Shown piece after piece: positions 1 to 41,312 of a stretch of 41,312 nucleotides of DNA. Numbering within the stretch: position 1 is the stretch's first letter; the number at the start of each line of letters is the position of its first letter. The notes beneath the pieces were generated by a model. It made no database searches and was not told the origin of the DNA. It saw nothing but the letters and a program-made list of their open reading frames with translations. A program made the position numbers and the translations under genes. The DNA comes from a virus. Location: the IMG/VR virus record IMGVR_UViG_3300039098_000081, positions 1 to 41,312 of that record; one strand, given 5' to 3'.

Positions 1-140
1 GGTACAAGGGAGGCAGACAATAGGGAGGCACAGTGGACGCTTTCGATTTCATCAACACGCCGAATGAATTTGATTGGCAGCGATACTACGAAGAGTTCGA
101 GTCCTTCCTTGCCCCCGAAGACAAGCCCATGTTCTGGACC
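1..140. repeat. Terminal direct repeat, left copy (circular-genome overlap)
   Basis: Bases 1-140 are identical to 41173-41312. The repeat contains the 3' end of the zinc-ribbon gene that begins at 41031 and the 5' part of the gene at 33. Genes run continuously across the join, so the unit genome is about 41172 bp. A 140-bp overlap is typical of an assembler joining a circular or circularly permuted genome. A true short terminal repeat is possible but nothing else supports it. Confidence 0.95.
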
Positions 141-251
141 TGCCCCAATTGCCAGTGCATCAACGCCACTGTGATAGGCGAGAAGGCTTGCTGTGTGGAG
201 TGCGGAGTTAGGCCGATGAGACCGGAGCCGATGGTGGGGCCGGTGACTTAA
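33..251 (+). CDS. Small zinc-ribbon-like hypothetical protein
   Basis: A 72-residue protein starting at GTG, chosen because GGGAGG lies just upstream. The N-terminal half is acidic and aromatic. The C-terminal half has two Cys pairs, CPNC and CVEC, about 16 residues apart, the usual layout of a zinc ribbon. It follows the FmdB-like zinc-ribbon gene whose end is at 21-23 and overlaps the next start (TAATG). It sits directly ahead of the terminase genes. No function can be assigned; a DNA- or protein-binding role is inferred only from the Cys pairs. The first 108 bases are repeated at the right end of the window. Confidence 0.75.
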   Translation: MDAFDFINTPNEFDWQRYYEEFESFLAPEDKPMFWTCPNCQCINATVIGEKACCVECGVRPMRPEPMVGPVT

Positions 252-361
252 TGGACAAGATAGCAACTACGATAGCAGGGATAGCCCTTTTGATAATTGT
301 AGGCGTGACGTGCTACCGCGTTCAAGAGGCGTTCATGGCGGCTAGTGAGGCGATAGGGTAG
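251..361 (+). CDS. 36-residue single-pass membrane microprotein
   Basis: ATG overlaps the stop codon of the preceding gene (TAATG). The protein has a short Asp-Lys N-terminus, a hydrophobic stretch rich in Ala, Ile, Leu and Val at about residues 7-22 containing one Cys, and an amphipathic tail. It ends four bases before the terminase small-subunit gene. The overlap and spacing support translation. The product is probably a tiny inner-membrane protein of unknown role. Confidence 0.55.
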   Translation: MDKIATTIAGIALLIIVGVTCYRVQEAFMAASEAIG

Positions 362-365
362 AGGG

Positions 366-779
366 ATGGCATTAACACCAAAACAGCAGAGGTTTGTCGA
401 GGAATACTTGATCGACCTCAACGCGACTCAGGCGGCAATACGGGCCGGGTACAGCGCGAAGACAGCAGATGTTATCGGCTATGAAAACCTCAAAAAACCT
501 CAGATAGCCGAAGCCTTAGCTGTGGCACAAGAAGAAAGATCAGAGCGCACCGAAATTACCGCCGACTATGTGCTAACCACGATCCAGGAGACGGTCAAGG
601 TGCTGGTGGCTGACCAAGACAAGAACGCGGCCAATATTTTCAAGGGCTGTGAACTTCTCGGCAAGCACCTAAAACTATTCACCGATAAGCAGGAGATAAC
701 TGGCGGCGATGGTGGCCCGCTTGAAATAAGCATTCTGCCAGTAAGGCCAGCCCATGAAAATTCAGATTCAGCTACCTGA
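366..779 (+). CDS. terS: Terminase small subunit
   Basis: A 137-residue protein with the N-terminal helix-turn-helix typical of the Terminase_2 family: LTPKQQRFVEEYL, then NATQAAIRAGYS at about residues 19-30. In that family the small subunit binds the packaging site on phage DNA and brings in the large subunit. GAGGG precedes the start, and the gene overlaps the large-subunit start by 26 bases, the usual coupled pair. The C-terminal part is acidic and probably mediates oligomer or large-subunit contacts. Family assignment is confident; the recognised DNA site is not visible. Confidence 0.92.
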   Translation: MALTPKQQRFVEEYLIDLNATQAAIRAGYSAKTADVIGYENLKKPQIAEALAVAQEERSERTEITADYVLTTIQETVKVLVADQDKNAANIFKGCELLGKHLKLFTDKQEITGGDGGPLEISILPVRPAHENSDSAT

Positions 780-2022
780 AAAGCTTCTCTGCCTCATTAC
801 GGAAAAGGCGCGATACAAGGTAGCAAGGGGCGGGCGCGGCTCGTCTAAGTCGTGGTCATTCGCCAGGGCCTTGCTGACCATCGGCGCAACACGGAAAATC
901 AGAGTCCTCTGCACCCGCGAAGTGCAGCGATCAATCAAAGATTCAGTCCACAAGCTGCTCAAAGATCAAATAGAGGCCCTTGGCCTTGGCAGCCATTACC
1001 AAGTGCTTGAGTCGGCAGTAAGGGGCCGTAACGGGACAGAGTTTGCTTTCTCCGGCCTGTCTACCCAAACCGTTGACACCATCAAGTCATTTGAGGGTGT
1101 TGATTACTGTTGGGTAGAGGAAGGGCAGTCAATATCTGCCAAGTCTTGGGCGATCCTGATTCCAACGATCCGCAAAGATGAATCAGAGATATGGATAAGC
1201 TACAACCCCGACTTGGAGACGGACGAAACGCACCAACGCTTCACGGTCAACGCCTCCGATAACTGCATCAACGTCATCATGAACTGGCGGGACAATCCCT
1301 GGTTCAACGATGTAATGAACCAAGAGCGGCTAGACTGCCAGCGGCTTTATCCCGACGACTACCCGAACATATGGGAGGGCAAGTGTCGGCCAGCGGTAAA
1401 GGGCGCGATTTACTACAAGGAAGTGCAGCAAGCGGAGATGGACGGGCGCATTTGTCATGTCCCCAACAACCCGATGCTAAAGACCCATGTGGTCCTCGAC
1501 CTCGGCAAAGGCGACTCCCTGTTTGTCTCGATGGTGCAGCGGCACCTAAGCGCCATCATGGTGATTGACACCATTGCCGGAACACATTTCAAGTGGGACA
1601 CCCTATCAGCCGACTTAAAAGAGCGCGGTTACAACTGGGGCCGCGTCTGGTTGCCACACGACGGCTTTACAACAACCCTTAACGGCCCCAAAAGCTCCGA
1701 GACGATATTGCGGGGGCTAGGGTGGGATGTTGTCAGTAAGGAAGAAATAAAAAGCAAGGCGCTGTCTGTCGAGGAAGGCATCCGCAACGCTCGCCTAATG
1801 TTCCCGCAGCTCTACATCGACAAAGACAAGGGCGCACCGCTTATCGAGTCAGTTAAGCGCTACCGCCGCCACATCAACCAATCGACAGGGGCAGCGACGG
1901 ACCCCGTGCATGATGACCATTCACACGGAGCCGACAACCTGCGCTATATCTGCTGCAACGCTGACAGCATGACTAACGGCACCACACGCAAGCCGAACAT
2001 GCAGGGGGTTTACCGACGATGA
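754..2022 (+). CDS. terL: Terminase large subunit (ATPase/nuclease)
   Basis: A 422-residue DNA-packaging motor protein. The N-terminal ATPase has a variant Walker A, GGRGSSKS, at residues 26-33 and a Walker B-like DYCWVEEG at about 117-124. The C-terminal nuclease has a first acidic motif, LDLGKGD, near residue 250, and a His/Asp-rich HDDHSHGADNLRY near the end. Length and motifs fit the PBSX/Terminase_3-like group, which cuts concatemeric DNA and pumps it through the portal. The last residues, KPNMQGVYRR, are echoed at the end of the next small gene. Stop and next start overlap as ATGA. Confidence 0.95.
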   Translation: MKIQIQLPEKLLCLITEKARYKVARGGRGSSKSWSFARALLTIGATRKIRVLCTREVQRSIKDSVHKLLKDQIEALGLGSHYQVLESAVRGRNGTEFAFSGLSTQTVDTIKSFEGVDYCWVEEGQSISAKSWAILIPTIRKDESEIWISYNPDLETDETHQRFTVNASDNCINVIMNWRDNPWFNDVMNQERLDCQRLYPDDYPNIWEGKCRPAVKGAIYYKEVQQAEMDGRICHVPNNPMLKTHVVLDLGKGDSLFVSMVQRHLSAIMVIDTIAGTHFKWDTLSADLKERGYNWGRVWLPHDGFTTTLNGPKSSETILRGLGWDVVSKEEIKSKALSVEEGIRNARLMFPQLYIDKDKGAPLIESVKRYRRHINQSTGAATDPVHDDHSHGADNLRYICCNADSMTNGTTRKPNMQGVYRR

Positions 2023-2153
2023 AGCAGCCCAAAGAGCGCAACTGGTATATCCCGCCTGACGTTCCCCTTAACGAGACGCACAAGCAGCAACTTGAAGAGA
2101 TCAGCAACCGCAACAAACACAAGCCGAACATGCGCGGAGTATATAGACGTTGA
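2019..2153 (+). CDS. 44-residue protein sharing the TerL C-terminal peptide
   Basis: A small ORF between terminase and portal, overlapping both (ATGA at its start; its stop overlaps the portal TTG). It is basic, with proline-rich residues 11-16. It ends in KPNMRGVYRR, nearly the same as the last ten residues of TerL (KPNMQGVYRR). The corresponding bases are alike (AAGCCGAACATGC in both). This suggests a local duplication of the terL 3' end or a shared docking peptide. No known family was recognised. Coupling on both sides makes translation likely. Confidence 0.6.
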   Translation: MKQPKERNWYIPPDVPLNETHKQQLEEISNRNKHKPNMRGVYRR

Positions 2154-4138
2154 AAAGCAACTTGAAAGAACAATGCGACTTCGCAGAGCAATTCGACAGC
2201 TGGTTCGCCTCCAACCTCAAGCCGACTCTGGAAGACAATCGCCGCCGCTATCGGATGGAGCTGGAAGACAAAGAGGAGCGGGAGAGTCGCGGCCTGTCTG
2301 CCCTGCCGTCCACCAAATCGACCAGCAGCGTTGACCGCGCCGTTGAAAAGGCGGTGATGGAGTATCACGGCGAACCGGACGCGATCAGCTACAGCGCCAA
2401 CATGTCCGGCGATATCGCCACCGACCTCAAGGCCAAGTGGCTGACGGAGATATTCAAGTACCGCTCCGAACATACCTTCCCGTTCCCCGTTTGGCATGTG
2501 TCCTCCCTGACCGCTGGCTTTACCGACGGCCTGGAAGCGGCGCTGGTCTGGTGGCGCAAGGAAAGTTACACCGACACCCGCACCGTGTATCAGGCGATGG
2601 GTCCGCAAGGCCCGGCAGAGATCAGCGAGGAAGAGTATCAACTCTATTCCGGCTACGCTCCTGACATGGTGCAGGAGACGGAAGTGGAAGAGGAACAGGT
2701 CCTCGTTGATTCGTGGTGGGTCGACCAGTTGCGCCCCGGCGAAGACATCCTGTGGGACATCAAAGCGCCCCTGCTCGACCTGAACCTCGGCGGCAAGGTG
2801 CTGGTCAAGCTGCAACGGTCCATCGATGACATACGGCAGATGGCCGACCTGGGCGTGATCGACAAAGCTCCATCCGACGAGGAGTTGAGGAAGCACCAGA
2901 AGAACGAACCGGGCGCAGATACCGGCAAGACCGCAGGCGACACCGAAGGCACCGACCTGGGCGACCTGAACCGGCTGGAAGTGTGGCTGTACTTCGCCAA
3001 GGTCAAAGGGCGCTGGGAGGTGTCGTTCTCCATCGAGGGCAAACTGGAGCTGTCCGAGCCTAAAAGCGTCAATGAGGTTTTCTTTGACGGACGCAAGGTC
3101 AACCGCCTGCCGGTGGTTATGGGCACAACCAAGATCAAACTATGGGAAGCGGTAGGCCGGGGCATCCCCGAAACCATCGCCCCCGTAGAGGACGAGTGGA
3201 CCGACCACCGCAACAACCTCAACGACGCCGCCAAGCTGGCGCTCAAGGGCAAGTGGAGACTGCGCCCTGACTCGGACGTGGACATCGACTCCCTGCTCAA
3301 TGAGGAGGTCTTCTACGCCAACGAAGGCGACGCCACGCCCGTTGTCATGGACTCCAACATCTCCGGTTCCATGCGAGCCGCCGACGCCATCAACGCCGAC
3401 CTCAACGAGCTGGTGCCGGTCGGTATGGACAGCAAGCAGGTCGTGCCGAAAGGGGTGGACAAGACCCTCGGTGCGGTGCAACTCGCCCTTGGTGCCAGCA
3501 ACGAAAAGCTCTCCGTCGGAATCATGGTGCGCAACTTCACCTTTTTCAGGCCGCTACTCCACCTCATCGCCCAGTTGGAAATGGCCTTCGAGACGGACGA
3601 AACCATCGCCCGCATCGCCGGCCAGAAGGTCAAGCACGAACAGGAAGGGCAGCAGATGCCCTTCAACCCGCCGCAGGTTCAGGGGCAGCAAGGTCCGATG
3701 GTGGATTTCTCCCAGCTCGACCTCGACGTGGATATTCGGATTAACGCCGGGCTCGGCAGCGTACCGAGACAGCAGAAGGTGCAAAACCTGATGATGGCCG
3801 GGCAATACGCAGAGCAGGCAGGCATCCAGGTGGACAAACTGGCAATGTTCAAGCAGGGCATGGTCCTGATCGGATTCGACGAGGATTCGTTCAACCCGCA
3901 ATTACCGCAGCAGGCACCGCCGGGACCGGAACTCAAAGGCACCATCAACATTGACTTGGCGCTACTGCCTGAACAGGTACAGATGATGCTGTTGCAGAAG
4001 TTCATGGAGGGGAGCCAGGAAATCAAGGCCAACGTCACCGGGGATATGCCCAAAGAGATGAAAGACCTAATGGCCGCGCAGCAGACGCCGGTAATGACCG
4101 GGGAGCCAGACTTGGGGGGGATGGATGCAGGCTATTGA
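2150..4138 (+). CDS. Portal (head-tail connector) protein
   Basis: A 662-residue protein placed directly after terminase and before scaffold and coat, where the portal normally lies. Its size fits portals of podoviruses such as P22. It would form the dodecameric ring through which DNA is packaged and ejected. The middle region (APVEDEWTDHRNN, then SNISGSMRAADAINADLNELVP) resembles the stem/wing part of P22/T7-type portals. The C-terminus is rich in Gln, Pro and Met and is probably a flexible barrel or tail. The TTG start is chosen from GGAG about 10 bases upstream and the overlap with the preceding stop. Confidence 0.85.
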   Translation: MKSNLKEQCDFAEQFDSWFASNLKPTLEDNRRRYRMELEDKEERESRGLSALPSTKSTSSVDRAVEKAVMEYHGEPDAISYSANMSGDIATDLKAKWLTEIFKYRSEHTFPFPVWHVSSLTAGFTDGLEAALVWWRKESYTDTRTVYQAMGPQGPAEISEEEYQLYSGYAPDMVQETEVEEEQVLVDSWWVDQLRPGEDILWDIKAPLLDLNLGGKVLVKLQRSIDDIRQMADLGVIDKAPSDEELRKHQKNEPGADTGKTAGDTEGTDLGDLNRLEVWLYFAKVKGRWEVSFSIEGKLELSEPKSVNEVFFDGRKVNRLPVVMGTTKIKLWEAVGRGIPETIAPVEDEWTDHRNNLNDAAKLALKGKWRLRPDSDVDIDSLLNEEVFYANEGDATPVVMDSNISGSMRAADAINADLNELVPVGMDSKQVVPKGVDKTLGAVQLALGASNEKLSVGIMVRNFTFFRPLLHLIAQLEMAFETDETIARIAGQKVKHEQEGQQMPFNPPQVQGQQGPMVDFSQLDLDVDIRINAGLGSVPRQQKVQNLMMAGQYAEQAGIQVDKLAMFKQGMVLIGFDEDSFNPQLPQQAPPGPELKGTINIDLALLPEQVQMMLLQKFMEGSQEIKANVTGDMPKEMKDLMAAQQTPVMTGEPDLGGMDAGY

Positions 4139-4310
4139 CCTTATTGTTTTGTCAGTTGTGTGGCTTTTGGGCACCATTGCTTGCTTTGGTATGCGTGCCC
4201 ATTCAAATAAAAGCATTAAATTCGATTGCTTGAAAATAACTTGGGAGCCGTATGCTCTGAGCGGTTGGTGGTTGGTTGTTTTGGCAGCCTCTGCCGCTAA
4301 AGCATTGTGA
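4125..4310 (+). CDS. Small two-segment membrane protein
   Basis: A 61-residue protein overlapping the portal 3' end by 14 bases, with a G-rich ribosome site just before its ATG. It has a hydrophobic N-terminal segment at about residues 3-22 (ending ACFGM) and a second near residues 45-60 (GWWLVVLAASAA), separated by a short Lys-containing loop. Two TM segments are compatible with a holin-like or inner-membrane protein, but it lies far from the lysis genes. Its role is unknown. Base composition is more AT-rich than its neighbours. Confidence 0.55.
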   Translation: MQAIDLIVLSVVWLLGTIACFGMRAHSNKSIKFDCLKITWEPYALSGWWLVVLAASAAKAL

Positions 4311-4316
4311 GGCACT

Positions 4317-4574
4317 ATGGACAAGCGTACTGAGCAGCAAGCCGTTAAAGACTGTCTCGCCACTCCCGGCGCTCGCATCATCGCCCGCAAGTTGCGGCAG
4401 GCAGCAAAGGGAACGCTTAAGCGATACGACAAGTGCCGTCCTGACGACCTCGTATTTCACCAGATGTTCCGAAGGGTGGTGAATGAAGAACTGCCGCGCA
4501 TCATCGAGGGGGTCGTCAATCCACCGCAGGAAGAGAAACGCTTTGACTGGCGAAGGCTGCTAAGGTTGAGGTAA
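4317..4574 (+). CDS. Hypothetical basic helical protein
   Basis: An 85-residue protein starting at ATG after TGAGG. It is Arg/Lys-rich, with helices predicted by eye and no Cys pairs, signal or membrane segment. It lies in the portal-to-scaffold interval in the same orientation as its neighbours. Many phages carry unassigned virion or assembly genes here. No family recognised. Confidence 0.6.
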   Translation: MDKRTEQQAVKDCLATPGARIIARKLRQAAKGTLKRYDKCRPDDLVFHQMFRRVVNEELPRIIEGVVNPPQEEKRFDWRRLLRLR

Positions 4575-4600
4575 GATAGCAAAAACATAAGGGGGAAATT

Positions 4601-4822
4601 ATGAGAATCGGTGACGTGCAGATTACAAGCGCAAAGATTGGCACCTTTGACCCAGAAAAACTCAACCCGGTTGCCAAGGCTCAGTGGCGGGCTCTAGGAG
4701 AGAGGCTTGGGAGGCTGAAAGAGTTCCAGGCCGCCCACCCCGTTCTAACCAGGCTTGCAAAGGTGCCGTTTGTAGGGAGTATCTACCGGCGCAAAATGTT
4801 CGCGCATGTGGGCATTATTTAG
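4601..4822 (+). CDS. Hypothetical 73-residue protein
   Basis: ATG is preceded by a strong GGGGGA ribosome site. The product is basic and soluble-looking, with LNPVAKAQWRALGERLGRLKEF in its centre suggesting an amphipathic helix. The C-terminus ends in hydrophobic residues. It is the last gene before an intrinsic terminator at 4848. No family recognised; probably a minor structural or assembly protein by position only. Confidence 0.6.
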   Translation: MRIGDVQITSAKIGTFDPEKLNPVAKAQWRALGERLGRLKEFQAAHPVLTRLAKVPFVGSIYRRKMFAHVGII

Positions 4823-4847
4823 CTGGCTGAAAAACATTTTTGCAACG

Positions 4848-4881
4848 ACCCGCCCTGCCTCACGGTAGCGGCGGGTTTTTT
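4848..4881 (+). terminator. Rho-independent terminator upstream of the scaffold gene
   Basis: ACCCGCC (4848-4854) pairs exactly with GGCGGGT (4870-4876) around a 15-nt loop, and six T follow. It separates the terminase/portal genes from scaffold and coat. It lies inside the presumed late transcript, so it is either partly read through or suppressed by antitermination. Confidence 0.85.
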
Positions 4882-4930
4882 GTTGGAGACACAGAACCGA
4901 CTGTCGAGAGACAGCCAGAAGGAGCGAGAC

Positions 4931-5848
4931 ATGGCAGAAGAAGCCGCACCTGTTAGCGGGGCAGAAGAGGTTACGGAGCCTCTTGAAACCGAAGACACCG
5001 AAACCCCCGAAGAAGAAACCGAAACGTCTGTTCAGGAAGACGAGGACAGCGGCGAGGAGTCCGAAGAGACTGATTCCGACGAGGAACCCGCCGAAGAGGT
5101 AGACGCCGAAGGGCAGGAACACAAGAAGGACGCACAGAGCCGCATCCAGCAGCTTGCCAACGAAAAGCGCGACCTGGCGAACAAGCTGGACGCTCTGGAA
5201 TCCAAGGTCAACCAGACTTTGGAGCAGCGCAACGAGATCCCCGCCATCAACGAGGAAGCACTAAACGCCCACCTCGGCCAAATGCGGGAACAGATCGACG
5301 ACCTGCGGTTGGAAGGAAACCACCTCCAGGCCGACATGCTGGAGCGCAAGCGCAACGGCCTCTTGGACGAGTACGACAAGTGGCAAAAGGGTGCAGAAGA
5401 AAAGAAGCAGCAGAACGGGCAGCAACAGCAGTATCAGCAGCAACTAGACGGCGTTCTCGTCGCCGCCGACAAGTACCAGGAGCACTACAATGTCCCCAAA
5501 CCGCTGTGGGACGAAATGGGCCAGTGGTTCCGTGGCGAAATGGAAGCCGACAAGCTGCTGGCGCAGGAGTTCGACGATGTGATGCTGCGGCAAGGCCCGG
5601 TCGCTGCGGTCCGGTTCGCCCACGACAGAGCCAAGCCGGTTTTCGAGGCCAAGGCCAGGGAAGCGACCGAAGCCAAGAAGAAGCGCGAGGCGGCCAAGGG
5701 CAAGCAGCCGGGCGGCGGGGCAGGCAAGACCAGCAGCGGCCCGAAGAGTTACAGCGCCCTGCTCAACCTCGGCAGCGCAGCACTGTCAGCCTATAAAAAA
5801 AGCAATCCAAAGCATTACCAGAAGTTGTTCGACTCTCACATGAAATAA
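4931..5848 (+). CDS. Scaffolding protein
   Basis: A 305-residue protein directly upstream of the coat gene. The first 60 residues are extremely acidic (Glu/Asp/Thr-rich). They are followed by a long charged coiled coil with Gln runs, then a basic Lys/Ala-rich segment and a C-terminal helix ending KKSNPKHYQKLFDSHMK. Acidic N-terminus, central coiled coil and basic C-terminal coat-binding helix are hallmarks of phage scaffolds, which direct procapsid assembly and then leave. ATG at 4931 is preferred because AAGGAG lies eight bases upstream; an in-frame TTG at 4880 has no such site. Confidence 0.85.
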   Translation: MAEEAAPVSGAEEVTEPLETEDTETPEEETETSVQEDEDSGEESEETDSDEEPAEEVDAEGQEHKKDAQSRIQQLANEKRDLANKLDALESKVNQTLEQRNEIPAINEEALNAHLGQMREQIDDLRLEGNHLQADMLERKRNGLLDEYDKWQKGAEEKKQQNGQQQQYQQQLDGVLVAADKYQEHYNVPKPLWDEMGQWFRGEMEADKLLAQEFDDVMLRQGPVAAVRFAHDRAKPVFEAKAREATEAKKKREAAKGKQPGGGAGKTSSGPKSYSALLNLGSAALSAYKKSNPKHYQKLFDSHMK

Positions 5849-5920
5849 CCTACAGGATAAACGCCCGTCGTGAGACGCGCTAATCCCTAAAGCCCTAACG
5901 GGCAAGATGGAGTTTTTAAC

Positions 5921-6907
5921 ATGCCAGAAACCCGCGTTAGTGACGTGATCGTTCCCGATGAACTTTCGGATATGGTCACGGCCCAAATCTCCCCGCACAT
6001 CGACTTTCAACGCCTCGGCATCGCCACCAAAGACTATGGCAACAAAGACGTCTCCGAGAGTGGTCACTTTGCCAAGGTGCCGTTTTATGACCAGCTGACC
6101 GGCGATGATGAAGTTATCACCGACACCACCAGCCTGACCCCCGGCAACATCTCCACGGATACCGATATTGGCGTCGTTTGCCATCGTGGTAAAGCCTGGG
6201 CCTCCCGCGACCTCGCCAAGATTCTCTCCGGCGACGACCCCCAAAAAGAAATCGCCAAGCAGGTGGCCAAGTTTTGGGGCAAGAAGATGAACAACACGAT
6301 GATTCAGGTGTTGAACGGCATCTTTTATCCCTCTACCGGCGCGCTGGCCTCGACCCATTACCTCAAGACCGCAGCCGACGATACCGCCGCCGTTATCATC
6401 ACTGCCGCGTCCATTGTCCGCGCCGCCTCGAAGCTGGGTGACGAGATGTCGGAGTTTGACGCCATCGTGGTTCACTCGCTGGTCTACGCCGACATGGTAA
6501 CGGCGAAGATGGTATCGCACCCCACCGTCAGCACTCCCGATAGCGTTGATATCACCGCAGGCCCCGGTAGGTTCCTCGGCCTGGACATCATCGTGTCCGA
6601 CTACTGCCCGACCTCCGGCAGCGGCACCTATGGCCTGTATTCCTGTTACCTGCTGAAAAAGGGTTGCATGTATCTCGGCATGCAGAAATCGGTAATGACC
6701 GAATCGGACCGCGACATTCTGGCACAGAAAGACGTGCTGGCGTCCACCGTTCACTATGTGCCGCACATGAAGTTGGTCAAGTGGAACAGCACCGACACCA
6801 ACCCGACCAACGCAGCTTTGGCCACCGCCTCCAAGTGGACCAACATTGCCGACGACAACAAGTTCATCGGCGCGGTTTCCCTGGTCGTCAACGCCACCCA
6901 GAACTAA
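5921..6907 (+). CDS. Major capsid protein
   Basis: A 328-residue protein after the scaffold. N-terminal residues PETRVSDVIVPDELSDMV are followed by a mixed alpha/beta body, as in HK97-fold coat proteins of podoviruses, the so-called putative coat protein or N4-gp56-like families. It would form the icosahedral shell. GGAG lies about ten bases upstream. A 72-bp gap separates it from the scaffold and a G/C-rich hairpin follows the stop. Function is assigned by order, length and overall character; the exact family is uncertain. Confidence 0.88.
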   Translation: MPETRVSDVIVPDELSDMVTAQISPHIDFQRLGIATKDYGNKDVSESGHFAKVPFYDQLTGDDEVITDTTSLTPGNISTDTDIGVVCHRGKAWASRDLAKILSGDDPQKEIAKQVAKFWGKKMNNTMIQVLNGIFYPSTGALASTHYLKTAADDTAAVIITAASIVRAASKLGDEMSEFDAIVVHSLVYADMVTAKMVSHPTVSTPDSVDITAGPGRFLGLDIIVSDYCPTSGSGTYGLYSCYLLKKGCMYLGMQKSVMTESDRDILAQKDVLASTVHYVPHMKLVKWNSTDTNPTNAALATASKWTNIADDNKFIGAVSLVVNATQN

Positions 6908-6912
6908 TCAGC

Positions 6913-6937
6913 CGGGGGCTTAATGCCCCCGCTCTTT
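6913..6937 (+). terminator. Hairpin after the coat gene, probable weak terminator
   Basis: CGGGGGC (6913-6919) pairs exactly with GCCCCCG (6925-6931) around TTAAT, followed by CTCTTTC. The stem is strong but the U-tract is poor. It could be an attenuator or an mRNA-stabilising 3' hairpin that keeps the coat message abundant. Confidence 0.55.
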
Positions 6938-6953
6938 CAAGGAGCACAGACAC

Positions 6954-7259
6954 ATGGCCGTTTCTTATAAAGACTATGGGGCGCACAACCCTATTCGGGT
7001 ATTCACCGTGACCCTGATTGATGGGGCCGAAGTCGCCACCATCACCACCGATGCCCAGGATGTGACCGTTACCGGCATCACCACCGATGATGTGTTGATC
7101 GGCTTTGAGTATCAGCAGCATGACGATGGCCTGGCGCTCGCCTCGGCCTATATCAGCGCCGACGATACCGTGACTTGTACGTTCGTCAACCCCACCGCTG
7201 GCGCTCTGACTCCGACCGCCGACGCCACCTACACCTTCACCGTTATCAAGGGTGCCTAA
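6954..7259 (+). CDS. Small beta-rich head protein (possible decoration protein)
   Basis: A 101-residue protein immediately after the coat gene, with AAGGAG upstream. It is rich in Thr, Val and Asp, with alternating hydrophobic residues typical of a beta sandwich (TVTGITTDDVLIGFEY, then VIKGA at the end), and has few charges otherwise. Small beta proteins here are often head decoration or fibre proteins. No named family was recognised. Stop and next start overlap (TAATG). Confidence 0.65.
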   Translation: MAVSYKDYGAHNPIRVFTVTLIDGAEVATITTDAQDVTVTGITTDDVLIGFEYQQHDDGLALASAYISADDTVTCTFVNPTAGALTPTADATYTFTVIKGA

Positions 7260-7402
7260 TGGGTTTCCCCATTTCCTGGCAGCAAAGACGTAACCAAGGG
7301 GCGGCTCCGGTCGCCCCTGACCTTTCCTGCCCCCATTGCGGGTTCGTCGGCAAAAACGCCAAATCCCTCAATTGTCACATCGCCAAAAAGCATCCGGGAT
7401 AA
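7259..7402 (+). CDS. C2H2-type zinc finger microprotein
   Basis: A 47-residue protein whose start overlaps the previous stop. A basic N-terminus is followed by Cys24-x2-Cys27-x12-His40-x4-His45, exactly the spacing of a classical C2H2 zinc finger. Phe29 and Leu37 occupy the usual hydrophobic-core positions. C2H2 fingers are uncommon in bacteria and phages. Its place between head genes suggests either a virion-associated zinc protein or an imported DNA-binding module. The motif is seen directly; function is unknown. Confidence 0.7.
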   Translation: MGFPISWQQRRNQGAAPVAPDLSCPHCGFVGKNAKSLNCHIAKKHPG

Positions 7403-7404
7403 CC

Positions 7405-7665
7405 ATGCAGACATACAGCGACACGATTGTTGACCAATACGGCGGTCCAGTTCCCGGCGTACAAATAGCCGTCTATGAGTCTGACGGGGTGACGCTGGCC
7501 GCCATTGACCCGAACCCGCTCACCACCGATAGCAGCGGCGAGTTCTCCTTCACTGCGGCTAACGGCAAGTATGTGTTGGAGATATCCCACCAGAACATTG
7601 TGGCCAAGGCCAAGCAGGTTGTTTTGTTCGACCCGACCGATAACAATTTCCGCACCATCGCATAG
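7405..7665 (+). CDS. Carboxypeptidase-regulatory-like (Ig-fold) structural protein
   Basis: An 86-residue protein starting at ATG 7405, two bases after the previous stop. The sequence TIVDQYGGPVPGVQIAVYE, later SSGEFSFTA and GKYVLEI, follows the prealbumin-like fold of carboxypeptidase regulatory and bacterial Ig-like domains (G-x-P-V-x-G-V, D-x-x-G-x-F, G-x-Y-x-L). Such domains decorate phage heads, baseplates and fibres and often bind surface sugars. It is probably a decoration or small tail protein, in the middle of the head-to-tail gene block. Confidence 0.7.
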   Translation: MQTYSDTIVDQYGGPVPGVQIAVYESDGVTLAAIDPNPLTTDSSGEFSFTAANGKYVLEISHQNIVAKAKQVVLFDPTDNNFRTIA

Positions 7666-7673
7666 GGGCTTTT

Positions 7674-8309
7674 ATGGCCATTGTCGTCACAAATACCGCA
7701 TCCAACCCCTCGCAACAAACCGGCAACCCGCTTACGACCAACGAGGTCCTGGACCTGGCTCTGGGCAAGCAGCACGACACCTCCACCGGCCTGCGGACCA
7801 AGGCCCTGGCGTGGTTAAACGAAACGATGCAAAAGCTTCACTTGGAGCGGGACTGGTTGTGCCTGGAACGTACCGTGGGCCTGACCGCCGCCGACAGCGC
7901 CATACCCAAGCCCGCCGATTATGGGCGGTTCCGCTATGCCAGGTGCGGGGATTTCTTTATCGGTGAGCGGCACCGGTTGTCTGAGGAGGATGTCCACCTC
8001 TCGGCCCCTATCGGCTTCTTTGAAGACGCAACACATATCCGCTTTGCGCACGATGTCGCCGATACCGTGACTCTCGGCTATGCTTGCGCTATCCCGACCT
8101 ATGGCGACAACGCAACCACCGTCCTCGATGCCAAGTTCAAGAATCTGCTGGCCCGCTCTGTACAAACTGCCGTCTACGAGTACGAAAAAGACCAACGGGC
8201 CATTTCCTCCATCCAGTTGGATGAGGTGCTGTTGAACAAGCTCAAGGCCGAAGAGAACCGGCAGCGACCAACACCGAAGCGCTCCAAATACCTGCGAGGG
8301 CGGCGATGA
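7674..8309 (+). CDS. Head-tail adaptor protein
   Basis: A 211-residue protein. N-terminal NEVLDLALGKQ and LAWLNETMQKLHLERDWLCLERT, then a C-terminal helix with ARSVQTAVYEYEKDQR, resemble gp4 (P22) / gp11 (T7) type adaptors. These form the first ring under the portal and extend the DNA channel. The following gene has the size of the P22 gp10-type hub, which supports the call. The basic C-terminus (RSKYLRGRR) overlaps the next start (ATGA). Identification is by position and character; homology is not proven here. Confidence 0.65.
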   Translation: MAIVVTNTASNPSQQTGNPLTTNEVLDLALGKQHDTSTGLRTKALAWLNETMQKLHLERDWLCLERTVGLTAADSAIPKPADYGRFRYARCGDFFIGERHRLSEEDVHLSAPIGFFEDATHIRFAHDVADTVTLGYACAIPTYGDNATTVLDAKFKNLLARSVQTAVYEYEKDQRAISSIQLDEVLLNKLKAEENRQRPTPKRSKYLRGRR

Positions 8310-9724
8310 ACGACTTTAGCGGCGGCGAGAACCTGCAAATCAAGCCCGATGCCGTAAAGCCCAACCAGGTCATGCGGGCGAAAAACTGTTTCGTCAACGA
8401 CGACGGCGACCTGGAAACGCGCCTGGGTAAGGTCAAGATCAACACGTCTTCCTTCGGCGCGGCTCCCGTCCTCGGCGTGTGGCGTTTCGTCAAGGAAAAC
8501 GGCTCCCGGTTCCTCGTCGTGCAGCACAACACCTCTTTGTGGGCGGCGGCATGGGATGGGGAAAGCACCGTCTCCACATGGTCGGAGGTGCAGACCGGCC
8601 TGACCACCGCCAAGCTTTCTGCCGTGGTCTGGAAAGATAACCTCATCCTCGGTAACGGCAGCAACTATATGTTCCGTTTTAACGGGGTGTCCTGCGCCAA
8701 CCTGGGCGGTTCTCCCCCGAAGATGAAGATATTCACCATCTACGCTGGCCGGATATGGGGCATTGATGCCGACAACCCGTCAAATTTCCGCTTCTGCGAG
8801 TTGGAAGACTATGACCTGTGGCCCGCTCTAAACATAGTCCGAGTGCGCGACCAAGACGGCGATGTGTGCCGGGGATTGCATCCGATAGATGGCGGGCTGG
8901 TTATCCTCAAGGACACCTCCGTGTGGCCTCTGTACGGCACGAACATCGACAATCTAAGGCTAGGTACCACCCCTCTGATTGACACCGCTGGTTGCGTCTC
9001 TAACGAGGGCAGTATCCCCGGTGTGTTCTTCGGCGCAAAGAACCTTTACACCTTCGGTATTGCGGAAGTCTCCGAAGCGGCCCCGACCCATACGCCGATC
9101 TTTGACGCTCTGACCGACGCTGAGAAACGGGCGGTTATCGTCGGACTACAACCGACCTTTAAGCGGGCGCTGTTCCACATCCCGGCCAAGGATTTAACCC
9201 TCGTCGCGGACGGCAAACACTCCTGCATCACCACCTGGGAAGGACTCAACGCCAACTGCTTCGCCTGCGCGGACGGCGAAGGCGACGACGGGCGGCTGAT
9301 TCTCGGGGACGCCACGACCGGCGACATCTACATGCTGACCGGCAGCAACGATGCCGGAACCCCGATAACGACCCTCATCAAGACCCCGTACAACGATTTC
9401 GGCAGCAGGAACAACAAGATATTTCGGCGCATCGCGCCCGACCTGACCATGCTGACCGAAGAGGCCTACAGCATCGTCACCACCCTCGACCTTGATTTTC
9501 GCAGCAGCACCGTCAGTCAGACCGATTCGGGCACCGCCGTTAACGAAAGCGGATGGGACGGCGATTTCTGGTCAACATCGGTGTGGGGCACCAAAGACCG
9601 GCTTGACCTGGAATTCTGGCTGCATGACCAGACAGGCAAGAAGGCATCTATCGAAGTGCAGAGCAGCAGCCGCTGCGTTTTGAGCGGCTTGGACGTGGAC
9701 GTTACGGCAACGGAGCGCGAATGA
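8306..9724 (+). CDS. Tail hub / packaged-DNA stabilisation protein (P22 gp10-like)
   Basis: A 472-residue protein rich in beta structure, with repeated W/G/D patterns (GVWRFVKENGSRFLVVQ, KLSAVVWKDNLILGNGSN) typical of beta-propeller tail hubs. P22 gp10, which plugs the portal-adaptor channel and anchors fibres, has about this length and the same place after the adaptor gene. ATGA overlaps join it to both neighbours. The family call is inference from length, order and repeat style. Confidence 0.65.
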   Translation: MNDFSGGENLQIKPDAVKPNQVMRAKNCFVNDDGDLETRLGKVKINTSSFGAAPVLGVWRFVKENGSRFLVVQHNTSLWAAAWDGESTVSTWSEVQTGLTTAKLSAVVWKDNLILGNGSNYMFRFNGVSCANLGGSPPKMKIFTIYAGRIWGIDADNPSNFRFCELEDYDLWPALNIVRVRDQDGDVCRGLHPIDGGLVILKDTSVWPLYGTNIDNLRLGTTPLIDTAGCVSNEGSIPGVFFGAKNLYTFGIAEVSEAAPTHTPIFDALTDAEKRAVIVGLQPTFKRALFHIPAKDLTLVADGKHSCITTWEGLNANCFACADGEGDDGRLILGDATTGDIYMLTGSNDAGTPITTLIKTPYNDFGSRNNKIFRRIAPDLTMLTEEAYSIVTTLDLDFRSSTVSQTDSGTAVNESGWDGDFWSTSVWGTKDRLDLEFWLHDQTGKKASIEVQSSSRCVLSGLDVDVTATERE

Positions 9725-11376
9725 GCAACGCCCCTGTAAAATTCGGCACCTTTAAAGATCTGCTGTTGGATCGGCAGATAGAGGAGTTGGTTGCATACGC
9801 CCGCAGGACTGCGGACAAGATCCCCGCTGCGGCTATCTGCGCCCCGACCACCATCACCGCCTTTTCCACGGCGGGCGGGTTCGGTCATGTGCGGCTGGGA
9901 TACTCCTATACCGCCTACACCGGTCACAAGTACACCGAAGTCTGGCGCTCTGCCGATACCGATTTTGCCAACGCCGAGAGGGTAGGAGCCACCGCCGCCC
10001 GCTTCTATCAGGACTTTCCGTCTGCGCCCGCCATCTCCACCGTCTATTACTACTGGGGCCGCAACGTCAACCTGAACGGCGACGAAGGCGACCTGTACGG
10101 ACCTATCGCCGGTTCGGTCGGCTCCGACCCGAACTACAATCTGGAAACACTGCTGGGGCAACTCGGTTTCGGCCACTTCCAGAACGGCACCTACCCGATC
10201 CGCACCGAGCCGTCCTTCCCGACCCTGCCGAGTACCACCTACCCGGTGGGGACGCTGATCTACCTAACCACCAACCAACTGCTCTACAAACAGGTCAACG
10301 AAGTCTGGGAACCTGTCATGGCCGCTGCGGACATGGTAGGGGAGATCACCGAAACGCAGATAGCCGACGACTCCATTTCCACGCCGCACCTCAAGGCCCT
10401 GTGCGTCACCGCCAACGAAATGGCCGCTAACTCGGTCATCTTCGGCAAAATCGCTGCCGGTGCGCTGGCCGTTGACGATGGCGTAATGCAAAACGGCTAC
10501 ATCAAGAACGCCCACATCACCGATTGCAGCGTTTCCAAACTCATTGCCGGGATTATCTCGGCGGGTGATATCTACCTCGGCGCGGACTCACTGATCCACC
10601 TCGATGGCGCGAACCAGAAAATCGTCGTCAGCGACGGCACCTATGACCGCGTGATTATCGGCAACCTCGGCGGCGATTGGGGCATTGAGGTTCGGGACGC
10701 TTCCAACAACGTCATTCTGACCAACGACGGCGTGAACTGGAGCGGGGTGGTCGGTGCAGGAAAACCAGCCGACAACGCCGATGTCACCGCCAGCAACCCC
10801 CAAGGCGCTTCGTGGCTGACCGATGCCGTGGTCTACAGCGGCAACAAGATAGCAGAAGCCAACATCGGCACCTATATGAGCACGGCGGCGATCCTTGAGG
10901 CGTATATCAAGGACGCCCAGGTTTCGACGCTGAAGCTTCAGGATCAAGCGGTTACTTTTGCCGTTTCGTCTTTCTTGGAGACCGAGGGAACCATCACAAA
11001 CACTTCGACAAGTACATACAAAACCGAAACGGTAAGACAGGTTTCCATAACAAGTACAGGTGCCCCCATTGATATTCATTGGGCATTGACTGCTTGCGGG
11101 TACAGAGAGGTTAGCTATGGCGACAATATAGAAGGCACTTTCAAAATTCAACTATATCAAGGCACTACGAAAATATTTGATAGCGGCTGGCTGATCTGTC
11201 TTAATAATGGAACCACATACAAGGGACACTTTTCGGGAAAGTTCAGACACACACCATCAAGCGGTTCCTATGTTTATTATTTGAAAATGCTTGTCAATAA
11301 AGCGTCTCAAAACGGCTACGACAGTGTAATGAAGCACTCCAACAAGTACATAAAGGTTGAAGAGACGAAGAAATGA
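9721..11376 (+). CDS. Tail tip / host-specificity protein with exchanged C-terminus
   Basis: A 551-residue protein. Residues 1-140 include a fibronectin-like segment. The middle (ITETQIADDSIST, then TANEMAANSV) closely resembles the region of lambda J-type tail tip proteins (DUF1983 group) that precedes receptor-binding sequence. From about base 10960 the DNA becomes clearly AT-richer and the protein switches to Ser/Thr/Asn-rich beta sequence, consistent with an exchangeable receptor-binding end. Overlapping ATGA junctions link it to its neighbours. It probably contacts the host surface. Confidence 0.7.
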   Translation: MSNAPVKFGTFKDLLLDRQIEELVAYARRTADKIPAAAICAPTTITAFSTAGGFGHVRLGYSYTAYTGHKYTEVWRSADTDFANAERVGATAARFYQDFPSAPAISTVYYYWGRNVNLNGDEGDLYGPIAGSVGSDPNYNLETLLGQLGFGHFQNGTYPIRTEPSFPTLPSTTYPVGTLIYLTTNQLLYKQVNEVWEPVMAAADMVGEITETQIADDSISTPHLKALCVTANEMAANSVIFGKIAAGALAVDDGVMQNGYIKNAHITDCSVSKLIAGIISAGDIYLGADSLIHLDGANQKIVVSDGTYDRVIIGNLGGDWGIEVRDASNNVILTNDGVNWSGVVGAGKPADNADVTASNPQGASWLTDAVVYSGNKIAEANIGTYMSTAAILEAYIKDAQVSTLKLQDQAVTFAVSSFLETEGTITNTSTSTYKTETVRQVSITSTGAPIDIHWALTACGYREVSYGDNIEGTFKIQLYQGTTKIFDSGWLICLNNGTTYKGHFSGKFRHTPSSGSYVYYLKMLVNKASQNGYDSVMKHSNKYIKVEETKK

Positions 11377-11765
11377 CCATTGGCATAACTATTTTCAAAA
11401 CAGGAAGTGGGCGGATAACGGGAAGGGTTGAGTGCCCACAAAGCGCCGTATGGAGCCAAGTCCAGAACGGCGAAAATTGGGTGGCCGGAAGCGCCAACGA
11501 CCTGACCCAATACGTCAGCGGCGGCCTTATCACAGACCGCCCGCAGATGTCCGGCACCCTAAACAAAACCACCATCACCGCCAACGGAACGGACCTCGCC
11601 ACCATCGCCAACCTGCCGCAACCCTGCACCGCGACCTTTGCAGGGAAGCAGTACGAGGTAATGGACGGCAGCTTTGAGTTCACCGTGGACACCCCCGGCA
11701 GTTACACCGTCAAGGTTGAGGCATTCCCGCATCTACCCGCTGAGTTTACCGTGGAGGCGACATGA
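11373..11765 (+). CDS. Small tail-associated beta protein
   Basis: A 130-residue protein, coupled by ATGA to the tail tip gene and to the next one. It begins MTIGITIFKTGSGRITGRVECP and ends TPGSYTVKVEAFPHLPAEFTVEAT, alternating hydrophobic residues of an Ig-like domain. It is GC-rich again, unlike the end of the gene before it, so it marks the right border of the exchanged segment. Probably a minor tail or fibre-base protein; no family recognised. Confidence 0.6.
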   Translation: MTIGITIFKTGSGRITGRVECPQSAVWSQVQNGENWVAGSANDLTQYVSGGLITDRPQMSGTLNKTTITANGTDLATIANLPQPCTATFAGKQYEVMDGSFEFTVDTPGSYTVKVEAFPHLPAEFTVEAT

Positions 11766-12052
11766 GAATAGACCATGTAGCGCCTCGCAGCGAAAAGAAG
11801 GCCCTGCGGTCCGAGCGGGTGGGCGGCATCGTCGTAACCGTGGAGCGGGCAGACGGAACCCTTCTGCACTTCGATGGCGACGAGGAGTCCCAAAAGCGCT
11901 TAGACCGTTATTCGCGCCGGATGCGGGCCAACGGGCGCACGGAAGGCCCCTGGACGATGGCCGACAACTCCGAAGAGGTTGTCACTGTTGATGAAATGGA
12001 AAAGGCCCTTGACTTGGCTATGGCCAAACAAGGCGACCTGTGGTTTCTATGA
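11762..12052 (+). CDS. Small charged protein, possible tail-fibre accessory
   Basis: A 96-residue protein linked by ATGA on both sides. It is highly charged, with RADGTLLHFDGDEESQKRLDR in the middle and EEVVTVDEMEKALDLAMAKQ near the end. The central pattern loosely resembles DUF4376-type accessory proteins of tail fibres. Soluble, no Cys or TM. Function uncertain. Confidence 0.55.
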   Translation: MRIDHVAPRSEKKALRSERVGGIVVTVERADGTLLHFDGDEESQKRLDRYSRRMRANGRTEGPWTMADNSEEVVTVDEMEKALDLAMAKQGDLWFL

Positions 12053-12477
12053 CCTTTGAGCAAGCCGACAAATTAGCGCAACAGATCATCGCCTTCATGC
12101 GGCAGATGGGCGGGCCTTATACCGACCTGTCCGAAGAGTATCTGCAATGGACGGTCTTAGGGGCGCTATCTACCGGGCAGTTCGTGCTCCGCATTGACGG
12201 CAAGGGGATACGGTACTTCGCCTGCTGGTGGTGGCTGGACGATGAGCAGTTGGGACTTGTCAAGCCGGAAGACCCAACGCACCGCATAAGGCCGCAGAAC
12301 ATTCGCAGCGGGCCTAATGTCTATGTGGCTGAGGTCGCCTCCAGGGGCGAACCGGGAGACGGAACACAACTGGTTCGCAGGATTTACAAGAAGGTCAAGC
12401 CGCACATGAAAAACGCCTATTGGCATCAGGCGCACCGAAAACACCGACTTTGCACACTCAAAAAGGAGCACAAATAA
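12049..12477 (+). CDS. Hypothetical protein, possible GNAT/acyltransferase-like fold
   Basis: A 142-residue protein; ATG at 12049 overlaps the previous stop as ATGA. The centre (GQFVLRIDGKGIRYFACWWWLDDE) and later NVYVAEVASRGEPGDGTQLVRRIYKK vaguely recall the beta4-beta5 and P-loop part of GNAT or RTX-toxin-activating acyltransferases, which are sometimes found beside internal virion proteins of podoviruses. The catalytic His expected for the RTX type is not obvious near the N-terminus, so no enzyme activity is claimed. It precedes the ejection-protein block. Confidence 0.5.
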   Translation: MTFEQADKLAQQIIAFMRQMGGPYTDLSEEYLQWTVLGALSTGQFVLRIDGKGIRYFACWWWLDDEQLGLVKPEDPTHRIRPQNIRSGPNVYVAEVASRGEPGDGTQLVRRIYKKVKPHMKNAYWHQAHRKHRLCTLKKEHK

Positions 12478-13026
12478 ATGGGCGGCGGCAGCAATAGCAG
12501 CAAAAGCTCTTCCCGGCCCCTGAACGCTAGGGAGCGTAAAGACATATTCAACACCGGCATAAGTTCGGTACAAGAGGCAACCCCCTGGCTTCAATCGCAG
12601 AACCTCGACTACCAAGCACCGGAGATGCAGCGCCTTGCCGGTGGCGACTATGACCAGCTGGAGCAAAGCCTTTTAGGCTCGCAGACTTCCATGCTGGATT
12701 CGCAGTGGGCGAACCGCAAAGACTCAATCAATCAGGACATGGCAGACCGGGGGCTGTACGCTTCCGGCATCGGCGCACAAGCGGAAAACGAGATATTCGC
12801 CAGCGACTTCCTGCCCGCCTACCAGCAGGCGGCGGCCGGAGCCACAGCGCAACGGTACGGCATGGAGTCGCAAGACAATGCGATGGCGAACCAAATGGCC
12901 ATGAGCAACGCAGGGCAGGACTTCGCCTCACAGTGGGCACCCTATGAGTATCTGATGGGCCTTTACAACAACACGGGCGGCACGATCAGCAGCAGCAAGA
13001 GCGGCGGCTGGAACTTCAGCATCTAG
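12478..13026 (+). CDS. Putative internal virion / DNA-ejection protein
   Basis: A 182-residue protein directly abutting the previous stop, with AAAGGAG upstream. The N-terminus is Gly/Ser-rich. The body is Gln/Ala/Met-rich helix (SQWANRKDSINQDMADRGLY, then AQRYGMESQDNAMANQM), typical of small ejection proteins that line or cross the cell envelope, such as T7 gp14-like proteins. It is the first of four genes of similar character before the end of the structural block. Assignment is by composition and order. Confidence 0.6.
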   Translation: MGGGSNSSKSSSRPLNARERKDIFNTGISSVQEATPWLQSQNLDYQAPEMQRLAGGDYDQLEQSLLGSQTSMLDSQWANRKDSINQDMADRGLYASGIGAQAENEIFASDFLPAYQQAAAGATAQRYGMESQDNAMANQMAMSNAGQDFASQWAPYEYLMGLYNNTGGTISSSKSGGWNFSI

Positions 13027-13034
13027 GGGGCTTT

Positions 13035-13319
13035 ATGTGGCAATTAATGCTTCAGGCATTAGCGAAGAAGCAGCAAAACGGGTCGGCAGCGGAAGCGGCT
13101 AGCCAGCCTAACCCAACCGAAGCGGCACCGGCAACCGGACCAGCAAGCGGCTCATGGGGCGGCATGGCAGAAATGGCCAACGCCAAGTTCCCCGGCATGG
13201 TCAACAAACAAGGCGCTTTCTCGCCTATGGATGCCGCCAAACAACGCTATTACAACCCCTATTTCGGTCAAAACGGCGTCTTTAACTTCACTCAAAACGG
13301 CCCCTGGCGGCGGGAGTAG
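13035..13319 (+). CDS. Small Ala/Asn-rich virion protein
   Basis: A 94-residue protein rich in Ala, Asn, Gln and Pro, with low complexity in the first half (SAAEAASQPNPTEAAPATGP) and an aromatic C-terminus (YYNPYFGQNGVFNFTQNGPW). GGGGG lies upstream of the start. It sits between two putative ejection proteins and is probably part of the same internal-protein set. No family recognised. Confidence 0.55.
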   Translation: MWQLMLQALAKKQQNGSAAEAASQPNPTEAAPATGPASGSWGGMAEMANAKFPGMVNKQGAFSPMDAAKQRYYNPYFGQNGVFNFTQNGPWRRE

Positions 13320-13321
13320 CA

Positions 13322-14527
13322 ATGTCACTCATAAACTACCTGCAATACTTCGCAGCCAATAAAGAGCGGGACCGGCTGCGGGCGCTTGAGCAGCAGAAAA
13401 CTGAAAGGCAGGCAGGCATTAACGCCACTCTGCGCGACTTTTCCAGGGGCGTTACCGAAGGCGGGCCTCTGGCACCTGAGCGGCTTGGCGCGGGCAGCTA
13501 TCAACCGGTCAACGTGCGCGACTTCACGCAGCAAGAGATGCTGCCAAAGCTGGCGCAGCACGGCACCGAGGGGCTGGAAACTTACGACAAACTGGCGACC
13601 GCCATGCAGGGCGCAGGAGATGCGAAACGGTTGGCCGACTTCCGGCTTGATACGGCGAAAGCACCCTACACGCCGGGAGGGGTCAATAGCCTGCGGCAGC
13701 AGTACCCGATGCTGACCAAGGAGGCCAGTTACGGTGGCGGGTTGCCGGAAGCGCCGAAGCCGGAAACCTTCGGCCAGCCGGTGCAGGGGGTGGGAACGGA
13801 GGGGAAACCGGGCTTCTTCCGGGCGGGCAGTCGGGGAACGGTGCAGCCGATTGAAGGGTACACGCCGATGCCGAAACGAGGCATGGTGATCGAGACGGGA
13901 CCGGACGGGGTGACCAGGGTTCGCACCAACGCCGAGCAGGGCCAGCCGCAAAGCAAGGGCCGCACCGCAGCGGACAAGGAATTTGCCAAGGTCTATGTCG
14001 ATTACAAGGCGGCGGGCGGCTTCGCCGATGCTGGCAAGCAGCTCGGCCAGTTGAAACAGGTTGCCAAAGCCCTCGCCTCAGGGGAAGGAGCCTTGACCGG
14101 TCCGGTAATCGGCAGCACCCCGGACAGTGTGCTCAAGTTCGTCAACCCGGAGGCCATCTCCACAAGGGAAAAGGTCGAAGAAGTCGTGCAGCGCAACCTT
14201 CGCCTGGTGCTTGGGGCGCAGTTCACCGAGAAGGAAGGGGAACGGCTTATCGCCAGAGCGTACAACCCGAACCTTAGCGAAAAGGAAAACTCCCAAAGAG
14301 TCCTGCGGCTCTACAATCAGATGCTATCGGCCGCACGAGCCAAGCAGTCTGCATCGAATTACTTTGAGACGCACGGCACCCTGACCGGCTGGAAAGGCAA
14401 GCTGTTCACCACAGATGACTTCCTTAGCGAGTTTTCGGGGGCAGGAGGCGGAGAACAGCCAGGCGGCGAGTGGGACGACAAGCCCAAGACGGCAGATGAC
14501 TATCTCAAGAGCTTGGAGCGCAAGTGA
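13322..14527 (+). CDS. Putative internal virion / DNA-ejection protein
   Basis: A 401-residue protein. It is helical at the N-terminus, followed by a Gly/Pro-rich middle at about residues 110-200 and a C-terminal helical region containing VQRNLRLVLGAQFTEKEGERLIARAYNP. The last pattern recurs in internal virion proteins of podoviruses (P22/T7-like) that leave the capsid with the DNA. It ends TGATG with the next gene. GC content is high, as in the core structural genes. Function by order and composition. Confidence 0.6.
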   Translation: MSLINYLQYFAANKERDRLRALEQQKTERQAGINATLRDFSRGVTEGGPLAPERLGAGSYQPVNVRDFTQQEMLPKLAQHGTEGLETYDKLATAMQGAGDAKRLADFRLDTAKAPYTPGGVNSLRQQYPMLTKEASYGGGLPEAPKPETFGQPVQGVGTEGKPGFFRAGSRGTVQPIEGYTPMPKRGMVIETGPDGVTRVRTNAEQGQPQSKGRTAADKEFAKVYVDYKAAGGFADAGKQLGQLKQVAKALASGEGALTGPVIGSTPDSVLKFVNPEAISTREKVEEVVQRNLRLVLGAQFTEKEGERLIARAYNPNLSEKENSQRVLRLYNQMLSAARAKQSASNYFETHGTLTGWKGKLFTTDDFLSEFSGAGGGEQPGGEWDDKPKTADDYLKSLERK

Positions 14528-16518
14528 TGCCAGAAATAACCGTTGAGGGTCTTTTCCAAGACCAGAACTTTTGGGTTCTTCCGCCAAGCGAGAAGCAGAA
14601 GGTCTTTGCAAGAGTTGATGCCAACTTTGCTGCTTTGGCCCCAGTTGAGCAAGAAAAGGCGACACATGGGCTGATAAAGAAATATAGCGGCCATGTTGCC
14701 CCCCTACCAGAACAACCGTCAGGCGCAACGCCAGAACTCCAGCAGGTCATTGATGACCTGAACCCGTTTGAGCGCGTCTTGGTTGGTATCGGTAAGGGTT
14801 TTAACGATGTCGGCCAAGGCGTCAAGCAGATGGCTTTGCAGGCGGGGGAGGCTGTCGGTGTTGTGCCAGAAGGCCGACACGCTGAATACACGCGCCAAGT
14901 TGCAGAAGAGGAAGAGGCTATCGACAAGCCTTTACTCAGACAAAGCCCCGCAGCGACAACCGGTCGTTTTGTTGGGCAGATGGCCGCTACCGCTCCCGCC
15001 GCCTACCTTGTGGGCGGGAAACCGGCAACGATACCGGGCAAGATGGCACAGGGGGGCGCTATTGGCGGCATGTCCGCAGGAGTAATGCCCACCAAGGAAG
15101 GCGAGAGCCGACTTAAAAACTTTGCCCTCGGCGCGACAGTTGGTGCGAGTACCGCAGGGGCTTTGGCATCTACCGGCAAGGGATACCGGGCTTTGCGCGG
15201 CGACGGATCGGCTGAACGGGCTACAGAACTTGGGGCCTTAAGCCAAGAGCACAACGTCCCTCTGTTTGTTGGCGAGCTTCGCGGAAGCCCTACATTCCAG
15301 AGGGTCGAACAGATGCTAGAGCGCGTTCCCTTGGTCGGAACGGCAGGCAAGAGAGCAAGGCAGGCAGAAAGCCTACACCGAGCGGCAAAGTCTCTGGTTG
15401 ACCGGTATGGCGTGACCGATGATGTAGGAGAGGCCCTTCAAGACAGTCTTTCGCGGACACTGGCAGGCAACAAGCAGGCTGCGACAGAGCTTTTTGACCA
15501 ACTCAGCGAAGCCGCTGCAAAAACCGGCAACAAGGTAAGTTTGGGCAATGTTCGGGCTGTTGTCTCAAGGATTATGGACAACGAGGGGCAACTCCCTGCT
15601 GCGATTCAAGACGAGAAAATTATTGCCGCCCTGCAAAAATACGGCTCGCTTGAAGATTTGCCGTTTGAGGTGGCAAGGAAAGTCCGGTCCCGCCTTGGCA
15701 AAGAAATGCGGAAAGCAAGCAAGCAGGCGGTTTCCGGTTCGGCGTCTGACGAGGAAGTTGCAGCGTTAAAGATGCTGTACGGGGCAGTTGAGGATGATAT
15801 AGCCGCGTTCGCAGCAAAGGAAGGCGGGGAAATAGGCGGCCTATACCAACAGGCCAATTCGTTTTATAGAGCCAAGGTCGTGCCCTTTAAGGATCGTGCG
15901 CTGCGGAAGGTCGGCACTGATGAGTTTGATACGGACCAAATAATCGGGATGTTCATCAAGAACGACAGGCCGAAGCTTGCACAGAAGCTTATGGGCAACC
16001 TCGACCCAGATGGTCGGGCTGTTGTTAAGTATGCTGTACTCAAAGACGCCTTTGAGAGCGCTACCGGGGGGGCAAACAAGACGGCGTTTAGCCCTGCCAA
16101 GTTTGCCGGGAGGCTGGAACGGCTCGGCAAGTCAAAACAGTCCATTTTCCCAGGTGAAGAACTGCGCAATATTGAAGGGTTCGTCAAGTTATCAAGGGCG
16201 GCAGAAAGAGCCGGTCAGTTTGCAGAGAACCCCCCGACAGGTATGCGCTGGCTGGATGCTTCGATTATGGGGGGCGCAACGATAGGTGCTGCGGTCAACC
16301 CTGGCGCTGTAGCCTCTGCTGGCGGGATGTCTCTGGTTCTTTCGCGGATGCTGACCACGAAGTTCGGCAGAAGCGTATTGACGAGGGCCGCAGGGTTGCC
16401 GGAAAAAAGCAGGGTGTGGGAGCGGATACTCTACAAGGACGTTCCGAGGGCTATGGCTCTCGCCGGGGAGCAAATAACAGAACCAGAACAAAAACAAGAC
16501 AGGCGACCCCGAAACTAG
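14527..16518 (+). CDS. Large putative DNA-transfer (ejection) protein
   Basis: A 663-residue protein, last of the structural operon. Ala/Gly-rich hydrophobic stretches (AATAPAAYLVGG, ALGATVGASTAGALAST at about 145-210, and SIMGGATIGAAVNPGAVASAGG near 575-600) alternate with long charged helices, as in P22 gp16/gp20-type proteins that form the trans-envelope channel. ATG 14527 is used (TGATG overlap); a GTG three bases earlier is less likely. Composition is slightly less GC-rich than the preceding gene. Its 3' end is overlapped by a leftward gene. Confidence 0.65.
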   Translation: MPEITVEGLFQDQNFWVLPPSEKQKVFARVDANFAALAPVEQEKATHGLIKKYSGHVAPLPEQPSGATPELQQVIDDLNPFERVLVGIGKGFNDVGQGVKQMALQAGEAVGVVPEGRHAEYTRQVAEEEEAIDKPLLRQSPAATTGRFVGQMAATAPAAYLVGGKPATIPGKMAQGGAIGGMSAGVMPTKEGESRLKNFALGATVGASTAGALASTGKGYRALRGDGSAERATELGALSQEHNVPLFVGELRGSPTFQRVEQMLERVPLVGTAGKRARQAESLHRAAKSLVDRYGVTDDVGEALQDSLSRTLAGNKQAATELFDQLSEAAAKTGNKVSLGNVRAVVSRIMDNEGQLPAAIQDEKIIAALQKYGSLEDLPFEVARKVRSRLGKEMRKASKQAVSGSASDEEVAALKMLYGAVEDDIAAFAAKEGGEIGGLYQQANSFYRAKVVPFKDRALRKVGTDEFDTDQIIGMFIKNDRPKLAQKLMGNLDPDGRAVVKYAVLKDAFESATGGANKTAFSPAKFAGRLERLGKSKQSIFPGEELRNIEGFVKLSRAAERAGQFAENPPTGMRWLDASIMGGATIGAAVNPGAVASAGGMSLVLSRMLTTKFGRSVLTRAAGLPEKSRVWERILYKDVPRAMALAGEQITEPEQKQDRRPRN

Positions 16519-16654
16519 TCATTGGCGTTGCGAATATCGAAACGATGAAAAGCAGCACCAAGGCCGGTATCAGAGCAAGCGCAAAAATGCCCGCAACGCC
16601 AAGCAGCCCGTCTTTAAATGCGTTCCACTCTCTTACATACCATTTAGTTGCCAT
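16451..16654 (-). CDS. Leftward two-TM membrane microprotein
   Basis: A 67-residue protein on the minus strand. The short Trp/Lys-rich N-terminus is followed by two hydrophobic segments (about residues 19-43 and 49-62) and a basic end, PRREP. GGTGG lies five bases before the ATG. It overlaps the last 68 bases of the ejection gene tail to tail. A minus-strand promoter candidate lies about 90 bases upstream. A lone leftward membrane gene beside the lysis region may be a holin variant or a gene expressed from the prophage, for instance for exclusion. This is inference. Confidence 0.45.
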   Translation of the reverse strand: MATKWYVREWNAFKDGLLGVAGIFALALIPALVLLFIVSIFATPMTSFGVACLVFVLVLLFAPRREP

Positions 16655-16741
16655 ATAACCACCGCAGCACCAGCAGGACAGCACCCAACCCCAAGCCCCA
16701 CTTGAGCCCTTGTATGTGAAAGTTGCTAAACATCTTCTAAC

Positions 16742-16771
16742 AGTATAGCAGGCCCCTTGCTCATGCAAGGG
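16742..16771 (-). promoter_or_regulatory. Candidate leftward promoter overlapped by a palindrome
   Basis: On the minus strand, TTGCAT (16768-16763) and TATACT (16747-16742) are separated by 15 bases. A perfect inverted repeat, CCCTTGC-TCAT-GCAAGGG (16754-16771), covers the -35 region and could be an operator or an RNA hairpin. It would drive the leftward membrane gene. The spacer is short, so promoter strength is uncertain. On the plus strand the same palindrome lies just before the ribosome site of the gene at 16786. Confidence 0.4.
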
Positions 16772-16785
16772 AAAGGAGCGCAGCA

Positions 16786-16992
16786 ATGCCGCTGAAGCAC
16801 AATAATATCGTCCATTGGTCAGACTGCGCAATCTACAACGCCCCGGCCATGGAACCCGGTCCCTGCGATTGCGGAGCGGCTAAAGCTGAGCGTAGATGGT
16901 GGACATTGCTTCATCACCGCGCCTGTATCCGTCTCTCGGGCTGGAAAAACCTTCTTCGAGTACGGATAGGCTCGTTATTTTTGAAACAGTAA
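16786..16992 (+). CDS. Conserved small phage protein with DCAIYN...GPCDCG motif
   Basis: A 68-residue protein after AAAGGAG. The N-terminal part, HWSDCAIYNAPAMEPGPCDCG, is a pattern seen in many small phage proteins and may bind a metal through Cys/His. The C-terminal half is basic. Its last 113 bases overlap, in the opposite direction, the end of the WYL-like gene, so both strands appear to be coding here. No role is known. Confidence 0.65.
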   Translation: MPLKHNNIVHWSDCAIYNAPAMEPGPCDCGAAKAERRWWTLLHHRACIRLSGWKNLLRVRIGSLFLKQ

Positions 16993-17173
16993 GGAGAGCC
17001 CAATTGTGCGGCCTTGCCGATTCGTGGCCGCCGCATGTCTGGTAGCACCTTAGCAGCTCGCTACCCTTTAAAGACACTCCGTAGGCATGCGGTTCTACAA
17101 CCCTGCGGATACCCTTATAGGTGAGAGAGATACGCTTCATCCCCCTAATCGCCTGACAAATAGCTTGGTTCAT
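16880..17173 (-). CDS. WYL-domain-like small protein
   Basis: A 97-residue leftward protein with a very strong AGGGGGAGGC ribosome site. The pattern ISLTYKGIRRVVEPHAYGV, then LLRCYQT, GWxLL-like (NWALLTV) and a terminal DEAMSTIYAQL, matches the compact WYL-type ligand-binding fold found in transcription regulators, here without a DNA-binding domain. WYL domains often sense nucleic acids or nucleotides in phage and defence contexts. A TTGACG with TTTAAA 15 bases further lies upstream. It overlaps the rightward gene at 16786. Family call is by pattern; the role is unknown. Confidence 0.65.
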   Translation of the reverse strand: MNQAICQAIRGMKRISLTYKGIRRVVEPHAYGVSLKGSELLRCYQTCGGHESARPHNWALLTVSKITSLSVLEEGFSSPRDGYRRGDEAMSTIYAQL

Positions 17174-17222
17174 GCCTCCCCCTTTTAAAGATTGAATTAA
17201 GCCACGTCAACCTACAACGCCG

Positions 17223-17248
17223 CCCCTTGAGAAATCAAGGGGTTTTTT
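17223..17248 (+). terminator. Strong rho-independent terminator before the lysis genes
   Basis: CCCCTTGA (17223-17230) pairs perfectly with TCAAGGGG (17235-17242) around a GAAA tetraloop, followed by six T. It terminates rightward transcription just before the first lysis-region gene, whose GGAG begins within ten bases of the T-run. Late expression therefore needs readthrough here. Confidence 0.9.
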
Positions 17249-17260
17249 ATTGGAGCGCCG

Positions 17261-17491
17261 ATGCGAACACTGTCCGACGCCGACCTGCGGGAATTGAAGC
17301 GGATACTCTCCGACGCGCACGCCTGCCCCTTTACACAGGATCGAGTTAGAGCCTTAAACGACTTGGCCGATACCGCCCTGCTGGTTAAGAAAACCAGCAT
17401 ATCCGCTATCGTCAAGGGGGTCTTGTCGTTGTTCGGCCTGCTGCTGCTGCTCGGCGTAGGATACTGGATGCAAAAACAGCTTGGGGGGTAA
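17261..17491 (+). CDS. Small C-terminal-anchored membrane protein, lysis region
   Basis: A 76-residue protein. The soluble charged N-terminus with DLRELKRIL and DLADTALLVKK is followed by one TM segment at about residues 47-68 (ISAIVKGVLSLFGLLLLLGVGYWM). It directly abuts the endolysin gene. Such tail-anchored proteins in lysis cassettes are often holins, antiholins or holin accessory proteins. A separate three-TM holin lies downstream, so this one may be a second holin or a regulator. Confidence 0.65.
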   Translation: MRTLSDADLRELKRILSDAHACPFTQDRVRALNDLADTALLVKKTSISAIVKGVLSLFGLLLLLGVGYWMQKQLGG

Positions 17492-17851
17492 ATGTCCGAC
17501 CATATAAGCCATTTTAAAAAAGGCGAATTTGCTTGCCATTGTTGCGGAGTGGAGAAAATCCACCACGCTTTTTTGTTGCGGCTGGACAAGGCCCGGAAGA
17601 TTGCCGGGGTGCCGTTCAAGATAACGTCAGGCTATCGCTGCCAGTCCCATAACGCTGCGGTCGGTTCACGGCCCACCTCCTCGCATGTAAAGGGTAGGGC
17701 GGCAGACCTTGCCGTTATCGGCAATCGAATGCGTTTCCTTGTTCTTGCGGCGCTTATCAAGGCGGGCTTTACCCGTATCGGCATCGGCGAGGGCTTTATC
17801 CATGTGGATTCCGACATAGAGAAAAGTCAGAACGTAACCTGGCTCTATTGA
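17492..17851 (+). CDS. Endolysin, M15-family peptidase
   Basis: A 119-residue Peptidase_M15 domain: TSGYRC, then SSHVKGRAADL with Zn ligands His65 and Asp72, and FIHVD with His104. These are the S-x-H-x-x-G-x-A-x-D and H-x-D signatures of D-Ala-D-Ala carboxypeptidases and L-Ala-D-Glu endopeptidases. It would cut peptidoglycan cross-links at lysis. No signal peptide is present, so it needs a holin to escape. The N-terminal Cys cluster (CHCCG) may add structure. The start abuts the preceding stop. Confidence 0.9.
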   Translation: MSDHISHFKKGEFACHCCGVEKIHHAFLLRLDKARKIAGVPFKITSGYRCQSHNAAVGSRPTSSHVKGRAADLAVIGNRMRFLVLAALIKAGFTRIGIGEGFIHVDSDIEKSQNVTWLY

Positions 17852-17861
17852 TGGAGGCATT

Positions 17862-18023
17862 ATGTGCTTTTGTGAGTTGAAACAAGAGGATCGCTGCTGC
17901 TCCTACTGCGACAACCGGCTGGCTTGTTCGATGGTCTGTAACGCAGTCAATCCGATCTACATGAGCCAGTGCATCAATCTCACATTCAGGAGGCTAGAGA
18001 GTGAGCGAGAAGAAGAAATGTAA
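17862..18023 (+). CDS. Cys-rich 53-residue protein
   Basis: GGAGG lies just before the ATG. The protein contains eight Cys, including MCFC at the start and CCSYC, then ACSMVC, and an acidic tail. The spacing suggests a small metal-binding fold. It overlaps the start of the glycyl radical microprotein by 23 bases. No family recognised. Confidence 0.6.
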   Translation: MCFCELKQEDRCCSYCDNRLACSMVCNAVNPIYMSQCINLTFRRLESEREEEM

Positions 18024-18153
18024 TGCACCCGTTGAGGTCTATTCCCGCGTCTGCGGCTTCTTTCGCCCGGTGAAGTGTTGGAACAAGGGCAAGCAGGAGG
18101 AGTACGAAGAGCGCAAGAACTTTAAAATCACCGAGTTGATGGGGAGCGAATGA
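18001..18153 (+). CDS. Stand-alone NrdD-like glycyl radical domain
   Basis: A 50-residue protein starting at GTG, with GGAGG about ten bases upstream, and overlapping the next start (ATGA). Residues 12-41 (EVYSRVCGFFRPV, then WNKGKQEEYEERKNF) match the C-terminal end of anaerobic class III ribonucleotide reductase. There R-V-C-G-Y/F contains the glycine that carries the radical, Gly19 here. The rest of NrdD is absent from the window. Small free glycyl radical proteins are known: YfiD/GrcA of E. coli and Y06I of phage T4 repair oxygen-broken pyruvate formate-lyase. A similar spare-part role for host NrdD is inferred. Confidence 0.75.
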   Translation: MSEKKKCNAPVEVYSRVCGFFRPVKCWNKGKQEEYEERKNFKITELMGSE

Positions 18154-19004
18154 GCCCAACAGAGCGCATGGAGACGGTCTATCGAGAGCATCCGCAGGGT
18201 ATAGGCCGCGATATCCTGGCAAGGAAGGCACAGGTCGGCACCAAGCGGGCTAGGACGTTCCTCAGGCGCAAGAAAGAGACGATGGAAACGGTTGTCTCCC
18301 TGACTGACTGGCATGTGCCCTATGAAGACGAACGGGCCGTCAATTGTGCTTTGAACTTCTGCCGAGCGATTCAGCCCGACGTTATCGTGATGCACGAAGT
18401 CCATGATTTCTATGACCTGAGCCGCTTCAACCAAGACCCGGCGCGCAAAGAGACGTTACAGGATGAGCTCGACCAGGCCACTAAGTATCTTCGACGTCTG
18501 CGCAAATTCTGCCCCGATTCTCGTCTGATATTACTGGAAAGCAACCATCTCGACAGATTGCGGCGTTTTTTGTGGACAGAAGGCCGGCCGTTGTCTTCCC
18601 TGCGGGCCTTGCAACTCGAAAGCCTGCTGGAACTCCAAGAGCTCGACATCGAATTTCGCCAGAACTGGCACCACAAAGGCGTCCTGTTCAAACACGGCGA
18701 TCTGGTGCGGAAATATGCCGCCTACACAGCCAAGGGCGAGTTTGACAAGGAAGGCTGCGCGGGGGTGACAGGCCATACCCACCGGCTCGGTGCGTTCTAC
18801 ACACGGAAACGGGGAGGTTCCTACGCCTGGTTTGAGTCGGGTTGTCTGTGCGACCTCAACCCTGAGTATATTTCCGGCGTGGCCGACTGGCAGCATGGCG
18901 TCACCCTCGTTAATTTTGAACGCAATGGACGTCAATACTTTGCCGAGCCTGTGCCGATTATCAACGGCCAACTCATCTACGGCGGGAGGGTGATTAGTGC
19001 GTGA
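18150..19004 (+). CDS. Calcineurin-like metallophosphoesterase
   Basis: A 284-residue protein. A short N-terminal helix-turn-helix-like region (about residues 1-42: GRDILARKAQVGTKRARTFLRR) precedes a metallophosphoesterase core. The core has LTDWHVPY (D-x-H), MHEVHDFYD in place of the usual G-D, ESNHLDR (the G-N-H motif), HGD and a final TGHTHR. It would hydrolyse phosphodiesters or phosphomonoesters with two metals; substrate unknown. It is coupled to the glycyl radical gene. Similar enzymes occur in many phage genomes, some acting on nucleotides or nucleic acids. Confidence 0.85.
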   Translation: MSPTERMETVYREHPQGIGRDILARKAQVGTKRARTFLRRKKETMETVVSLTDWHVPYEDERAVNCALNFCRAIQPDVIVMHEVHDFYDLSRFNQDPARKETLQDELDQATKYLRRLRKFCPDSRLILLESNHLDRLRRFLWTEGRPLSSLRALQLESLLELQELDIEFRQNWHHKGVLFKHGDLVRKYAAYTAKGEFDKEGCAGVTGHTHRLGAFYTRKRGGSYAWFESGCLCDLNPEYISGVADWQHGVTLVNFERNGRQYFAEPVPIINGQLIYGGRVISA

Positions 19005-19128
19005 CTATCCCTATTGCCACCAATGCGACAAACCCGCCGAACGAGATTGTGATTGTTTCGCCAAATGCAAAGCCTGCGGCAAAGCCTATAGCGCTAACTG
19101 CCAACAATGCCTGAAAGGAAAGATATGA
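18997..19128 (+). CDS. Double zinc-ribbon microprotein
   Basis: A 43-residue protein from GTG with GGGAGG seven bases upstream; it overlaps the previous stop and the next start. The Cys pattern is CHQC, CDC, CKAC and CQQC, four Cys groups enough for two small zinc sites. No other feature is visible. Probably a DNA-, RNA- or protein-binding adaptor. Confidence 0.65.
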   Translation: MRDYPYCHQCDKPAERDCDCFAKCKACGKAYSANCQQCLKGKI

Positions 19129-19376
19129 AATTCATAGCGCATCACAACGGCAAAGAGATCCCCTATTGGCTCGGCATCTTGATTGCCCTAGATCAGTTCG
19201 CCGGGGCGTTCATCCCTGGTGCGGACGTGGACGAAACCATCAGCAGCCGCATCGGTCGCAGGAAAAAGAAGATGGGCGGCAAGATTCCCTTCTGGCGGCA
19301 TCCTCTCGCTGCGTCCATCGACTACTTTCTGGAAAAGATCGACCCCGGCCACAGCATCGACGCGATAGGGAGTTAA
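19125..19376 (+). CDS. Conserved lysis-region protein (DETISSR type)
   Basis: An 83-residue protein; ATG 19125 has GAAAGGA upstream and overlaps the previous stop. It shows WLGILIALDQFAGAFIPG followed by DVDETISSRIGRR and a DPGHS motif near the end. This layout recurs in small proteins of phage lysis and late regions whose role is unknown. The first hydrophobic part may be a membrane segment. Confidence 0.65.
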   Translation: MKFIAHHNGKEIPYWLGILIALDQFAGAFIPGADVDETISSRIGRRKKKMGGKIPFWRHPLAASIDYFLEKIDPGHSIDAIGS

Positions 19377-19378
19377 CC

Positions 19379-19774
19379 ATGGGAGCCGTAGACATCGACG
19401 TGAGCAGCGCGGTCAAGGGGTTATTTTCCGGTCTGGATTCGCTGTTTACCAGCGACGAGGAGCGGGAGAATGCCCGCCGCCTGCTGTCGGAGATCGAGCA
19501 GAAGCCGCATTTGCTGCAAGCGGAAATCACCCTGCAAGAGGCCAAGCACCGCTCTGTCTTTGTGGCCGGGTGGAGGCCCTGTATCGGCTGGGTCTGCGCG
19601 GCGGGGCTGGGCTATCAATTCCTGATCCTGCCGTTTGCCGGGCTGATCTCAGCCTACCTTGCCCCCGAAGCGGCCTTGCCGTCCCTGGAAGTGGGGCAGC
19701 TTATGACCTTGGTGCTGTCTCTGCTCGGCTTGGGCGGGCTGCGAACCTTTGAGAAAAAAACAGGAGTCTCTTGA
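19379..19774 (+). CDS. Holin, three-TM family
   Basis: A 131-residue protein. A charged N-terminal helix (residues 1-60) leads to EAKHRSVFVAGWRPCIGWVCAAGLGYQF, the signature of the GTA/3TM holin family. Hydrophobic stretches follow at about 68-92 and 107-122. Holins open the inner membrane and time release of the endolysin. It lies downstream of the M15 endolysin and ends TTGATG with the tail-fibre gene. Confidence 0.8.
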   Translation: MGAVDIDVSSAVKGLFSGLDSLFTSDEERENARRLLSEIEQKPHLLQAEITLQEAKHRSVFVAGWRPCIGWVCAAGLGYQFLILPFAGLISAYLAPEAALPSLEVGQLMTLVLSLLGLGGLRTFEKKTGVS

Positions 19775-21567
19775 TGGGCTTAACGATTAGCCAACTGACG
19801 GAAAAAACCACCATTGATCCCACGGATCAATTTGAAATCCAAGAGGCTGGTGGTGGCAGCAAGAGAGTGACTATCACGCCCGCCGCGCTCGGCGCGTCTC
19901 CCTCTACCCACACCCACGACGACCGGTATTACACCGAGGCCGAGGCGGATGCACTGGAAGATGCCTCCATCCTTCGTGATTGCCTCCCCTCCGAAGCCCA
20001 TTTCGAAGCTCTCGCTGCGAAGCGTAGGGATGATTACGCCGGGTCTGGCTTTGTTGAGTGGGGAAATCATTTTAGTAGCGCTTCTTATCCTAATATTAAT
20101 GAGGGTATGTGGCAGCATGCGGGAAACCCTAACACTTTTGTCCTTGGTGATGGCCAGAGTCCAACAGGGGTTAGTAAAACAGAAGCCCCGTATGTATGTG
20201 TAAACGGTTACATCGTTAGGGTTGATAGGGATGTAACAAACAATGCTGCCCAAACAAGGGTTCTTCTTCCCGATGCTCCTGCCACTTCAAGTCTCCTCGA
20301 TAGACAAGACCTAGTGTTCCTTGAGTGTTTTCATGAGGATATCAGCGAGAAAGACTTTGTTTATCCTTACGGCAACACTCAGTTCGGTGCAACCTCCTAT
20401 AGTTGTCCTGATGGCACCTCCCTGACTTGTGCTAATGGAGCCTTCACTGGTTATGGAACCTACAGCCTCTTCGGCAACTGGCAGTCTGCTAATGACTTGA
20501 TTGGTAAAGGTATCGTCTGGTCTACTATGACGGAGGCTCAGAAGAGGAGCTTTGCGTCTGACCCTGAGAATAACCTCTACTACACGCCTGATAATAAGAT
20601 TGTGCAGGTGAGGTACAGGGTGAGGGTTGTTGAGGGTTTGGGGAGTGATTGGGGAAACCCTTTTAAAGCTACTATCTCAAGCGTGGCTTATTATGGAGAT
20701 TCATCTAACGAGCGGTTAAAAGCTAAAGGTAAACGTGTCAGTATCCTTAGTGATGTGGGTGTTTACAATGATGGCTCCTCTAACTACTGGAATACTAAAG
20801 CTACAGTAGCAGAGGAGTTTGAGGACACTTGTGGGACTTATGTAGCATTAAATTCTGGCGGTGGAAAGGATATATCTACTGCCCACAACGGCCTCTGCTT
20901 CGTTATCCCTATCGCTCTGGACCAGCGCCGGAATATGGGGGCTTTTCTTAACGAGGGATGGACCGGCACGACTGCGAGCGGGATGAATTCCAACGGTTCG
21001 GCTAAATTCCTCATCCCTGTTGGTGAGGGAGGCAGTGGGACCGCCAAATTCTGGTATCAATTAACCGTCGATGAAAAGGCTGTGATTAAAACTGGCGATG
21101 TGGTTGAAAACTGCTTTACCTATGCGAGTGGGGGCAGTATTGCATCTGGTGTCTCAGGCCGCCCCGATGGGCTCTACTACGATGCCATCTACGAGCATGA
21201 CGTTAAAGACCTCCGCAATAGTTCTCATAAAGTAACAGACTTCAAGAGATGTCTTGAGCGGGAGTTCAATAAGACTGTCGCTGGTGAGACTAGAGGGTGG
21301 GAGAAGAGCAACAAGACTGTGCTTGCGGCACAAAACCCAATATCGGCAGGCACCACAACCAGATTGAATTATACTGGTATCGGTTCTTATACTGCTATTG
21401 GTGATACCCTGCAAGTTATCCAAAGCGGCACCCCGAAAAAGGCTATGGTGACGGCTGTGTCTGCGGACTATGTTGACTTTGAAGCTAGCCCCGGAAGCAC
21501 CTTTGCCTCCACCGCTACCGGAGATGTCTTTTGCTTGTCTGGCCCTAGAGACTATTGGAGTAAATAA
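19774..21567 (+). CDS. Tail fibre protein
   Basis: A 597-residue protein starting at ATG 19774 with AGGAG seven bases upstream. The N-terminal part (LTEKTTIDPTDQFEIQEAGGG, then DDRYYTEAEADAL) is the usual anchor of phage tail fibres. The long middle and end are beta-rich and aromatic. After about base 20030 the DNA is distinctly AT-richer than the genome backbone, suggesting that the distal, host-binding part was acquired. An HNH endonuclease gene follows immediately. Confidence 0.75.
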   Translation: MGLTISQLTEKTTIDPTDQFEIQEAGGGSKRVTITPAALGASPSTHTHDDRYYTEAEADALEDASILRDCLPSEAHFEALAAKRRDDYAGSGFVEWGNHFSSASYPNINEGMWQHAGNPNTFVLGDGQSPTGVSKTEAPYVCVNGYIVRVDRDVTNNAAQTRVLLPDAPATSSLLDRQDLVFLECFHEDISEKDFVYPYGNTQFGATSYSCPDGTSLTCANGAFTGYGTYSLFGNWQSANDLIGKGIVWSTMTEAQKRSFASDPENNLYYTPDNKIVQVRYRVRVVEGLGSDWGNPFKATISSVAYYGDSSNERLKAKGKRVSILSDVGVYNDGSSNYWNTKATVAEEFEDTCGTYVALNSGGGKDISTAHNGLCFVIPIALDQRRNMGAFLNEGWTGTTASGMNSNGSAKFLIPVGEGGSGTAKFWYQLTVDEKAVIKTGDVVENCFTYASGGSIASGVSGRPDGLYYDAIYEHDVKDLRNSSHKVTDFKRCLEREFNKTVAGETRGWEKSNKTVLAAQNPISAGTTTRLNYTGIGSYTAIGDTLQVIQSGTPKKAMVTAVSADYVDFEASPGSTFASTATGDVFCLSGPRDYWSK

Positions 21568-22203
21568 TTGGCGCGAATAAAATGGACCATACATAAAGTC
21601 AAAAATTATATAGAGAATTGCGGAGGGATTTTAGTATCGACCGTATATCGTCATGCGAATGATTATCTTGAGTTTAAGTGTCCTGACTGCGGCAAGAAGT
21701 TTGAAAGGCGCTGGAGCAAGATAACTCAAGGGCAGTCAGTATATTGTAAAGAATGTGCTCAAGTTCGCGCAATGCGTCATCTGAGAAAAGACCATCTTAA
21801 AGTCTGCGAGCGTTGCGGCGGGCCTAAAGCCCATAAGAGCACGTCGAAACTGTGTCGCAAATGTTGGGCAGCTTCGCTTGAGAAAGAAGAACATCCCAAC
21901 TACGGAAACCCAAACAATAGGTTTAAAGGTGAGGATAACCCCGCTTGGAATGGTGGCGGGATTAATTATTGGAAAAGACAGATAGTAGCGGTGGGGGCCT
22001 GCGATTATTGCGGGTACGATGGCACAGCTTTGGTGGCGCATCATCTTAATGCAAAAAGCAGCAACCCTAACGAGGAGACGGACTTGAATAATGGCGTTTG
22101 CCTTTGTGCTAACTGCCACATGGAGTTTCATTTAAAGTTCGGTAATAATTGCACTAAAGAACAGTATTACACACTTAAGGAGTCTCGACATGCTGCAATG
22201 TGA
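21568..22203 (+). CDS. HNH homing-type endonuclease with zinc ribbons
   Basis: A 211-residue protein from TTG, with GGAG seven bases upstream; it begins right after the tail-fibre stop. It has several Cys pairs (CPDC, CKEC, CERC, CRKC) and then the HNH core: CDYC, ALVAHHLNAKSSNP and NNGVCLCANCHMEFH. Such nucleases nick or cut DNA and spread as free-standing homing genes. It sits between two fibre genes in an AT-rich cassette and may drive fibre exchange. It overlaps the next start by 14 bases. Confidence 0.85.
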   Translation: MARIKWTIHKVKNYIENCGGILVSTVYRHANDYLEFKCPDCGKKFERRWSKITQGQSVYCKECAQVRAMRHLRKDHLKVCERCGGPKAHKSTSKLCRKCWAASLEKEEHPNYGNPNNRFKGEDNPAWNGGGINYWKRQIVAVGACDYCGYDGTALVAHHLNAKSSNPNEETDLNNGVCLCANCHMEFHLKFGNNCTKEQYYTLKESRHAAM

Positions 22204-22978
22204 CATCATTGGCGACCCTGCGAACTACCCAACAAGCTGGAAGGTCGCGGGCAATCAACTGTTCGGGAATCCTCTACTGGTAGGTGAGGGAGGGAACTCG
22301 CTGATTCCTGATGGGACGAGTAAGGCATTTAAGATGTCTCGGAAAGTAAAGAGTTACAAGCTTGCACTTGTATCTAACGACCTCGGTGCTACGTGGGCCG
22401 TAGGTACTCCCTCGTTCTGGAATGTCATTGAGGGAACTTCCAACAGTATTACGTCTGACCAACCGACAGGGCGTATCATCATGCTCTTCTACACCACCGA
22501 AGCCTCCCCAATGGAACTTGCAAGTAATGCTGAAGTGTTGGCATTGGGGGATGTGTATGTGAGTGCTGCAACTCACACAAACTATGGTGGCTTACTGGTA
22601 ACGCATCTGCTCGATAAAGTAGCTACCAGTATAGTAGGCCCCCACAACTTGACAGGTACACCTATAACATCCTATGGACTGAAGCCCCCATCGAATATTA
22701 TGAATGATGCAGCAGACAAGGCTCCGGCACATACTCTCCTCGTACCTGGAGACACAGACAGTCCCACCGTCAAAGTCCTTCCGTATCTCACTAGAGAGGA
22801 CGGCAAGGCTTATCTCCGGTTACTCTATAAAGAGATGATTTATGATGTAGATTGGGGTGATGATTCTAAGTTCAATGTTATAGACAATGAATCGACCACG
22901 ACAGATGACAATGCGAACACGGTCAAGATTGGCCAGAAGCGTATCGAGCTACCGTTCTTCGTAGGAGACACTGCATAA
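22190..22978 (+). CDS. Second tail-fibre or appendage protein
   Basis: A 262-residue protein with AAGGAG upstream of its ATG inside the end of the HNH gene. It is beta-rich and low in charge, with LVGEGGNSLIPDGTSKAFK in the first third. The DNA is AT-rich like the distal fibre gene. Position among fibre genes suggests a fibre subunit, spike or adhesin. No family recognised. Confidence 0.6.
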   Translation: MLQCDIIGDPANYPTSWKVAGNQLFGNPLLVGEGGNSLIPDGTSKAFKMSRKVKSYKLALVSNDLGATWAVGTPSFWNVIEGTSNSITSDQPTGRIIMLFYTTEASPMELASNAEVLALGDVYVSAATHTNYGGLLVTHLLDKVATSIVGPHNLTGTPITSYGLKPPSNIMNDAADKAPAHTLLVPGDTDSPTVKVLPYLTREDGKAYLRLLYKEMIYDVDWGDDSKFNVIDNESTTTDDNANTVKIGQKRIELPFFVGDTA

Positions 22979-22979
22979 T

Positions 22980-23714
22980 ATGATTTATAAAACCTTAGAA
23001 GATGTACAGCGGGTAATCGAGAAGCAGAAGCCTGCTGCTGTCATTGATATGTTCATTGAGAGTTACCTTATGGGTGAAGCTCTAGCTCCTTACTTTGAGA
23101 TTGAAGAAGAGTATCAAGAGCTTTTGAATCAAGAAGATGCCCCTGACGTTGCACCTGTAGTTGACCCTGAAACTCTTGAGGTTATCACTGAGGGTTACTC
23201 TTCGAATGATATTAGGGATGCTCGTATCCTTGAGCTTGAGACTCAGTATTCTTACCTAGTTGCCCCTGAGCCTGACGCTGACGGGATTGTGCCAACATTG
23301 GGCGAGCGCAGGCCGGTGTCGGACCTAGACATCGATCTGGCCCGGCAGGCTAAGCTCATGCAGATCAAGGCAAGGTCCAAAGCAGCCCTGCCGACCGGAA
23401 GAGTGACCCTCTCGATCGGCTGGCCCATCGACTGCCGTCGCAGCGCTAGGCATGACGATGTGGGCAATATGGAGCGGCTGCTGCGGTTGTGCCAGGCAGC
23501 GGGCATGGCGGACAGCACAAAGGTCACGATCCGGGGGGCCGACAACGCCAATCATGAGGTGACCGTTGCGCAGTTGCGGGATATTGTGATTCAAGAGATG
23601 TACCAGTACGGACAAGGGCTCTATCAGCACAAGTGGGAGTTGGAGGCGCAGGCCAACGCAGCGGCCACTGCTGCCGATGTGCTGGCGGTGAGGTGGGGAA
23701 TAGTTGCAAAATAG
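22980..23714 (+). CDS. DUF4376-like tail-fibre accessory protein (chimeric)
   Basis: A 244-residue protein. The C-terminal half (RVTLSIGWPIDCRRSARHD, then TIRGADNANHEVTVAQLRDIV) matches the DUF4376 pattern found at the ends of phage fibre and fibre-assembly proteins. The N-terminal half is acidic. Codon and base use change near 23285: the first part is AT-rich like the fibre cassette and the second is GC-rich like the backbone, so the gene looks like a recombination joint. Its last codons overlap the first attP arm repeats. Confidence 0.7.
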   Translation: MIYKTLEDVQRVIEKQKPAAVIDMFIESYLMGEALAPYFEIEEEYQELLNQEDAPDVAPVVDPETLEVITEGYSSNDIRDARILELETQYSYLVAPEPDADGIVPTLGERRPVSDLDIDLARQAKLMQIKARSKAALPTGRVTLSIGWPIDCRRSARHDDVGNMERLLRLCQAAGMADSTKVTIRGADNANHEVTVAQLRDIVIQEMYQYGQGLYQHKWELEAQANAAATAADVLAVRWGIVAK

Positions 23715-23835
23715 TTGCACTACCTACCGCAAAAAGCCACTATTGGCCGCAACTATTCACATTCTTGCATAATCTGGAACATGCCGGAATTATTGGGAAA
23801 TAGCGCAAAATCAACGAGTTGCAAAGGGGTCCCGT

Positions 23836-23886
23836 CCTGCCTTCACACGGCAGGGGTCACTGGTTCGAACCCAGTAACGCCCACCA
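23836..23886 (+). other. 3' half of a tRNA-Val(CAC), attachment core
   Basis: An anticodon arm with stem CCTGCC/GGCAGG and loop TTCACAC (anticodon CAC, Val) is followed by a variable loop, a T arm (CTGG-TTCGAAC-CCAG) and the acceptor strand AACGCCC with ACCA. The 5' half (D arm and GGGCGTT strand) is missing, so this is not a working tRNA. Phages that integrate into tRNA genes carry exactly such a 3' segment so that the host tRNA is restored after insertion. Confidence 0.85.
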
Positions 23887-23895
23887 GTAAATTCA

Positions 23896-23928
23896 AGGGG
23901 TTACGGCATTAAGTCGTAGCCCCTTTTT
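23896..23928 (+). terminator. Terminator between attP core and integrase
   Basis: AGGGGTTACG (23896-23905) pairs with CGTAGCCCCT (one G-U) across a short loop, followed by five T. It faces right and would stop late or fibre transcription before it opposes the leftward integrase gene. In the host it would serve as the tRNA terminator. Confidence 0.75.
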
Positions 23929-23941
23929 CTGTAGTTGCATT

Positions 23942-25054
23942 TTAGTTGCACTTTTTTTTCGATTTTAGGGCGGCTTGCAGATGGTCGGAGGCGAGGTGGG
24001 AATAGCGCTTGAGCATCCGCAGGTCTTTGTGGCGGCTCAGGGTGGCGGCGGTGATGGGGTGGACATCGCCCATGATGAGATAGGACACGAACAGGTGGCG
24101 CAGATCGTGCGGACCCTGGACTTTTCCCTTTAGTCCGGCACGGACAACAGCGCGGTTAAACGTACTCTTGATATTGACGTAGGGCTTCTGTGTTTTTAGG
24201 TTTGGGAACAGGTAGTCGGTCTGGTTGCGCTTCGCTGCCAATGCCTCTTCCACGATCTCCACGGCTTCGTCATCCAGGTGGACCGCTTGCAGGTCTTCTT
24301 CGCTTTCCTGGGTCTTGCCGCGAACCCAAACAATCCGCAGTTTCAGGTCAACGTCTTTTTTCAGCAGGAAGCGGGCCTCTTTGCCCCTACAGCCCGTTAA
24401 AATCAGAAACCGATACAAGGGCCTTGATTGGCGGGGCAGGGCGTCAAAAAGGCGTTCTCCCTCTTCTTCTGTCAGCGGGCTTTTGATGGGCGGCAGTCCC
24501 TCGGAAACCTTGACCCCCTCCCACGGATTGCCGCCGACATAATCACTTGCTTTGCCGTGCTTCCAAATTTGCCGGAATGTCCGCACTTCCTTGGCGAGAG
24601 TTGCGGACTTGACCTCTTCCCGCCTTTCCTTAACGTATCCCAGCAAGTCCTTCCGCACCATCTTTCCGATAGGCAACTTGCCGAAATATTTCTTTAGGCG
24701 CTTTACTGCGTAGCGCATCCGCTCGCCGCCGTCCTCATGCTTGCACGCCTCCAAGTCCAACCATTCATCGGCCAGGTCCGCCCACGTCATCTTCGCAGGC
24801 AAAACAAAACCCTCCCCGGCCTGAGCTTGGCGCTTGGCGAGGAGGGCTTGTGCATACTTGATGGAGTTGCTGTCTTTAACGTTTTCGGTTTTCCTGCCGC
24901 CCCGGCAATTGTACTGAATGGCCAGCGGCCCTTTTTTTAGCGGCGAACCGCACTTGGGGCAAGGACCTGGATCGCGGCGGTATACCGTGGGGCGGCAACT
25001 CGGGCAGACGTACTTCCGAAAAATTCCTTTGGGTAGCTTTTTCGGTGTTTTCAT
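23942..25054 (-). CDS. int: Tyrosine integrase with N-terminal zinc ribbon
   Basis: A 370-residue site-specific recombinase. Catalytic signatures are TGCRGKEARFL (first Arg), GPHDLRHLFVSYL (H-x-x-R), SRHKDL and the nucleophile in MLKRYSHLAS. A core-binding SAM-like domain lies around residues 85-185. The first 50 residues contain CPSC and CPKC pairs, an added zinc ribbon, probably the arm-binding end. It lies next to attP and would insert the genome into a tRNA-Val gene. AAGGGC precedes its ATG. Arm repeats overlap its stop codon. Confidence 0.95.
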   Translation of the reverse strand: MKTPKKLPKGIFRKYVCPSCRPTVYRRDPGPCPKCGSPLKKGPLAIQYNCRGGRKTENVKDSNSIKYAQALLAKRQAQAGEGFVLPAKMTWADLADEWLDLEACKHEDGGERMRYAVKRLKKYFGKLPIGKMVRKDLLGYVKERREEVKSATLAKEVRTFRQIWKHGKASDYVGGNPWEGVKVSEGLPPIKSPLTEEEGERLFDALPRQSRPLYRFLILTGCRGKEARFLLKKDVDLKLRIVWVRGKTQESEEDLQAVHLDDEAVEIVEEALAAKRNQTDYLFPNLKTQKPYVNIKSTFNRAVVRAGLKGKVQGPHDLRHLFVSYLIMGDVHPITAATLSRHKDLRMLKRYSHLASDHLQAALKSKKKCN

Positions 25055-25145
25055 ATAAAGCCCTTGCGATGTTAAACAGCGCCCGCTGCTCCTTCTTCGG
25101 CAACGCGCAAAACCACTCCTTCACCAGCCTTACCGGTACGTCCAT
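24876..25145 (-). CDS. Small ORF overlapping the integrase start
   Basis: An 89-residue frame with an excellent GGGAGGGAG site seven bases before ATG 25145. Residues 1-32 (VRLVKEWFCALPKKEQRALFNIARAL) look like a real helical domain. The rest lies in another frame over the first 60 codons of int and resembles an unselected shadow. It may be a real short gene, a leader peptide coupling int translation, or the remnant of a frameshifted longer gene. Confidence 0.4.
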   Translation of the reverse strand: MDVPVRLVKEWFCALPKKEQRALFNIARALYENTEKATQRNFSEVRLPELPPHGIPPRSRSLPQVRFAAKKRAAGHSVQLPGRQENRKR

Positions 25146-25216
25146 GCACCCACTCCCTCCCAAAACACATTAAAAAAAGAAGCCGGGCGCTATTTTGTGC
25201 GGTGCATTACGGTTTG

Positions 25217-25561
25217 TCAACCCTTCTTTTGAGAGTCCCGGTAACAACTCGACAAGGAGGTGAAAATTGCCATTTGGTGTTTCTGGGAACAACCGTCAAA
25301 CAGGCGGGCGATCTCTAGGGCCGCTTCGCTGATTGGTTCACTCTCATTGGCCTTTGAGCCGGTACAGAGCCAATCTATAGACGTTTCCCCCAGTTTGGCA
25401 ATCTTGACCAATTCTGGAATCTTGGGGTCGTTTGTTCCAGCTTCCCATGCCCCAACGGCGGCAGAAGTCCGCCCTAGGTGGTCACCTAGAGCCTCCTGGG
25501 TCAAATCCTGTAGTTTGCGGATATATCTTATCCGTTCTCCTAGTGTTTTCATCTCTTCCAT
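25217..25561 (-). CDS. XRE/Cro-CI-type repressor
   Basis: A 114-residue protein. The N-terminal helix-turn-helix (LGERIRYIRKLQDLTQEALGD, then TSAAVGAWEAGTNDP) is the lambda-repressor-like fold. The C-terminal part is short and lacks the Ser/Lys self-cleavage domain of CI, so induction must act another way. AAGGAGG precedes its ATG. It faces away from the rightward early genes across a region with palindromes, and so is the likely lysogeny repressor. Confidence 0.85.
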   Translation of the reverse strand: MEEMKTLGERIRYIRKLQDLTQEALGDHLGRTSAAVGAWEAGTNDPKIPELVKIAKLGETSIDWLCTGSKANESEPISEAALEIARLFDGCSQKHQMAIFTSLSSCYRDSQKKG

Positions 25562-25611
25562 TATAGCGCCCTCCTTTTAGTGCCAACAAAGCAATTTTCC
25601 CCTGCTCCGTC

Positions 25612-25633
25612 AACCTATTTAAAATGCTAGGTT
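25612..25633. promoter_or_regulatory. Operator-like inverted repeat in the immunity region
   Basis: AACCTA (25612-25617) and TAGGTT (25628-25633) form a perfect inverted repeat with 10 bases between. On the minus strand a TTGACG (25613-25608) overlaps its left half, with TTTGTT 17 bases further, a possible leftward promoter for the repressor. A second small palindrome, AACTTTTAGTT, lies about ten bases to the right. These are plausible repressor sites but differ in sequence from the site at 25709. Confidence 0.45.
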
Positions 25634-25700
25634 TTTTGGCTGATAAAAACTTTTAGTTGGGCAATAGCTGTGAAAAGCCCATAAAAAGTTGGATTTGCCC

Positions 25701-25729
25701 TTGACTAGCCAATAATAAATTGGTATTTG
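25701..25729 (+). promoter_or_regulatory. Rightward early promoter with operator in its spacer
   Basis: TTGACT (25701-25706) and TATTTG (25724-25729) are separated by exactly 17 bases. The spacer contains the perfect inverted repeat CCAAT-AATAA-ATTGG (25709-25723). A repressor bound there would block RNA polymerase. It points to the HTH protein at 25776 and the whole early operon. The -10 box is poor, so the exact start is uncertain. Confidence 0.6.
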
Positions 25730-25775
25730 TTTAGCACAGCGCAACAAAAACTTGGATTATTGGGGAGGTGAGCAC

Positions 25776-25952
25776 ATGGAAAAACTCTATACGACACAAG
25801 AAGTGGTTGATCTGCTCAGCGTGTCAAAACACACCTTGGCAATGTGGTGCAGCAATGGGGCTATCAGCTATCGGCGCATTGGCCGGTCCCGCAGGTTTAC
25901 CGAGGGCGACATTACGGCCTTTGTTGAGAGCCGGAAAAAGGAGGCCGTCTGA
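25776..25952 (+). CDS. Excisionase/MerR-type HTH protein
   Basis: A 58-residue protein with GGGGAGG upstream. YTTQEVVDLLSVSKHTLAMWCSNG, then YRRIGRSRRFTEGDITAFV, is the HTH_17 (excisionase/AlpA-like winged helix) pattern. As the first gene from the early promoter, opposite the repressor, it could be Xis (directing excision with the integrase), a Cro-like switch protein, or both. It overlaps the next start. Confidence 0.85.
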   Translation: MEKLYTTQEVVDLLSVSKHTLAMWCSNGAISYRRIGRSRRFTEGDITAFVESRKKEAV

Positions 25953-26110
25953 TGATGTCCACCAAGAAAGCCTGCCTGTTCGCAGCGGTCAAATCGGAAG
26001 CCTTCGCCGCCCTGCTGTGCGCCTTGATCTTTACAGCGGTTGCACTGGTGGCGATTGAGTATGCGCTACCGGAACCGCCGCAGCAGGTCGCCCAGCGGGT
26101 GGTTAAGTGA
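25952..26110 (+). CDS. 52-residue single-TM protein
   Basis: ATG ATG overlaps the previous stop (TGATG). A basic N-terminus (STKKACLFAAVKSE) is followed by one hydrophobic helix (FAALLCALIFTAVALVAI), then a Pro/Gln-rich tail. It is probably an inner-membrane microprotein of early infection or lysogeny. The next gene starts at GTG within its stop. No family recognised. Confidence 0.6.
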   Translation: MMSTKKACLFAAVKSEAFAALLCALIFTAVALVAIEYALPEPPQQVAQRVVK

Positions 26111-26277
26111 CGCGAGTGTGCAGCTGGTGCGATGCGGACATGGGGGAAACAGGGGAGGGAGAAGGCGAGACACACGGCATTTGTAACCGCTGCCTTGTTG
26201 AGTATTTCCCGGCAGAGGCGGCACAAATCCTTGGAGGAGGAAACCATGACTTTCAGCGAAGCGAAAAAGCGGCTTAA
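26107..26277 (+). CDS. Zinc-ribbon microprotein
   Basis: A 56-residue protein from a GTG that overlaps the previous stop. CSWC, a Gly/Glu-rich loop and THGICNRC make a standard two-pair zinc ribbon, a layout common in small phage and regulator-associated proteins. It overlaps the next gene by 32 bases, and its 3' part carries that gene's GGAGGAGG site. Confidence 0.6.
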   Translation: MTRVCSWCDADMGETGEGEGETHGICNRCLVEYFPAEAAQILGGGNHDFQRSEKAA

Positions 26278-26485
26278 GGAAATGGCAGGCACGAAGATTC
26301 ACTGCCTTGAATACAGCGAATTTACCCACAGTGACGGCGAGGCAAAACCCCGTTGCCAACTCTACATTGCCGAGGTTGGGCACACCGACCACCAGATCAA
26401 TTGGGACCTCGCCTTTATCCAGTTGGGAATGATGATGAAGGGCGAACCCAAGGAAAATCAAGCACCGGTTGAAGAGGTGGCGTGA
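26246..26485 (+). CDS. Hypothetical 79-residue early protein
   Basis: ATG 26246 follows GGAGGAGG. It has a charged N-terminal helix (FSEAKKRLKEMAG), a middle with ECTHSDGE-like polar residues (EYSEFTHSDGEAKP) and beta-like LYIAEVGH. It is soluble and overlaps the next start (TGATG). It precedes the ERF recombination gene. No family recognised. Confidence 0.65.
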   Translation: MTFSEAKKRLKEMAGTKIHCLEYSEFTHSDGEAKPRCQLYIAEVGHTDHQINWDLAFIQLGMMMKGEPKENQAPVEEVA

Positions 26486-26613
26486 TGCGCTGGCCGGATG
26501 ACGGTTGGCAGGAGCGGGAAGAAAACGACATCGCCGTGGCCGAAGACGAAATGGAGCGGCGGGCTTACGACAAACGGGAGGAGGAAGACGATGAGCAACG
26601 AGCTTGCGGTTAA
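26485..26613 (+). CDS. 42-residue highly charged protein
   Basis: Starts in the TGATG overlap. It is almost entirely Glu, Asp, Arg and Lys with Trp at residues 3 and 8, predicted as a single charged helix. It overlaps the ERF start by 23 bases and carries its ribosome site, so translation may serve coupling. No family recognised. Confidence 0.5.
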   Translation: MRWPDDGWQEREENDIAVAEDEMERRAYDKREEEDDEQRACG

Positions 26614-27280
26614 GAACGAAGCGCCAGTGACCCCGATGGGGTTGCTACAAGCGGCACAATCCAGCGGGGCCAGCATCGAGCAGATGCAGCAGCTTATGGA
26701 TCTGCAAGAGCGGTATGAGGCGAGAGAATCCCTTAAGGCTTTCAACCAAGCTATGTCCGCCTTTCGCGATGAAGCGCCGACCATCAATCGGAGCCGCAAG
26801 GGGCACAATACCAAGTATGCCGGTCTTGCGGAAACCATCGAGGCCATCAAGCCTCTGCTGTCGAAGCACGGTCTGTCTCACCAGTGGAAGACCAAACAGG
26901 ACGGCAGTTTGATTGCGGTTGAATGCACCGTGACGCACCGGATGGGGCACTCCGAATCAACCACCCTGTCGGCGGAACCGGACAAAACCGGGCAGAAGAA
27001 CTCCATCCAGGCGATCGGGTCAACGGTGGCCTATCTGGAGCGGTACACCCTCTACGCGATCTTGGGGCTTGCCAGCCGGGAAATGGACGATGACGGGGGA
27101 GGCAGCGGAGAACCAGTTTTGAACGACGAGCAGTTGGCCAACGTTGACGCTCTGATTGCTGAAACCGGCACGGACGTAAACAAGTTCTGCACCTTTATGA
27201 AGGTCAACGAGCTGCCGAGCATCAAGGCCAAGGACTACGTTGCAGCGGTCAGGGCGCTGGAAGCCAAACGGAGGAAATGA
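26591..27280 (+). CDS. erf: ERF-family single-strand annealing protein
   Basis: A 229-residue protein from ATG 26591 with GGAGGAGG upstream. The region AFNQAMSAFRDEAPTINRSRKG, then YAGLAETIEAIKPLLSKHGLS and AIGSTVAYLERYTLYAILGLA, is the ERF core found in P22 Erf. These proteins anneal complementary single strands for recombination and genome circularisation. The acidic linker (DDDGGGSG) and C-terminal helical part are typical. It is followed by its partner exonuclease with an ATGA overlap. Confidence 0.93.
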   Translation: MSNELAVKNEAPVTPMGLLQAAQSSGASIEQMQQLMDLQERYEARESLKAFNQAMSAFRDEAPTINRSRKGHNTKYAGLAETIEAIKPLLSKHGLSHQWKTKQDGSLIAVECTVTHRMGHSESTTLSAEPDKTGQKNSIQAIGSTVAYLERYTLYAILGLASREMDDDGGGSGEPVLNDEQLANVDALIAETGTDVNKFCTFMKVNELPSIKAKDYVAAVRALEAKRRK

Positions 27281-27903
27281 TGAAGCAACGATCTGACGAA
27301 TGGTTCGCGGCTCGTTTGGGCAAGGTCACGGCCTCCAAGATCAACGATGTGATGGCCACCCTCAAGTCGGGCAAAGAGGCGGCAGGGCGCAAGGACTACC
27401 GGGCGCAGCTTGTCGTTGAGCGGCTGACCGGCCAGCCCGTCGAAACTTATGTTAACGGGGCGATGGCCTGGGGCACAGAACACGAACCGGACGCTAGAGA
27501 CTCTTACGAGTTTGTCGCTGGCAACAGCGTGGCAGAGATCGGGTTTGTCGATCATCCGACCCTCCCCATGAGCGGGGCATCGCCTGACGGACTGATCGGG
27601 GAAGACGGGCTAATTGAAATTAAATGCCCGAACACGGCAACCCACCTTGGTTATTTGCTGAACGGTAAGGCCCCTGCCAAACACATTAAACAGATGCAGT
27701 GGCAGATGGAATGCACAGGCCGCAAGTGGTGCGATTTTGTCAGCTACGATCCGCGAATGCCGATTGACATGCAGCTTTTCGTTGTGCGGGTGGAGCGGGA
27801 CGAGGAATTGACGAAAGACATTGTGGCCGCAGTGGAAAGCCTCTTGGCCGAAGTGGAAGAAGTCATTAACCAACTCGCCAATCCAAGAGGAGGCCCACCA
27901 TGA
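27277..27903 (+). CDS. YqaJ/lambda-Exo-type exonuclease
   Basis: A 208-residue protein. QRSDEWFAARLGKVTASK, then WGTEHEPDARDSYE, PDGLIGEDGLIEIKCP and HIKQMQWQMECTG, are the motifs of YqaJ recombinases; the D-x-E-x-K pair binds metals. It digests one DNA strand to produce tails for the annealing protein just upstream. Coupled on both sides by ATGA. Confidence 0.93.
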   Translation: MMKQRSDEWFAARLGKVTASKINDVMATLKSGKEAAGRKDYRAQLVVERLTGQPVETYVNGAMAWGTEHEPDARDSYEFVAGNSVAEIGFVDHPTLPMSGASPDGLIGEDGLIEIKCPNTATHLGYLLNGKAPAKHIKQMQWQMECTGRKWCDFVSYDPRMPIDMQLFVVRVERDEELTKDIVAAVESLLAEVEEVINQLANPRGGPP

Positions 27904-28064
27904 TCGGAAGATGCAGCAAGTGCAAAGAGCCGTGCGAGATTTACCACAAGGAAGGCGGGTATCTGTTGATCAAGCCTGAGTGGGTGAACTATACCGCCGA
28001 CTGGCTTTCCAATTGCTGCGGCGCTCCTCTTATCGAGGACGGCGAGCGCAGCCACGACGAATAG
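27900..28064 (+). CDS. 54-residue Cys-containing protein
   Basis: Starts in an ATGA overlap with the exonuclease gene. CSKC, then CEIYHK and later NCCG, suggest a small metal-binding fold. The acidic end is SHDE. It is the last gene before a structured leader. No family recognised. Confidence 0.6.
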   Translation: MIGRCSKCKEPCEIYHKEGGYLLIKPEWVNYTADWLSNCCGAPLIEDGERSHDE

Positions 28065-28068
28065 TCAC

Positions 28069-28124
28069 GCCAGCTACATGCCTGTGTGGGCTGGCACCCC
28101 CTCCCTGCATAGTGTGGGGAGGGG
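28069..28124 (+). promoter_or_regulatory. Two tandem hairpins in the leader of the coiled-coil gene
   Basis: GCCAGC (28069-28074) pairs with GCTGGC (28090-28095), and CCCCTCCC (28098-28105) pairs with GGGAGGGG (28117-28124), both perfectly. They fill the gap between the exonuclease group and the gene at 28147. No U-tract follows, so these are more likely mRNA-processing, stability or translation-control elements than terminators. Confidence 0.5.
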
Positions 28125-28146
28125 ACATTTAAAAGGGAGGGATGAA

Positions 28147-29091
28147 ATGAGCGAAACGATGGAACTGATACCCGTTGACACGTTGATGCCTATTGAAGTT
28201 TTCACCAAGGGCGGCATCGACCTGCTTTTGAAGGATATTGAAGACAAAGTGACGGGACATGAGCCGGTCCTGGATACAGCCAAGGGTCGTAAGGAAATCG
28301 CCTCGCTGGCCTATAAGGTGTCGCAATCAAAAACCCTGCTGGACAAGTTCGGCAAAGACCTTGTGACCGACTGGAAGACTAAGGCGAAATCGGTAGACCA
28401 ATCGCGCAAGACGGCAAGGGAGTTTCTGGACGCCCTGCGGGACCGAGTACGGCAACCTCTGACCGATTGGGAAGCCGCCGAAGAAGCGAAGGCCGAAGCT
28501 GCACGACTCGCCAAAGAATCGGCCGATGCCGAAGAAGCCGCCCGCGCCGAACACGCTTTGTGGCTGCGGCAGAAAGAAATTGAAGCCAAGGAGGCGGAGC
28601 TTGCCCGGCTGGCGGAGGAACGGCTGGCAGAGGAGCGGCGACAGCAGGAAGAAGCGGCCCGGCTTAAGCGTGAAGAACAAATGAAGCAGGAAGCAGCCGA
28701 AGCCGCCCGCGCACAAGCCGAAGAAGAGGCGCAGGCCAAGGTGCTAGAAGCGGAACGCAAGGAGCGCGAAGCCCAGGAGGCCGCAGCGAAGGCGGAACGT
28801 GACCGCATCGCCGCCGAAGAACGGGCCAAGGTTGAGCAGGAAGTGGCGGTCAAGGAAGCCGAGCGCAAAGCTAGGGAAGAAGCTGAACGGGTTGAGCGGG
28901 AACGCCTCGCAGCAGAAGCCAAACAGAAGGCCGAAGAAGAAGCCCGCCAGGCAGATGTGGCGCACAAGAAGAAAATCAACAACGAGGCAGTGGCGGCTTT
29001 CGTCAAGAACGGACTTAGCAAAGAGCAGGCGAAGGAAGCCGTCACCCTCATTGCAAAAGGCCTTATTGACCATATCCGCATCGCTTACTGA
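28147..29091 (+). CDS. Long coiled-coil protein
   Basis: A 314-residue protein starting at ATG 28147 after GGGAGGG. Residues 1-105 form a mixed head (FTKGGIDLLLKDIEDKV, SKTLLDKFGKDLVTDWK). From about 110 to 280 it is an almost uninterrupted Ala/Glu/Arg/Lys coiled coil like TolA. A small C-terminal domain follows, ending KNGLSKEQAKEAVTLIAKGLID. Similar proteins accompany recombination genes in other phages. It is possibly a structural scaffold for recombination or nucleoid-associated; unproven. Confidence 0.8.
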   Translation: MSETMELIPVDTLMPIEVFTKGGIDLLLKDIEDKVTGHEPVLDTAKGRKEIASLAYKVSQSKTLLDKFGKDLVTDWKTKAKSVDQSRKTAREFLDALRDRVRQPLTDWEAAEEAKAEAARLAKESADAEEAARAEHALWLRQKEIEAKEAELARLAEERLAEERRQQEEAARLKREEQMKQEAAEAARAQAEEEAQAKVLEAERKEREAQEAAAKAERDRIAAEERAKVEQEVAVKEAERKAREEAERVERERLAAEAKQKAEEEARQADVAHKKKINNEAVAAFVKNGLSKEQAKEAVTLIAKGLIDHIRIAY

Positions 29092-29110
29092 TCGGCCAAG
29101 GGAGGGCACA

Positions 29111-29365
29111 TTGAAAACAAAAGACGAAATCATCAACGAGGCCATCGACCGGCTGTCTGAATTGACCGGTGAAGACTTCCACGGCTACCGCTCCGAGATT
29201 TGGGGGGTAATTGCCTCAGCGATGAAGAAGCAGGATCGAAACACTCGCCATGCCTGTGCGGAGGCAGTGCTTTTGTGTGGCTCGGTTTGCGAGACGCCTA
29301 ACGGTAACGATGCCATTTCACCAGAAGACGCACATGCGGCCTGCATGAACGCACGAGCGATTTAA
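29111..29365 (+). CDS. Hypothetical 84-residue helical protein
   Basis: Starts at TTG with GGGAGGG six bases upstream. Soluble, helical, with IINEAIDRLSELTGEDFHGYR at the start. The next gene begins with an almost identical initiation region (GGAGGGCAC then TTG). No family recognised. Confidence 0.65.
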   Translation: MKTKDEIINEAIDRLSELTGEDFHGYRSEIWGVIASAMKKQDRNTRHACAEAVLLCGSVCETPNGNDAISPEDAHAACMNARAI

Positions 29366-29375
29366 GGAGGGCACG

Positions 29376-29522
29376 TTGAACACCTATCAAATTGAATTTG
29401 CCGATGGCTACGTTATGACCGTTCAGGCGTTTGACGAGCAGGACGCTATGAGGCGGGCCGAGGTGCTTTACAAGGTCAACGTGGCGATCACCGGGACAAG
29501 GAGGCTGGAAGTTGAAGCGTAA
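29376..29522 (+). CDS. 48-residue hypothetical protein
   Basis: TTG start with AAGGAGGGCAC upstream. Composition alternates hydrophobic and charged residues (YQIEFADGYVMTVQAFDEQDA), suggesting a small alpha/beta domain. The end overlaps the ninB start and contains its GGAGG. No family recognised. Confidence 0.6.
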   Translation: MNTYQIEFADGYVMTVQAFDEQDAMRRAEVLYKVNVAITGTRRLEVEA

Positions 29523-29910
29523 ATTCATCGTCCAGAACGAATCCATCCGTGACCGCGCCCTGGCCGCTGTGCGGGAACTGCCGCTGGGCATGGAGGTGGC
29601 GATAAAGCCGCACAAGTCTAGCCGAAGTCTCCAGCAAAACAATTTGTATTGGAAATGGTTGGACATCATCCGAATGCACATTGCCGACAGCACCGGGAAA
29701 ATCTTCTCAGCCGAAGAACTGGCCGAATGGTTCAAGGCGAAGTTTCTACCTGCGCGAATTGTCGAGATTGACGGCGAGGCTATCCCTTGCAGACGCACCA
29801 CCACCAAACTGAACACGGCAGAAATGGCCGCATACCTGGACGCCATTGACCGCTACTGCATCGACAGCCTGGGTCTGTATCTGCCGCAACCGGGACAGGA
29901 GGCCGCATGA
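29512..29910 (+). CDS. ninB: NinB-like recombination protein
   Basis: A 132-residue protein from TTG with GGAGG upstream. SRSLQQNNLYWKWLDIIRMHI, then FKAKFLP and a conserved TTKLNTAEMAAYLDAIDRYC, fit the NinB (lambda Orf) family. Lambda Orf binds single-stranded DNA and SSB and helps annealing-type recombination in place of RecFOR. Fits the ERF/exonuclease/SSB set here. Confidence 0.88.
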   Translation: MKRKFIVQNESIRDRALAAVRELPLGMEVAIKPHKSSRSLQQNNLYWKWLDIIRMHIADSTGKIFSAEELAEWFKAKFLPARIVEIDGEAIPCRRTTTKLNTAEMAAYLDAIDRYCIDSLGLYLPQPGQEAA

Positions 29911-30218
29911 TTGCCTTCCCGAAGCCTACCCGCTGGAAATCCAAAAAATACCGGGACGCTGCCCGCGACCAGAACTGCACCATGCGCCTGCCGGGATGCC
30001 GGAACGACACGGCAACCACCGTCCTTGCGCATGAAAACGGCGCAGGGATGGCAACGAAGGCAAGCGACCATAACGCGGCCGATATGTGTAGCCATTGTCA
30101 CGCGATATTCGACCGCCCCGACCACTGGCCTTTTAGCTGGGACGTGATGAATGAGCTATTCAGCCGCGCCCGCTTTGAAACCATCATCAACCGCATTGAG
30201 CGCAAGATTCTGAAATAG
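29907..30218 (+). CDS. DUF1364-family (HNH-like) phage nuclease
   Basis: A 103-residue protein, coupled to ninB by ATGA. SKKYRDAARDQNCTMRLPGC, then TTVLAHENGAGMATKASDHNAADMCSHCHAI, is the DUF1364 pattern, with Cys/His residues placed as in compact HNH-type folds. Members lie next to ninB in many lambdoid genomes and are thought to be recombination nucleases. Activity is inferred. Confidence 0.85.
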   Translation: MIAFPKPTRWKSKKYRDAARDQNCTMRLPGCRNDTATTVLAHENGAGMATKASDHNAADMCSHCHAIFDRPDHWPFSWDVMNELFSRARFETIINRIERKILK

Positions 30219-30226
30219 GAGGGAAC

Positions 30227-30397
30227 ATGCCACACAGCGAGCTAGTCGCCGAGATAAAGCGCCTTATCACCCGCAACCGCTATTGCTCCTGCGATCTGAT
30301 GGGCCTGCTGGAGAGGTCCGGCGCAACCGCCAGAGGTTGGAACGATGCGTTCAGGGAGGCGCGGGCAGACGGCCTTGCTTATGCCCTGGCCGCTTAG
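30227..30397 (+). CDS. 56-residue HTH-like protein
   Basis: ATG follows GGAGGG. The sequence HSELVAEIKRLITRNRYCSCD, then LLERSGATARGWNDAFREA, could be a small helix-turn-helix. It precedes the methyltransferase. No family recognised with confidence. Confidence 0.6.
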   Translation: MPHSELVAEIKRLITRNRYCSCDLMGLLERSGATARGWNDAFREARADGLAYALAA

Positions 30398-30410
30398 CGG
30401 AGGCGGAACG

Positions 30411-31100
30411 ATGAAACTCAAGATGCTCGACCTTTTCAGCGGCATCGGCGGATTCTCCCTCGCTGCTCACTGGACGGGCCAAATCGAAACCGTGGCGTTT
30501 TGCGAGATTGAGCCGTTCTGCCAGAAGGTGCTGCAAAAGCACTGGCCGGACGTGCCGATCTTTGAGGACGTGAGAACTTTGAAGGGAAAAGACGTTGGGC
30601 CAGTTGACATTGTTTGCGGCGGATACCCATGCCAGCCTTTTTCCCTCGCCGGGGAGCGCAGAGGCGAAGAAGATGACCGCCACCTCTGGCCGGAGGTGCA
30701 TCGCCTATTGCAGGAACTCCGGCCCGCTTGGTTCCTTGGTGAAAATGTTGCTGGGCACATCAGCATGGGCCTCGACCAAGTGCTTTCTGACTTGGAAGAC
30801 ATCGGCTACACCGGGCAGGCGCTTGTTATTCCGGCTTGTGCCAAAGACGCCCCGCACAGAAGGGACCGGGTTTGGGTTGTTGCCTACCGTGACGGCTTGC
30901 GAGTGGAAGGGCCGGGGGCCGAACTCAAAACAGCAGGGGCTGACAAACATCCTGGGGGTTACTGGGGCGCAACTCAACCCAGAGCTTTGCGAGTGGATAA
31001 TGGGATACCCGACCGGATACACCGAATTAAAGCCCTCGGCAACTCCATCGTCCCGCAAGTAGCTTACGAGATATTCTTCGCCATGATAGCGGCACACTAA
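30411..31100 (+). CDS. dcm: C5-cytosine DNA methyltransferase
   Basis: A 229-residue protein, short for the family. Motif I is LDLFSGIGGFSLA, the catalytic motif IV GGYPCQPFSLAG, motif VI GENV, motif VIII HRRDRVWVVA, and motifs IX-X GIPDRIHRIKALGNSIVPQVAYEIF. It would methylate cytosines in phage DNA, probably against host restriction. The target recognition region is very short. Over its last third, bases 30868-31062, the +1 frame also reads as a methyltransferase C-terminus (LNPELCEWIMGYPTGYTELK, then SATPSSRK), an unusual dual-frame situation. Confidence 0.9.
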   Translation: MKLKMLDLFSGIGGFSLAAHWTGQIETVAFCEIEPFCQKVLQKHWPDVPIFEDVRTLKGKDVGPVDIVCGGYPCQPFSLAGERRGEEDDRHLWPEVHRLLQELRPAWFLGENVAGHISMGLDQVLSDLEDIGYTGQALVIPACAKDAPHRRDRVWVVAYRDGLRVEGPGAELKTAGADKHPGGYWGATQPRALRVDNGIPDRIHRIKALGNSIVPQVAYEIFFAMIAAH

Positions 31101-31105
31101 TCACC

Positions 31106-31161
31106 CCGCGCCCCCGGTTCAACAACCCGTTGATTTCAGCACAGCCGGGCGCGGATCTTTT
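31106..31161 (+). terminator. Stem-loop after the methyltransferase gene
   Basis: CCGCGCCC (31106-31113) pairs with GGGCGCGG (31147-31154). The 33-nt loop contains a second small hairpin (TCAAC/GTTGA), and ATCTTTT follows. It occupies the gap between the methyltransferase and the next gene. The T-tract is short and interrupted; a partial terminator or leader structure is equally possible. Confidence 0.45.
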
Positions 31162-31172
31162 CAGGAGGGACC

Positions 31173-31463
31173 ATGAACGCAGCACGGATTGACACCTCCC
31201 CGCGATTGCAGCGGGTCAAGAACTACCTCAGCGATGGGCTGAAACACAGCACGATGGACATTATCCAAGCCACCGGCCAATGCGCTATCAATTCCATTGC
31301 CGCAGAGCTACGAGATAATGGTTTTACGGTCAACTGTGAGCGCAAAGGGCATATCTACTATTACCAGATGCCGGAAGTTTTGAACTACCTGCCGCCGAAC
31401 CCCAAGCGCCATTGGCGGGAGCGGGACACCTACCTTGCCCCTCGGCAGAAGTGGGAGGGATGA
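31173..31463 (+). CDS. Winged-helix-like early protein
   Basis: A 96-residue protein after AGGAGGG. QRVKNYLSDGLKHSTMDIIQ, TGQCAINSIAAELRDNGF and HIYYYQM look like a winged helix-turn-helix (helix, turn, recognition helix and wing). A DNA-binding role within the early operon is likely but the target is unknown. Overlaps the next ATG. Confidence 0.7.
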   Translation: MNAARIDTSPRLQRVKNYLSDGLKHSTMDIIQATGQCAINSIAAELRDNGFTVNCERKGHIYYYQMPEVLNYLPPNPKRHWRERDTYLAPRQKWEG

Positions 31464-31600
31464 TGGAAAGAAAGCCTGCCGAGGCCGTTATAGGTGGAGT
31501 TCTGCGAGGAGGTCACGTCATTGGCGGTAACTTTGTTTGCCACACTCCCGCACCGTTGAGCATTCCGATAGAGACAATCAAAGAGTGGAGGTACGTGTAA
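31460..31600 (+). CDS. 46-residue hypothetical protein
   Basis: ATG ATG overlaps the previous stop and is preceded by GGGAGGG. Gly/Val-rich centre (EAVIGGVLRGGHVIGGNFVC), no clear membrane helix. Its end carries the next gene's GGAGG. No family recognised. Confidence 0.5.
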   Translation: MMERKPAEAVIGGVLRGGHVIGGNFVCHTPAPLSIPIETIKEWRYV

Positions 31601-31783
31601 ATGTGCCAACAAGACAAGATAGCCGCCCTGGAATCCGTCAACGAAGCCCTCAAAGACAGCCGCGCCATGCTGCAACAAATTGTAGCCGATCTCGCCAACG
31701 ACTCAGCGCGGCAGCAGCAAGCCATCGAAGACAAGGACGAGCAGATCAAGTTGTTGATGGGGTTTTTGTGGAGGGCCGCATGA
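31601..31783 (+). CDS. 60-residue coiled-coil protein
   Basis: ATG directly follows the previous stop; GGAGG lies eight bases upstream. The whole chain is Gln/Asp/Ala/Leu-rich with heptad spacing (LESVNEALKDSRAMLQQIVAD), ending FLWRAA. Possibly a small dimeric helix. No family recognised. Confidence 0.6.
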   Translation: MCQQDKIAALESVNEALKDSRAMLQQIVADLANDSARQQQAIEDKDEQIKLLMGFLWRAA

Positions 31784-31811
31784 CCCCCAGCGCCAGAGGA
31801 AGGAGACAGCA

Positions 31812-32210
31812 TTGTTGATCATCGTAAAAGGTGCGCCAATCGCCAAAAAGCGGCCACGCTTCGCCCGCATCGGCAAAGGGGTGCGGACCTACAACGCACA
31901 GGAAACAGAAGAAGGTCGCTGGTTGTGGGAGGCGGGGCAGCAGATCAAAGACACGCTAGGCGGGCCGCTGAAAGCATCGTTCCGTTTCTACATGCCTATC
32001 CCTAAGTCCACAACGAAAAAGGCACGACGGGCCATCCTTGACGGCGAGAACGCCCATATCAAAAAGCCGGACCTTGATAATTTAGTCAAGTTTGCCAAGG
32101 ACTGCTTGAACGGTGCGGCATGGGGGGATGATTCACAGGTTTGCGAAATGGTAGCGCGGAAGCAATACGACGAGCAACCGCGTACTGAAATCGTTATTGA
32201 ACTAGCTTAA
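31812..32210 (+). CDS. rusA: RusA-type Holliday junction resolvase
   Basis: A 132-residue protein from TTG with AAGGAG upstream. IIVKGAPIAKKRPRF at the N-terminus, and KKPDLDNLVKFAKDCLNGAAW then DDSQV in the core, are the RusA signatures; the Asp residues bind the catalytic metal. It cuts four-way junctions formed by phage recombination and replication, so that branches do not block packaging. Confidence 0.92.
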   Translation: MLIIVKGAPIAKKRPRFARIGKGVRTYNAQETEEGRWLWEAGQQIKDTLGGPLKASFRFYMPIPKSTTKKARRAILDGENAHIKKPDLDNLVKFAKDCLNGAAWGDDSQVCEMVARKQYDEQPRTEIVIELA

Positions 32211-32234
32211 CGCTACGATATGGAGGAGGAGAGT

Positions 32235-32585
32235 TTGAGTATTTGCAAAACGTGCAAGAAGGCAGATGTGAGCTGTCCAGTATACCCGCAAGACACAAAC
32301 AAGTGTGTTGAGTATAGACCCAAAGGAACCATCTACCAGCAAGCCCTTGCCAAGTACGGCGAAGAAGCACAAATGGAAATGTCGGTGGAGGAATGCGCCG
32401 AATGGACCGTAGCTGTCAAACACTACAAGCGTGGCAGGGTAGGCAAGGAGAAGCTGGCCGAAGAGTTGGCCGACAACTGGATTATGAACCAGCAGATGAT
32501 AGAGGCGGTTGGCCGCGAACTGTTCAACGCCGCTTTAAACGCCAAGCTCGACCGGCTGGCAGAGACGATAAGGGGGAAGGGATGA
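32235..32585 (+). CDS. MazG-like NTP pyrophosphohydrolase with Cys-rich N-terminus
   Basis: About 116 residues. TTG 32235 is preferred because AGGAGG lies five bases before it, whereas ATG 32220 has none. The N-terminus (CKTCKKADVSCPVYPQDTNKC) is a small Cys cluster. The C-terminal part, SVEECAEWTVAVKHYKRGR then LAEELADNWIMNQQM, matches the E-x-x-E and E-x-x-D metal motifs of the all-alpha MazG/dUTPase group, which hydrolyse NTPs or alarmones. The Cys/MazG fusion is unusual. Confidence 0.75.
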   Translation: MSICKTCKKADVSCPVYPQDTNKCVEYRPKGTIYQQALAKYGEEAQMEMSVEECAEWTVAVKHYKRGRVGKEKLAEELADNWIMNQQMIEAVGRELFNAALNAKLDRLAETIRGKG

Positions 32586-32782
32586 TTTTAACAGGCAAGG
32601 AGATAAGGGCCTTAGCAAGATTTGTCGGCCTTGAAATAGCACATGCGCCAGATGGTGAGCCAGAAGAAATACTTGAGGCTGAACTTGTTGTTTCTGAAAA
32701 GGTGGTAGATGGCAGGAAATATAAAATCGCCTATTTCTATGACTACCCCGAAGATGGGCGTATCGACCTCAACGATTTCTAG
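32582..32782 (+). CDS. 66-residue hypothetical protein
   Basis: ATG overlaps the previous stop, with GGGGGAAGGG upstream. Acidic, mixed alpha/beta (GKEIRALARFVGLEIAHA, then KYKIAYFYDYPEDGRIDL). Early operon, no family recognised. Confidence 0.6.
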   Translation: MILTGKEIRALARFVGLEIAHAPDGEPEEILEAELVVSEKVVDGRKYKIAYFYDYPEDGRIDLNDF

Positions 32783-32798
32783 AGATAAGGGGGAAGGG

Positions 32799-33107
32799 AT
32801 GAAACATACACCGGGACCGTGGGAGGTAGATAAAAGCGGATACAAGCCAGAGAACGCTGACATCTGTGTAATGTGCGGAAACAAATGCATCTGTACCACC
32901 AGCCATGAAGATGCCCGCCTCATCGCCGCTGCACCTGACATGCTCGCCATGCTGGAGGAGTCGGAGTGGAGCGGGGCGTACCACGAAAACCCAGATTACT
33001 GCCCGATTTGTGTTGCTGCCAAAGATGGATTTCATGGCCATGACGCAGACTGCAAACTCGGCAACCTACTGAAACGAATCAAAGGAGCAGAACAGTGCAG
33101 CCCATAA
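32799..33107 (+). CDS. HTPGPW-type conserved phage protein (Ead/Ea22-like)
   Basis: A 102-residue protein after GGGGGAAGGG. It begins KHTPGPWEV and contains EDARLIAAAPDMLAMLEE, the hallmark of a widespread family in phage early regions, often annotated Ead/Ea22-like. Cys pairs (CVMC, CIC, CPIC) are inserted in the middle and end. Function of the family is unknown. The last 13 bases overlap the next start. Confidence 0.75.
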   Translation: MKHTPGPWEVDKSGYKPENADICVMCGNKCICTTSHEDARLIAAAPDMLAMLEESEWSGAYHENPDYCPICVAAKDGFHGHDADCKLGNLLKRIKGAEQCSP

Positions 33108-33383
33108 TAACGGAGATCATCATGCCGCTGGAAAAGGAACGCACCATATTTCCCAGGTTCGGCGTCAAAGCCCGCATCGAGGACGAGGGCGGCGGACCCT
33201 ACCTGGTCCTGGAGGCGCACAACTGCGGCCAGGTCGAAAACGAAAACGCTATCTACCTCAACAACCATAAAGAAATCGACCAGTTAGCGGCAGAACTTCA
33301 CAAACTACTCAAGCAAGCGGAGGGCGCAGCCGGTCCGCGTTAAGAGCCTGGTTATGCACAACCACTGGAACGAATCAAAGGAG
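33073..33383 (+). repeat. Direct repeat of a ribosome-site segment flanking one gene
   Basis: AACGAATCAAAGGAG occurs at 33073-33087, before the gene at 33095, and again at 33369-33383, just before the HNH gene at 33389; 17 of 18 bases match if extended leftward. The second copy supplies the HNH ribosome site. The repeat may mark the insertion of the homing gene by local duplication. Confidence 0.7.
33095..33343 (+). CDS. 82-residue hypothetical protein
   Basis: GTG start with AAAGGAG eight bases upstream, overlapping the previous gene. Mixed alpha/beta with PRFGVKARIEDEGGGPYLVLEAHNC and a C-terminal helix (EIDQLAAELHKLLKQAE). Soluble. No family recognised. Confidence 0.6.
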   Translation: MQPIITEIIMPLEKERTIFPRFGVKARIEDEGGGPYLVLEAHNCGQVENENAIYLNNHKEIDQLAAELHKLLKQAEGAAGPR

Positions 33384-33388
33384 AATAG

Positions 33389-33871
33389 ATGGACGAGCAT
33401 CAAATCAAAGCTTTCTGGTCGAAGATTGATGTGAGAGACAGCAACAAGGAGTGCTGGCCTTGGCTTGGAGCGAAAACGCCAACCGGGTACGGAAATCTAG
33501 CAATTAACGGCAAGTACCTAAAAGCCCATAGGGTAGCGTGGGAGTTATGCAACTTTGAAATCCCGAAAGGGTATGTAGTGATGCACGTTTGCGACAACCC
33601 TTCTTGTTGCAACCCAAATCACCTTGTCCTCGGTACACACAAGGCCAACACCACAGATATGGTTCTTAAGAACCGGGGTGGTTTCCATAAAAACAGGGCA
33701 AAAGGTGAAAGGAACTACAACGCAAAACTCACAGCAGAAGCGGTAAAGGAAATAAGACGAGATTATGCTGCGGGAAAGGCGACGCAATACGATCTTGCTG
33801 ACAGGTTTGGCGTGACACAAACGGCCATAAGCTGCGTTTTAAAAAACAAAACATGGAGGCATGTAGCATGA
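33389..33871 (+). CDS. HNH homing endonuclease upstream of ssb
   Basis: A 160-residue protein. CWPWLGAKTPTGYGNL, KAHRVAWELCN, VVMHVCDNPSCCNPNHLVLGTH is the HNH_3 nuclease core. The C-terminus (LTAEAVKEIRRDYAAG, then QYDLADRFGVTQTAISCVL) is a DNA-binding helix-turn-helix. Free-standing HNH genes of this kind spread between phages. Its stop overlaps the ssb start (ATGA) and its last codons contain the ssb GGAGG, so ssb translation depends on it. Confidence 0.9.
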   Translation: MDEHQIKAFWSKIDVRDSNKECWPWLGAKTPTGYGNLAINGKYLKAHRVAWELCNFEIPKGYVVMHVCDNPSCCNPNHLVLGTHKANTTDMVLKNRGGFHKNRAKGERNYNAKLTAEAVKEIRRDYAAGKATQYDLADRFGVTQTAISCVLKNKTWRHVA

Positions 33872-34302
33872 GCGTAAACAAGTGGATCGGCATCGGCAAC
33901 CTGACCAAAGACCCTGAACTTAGGTACACCGCATCGGGAACAGCAGTCTGTAACTTCTCCATCGCCTGCAATGAACGGTTCAAGGACCGCGATGGCAACC
34001 AACAGGAAAAGGTTGAATATGTAAACATTTCTTGCTGGCGGCAGTTGGCCGAAATCTGCGGCAAGTATCTGGTCAAGGGCAAGCAGATTTATATCGAGGG
34101 CAAGTTGCAGACCCGCAAGTGGGAGGACCGCGACGGCAACACCCGCTACACCACCGAAATCGTCGCCAATGAAATGCAGATGCTCGGCTCCAAAGGGGAA
34201 GGGCAAGCACCGCAGCAGGATTGTCCCACACAGAGCCAGCAGGGGCCTTCTGGCAGCATAGACAACAACCAGTTCAACCCCGACGACGACATTCCGTTCT
34301 GA
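33868..34302 (+). CDS. ssb: Single-stranded DNA-binding protein
   Basis: A 144-residue OB-fold protein. VNKWIGIGNLTKDPELRY, then FSIACNERF, VEYVNISCWRQLAEICGKYLVKG and YIEGKLQTRKW, are typical SSB motifs. The flexible Gln/Pro/Ser linker ends in the acidic tip DDDIPF that recruits recombination and replication partners. ATG 33868 is chosen because GGAGG lies ten bases upstream. It serves the adjacent recombination and replication genes. Confidence 0.95.
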   Translation: MSVNKWIGIGNLTKDPELRYTASGTAVCNFSIACNERFKDRDGNQQEKVEYVNISCWRQLAEICGKYLVKGKQIYIEGKLQTRKWEDRDGNTRYTTEIVANEMQMLGSKGEGQAPQQDCPTQSQQGPSGSIDNNQFNPDDDIPF

Positions 34303-34340
34303 CTGAGGGTGTTTTAGAAAACATTTTTTGAGGAGGCGAC

Positions 34341-34691
34341 ATGGCGCACAACCAGCTTGACTATTTCCGCAGCCAGCAAAGGCTGCTGCTGAACGGACAA
34401 CGCAAGCCCACCGGACGGGGCGAAATGCTCGATCTGCTGCGCCACGAAGACTTCTCCCTGCCCGACAAGGAGGCCGAGCGGATCAAGGCCGAGTGGGTAG
34501 AGGAGGACAAGGTGATCGGCTACCAGTTGGCCAAGAAATACCGAGCCCACGACCAGCTACCGCCCTGCCACGACTGCCCGCCCCTGGTGCTGGCTTACTG
34601 TTACATAACGGGCAAGCACTGCCGGGATTTTAACAAGTGGGGGAATACGGGCAAGCGGCGGCTGACGGAAAGGCAGAGGGAGGCGGTGTAG
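34341..34691 (+). CDS. Hypothetical protein with Cys-pair C-terminus
   Basis: A 116-residue protein after GAGGAGG. The N-terminal part is basic and helical. The centre, IKAEWVEEDKVIGYQLAKKY, precedes a Cys/His motif: CHDCPPLVLAYC, then HC. It is placed between ssb and the replication initiator. No family is named with confidence; a zinc-binding replication accessory protein is possible. Confidence 0.6.
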   Translation: MAHNQLDYFRSQQRLLLNGQRKPTGRGEMLDLLRHEDFSLPDKEAERIKAEWVEEDKVIGYQLAKKYRAHDQLPPCHDCPPLVLAYCYITGKHCRDFNKWGNTGKRRLTERQREAV

Positions 34692-34777
34692 CGGCGGGCT
34701 ACGGGGCCGGACTTGGCGCACCCGCCAGACGCCACTAACAGACTAGCAGGACAGGGCAGGGATGCAAGGGAGGGGTA

Positions 34778-35581
34778 ATGGCAGGATGGACGAAAGCGTG
34801 GCGAAAGGAGGTCCGGTCAAGCATCTGGGATATGCCGCCGTTATACCACCGGGTCTTTTTGTGGCTGCGCTACAAAGTGGAGCACAAGACGACTCTATTT
34901 CCGACCCGGCGGCGGTATGGAATCTGGACGCGACCGGGGCAAATTCTGACCAGTGTGCGGAACATCGCGGAGGGTGTTTCGTGGACCGAAAACGGCACGG
35001 AAAAGGTGCCGAATCCGAGGACGATCAAGGCGGTTTTGGGGTGGCTGGAAACGGAAGGGGCGATATTTCTCCTGAGTAACAGTCACGGAACCTTCATTTC
35101 CTTAACGAATTGGGCCACTTATCAGGAGAAAGAGGAGGCCGAGGTAACACCTGATACACAAGCAAATACACAAGCAAATACACAAGCAAATACACAAGCA
35201 AATGCACACACCCTAAGAAGTAGAAGAAGTAAAAGAAGTAAAGACCTTAAAAACAAACCCCCTATATCCCCCAAGGGGGACTTGGCGAAAAAGAAAGCTG
35301 AGCTCCCCGAATGGATACCGAAGGATGCCTGGGAAGCCTACACGGAGATGCGGAAGACAATTAAAAAGCCGATGACGCCAAAAGCGGTTGACCTGGCAGT
35401 AGGCAAGCTGGACGCATTGCGGAAGAAGGGGCACGACCCATCCGAGGTTTTGAATCAGTCCGTTTTCAACTCATGGCAAGGGCTGTTTGAAATCAAACCC
35501 AGCGGAGGAGAGAGACATGCAAAGCCGCCCGTTAAAGAACAGCGAGATGAGTCACCGGAATACAGTGGCTTCTGGAAATAA
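34778..35581 (+). CDS. Replication initiator (O-like) with internal iterons
   Basis: A 267-residue protein after GGAGGGG. The N-terminal winged-helix region (RSSIWDMPPLYHRVFLWLRYK, then RTIKAVLGWLETEGAIFLL) resembles phage replication initiators. A repeated NTQA linker at about residues 127-142 is followed by a Lys/Arg-rich stretch. The C-terminal region (DAWEAYTEMRKTIKKPMTP, LDALRKKGHDPSEVLNQSV) resembles the DnaC/helicase-contact end of O-like proteins. The linker is encoded by four exact 12-bp repeats, likely the origin. The helicase-loader gene overlaps downstream. Confidence 0.75.
   Translation: MAGWTKAWRKEVRSSIWDMPPLYHRVFLWLRYKVEHKTTLFPTRRRYGIWTRPGQILTSVRNIAEGVSWTENGTEKVPNPRTIKAVLGWLETEGAIFLLSNSHGTFISLTNWATYQEKEEAEVTPDTQANTQANTQANTQANAHTLRSRRSKRSKDLKNKPPISPKGDLAKKKAELPEWIPKDAWEAYTEMRKTIKKPMTPKAVDLAVGKLDALRKKGHDPSEVLNQSVFNSWQGLFEIKPSGGERHAKPPVKEQRDESPEYSGFWK
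35156..35280. other. ori: Candidate replication origin inside the initiator gene
   Basis: Four perfect tandem copies of ACACAAGCAAAT (35156-35203) are followed by three AGAAGTA units spaced 9 bp in an A-rich one-strand-purine tract (35215-35245), then AT-rich sequence. The palindrome TCCCCC-AA-GGGGGA (35267-35280) ends the segment. Iterons followed by an easily melted purine tract within the initiator gene is the arrangement of the lambda origin within gene O. Confidence 0.65.
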
Positions 35582-36323
35582 CTGCGAACACTGCCAGCAA
35601 CCGCTTGTGCGGAAGACTATCGGCGATGGCTTTCTTTCCGTGCCGGTCTTCTGCCAGTGCGAAGGAGCCGTAAAGGAACGCGAGGACCGAGAGCGCCAGT
35701 GGCAGGAGGAAGAGGCGCAGCGCGAGGAAGCCAGACGAAAGGAGAGCGCACGGCGGCTGCTGGCAGAAAGCAACCTGGGGGAGCGGTTCAAGTCCCGCGT
35801 GTTCGGCACCTACAAAGTCACGGCCAAAAACCGCAGCGCCTATGAGGCTGCAAGAACCTTCGTGGCCGATTTCAGCGCAGAGGAAACCAAGGGGCGCGGC
35901 ATGATCTTAACCGGTCCGGTCGGTACGGGCAAAACCCACCTTGCCGCCGCCATCGTCAACGAGCTTGTCAAGACCGGGCGCTCCTGCGTGTACGGCAACG
36001 TCACCGCCCTGCTTGGCCGGCTGCGCGGATCGTACAATGCGGAAGGCGACAGCGAGTCAGAAATCATGCAGAAATTTTGCAACGCTGACCTGCTGGTGGT
36101 TGACGACATCGGCAAAGAAAAGACAACCGAGTGGGTGCAGGAGAAACTTTACGCGATCATCAACCACAGATATGAGCACTACAAAAAGATCGTCATCACC
36201 ACCAACGACCAGTTCAAGACCCTGGAAAGCAAGCTAGGAGAAGCCGCCGTGTCGCGCCTCGTCGAAATGTGCGACGGGTATCTGGTCGGGGGGGAAGACT
36301 ACCGCAAGCGGGGTCTTCAATGA
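35517..36323 (+). CDS. DnaC-like helicase loader ATPase
   Basis: A 268-residue protein from ATG 35517 with GGAGGAG upstream. The N-terminal CEHC and CQC pairs form a zinc finger, followed by a Glu/Arg coiled coil (about 50-80) and an AAA+ core: Walker A LTGPVGTGKTHLA, Walker B LLVVDDIGKE, sensor ITTND and an Arg-rich end (AVSRLVEMCDGYL). Loaders of the DnaC/IstB/DnaI type place the host replicative helicase at the origin. Fits with the initiator immediately upstream. Confidence 0.92.
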   Translation: MQSRPLKNSEMSHRNTVASGNNCEHCQQPLVRKTIGDGFLSVPVFCQCEGAVKEREDRERQWQEEEAQREEARRKESARRLLAESNLGERFKSRVFGTYKVTAKNRSAYEAARTFVADFSAEETKGRGMILTGPVGTGKTHLAAAIVNELVKTGRSCVYGNVTALLGRLRGSYNAEGDSESEIMQKFCNADLLVVDDIGKEKTTEWVQEKLYAIINHRYEHYKKIVITTNDQFKTLESKLGEAAVSRLVEMCDGYLVGGEDYRKRGLQ

Positions 36324-36376
36324 TACGGGCCAACGAACGGCAACGCGCCGAGGCGCACAGGAGGGAAGGACGATGA
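36320..36376 (+). CDS. Possible 18-residue leader peptide
   Basis: A short frame, ATG to TGA, overlaps the loader stop and the next start (ATGA at both ends). It is almost entirely Arg, Glu, Ala and Asn. Its 3' half contains the AGGAGGGAAGG site for the next gene, so it may simply couple translation. Very weak evidence as a gene. Confidence 0.25.
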   Translation: MIRANERQRAEAHRREGR

Positions 36377-36726
36377 AGCTGATAATTGCAGGTGGAAGAA
36401 ACTACCGACTTACCAGCAGCGATATAGCGATACTGGACACGCTGAAAATCACAGAAGTGGTTAGCGGCGGGGCAACTGGAGCAGATGCGAGCGGGGAAAG
36501 TTACGCAGGGTATCGAGGCTATCCGGTCAAGAGGTTCTCGGCAGATTGGCAGACGCACGGCAAGGCCGCTGGCCCGATACGAAACCGGCAAATGGCAGAA
36601 TATGCAGATGGGGTTGCGCTGTTTCCTGGAGGTCGAGGAACGGAGTCGATGCACAGGGAAGCAAAGCTGGCTGGAATAGACATTTACGATTTCAGGAAAG
36701 CCAAGGCCAAGGAGGGAAGAGGATGA
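36373..36726 (+). CDS. SLOG/YspA-like nucleotide-binding protein
   Basis: A 117-residue protein. LIIAGGRNY, then VVSGGATGADASGESYA, HGKAAGPIRNRQMAEYADG and FPGGRGTESMHREAK, are the motifs of the YspA/cpYpsA branch of the SLOG fold, which binds nucleotide derivatives. SLOG proteins occur in DNA processing, in signalling and in phage-host conflict. Coupled by ATGA-like overlaps with its neighbours. The ligand is unknown. Confidence 0.85.
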   Translation: MKLIIAGGRNYRLTSSDIAILDTLKITEVVSGGATGADASGESYAGYRGYPVKRFSADWQTHGKAAGPIRNRQMAEYADGVALFPGGRGTESMHREAKLAGIDIYDFRKAKAKEGRG

Positions 36727-37106
36727 AAGACAAGCCGAAAGTTGGGCAGATACTATATAGCCTCAACGTGGGCAACGCAACAAGGGGCTGCGAGCAGGTG
36801 CTGACGGAGAGTGTGGTTAAAAAGGTGGGCCGAAAGTATTTCACCTGTGGGGTAGAGAGGAAAACGTGGCGTGACACCGTGTATCACCTGAGTGACTGGC
36901 GGGAAAAAACAGAATACGGCGCCAGATCGGTGCTCTATGAATCCAAACAGGAGTGGGAAGACGAAAAAGGAGCCGGCCAGATTTGTGCGGAAATTGGCGC
37001 AGCATTTAAGTGGGGCCGGAACCACAAGGGGTTGGGTCTCGATGCTCTGAGAGGGCTTAAGAGGATACTGGACGCAAACGCCAAGGCCAAGGAGGTAAGA
37101 GGATGA
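36723..37106 (+). CDS. Conserved phage beta-barrel-like protein
   Basis: A 127-residue protein after AGGG/AAGAGG. KVGQILYSLNVGNATRGCEQ, then TESVVKKVGRKYFTC and DWREKTEYGA, forms a pattern seen in several phage hypothetical proteins: a small beta domain followed by a charged helix. Overlaps the next ATG. No role known. Confidence 0.65.
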   Translation: MKDKPKVGQILYSLNVGNATRGCEQVLTESVVKKVGRKYFTCGVERKTWRDTVYHLSDWREKTEYGARSVLYESKQEWEDEKGAGQICAEIGAAFKWGRNHKGLGLDALRGLKRILDANAKAKEVRG

Positions 37107-37282
37107 AGAAGAAAGAAATCCGCAGTTGGATGGAAAAGATCGAGGAGCGGAAAATGGCCGTTGAGGCAGAACGAAACAAAATCGATAGCCTCATAGCCGA
37201 ACTTGAAGGCTTGGCCGAGGTGTGCGACAAGGCCGCAGATAGCTTGCAGGACGCCAGAGACGCACTGAGCGCACTTGTTTAG
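37103..37282 (+). CDS. 59-residue coiled-coil protein
   Basis: ATG overlaps the previous stop, with GGAGG upstream. Entirely helical with heptad-like Leu/Ile/Ala spacing (MEKIEERKMAVEAERNKIDS). Probably a small coiled-coil oligomer. No family recognised. Confidence 0.6.
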   Translation: MKKKEIRSWMEKIEERKMAVEAERNKIDSLIAELEGLAEVCDKAADSLQDARDALSALV

Positions 37283-37295
37283 AGGAGGACAACCA

Positions 37296-37565
37296 ATGAC
37301 GGTAGACGAGATGAGAGTAGCAAAGGCGATGGATCTGGCTGAACGATGGGAGGCGGGCGAAGACTTCAAGCCCTATCGTCTTGGTCGTTGCTTATCAACC
37401 CTCGCCGCAGAGGTGCGGAGGCTGCGGTGCGTAGAGCGTGAAAGAGATGAGTTTTTTGAAATGACCACTATGCTTGATGCCCATCCTGATGATTATGAAG
37501 GCCCCTGTTTGTGTCGGACCTGCCTGAGTTACGCTGACTTTGAGGATCCGCCCAATGGCCGGTAA
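37296..37565 (+). CDS. 89-residue protein with Cys pair
   Basis: ATG 37296 follows GAGGAGG. Helical N-terminus (MRVAKAMDLAERWEAGEDFK), then charged and Arg-rich, ending with CLCRTC and an acidic tail. Early operon, function unknown. Overlaps the next start by 11 bases. Confidence 0.6.
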   Translation: MTVDEMRVAKAMDLAERWEAGEDFKPYRLGRCLSTLAAEVRRLRCVERERDEFFEMTTMLDAHPDDYEGPCLCRTCLSYADFEDPPNGR

Positions 37566-37728
37566 GCCTGAGAAAATCAGATACCAGTGCTGGTGCTGGA
37601 GGTGCTTGGGGCGCTTCATCGACCAAGTGACTTTGATGCAGCATTGCGGGGAGGTCAGGTCGGCAATGGCGAAGATGCCGGATAGAATCAGAATCTTGGG
37701 GCAATGGTATCGAAAGAAGGATACATGA
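37555..37728 (+). CDS. 57-residue Cys/His finger protein
   Basis: ATG 37555 lies within the end of the preceding gene. CWCWRC, then about 11 residues, and HC form a small finger-like motif, followed by a basic tail (RIRILGQWYRKKDT). Probably nucleic-acid- or protein-binding. The ribosome site is weak, so coupling is assumed. Confidence 0.55.
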   Translation: MAGKPEKIRYQCWCWRCLGRFIDQVTLMQHCGEVRSAMAKMPDRIRILGQWYRKKDT

Positions 37729-38009
37729 GAGACAGGTCTCTCACCGAGGCGATGGGGTCGGAGCGTTGGAATGATTACGATAGAACAGAGCATAACAATA
37801 CGTTTTCATCTTGGCGGGGCTTCGGCAAGCTGTGGGAGTGGGCGCAGCAGCAAGAGTGGTTCAAGAAGTTTCTTGTGTCAGCAAATGTTTCGTGCGGTTA
37901 CGAAATGAGCATTGATTTTGCCGAGGCTGTTGGCGTGTCCTTGCCAGACGAACTTATCCAACCTGACCGCTTCGCAGATGCAGTTTACTCTTTTCTCAAG
38001 GAGGCTTGA
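37725..38009 (+). CDS. 94-residue hypothetical protein
   Basis: ATG 37725 overlaps the previous stop and has AAGAAGGA upstream; an in-frame ATG at 37704 is the alternative. Aromatic and polar (FSSWRGFGKLWEWAQQQEWFKK) with an acidic second half. No family recognised. It couples to the last early gene by TGATG. Confidence 0.6.
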   Translation: MRDRSLTEAMGSERWNDYDRTEHNNTFSSWRGFGKLWEWAQQQEWFKKFLVSANVSCGYEMSIDFAEAVGVSLPDELIQPDRFADAVYSFLKEA

Positions 38010-38392
38010 TGAACTGGAGACAACGAAACAAGCAAAGAGTTTTCCTGGCAGCGGTAGAGGTGTTTGAAACAGCCCACCATGCAACAGCCTGTGGCATGAG
38101 TCGCAAGCTGAACGAACTGGCCGAGTTTGTGGACAAGGGCGGCAAGGTGGGTAAGGGGGCGTTGTTTGTCACGGCGGCGAGGGGGAGCAACCACTCTTGG
38201 CTCGATTGGGCGGTGGACTTCCTTGCGTGCCTACCGAAAGACCCGGCAGAAAAAGCGGCGATTGTCGCGGAATACAACGGTGAATGGAGCCGGAGCGCGA
38301 GGCGGAAGAAGACGGTGCGGAGGTTCTGGCGGCACGTTAAAGACCGGGGGCTGGAAAAAGAGGGGGAGATTATCGCGCAGAAGCTGGCCTAG
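38009..38392 (+). CDS. Last early gene, possible late regulator
   Basis: A 127-residue basic protein. It has helical sequence with GMSRKLNELAEFVDKGG, a middle LDWAVDFLACLPKDPAEKAA and a strongly basic C-terminus (SRSARRKKTVRRFWRHVK). It is the final gene of the early operon and lies directly before a strong promoter followed by a terminator, the position of lambda Q. A Q-like antiterminator role is inferred from position only; no Q-family sequence was recognised. Its stop codon overlaps a terminator hairpin. Confidence 0.6.
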   Translation: MNWRQRNKQRVFLAAVEVFETAHHATACGMSRKLNELAEFVDKGGKVGKGALFVTAARGSNHSWLDWAVDFLACLPKDPAEKAAIVAEYNGEWSRSARRKKTVRRFWRHVKDRGLEKEGEIIAQKLA

Positions 38393-38400
38393 CTTTTTTT
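38381..38400 (+). terminator. Early-operon terminator overlapping a stop codon
   Basis: AAGCT (38381-38385) pairs with AGCTT (38391-38395) around GGCCT and runs into a seven-T tract. The stem is short, but the U-run is good. It closes the early operon immediately before the promoter at 38439. Confidence 0.6.
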
Positions 38401-38438
38401 GTGCAAAACGCTACTTCCTGATATGCTTTAAGGTTTTC

Positions 38439-38468
38439 TTGACAAAAAGTGATTAGTTGTGCTATATT
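38439..38468 (+). promoter_or_regulatory. Strong sigma70-type promoter (late-promoter candidate)
   Basis: TTGACA (38439-38444), 18 bases, then TATATT (38463-38468), the best promoter match in the window; the start is expected near 38475. The surrounding 70 bases are AT-rich. It reads into a hairpin terminator about 50 bases further on, then the structured region, and if antiterminated into the late genes. This recalls PR' of lambdoid phages. Confidence 0.8.
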
Positions 38469-38497
38469 TCGATAACATTGCGAGAGTAGTAAATAGA

Positions 38498-38528
38498 GGG
38501 GTTGCAGAGATGCAGCCCCTTTTCTTTT
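38498..38528 (+). terminator. Promoter-proximal terminator (tR'-like)
   Basis: GGGGTTGCA (38498-38506) pairs with TGCAGCCCC (38511-38519), one G-U, closing a GAGA (GNRA) tetraloop; TTTTCTTTT follows. It begins about 25 bases after the predicted start of transcription, so by default only a ~50-nt RNA would be made. Confidence 0.85.
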
Positions 38529-39136
38529 AACGGGAGGCCGTAACAGACGGACAGACCGCCGAACTGGTCAGGGAGCAACCTAGGCACTGTGACCCTCTGG
38601 ACGGTTGGAGCGATAACAAGCGGCGGAACTCCGCATCTCCCGACCATTTATCAGCGTTCCCGCTCTGCGCTGCCGCCCATGCCTCCCGAAATTACGGGGA
38701 AACAGGCGGCAGGGTATCGGGCTTGAAGTCCTTGGGCAACCAAGGCCACCCCGCACCTTTCGCGAAGGTTGAGAAGGGGTGCTGTTTTAGCCTCACATTG
38801 CGCCAGCTTCGGCGTAGAAAAATAGAGCCCATGTTACTCCGTGTGGAGGCAGCGGACAAATTGAGCAAAACTGCGAGAGTGGCCATAGCGCAGGAGTAGC
38901 GGACGAGCCAACGGGGTGCCAATAAAAACCAGCTTACCTGCCATGATGCAGGCAGAGTAACGAGGTCGTGACAGCGGCCATTAGCCTCACCCGCCAAGCC
39001 GGGAAGCGGTCTTGACCCGCTACGGCGGCGATAGCAGTTAACAAGTTTCGTCTGCGGCGTGGAAGCGTCGGGGTGTCCCAGGCCAATAACCTGTAGGTAG
39101 CCGAGTGGGGAATCCGGCCAGACGAAAACACACCGG

Positions 39137-39164
39137 GCCGTCCTTCGGGGCGGCTTGCCTTTTT
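39137..39164 (+). terminator. UUCG-capped terminator ending the structured region
   Basis: GCCGTCC (39137-39143) pairs with GGGCGGC (39148-39154), one G-U, around TTCG, an extra-stable tetraloop. TTGCC and then five T follow. It lies ten bases before the next gene start, whose GGGGGAGAG site immediately follows the T-run. Confidence 0.75.
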
Positions 39165-39173
39165 GGGGGAGAG

Positions 39174-39356
39174 ATGAAAACTATCGTAGCTGTGTATCTG
39201 TTTATTGTTCTTTTGGTCGCCGTTGGATGGGTGAAGAACATTGTTAAGTTGACGCAATGCGACTTTGAAACGCCCTATAAAGCCGAGGTGATCCATGCAG
39301 TTGGTGTTTTGCCGCCAGTGGGCGCTATCACCGGCTGGCTGGACCTTGGAGAATAA
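39174..39356 (+). CDS. 60-residue single-TM phage protein (conserved type)
   Basis: ATG 39174 after GGGGGAGAG. A hydrophobic N-terminal segment (TIVAVYLFIVLLVAVGW) is followed by VKLTQCDFETPYKAEVIHAVGVLPP, a pattern recurring in small phage membrane proteins, often written N-x-x-x-L-x-x-C-D-F-x-x-P-Y. Topology is probably N-in with the conserved part outside or membrane-associated. Function unknown. It lies between two terminators. Confidence 0.75.
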   Translation: MKTIVAVYLFIVLLVAVGWVKNIVKLTQCDFETPYKAEVIHAVGVLPPVGAITGWLDLGE

Positions 39357-39402
39357 CCAAATCACGTTTAGCAGCGCCTCCCCTCCTCCTGGGTGCTGTG
39401 AT

Positions 39403-39434
39403 GCCTCGGCAGCTTCGGTTGCCGGGGCGTTTTT
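39403..39434 (+). terminator. Rho-independent terminator
   Basis: GCCTCGGCA (39403-39411) pairs with TGCCGGGGC (39420-39428), one G-U, around an 8-nt loop, followed by G and five T. It isolates the small membrane gene from the gene at 39462. It is the third intrinsic terminator in 950 bases. Confidence 0.85.
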
Positions 39435-39461
39435 ATTGCGGAGGGGAAAAGGGGGGAGAGG

Positions 39462-39797
39462 ATGGCAAACGCAGAGGAGATTAAGCGCAAAGAGTGGACT
39501 AGGAGAATGAACGAGCAGCTTAATGGCGGCGGAGACTTTGAGGAATTAGGCGCAGAGATAGGCAAACTGACCGATGAGAAACAAAGGTCTTACGGCGGCA
39601 GCTTCGGCAAGGCCGGTCAGGTCATGCGAATCCTCTACCCTGACGGCATCGCACCGGAGCAGATGGACGATGCCCTTGCTGTGGTGCGGGTGCTGGACAA
39701 GCTGTTTCGCATCGCCACCGACAAGGACGCTTTCGGTGAATCCCCCTGGCGCGACATTGCTGGGTATGGGCTGCTGGGTGCGGCTCGATGCAGATAA
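39462..39797 (+). CDS. Conserved phage protein (KQRSYGGSF / ESPWRDIAGYGLLG type)
   Basis: A 111-residue protein with GGGGGGAGAGG upstream. EIGKLTDEKQRSYGGSFGKAG, then ALAVVRVLDKLFRIATDKDAFGESPWRDIAGYGLLG, is a pattern I associate with small phage proteins resembling DUF1599/nucleotide-modification-associated domains; the exact family is uncertain. A nucleotide-metabolism role is possible. Overlaps the next start. Confidence 0.7.
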   Translation: MANAEEIKRKEWTRRMNEQLNGGGDFEELGAEIGKLTDEKQRSYGGSFGKAGQVMRILYPDGIAPEQMDDALAVVRVLDKLFRIATDKDAFGESPWRDIAGYGLLGAARCR

Positions 39798-39991
39798 CCC
39801 CCTGCCCGCTACCGCAACCGCTCAAGTTGATGGAACTGCCAGCTAGGTGCCTGGGCGAAAGGCACATCGACTGTGGCCCAAAGTGGAGCGATGCCAGAAG
39901 GGATGGGGTTAATGCAGTGGTGGTTTGCTCCAAGTGTGGAGCTCGCTGGTCACTTGACGCAATGGATAGCACAACAAGCTTTTTCAAATAG
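39788..39991 (+). CDS. 67-residue zinc-ribbon-like protein
   Basis: ATG overlaps the previous gene by 10 bases. ARCLGERHIDCGPKWSDARRDG, then VVCSKCGARWSLD, combine His/Cys and a CSKC pair, likely one zinc site. No family recognised. A structured leader follows. Confidence 0.55.
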   Translation: MQITPCPLPQPLKLMELPARCLGERHIDCGPKWSDARRDGVNAVVVCSKCGARWSLDAMDSTTSFFK

Positions 39992-40004
39992 TAGTGGTTT
40001 AACA

Positions 40005-40062
40005 GGGTGCCTACTTTTAGCGGAGGAATAGGCTGACACCGTATCGGCCCCGGCACCCTTCA
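40005..40062 (+). promoter_or_regulatory. Long stem-loop leader before the double-HNH gene
   Basis: GGGTGCC (40005-40011) pairs perfectly with GGCACCC (40052-40058). The 40-nt loop has a GGC/GCC inner pair and a GGAGG motif at 40022. TTCATTTTA follows. It could be a terminator with a weak U-tract or an mRNA element controlling the nuclease gene. No riboswitch class was recognised. Confidence 0.4.
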
Positions 40063-40091
40063 TTTTATACGGCTTTCCTAACGGGGGAAAG

Positions 40092-41027
40092 ATGAAGAAA
40101 ACATGCAAGGTTGATGGGTGTAACGATAAGGTTCACGCCAAAGGGTATTGTTCCAAACATTATACAAGAATCAAGCGATATGGCGATCCCCATTTCTCAA
40201 AGCAGGTTCGTGGCTCTGGTTCTTTGGAAGATCGGTTTTGGGCGCATGTTGAAAAGTGCGAAGAAACTGGCTGTTGGTTTTTTCGCGGGGCCAAGAGTCG
40301 CGGTTATGGCTTCCTTAACAACCGCACAAGGGGCCGCAACAAAATTGTCAAGGCGCATAGGCTTTCATACGAAATGCACGTTGGCCCGATACCAGAAGGC
40401 ATGGCAGTCGTGCATAAATGCAAAAACCGTGATTGTGTCAACCCAGACCACCTAGAGATAAGGACTGTTAAGAAGTGCGTTATTGACGGGTGCGAAGAGA
40501 AAATTCAGGCAAGGGGGCTTTGCAAAAAGCATTATACGCGGCTACTAAGGCACGGCGACCCTGAGTTCACAAAGGTTGAGACTGGCACACCAGAAGAAAG
40601 GTTTTGGGCGCACGTTAAGAAAGGGGGAGCCAACGACTGCTGGCTGTTCGACATTCTTGACGGGAAGGGTTATGGGATCCATTCCATTGGCAACAAGGGC
40701 GTGAGAGCACACAGGTTCGCTTATGAGCTTCTTGTCGGGCCTATCCCTGATGGGTTGGTGGTGCGGCACCGTTGCAGGAGCAAGAACTGCGTGAACCCGA
40801 AGCATTTGGAGGTAGGGACGCAAAAGGACAACGCGCTTGACAGATTGAGAGACGGAACTGAGACACGAGGCGAAGCCGTTCACAACAGTAAGTTGACAGA
40901 AGCCGCAGTTTTGGAGATCAAGCGATCCTCTCTACCTGGGTATAGGCTAGCGGAGAAATACGGGGTCACCAGCGGGGCGATATATGCTGTCCTTTCTGGC
41001 AAAAACTGGAAGCACGTTGAGGTATAG
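40092..41027 (+). CDS. Tandem double-HNH homing endonuclease
   Basis: A 311-residue protein after GGGGG. Two similar halves each have a Cys/His finger (CKVDGCNDKVHAKGYCSKHY at residues 5-24, and CVIDGCEEKIQARGLCKKHY) and an HNH_3 core (DRFWAHVEKCEETGCW to VHKCKNRDCVNPDHLEIRT; and ERFWAHVKKGGANDCW to VRHRCRSKNCVNPKHLEVGT). A single C-terminal HTH follows (LTEAAVLEIKRSSLPGYRLAEKYGVTSGAI). Internal duplication could make a one-chain nuclease with two active sites. It inserts between small late genes near terminase. Confidence 0.88.
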   Translation: MKKTCKVDGCNDKVHAKGYCSKHYTRIKRYGDPHFSKQVRGSGSLEDRFWAHVEKCEETGCWFFRGAKSRGYGFLNNRTRGRNKIVKAHRLSYEMHVGPIPEGMAVVHKCKNRDCVNPDHLEIRTVKKCVIDGCEEKIQARGLCKKHYTRLLRHGDPEFTKVETGTPEERFWAHVKKGGANDCWLFDILDGKGYGIHSIGNKGVRAHRFAYELLVGPIPDGLVVRHRCRSKNCVNPKHLEVGTQKDNALDRLRDGTETRGEAVHNSKLTEAAVLEIKRSSLPGYRLAEKYGVTSGAIYAVLSGKNWKHVEV

Positions 41028-41030
41028 CTA

Positions 41031-41195
41031 ATGCCCCTCTACCTACTCCGCTGCGAATGCGGCCACGAAACCACCCAGCGCTGCCGCTACGAGGACAAGA
41101 CAACCTGTCCCTGCGGCAAGGAGATGCAGCGCATACCGGCGACCTGCTCGTTTAACCTGACGGGGGATGGCTGGTACAAGGGAGGCAGACAATAG
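41031..41195 (+). CDS. FmdB-like zinc-ribbon protein
   Basis: A 54-residue protein beginning PLYLLRCECGHE, with a second pair TCPCGKEM and a Gly/Trp/Tyr-rich end (GDGWYKGGRQ). This is the pattern of the FmdB/CxxC-CxxC regulatory zinc-ribbon family. It lies three bases after the HNH gene and crosses into the terminal repeat; its last codons recur at bases 1-23. The next gene starts ten bases after its stop. Confidence 0.75.
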   Translation: MPLYLLRCECGHETTQRCRYEDKTTCPCGKEMQRIPATCSFNLTGDGWYKGGRQ

Positions 41196-41312
41196 GGAGG
41201 CACAGTGGACGCTTTCGATTTCATCAACACGCCGAATGAATTTGATTGGCAGCGATACTACGAAGAGTTCGAGTCCTTCCTTGCCCCCGAAGACAAGCCC
41301 ATGTTCTGGACC
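41173..41312. repeat. Terminal direct repeat, right copy
   Basis: Identical to bases 1-140. It holds the end of the FmdB-like gene and the first 36 codons of the gene that is complete at 33-251. It shows that the contig closes on itself. Confidence 0.95.
41205..41312 (+). CDS. Truncated second copy of the gene at 33 (contig overlap)
   Basis: GTG at 41205 begins the same protein as at 33 and runs off the window after 36 codons. It is not a real second gene; the two are one locus on the circular molecule. Confidence 0.9.
   Translation, partial: MDAFDFINTPNEFDWQRYYEEFESFLAPEDKPMFWT

Follow-up and report, generated by a model that had tools for sequence, protein, structure and literature searches.

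What could a phage do with the radical-carrying end of an anaerobic ribonucleotide reductase (NrdD) in the absence of the remaining enzyme? The question is raised by an open reading frame for 50 amino acids on a viral contig of 41,312 nucleotides (IMG/VR record IMGVR_UViG_3300039098_000081), whose whole length is referred to as the window in the following. Glycyl radical enzymes bear their radical on the catalytic chain, which is cut by oxygen at that point. The original prediction, made from the letters alone, regarded the ORF as a free-standing glycyl radical domain that would repair an oxygen-damaged NrdD, in the manner of the spare parts of pyruvate formate-lyase, and it drew attention to a tightly coupled metallophosphoesterase gene.

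The ORF is located exactly where it had been predicted (Table 1); its translation is VSEKKKCNAPVEVYSRVCGFFRPVKCWNKGKQEEYEERKNFKITELMGSE, and the radical loop RVCGF forms residues 16-20. Residues 6-41 match positions 526-562 of the 562 positions in the Pfam profile NRDD (PF13597; E 3.6e-10; 39.6 bits, the curated cut-off being 26.2), and in NCBIfam the model TIGR02487 and two further NrdD models match the same C-terminal end with E-values from 1e-7 to 5e-8. The profile search proposed with the original prediction thus agrees with its claim that the 50 residues reproduce the radical-carrying end of NrdD only. The lack of a reductase body was likewise foreseen correctly: no second NRDD match was found in the 41,312 bases of the window, and neither the barrel nor the finger-loop catalytic cysteines are present in the 50-residue chain. 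Because the protein comprises 50 amino acids only and NRDD is found nowhere else in the window, we classify it as a radical domain of the NrdD type and not as an NrdD. No glycyl radical domain of the pyruvate formate-lyase type was found in it; up to an E-value of 1, Pfam yields NRDD only. A predicted model of the protein alone (pLDDT 73) has the same strand-strand-helix order as the model of a complete read-through chain described below; a fold search with this 50-residue model by itself gave no useful match, the model being too small. An origin as a chance ORF or as a zinc finger of other descent was also considered, and is ruled out by the Pfam match, the conserved family and the operon context.

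Table 1. Features at and around the radical-domain gene of the window (positions refer to the window).
Feature	Position	Strand	Remarks
Peptidase M15 endolysin	17492..17851	+	marks the upstream border of the cassette that is also conserved in the G149 phage
Cys-rich ORF, 53 aa	17862..18023	+	23-bp overlap with the start of the radical-domain gene; counterpart at the same place in the G149 phage
Shine-Dalgarno AGGAGG	17988..17993	+	7 nt 5' of the GTG at 18001
Glycyl-radical domain CDS, NrdD-type, 50 aa	18001..18153	+	GTG start; Pfam match and family conservation
Cys7 codon	18019-18021	+	predicted fourth zinc ligand of the radical-domain protein
Gly19 codon	18055-18057	+	predicted radical residue of the radical-domain protein
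Metallophosphoesterase-like protein, 284 aa	18150..19004	+	phrog_221, E 1.7e-36; aa sequence 89% identical to its G149 phage counterpart
Small Cys-rich ORF, 43 aa	18997..19128	+	closes the shared cassette on its downstream side; aa sequence 81% identical to its G149 phage counterpart

Scanning viral contigs revealed 24 that carry short free-standing relatives of this domain, none of which is the end of a full NrdD. Sixteen columns are invariant in the 19 aligned members, including Cys7, Arg16, Cys18, Gly19, Pro23, Asn28, Gly30 and Lys31. Gly19, with whose conservation the original prediction stood or fell, is therefore retained throughout; since some of the search patterns included this glycine, its conservation in the viral set is partly by construction, and in a more independent check, which started from NrdD bodies and required only the downstream WNxG motif, the glycine was present in 53 of 53 cases. 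Together with the Pfam match, this conservation bears out the claim that an NrdD-type glycyl radical domain stands alone in a phage.

The neighbourhoods of the viral relatives are diverse. GemA of Mu-like phages is encoded near 17 of the 24, often accompanied by a Mor-like gene, MuB or a small HTH-like gene. In several Mu-like phages, this HTH-like gene stands before the radical-domain gene; the window itself encodes a small protein (31173-31463) that resembles it, but far from the radical-domain gene. At another viral locus (L009, 1757-2462), the radical-domain ORF lies upstream of, and overlaps, an ORF for a dCMP deaminase, which is followed by a DNA polymerase. In the ANMV-1 virus (L002, 5677-6111), a 144-aa protein has a zinc-ribbon-like CxxC and a radical domain of the NrdD type at its end; this ORF is annotated as a reductase and contains no barrel.

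With a median pN/pS of 0.27 among the phage copies (the window domain and that of a phage contig in the Desulfuromonadia genome G149 differ with pS 0.73 and pN 0.17), we take the free-standing phage relatives to be under purifying selection and not to be stray fragments. The same values argue against a functionless remnant, captured from a host operon and hitch-hiking since then, a reading that we regard as very improbable. The gene is small, as such a remnant might be, and two viral copies (L023, L024) contain a nonsense codon; yet most viral loci are intact and have start codons and often ribosome sites, and the domain is kept across unrelated phage types with differing neighbourhoods. The two nonsense codons, both TAA, interrupt otherwise intact genes (L023, 5998-6120; L024, 5492-5614) at a site where most relatives have Gln and the window protein has Lys (residue 25). 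These genes are either decayed copies or cases of an unrecognised recoding, of which there is no clear sign at the two loci; on account of the nonsense codons, the gene would seem to be dispensable at times.

A candidate partner for the phage domain exists on bacterial chromosomes. In Desulfuromonadia, and also in Spirochaetes, Lentisphaerae and others, the class III RNR is naturally split: the gene for the NrdD body is followed, on the same strand, by a separate glycyl-radical ORF of 45-60 aa and then by nrdG. About half of the best 80 relatives in the genome contigs are free-standing ORFs of this size, the remainder being ends of full-length NrdDs, and wherever the flank allows an assignment, the free-standing ORFs mostly lie directly 3' of an NrdD body and 5' of nrdG. 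The body in Desulfuromonadia, roughly 660-700 aa long, consists of the barrel with the catalytic cysteines and stops inside the C-terminal zinc ribbon, after the third zinc ligand and without the glycine loop (e.g. PTFTICPVHGYISGEHFSCPHQHEAGAA); the fourth ligand is found on the small piece of 45-60 aa, together with the glycine loop and the WNxGK tail at the C-terminus. Among 57 body matches, 53 have a free-standing, glycine-containing domain less than 1 kb downstream and two overlap it, while one is really full length and one (L126) has no downstream partner. The split is visible in Pfam in 16 out of 16 genomes with such a free-standing ORF, where the NRDD match stops at about position 525-535, spans in-frame stops to reach position 562, or is complemented by a second match covering about 525-562. 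An NRDD match is present in 97 of 194 Desulfuromonadia genomes, nearly all of them split; uninterrupted full-length matches are rare in this group (e.g. G037:C2, G163:C13). A Victivallis genome (G007) possesses two intact full-length NrdDs besides the split body.

Some genomes contain several free-standing radical domains, i.e. four in G015 (L052, L147) and three in G011 (L050, L145), and some of these are far from the NrdD body. Two chromosomal radical-domain genes (L144 in G016, L143 in G012) are located on a different contig than the body, and would therefore have to act in trans. The class III RNR is not the only dNTP source of these hosts, since the B12-dependent NrdJ occurs in all 14 that were checked. 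A B12 riboswitch has been reported before nrdDG in Desulfuromonas (PMC545781); at the gathering threshold of Rfam, we obtained no match to one in 12 split-operon loci or in the window.

How the two chains may be held together is suggested by the position of the cut, which, according to the alignments, falls between zinc ligands three and four. In 41 full-length NrdDs, the ligands follow the pattern C-x2-H ... C-x2-C, then xEV[YW]SR, a few having a longer last spacing. When one body/small-piece pair is read through its stop and aligned with 32 full-length NrdDs, C640, H643, C653 and C675 do not vary; C675 of the read-through chain sits on the small piece. The fourth-ligand Cys occurs with identical spacing in 47 of the 54 small pieces that belong to body/small-piece pairs. 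All seven pieces without it have an alternative in the body (six CPYxH, one CPxC), so that none of the 54 pairs lacks both; as the His is also present there in many bodies of Cys-bearing pairs, and as few lineages account for the seven exceptions, this pattern is supportive, but no proof. The window protein starts just before the fourth ligand, and the spacing from its Cys7 to EV[YW]SR is that of the 47 Cys-bearing chromosomal pairs. We propose that the zinc site is common to both chains and is completed in the phage protein by Cys7; because the fourth ligand is part of the small piece, the zinc may staple this piece to the body.

A structural model is consistent with such an arrangement. The body and small piece, read through as one chain, are predicted to fold with a mean pLDDT of 85.9, and the model aligns with the class III RNR structures 8p2s (residues 95-710, Z 35.0, rmsd 2.8, 563 aligned) and 4u3e (residues 98-712, Z 33.2, rmsd 2.9, 533 aligned). 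As the aligned ranges reach residues 710 and 712, the small-piece region lies inside the match; the alignment used by the predictor held full-length NrdDs, and the model is thus a consistency check rather than independent proof of docking. That a separable domain could work mechanically is made plausible by the NrdD of Prevotella copri, whose radical domain moves as one unit and is disordered when the enzyme is inhibited by dATP (PMC11226230).

The position of the cut also bears on the reading closest to the original prediction, according to which the phage protein is a YfiD-like spare part that replaces the clipped end of an originally intact host NrdD after its cleavage by oxygen. YfiD/GrcA and T4 Y06I serve pyruvate formate-lyase in this way, spare parts for further glycyl radical enzymes have been suggested (PMC8683613), and the boundaries of the domain resemble the piece that cleavage would remove. 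However, the domain already begins at the fourth zinc ligand, and the cleavage site lies downstream of this point; in a cleaved intact enzyme, the phage domain would therefore have to push the corresponding segment aside. Its start fits the split point instead. The distribution of phage copies points in the same direction. In 247 genomes of Desulfovibrionia, which possess an intact NrdD, no phage copy was seen; the matches listed there are almost all full-length NrdDs, and even the best of them (E 8e-19) falls well short of the scores of phage copies (E ~1e-22 to 1e-26). Copies were found in genomes with a split NrdD. We consider this reading unlikely: the idea of a spare part is right in part, but the target would be an NrdD that is made as two chains from the outset, encoded in an operon of body, domain and nrdG, and not a cleaved intact enzyme.

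Matches to the radical-domain family are present in 136 of 277 Desulfuromonadia genomes. The second strong copies that were examined lie in Mu-like prophages of eight genomes (G147, G122, G037, G133, G139, G216, G170, G042) and on a phage contig of 41 kb (G149); that of G243 is located in a phage-like stretch, and that of G076 adjoins a VWA/CobT-like gene, recognised by eye only. At least nine Desulfuromonadia genomes hold a phage copy, and an NrdD body was seen in all second-copy genomes checked, i.e. all but G216. The prophage copy of G042 is identical to one of the viral loci (L015). Phage and chromosomal domains share the loop signature RVCGFFRP: 26 of 27 free domains from phages have it, as do 44 of 75 from chromosomes, and it is absent from all 41 full-length NrdDs. 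Mean identities to phage, Desulfuromonadia, Lentisphaerae-type and Spirochaete-type domains are nearly equal (65-66% each); the donor group of the gene therefore cannot be told by identity, and only the loop signature discriminates.

The contig in G149 is the closest link to a host. Over 1.6 kb it is 77% identical at the nucleotide level to window positions 17506-19131, the remainder of the phage being largely different, and the shared cassette comprises the M15 endolysin, a Cys-rich ORF, the radical domain (68% aa identity), the metallophosphoesterase and the small Cys-rich ORF. The G149 genome has its own split operon with body, small piece and nrdG. Desulfuromonadia are thus likely hosts of the window phage; this assignment depends on a single related phage contig from a single genome, and that contig may have been binned wrongly.

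With a probability of about 0.8, we propose that the phage gene encodes an exchangeable glycyl-radical subunit for the naturally split NrdD of the host. This reading draws on the domain itself, the split, the operon order, the conservation of residues, the shared signature and the co-occurrence in the same genomes, all of which are evident from sequence. In this reading, the NrdD body of the host would be bound by the phage protein, whose Cys7 would complete the zinc site and whose Gly19 would come to lie in the host barrel, where the radical would be formed after activation by the host NrdG. Presumably, such a subunit would keep up or raise the dNTP supply during phage replication. If oxygen cleaved at the glycine, the loss would be confined to the small chain, for which a new one could be substituted; a renewal after oxygen damage by the phage subunit is plausible. 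Points against a subunit are the location of the window copy, which adjoins lysis genes and not replication genes, the nonsense codons of two viral copies, the NrdJ of the hosts checked as a further dNTP source, and the single contig on which the host assignment depends. As an orphan without NrdD body or nrdG next to it, this copy is claimed to work like the subunit of the split enzyme, and not to be the operon's own member.

Docking could also be harmful to the host enzyme: as a decoy or inhibitor, the phage domain would occupy the host NrdG or body and thereby lower or redirect dNTP synthesis. A stand-alone domain could titrate its partners, and the phage copy comes without its own body and NrdG. 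An inhibitor would nevertheless be expected to lose Gly19, and this residue is invariant in the family, as are the others on which activity should depend (Cys7, Arg16, Pro23, Asn28, Gly30 and Lys31); moreover, one virus (L019) retains the small piece together with NrdG and a split NrdD body. We therefore regard a decoy as very improbable. The body of that virus (6924-8669) has an in-frame TGA after GMNECC, and both CxxC of its zinc ribbon are kept in the body. A simple recoding of TGA is not obvious there, because the adjoining RNA polymerase ORF uses TGG and contains no TGA.

The coupling to the metallophosphoesterase proved to be a local feature. It is real in the window, where the start of this gene and the stop of the radical-domain gene overlap in a 4-bp ATGA (18150-18153), and it recurs in the related G149 phage. 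The co-occurrence across phages, for which the original prediction had suggested a search, does not extend further: the two genes adjoin in these two phages only, the metallophosphoesterase-like protein is present in 2 of 277 Desulfuromonadia genomes, and most of the viral family lies near GemA. A general link between radical domain and metallophosphoesterase is thus rejected. At two further viral loci (L006, L012), the neighbouring gene matches DNA-repair exonuclease families, and for L006 the Metallophos match in Pfam is only marginal.

The radical-domain/phosphoesterase pair is flanked by two Cys-rich ORFs (17862-18023 and 18997-19128), which are kept in the G149 phage. No family matches either of them convincingly, and a role as small metal-binding proteins is conceivable. 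Elsewhere in the window, positions 23842-23886 resemble the 3' end of a tRNA gene (ggttcgaacccagtaacgcccacca) beside an integrase gene (23942-25054, minus strand), and are likely to be the attP site; ARAGORN predicts no tRNA gene, and no complete tRNA is present in the window.

The window protein can be compared with several known systems. With the C-terminal domain of class III NrdD (the end of PF13597; 8p2s, 4u3e, 1h7a) it has in common the zinc-ligand Cys, the R-V-x-G-[FY] loop and the WNxGK tail, as well as the strand-strand-helix order of the fused model. It differs from a full NrdD in being a separate chain of 50 aa without barrel, finger-loop cysteines or ATP-cone, and none of the 41 full-length NrdDs compared combines, as it does, a Cys in front of the Gly with Phe-Phe behind it. 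YfiD/GrcA and T4 Y06I are also stand-alone glycyl radical domains, one of them phage-encoded, and replaceable radical carriers. They serve an otherwise intact pyruvate formate-lyase (as of PMC8683613, no further spare parts had been validated), whereas the window protein matches NRDD only in Pfam, and the chromosomal counterpart of the phage domain is, unlike YfiD/GrcA, a normal subunit encoded in an operon with the nrdD body and nrdG. In the split class II RNR NrdJa/NrdJb of Pseudomonas aeruginosa, a C-terminal zinc-containing domain is likewise encoded by a separate gene (PMC5704485), but that enzyme is B12-dependent, and its separate chain bears reducing cysteines and no radical. Phage nrdD genes in pieces are also known from introns, inteins and homing endonucleases (PMC3653736); in these cases the phage's own gene is interrupted, whereas the split considered here recurs in several phyla and is located inside the zinc ribbon. 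A description of a split class III RNR was not found in the open literature that we searched, outside of which lie most subscription journals.

In a wider sense, we consider it fairly probable that the class III RNR of several phyla is an obligate two-chain enzyme with a radical cartridge of 45-60 aa and an inter-chain zinc, that oxygen destroys only the cartridge, and that phages of at least two unrelated types carry plug-in cartridges. If this is true, a radical on a small exchangeable subunit would represent a different enzyme design with a natural route of renewal, and the logic of spare parts would extend beyond pyruvate formate-lyase. The split NrdD and its small piece would provide a tractable two-component system in which to study how the radical is transferred and how its domain moves, and phages would act on the dNTP synthesis of their hosts at the unusually low cost of 150 bp.

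Follow-up and report, generated by a model that had tools for sequence, protein, structure and literature searches.

The put sites of phage HK022 are located directly behind its early promoters and function without a phage protein. In the late switch of lambdoid phages, proteins of the lambda Q type act at the late promoter and enable the polymerase to pass the terminator (PMC6266700). The large RNAs GOLLD and ROOL, also known from phages, are frequently found near tRNAs (PMC12286853). The gene-free stretch considered here belongs to a temperate, podovirus-like phage, represented by a 41,312-base IMG/VR viral contig (the window) on which integrase, repressor, terminase and DnaC-like loader were found, and it lies between a gene at 38006-38392 and another at 39174-39356. 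The original prediction described it as possibly one self-standing ornate RNA of 690 nt resembling GOLLD or ROOL, a view that was not supported in light of an immediate terminator, folding at background level, a conserved portion of ~66 nt and variable relatives. What survived of it was a non-coding and probably transcribed phage region, for which partial conservation was found elsewhere in the same position. The stretch is probably the untranslated leader of the phage late operon, provided with a lambda-like antitermination switch, and the leader is best read as a mosaic, partly conserved and untranslated segment that would act in cis.

In agreement with the earlier claim, no believable gene was found between positions 38393 and 39173, none of the scanned frames (stop-to-stop frames of at least 44 aa, compared with Pfam and PHROG) presenting a match beyond chance. 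The leader itself (38531-39133, + strand) carries no gene, has structure at the level of shuffled sequences and is mostly devoid of detectable relatives. In fact, DNA relatives of the whole stretch were sought in phages, plasmids and the genomes of related prophages and none was found, and peptide-pattern scans of both long frames together with a 16-mer scan recovered zero relatives. A bacterial genome gave a 25-base match, which sits in a chromosomal coding region and appears to be due to chance. It is highly improbable that the stretch is protein-coding, now or in the recent past: there are open frames of 122 codons on the + strand and of 156-159 on the - strand, but family matches were missing among the scanned frames and tblastn revealed no relatives. 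The first late gene after the leader (39174-39356, +) encodes a 60-aa protein of PHROG 6006 (E 3e-11), a group with no assigned function. Elsewhere in the window, a double HNH protein is encoded at 40092-41027 and an HNH-like one, judged from the protein sequence alone, at 33389-33871.

The consensus promoter of the original prediction proved to be a near-consensus sigma-70-type sequence (38439-38468, +) that closely follows the gene at 38006-38392, TTGACA-18-TATATT with an extended –10, agreeing with the consensus at 11 of 12 positions, and comparable promoter-like sequences occupy the same place in the related loci L002, L003, L104 and L114. A promoter-proximal intrinsic terminator resembling tR′ (38495-38529, +) starts 27 nt past the –10 box; it has a 12-bp stem and a GAGA loop, and its helix at 38495-38522 is followed by TTTTCTTTT, which makes it a strong terminator of the intrinsic kind, placed immediately after the promoter. 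The first helix ascribed to the large RNA is therefore present, with a folding z of –4.6 for the hairpin 38496-38527 alone, but it corresponds to this terminator, which had been overlooked. Its hairpin has a counterpart in L114 identical at 26 of 27 positions, a score matched by 0 of 500 shuffles.

This layout recurs in other phages. Relatives of the gene at 38006-38392 were found in the same place in L002, L003, L104, L111, L113, L114 and L115, and the order of gene, promoter and terminator seen in the window is repeated in L104 and L114, as well as in L003, but with two genes inserted ahead of the promoter in the latter. In L002, whose terminase is 76% identical to that of the window, the relative of the upstream gene is directly followed by an extended –10 promoter-like sequence with a poor –35 box and by a terminator, the long leader being absent; the alignment of its leader with that of the window was not beyond chance. 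In relatives such as L003 and L115, the terminase genes are found downstream with the same orientation. The two genes inserted in L003 are bordered by a 17-base repeat, GGCCATAGCGCAGCAGC (4884-4900 and 5461-5477, +), of which 16 of the 17 bases recur at 38881 in the window leader, possibly by chance.

From this layout, host RNA polymerase would start at 38439-38468 and, unaided, halt ~50-60 nt further on at the first terminator, so that a short stub RNA would be the product; transcription of this stub only would keep the late genes off in the lysogen and in early infection. The small helical protein encoded at 38006-38392 (+) is proposed as the late antiterminator, Q-like by position only, and would load onto the polymerase at or near the promoter, allowing read-through of the first terminator. 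Comparisons of this protein with Pfam, PHROG and PDB and by fold returned zero matches and no link to any antiterminator, a search for its relatives in ~790 genomes of two phyla gave nothing convincing, and no qut site could be identified for the window switch. The antiterminated polymerase would then pass the second terminator towards the packaging and head genes, and the ~600 nt separating the two terminators would be transcribed in the antiterminated state alone. This second intrinsic terminator (39134-39164, +), with its hairpin at 39134-39157 and a UUCG loop, is the one claimed originally. A terminator of the L115 leader can be aligned with it at a score reached by 0 of 300 shuffles, a likeness that could have arisen by convergence, UUCG terminators being common.

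The rich structure announced for the region was not recovered. The whole of 38478-39164 presented a folding z of –1.9, mainly because of the terminators; when these were removed (38531-39135), the MFE z was –0.73, 17 of 60 dinucleotide shuffles folded at least as well, and the reverse complement behaved alike. Counts of perfect helices were 12 for a minimum length of 7 bp, 3 for 8 bp and 1 for 9 bp, against 9.6, 2.6 and 0.7 in shuffles, which places the 605 nt between the terminators at shuffle level by both measures. Some of the elements described do exist, but at frequencies expected by chance. These are the two crossing 8-bp helices of the pseudoknot (38531-38538/38681-38688 and 38670-38677/38705-38712) and, at 39046-39127, the terminal domain with its closing helix of 9 bp. 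The hairpin said to be GNRA-capped folds with CGC as the loop in the MFE structure. In a z-score scan of the + strand, the segment with the first terminator was prominent in this region and the remainder far less so. The lowest run of the same scan, below that of the leader, was located at 4651-5490 of the window, over and before the gene at 4880-5848.

The absence of a known RNA class was likewise corroborated, as Rfam searches of the window produced nothing at gathering score and permissive matches lay far under the gathering scores; group I and II introns, HEARO and the other Rfam families gave no match in the window. The GOLLD covariance model matched neither the window nor the relatives, and ROOL had no cmscan match at gathering or permissive settings; an additional ROOL search was silent too, as was its control, which leaves that search by itself uninformative. 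Among the relatives, Rfam detected tRNA in L104 and L113 only. For a large ornate RNA, the observations are folding at background and relatives detectable for ~66 nt only.

Those ~66 nt, termed block X (38930-38995, +), are the part of the leader conserved elsewhere in the same position, and the sole such piece demonstrated in the window. Block X was delimited by a covariance-model match and by alignments, and RNAalifold gives it a fold of two hairpins, P1 (38932-38958) and P2 (38962-38982). The late leader of L104, a locus reached via the upstream regulator, aligns with 38931-39084 of the window. The score exceeded all 500 shuffles under three scoring schemes; under a fourth, 2 of the 500 shuffles reached it, while a fifth yielded near-global alignments and was uninformative. 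The pattern search based on this alignment brought in L111, L113, L114 and L115, in all of which block X stands behind the regulator, promoter and terminator; with L104, five contigs besides the window have it in this position. The terminase of L115 is of the window's type (74%), and the packaging genes of L104 and L114 are of other types.

A covariance model built from L104, L111, L114 and L115, with the window left out, produced a single match in the 41-kb window at E values up to 10, at 38930-38995 (12.7 bits, E 0.046). Restricted to the leader, the search gave E 0.00077, with a runner-up of 1.9 bits; the same match had E 0.96 in a pooled search of 51 sources, and therefore the leader position supplies part of its weight. 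Any further copy within the window was below significance. A weak match in the prophage locus L013 (21.8 bits), on the strand opposite to the terminase, is probably due to chance. The promoter-proximal terminator of L003 (6076-6101, +) resembles hairpin P2 (GGCCGTTACGG) and was weakly matched by the model (15.4 bits, E 0.15), and block X may have derived from a duplicated terminator.

In the window, block X shows ~74% identity over 42 nt with its hairpins kept: in P1, one U-G has become G-C by a double change, one C-G has become U-G and the two outer pairs are lost, and P2 is preserved in a shortened form. Covariation in this block amounts to that one double change, too thin to call; with four distinct sequences, 121 of 500 shuffles were equally good, and the changes are no more than suggestive. 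A coding function of block X is unlikely. Between L114 and L104/L115, one frame has replacement changes only and another, in favour of coding, has 4 silent and 2-3 replacement codon differences. Stops interrupt the third frame in the relatives, and the copy in the window has a stop codon in each of the three + frames. The idea that these frames resemble phage "Ash" ORFs was not supported by family scans or tblastn.

The leaders of L003, L104, L114 and L115 have pieces in common, with sharp borders, and those of the relatives in general vary in length and in what they contain, which includes small genes, tRNA-Thr and the end of an IS605-type element. The tRNA-Thr (TGT) gene has block X on one side and the closing terminator on the other in L104 (6661-6736, +) and L113 (5745-5820, -). 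On its upstream side, block X is adjoined in L104 (6374-6415, +), and also in L111 and L113, by a sequence like the right end of IS605-type elements, with the rest of an element absent; plasmids of Geoalkalibacter and of enterobacteria have similar ends. Such mosaic borders, the IS605-type end and tRNA of the relatives and the lack of relatives for most of the stretch would suit an inert hotspot behind the late promoter, where passing sequence collects and block X is a leftover of recombination. That explanation is quite improbable, given that block X holds its position in phages whose packaging genes are unrelated, and that its hairpins are kept at the divergence described above. The leader is not mere filler, its block X being shared with the late leaders of other phages. 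Under the late-operon leader reading, the ~600 nt from one terminator to the other would form a mosaic spacer that, among the relatives, gains and loses small genes, tRNA, the IS605-type end and conserved blocks, with block X most likely acting in cis, either on the passing polymerase or on processing of the leader.

A second conserved piece, block Y, was found in the late leaders of relatives at L003 6450-6536 (+), L115 12795-12880 (-) and, partly, L114 6046-6083 (-), where 33 nt of it recur. It is an 87-nt non-coding sequence with a well-formed two-part structure, its differences sitting in loops or preserving pairs, one of them via a C-G to U-A change. Block Y was absent from the window and had no match in Rfam, and it is arguably a better RNA candidate than the region reported originally. 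The two blocks might represent a modular phage RNA class, undescribed so far, that is common to phages with unrelated packaging genes, resides in late leaders and either steers antitermination or forms a stable lytic-phase RNA; a new RNA class in general, and this version of it, are considered unlikely. It is improbable, too, that transcription or processing of the leader yields, late in infection, a stable and structured non-coding RNA of an undescribed class with block X as its conserved core and the rest varying as the GOLLD 5′ region does. The conservation of block X in non-coding DNA with one pair-keeping double change, the well-structured block Y, the two terminators bounding the region and the tRNA beside block X in L104 and L113, recalling the vicinity of GOLLD and ROOL to tRNAs (PMC12286853), are consistent with such an RNA. 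However, folding energy and helix counts are at background, detectable relatives cover ~66 nt only, the relatives differ in length and content with L002 lacking such a leader, and covariation is indistinguishable from chance.

The claim of a giant RNA is replaced by a testable model of a late switch. Short conserved hairpin blocks, missing from the RNA database searched, are present in the gene-free late leaders of such phages. Should block X act on the polymerase, phage antitermination would have in it a new cis element, whose likely partner would be an unrecognised small protein.

Compared with known systems, the region resembles GOLLD (RF02032) in its phage setting, in its length and in the tRNA that two relatives carry inside it, but differs in having no model match, no structure excess and no conserved 3′ half. 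The likeness to ROOL (RF03087) extends to phage setting and length, whereas model match and structure excess are lacking. In layout, block X is like the put antitermination RNA of HK022 in that a pair of neighbouring hairpins precedes a terminator in a nascent phage transcript, but it lies ~460 nt downstream and behind the first terminator. The lambdoid late switch shares with the window a small regulator gene, a strong promoter, a terminator within tens of bases and the late genes. It differs in that the window regulator has no recognisable Q sequence or fold and that a long leader, which contains hairpin blocks and another terminator, follows the first terminator. Because the regulator fails the homology test for Q, the window switch is graded as working like the lambdoid switch and not as a member of it, while the gene-promoter-terminator layout of that switch is found in the window and recurs in its relatives.
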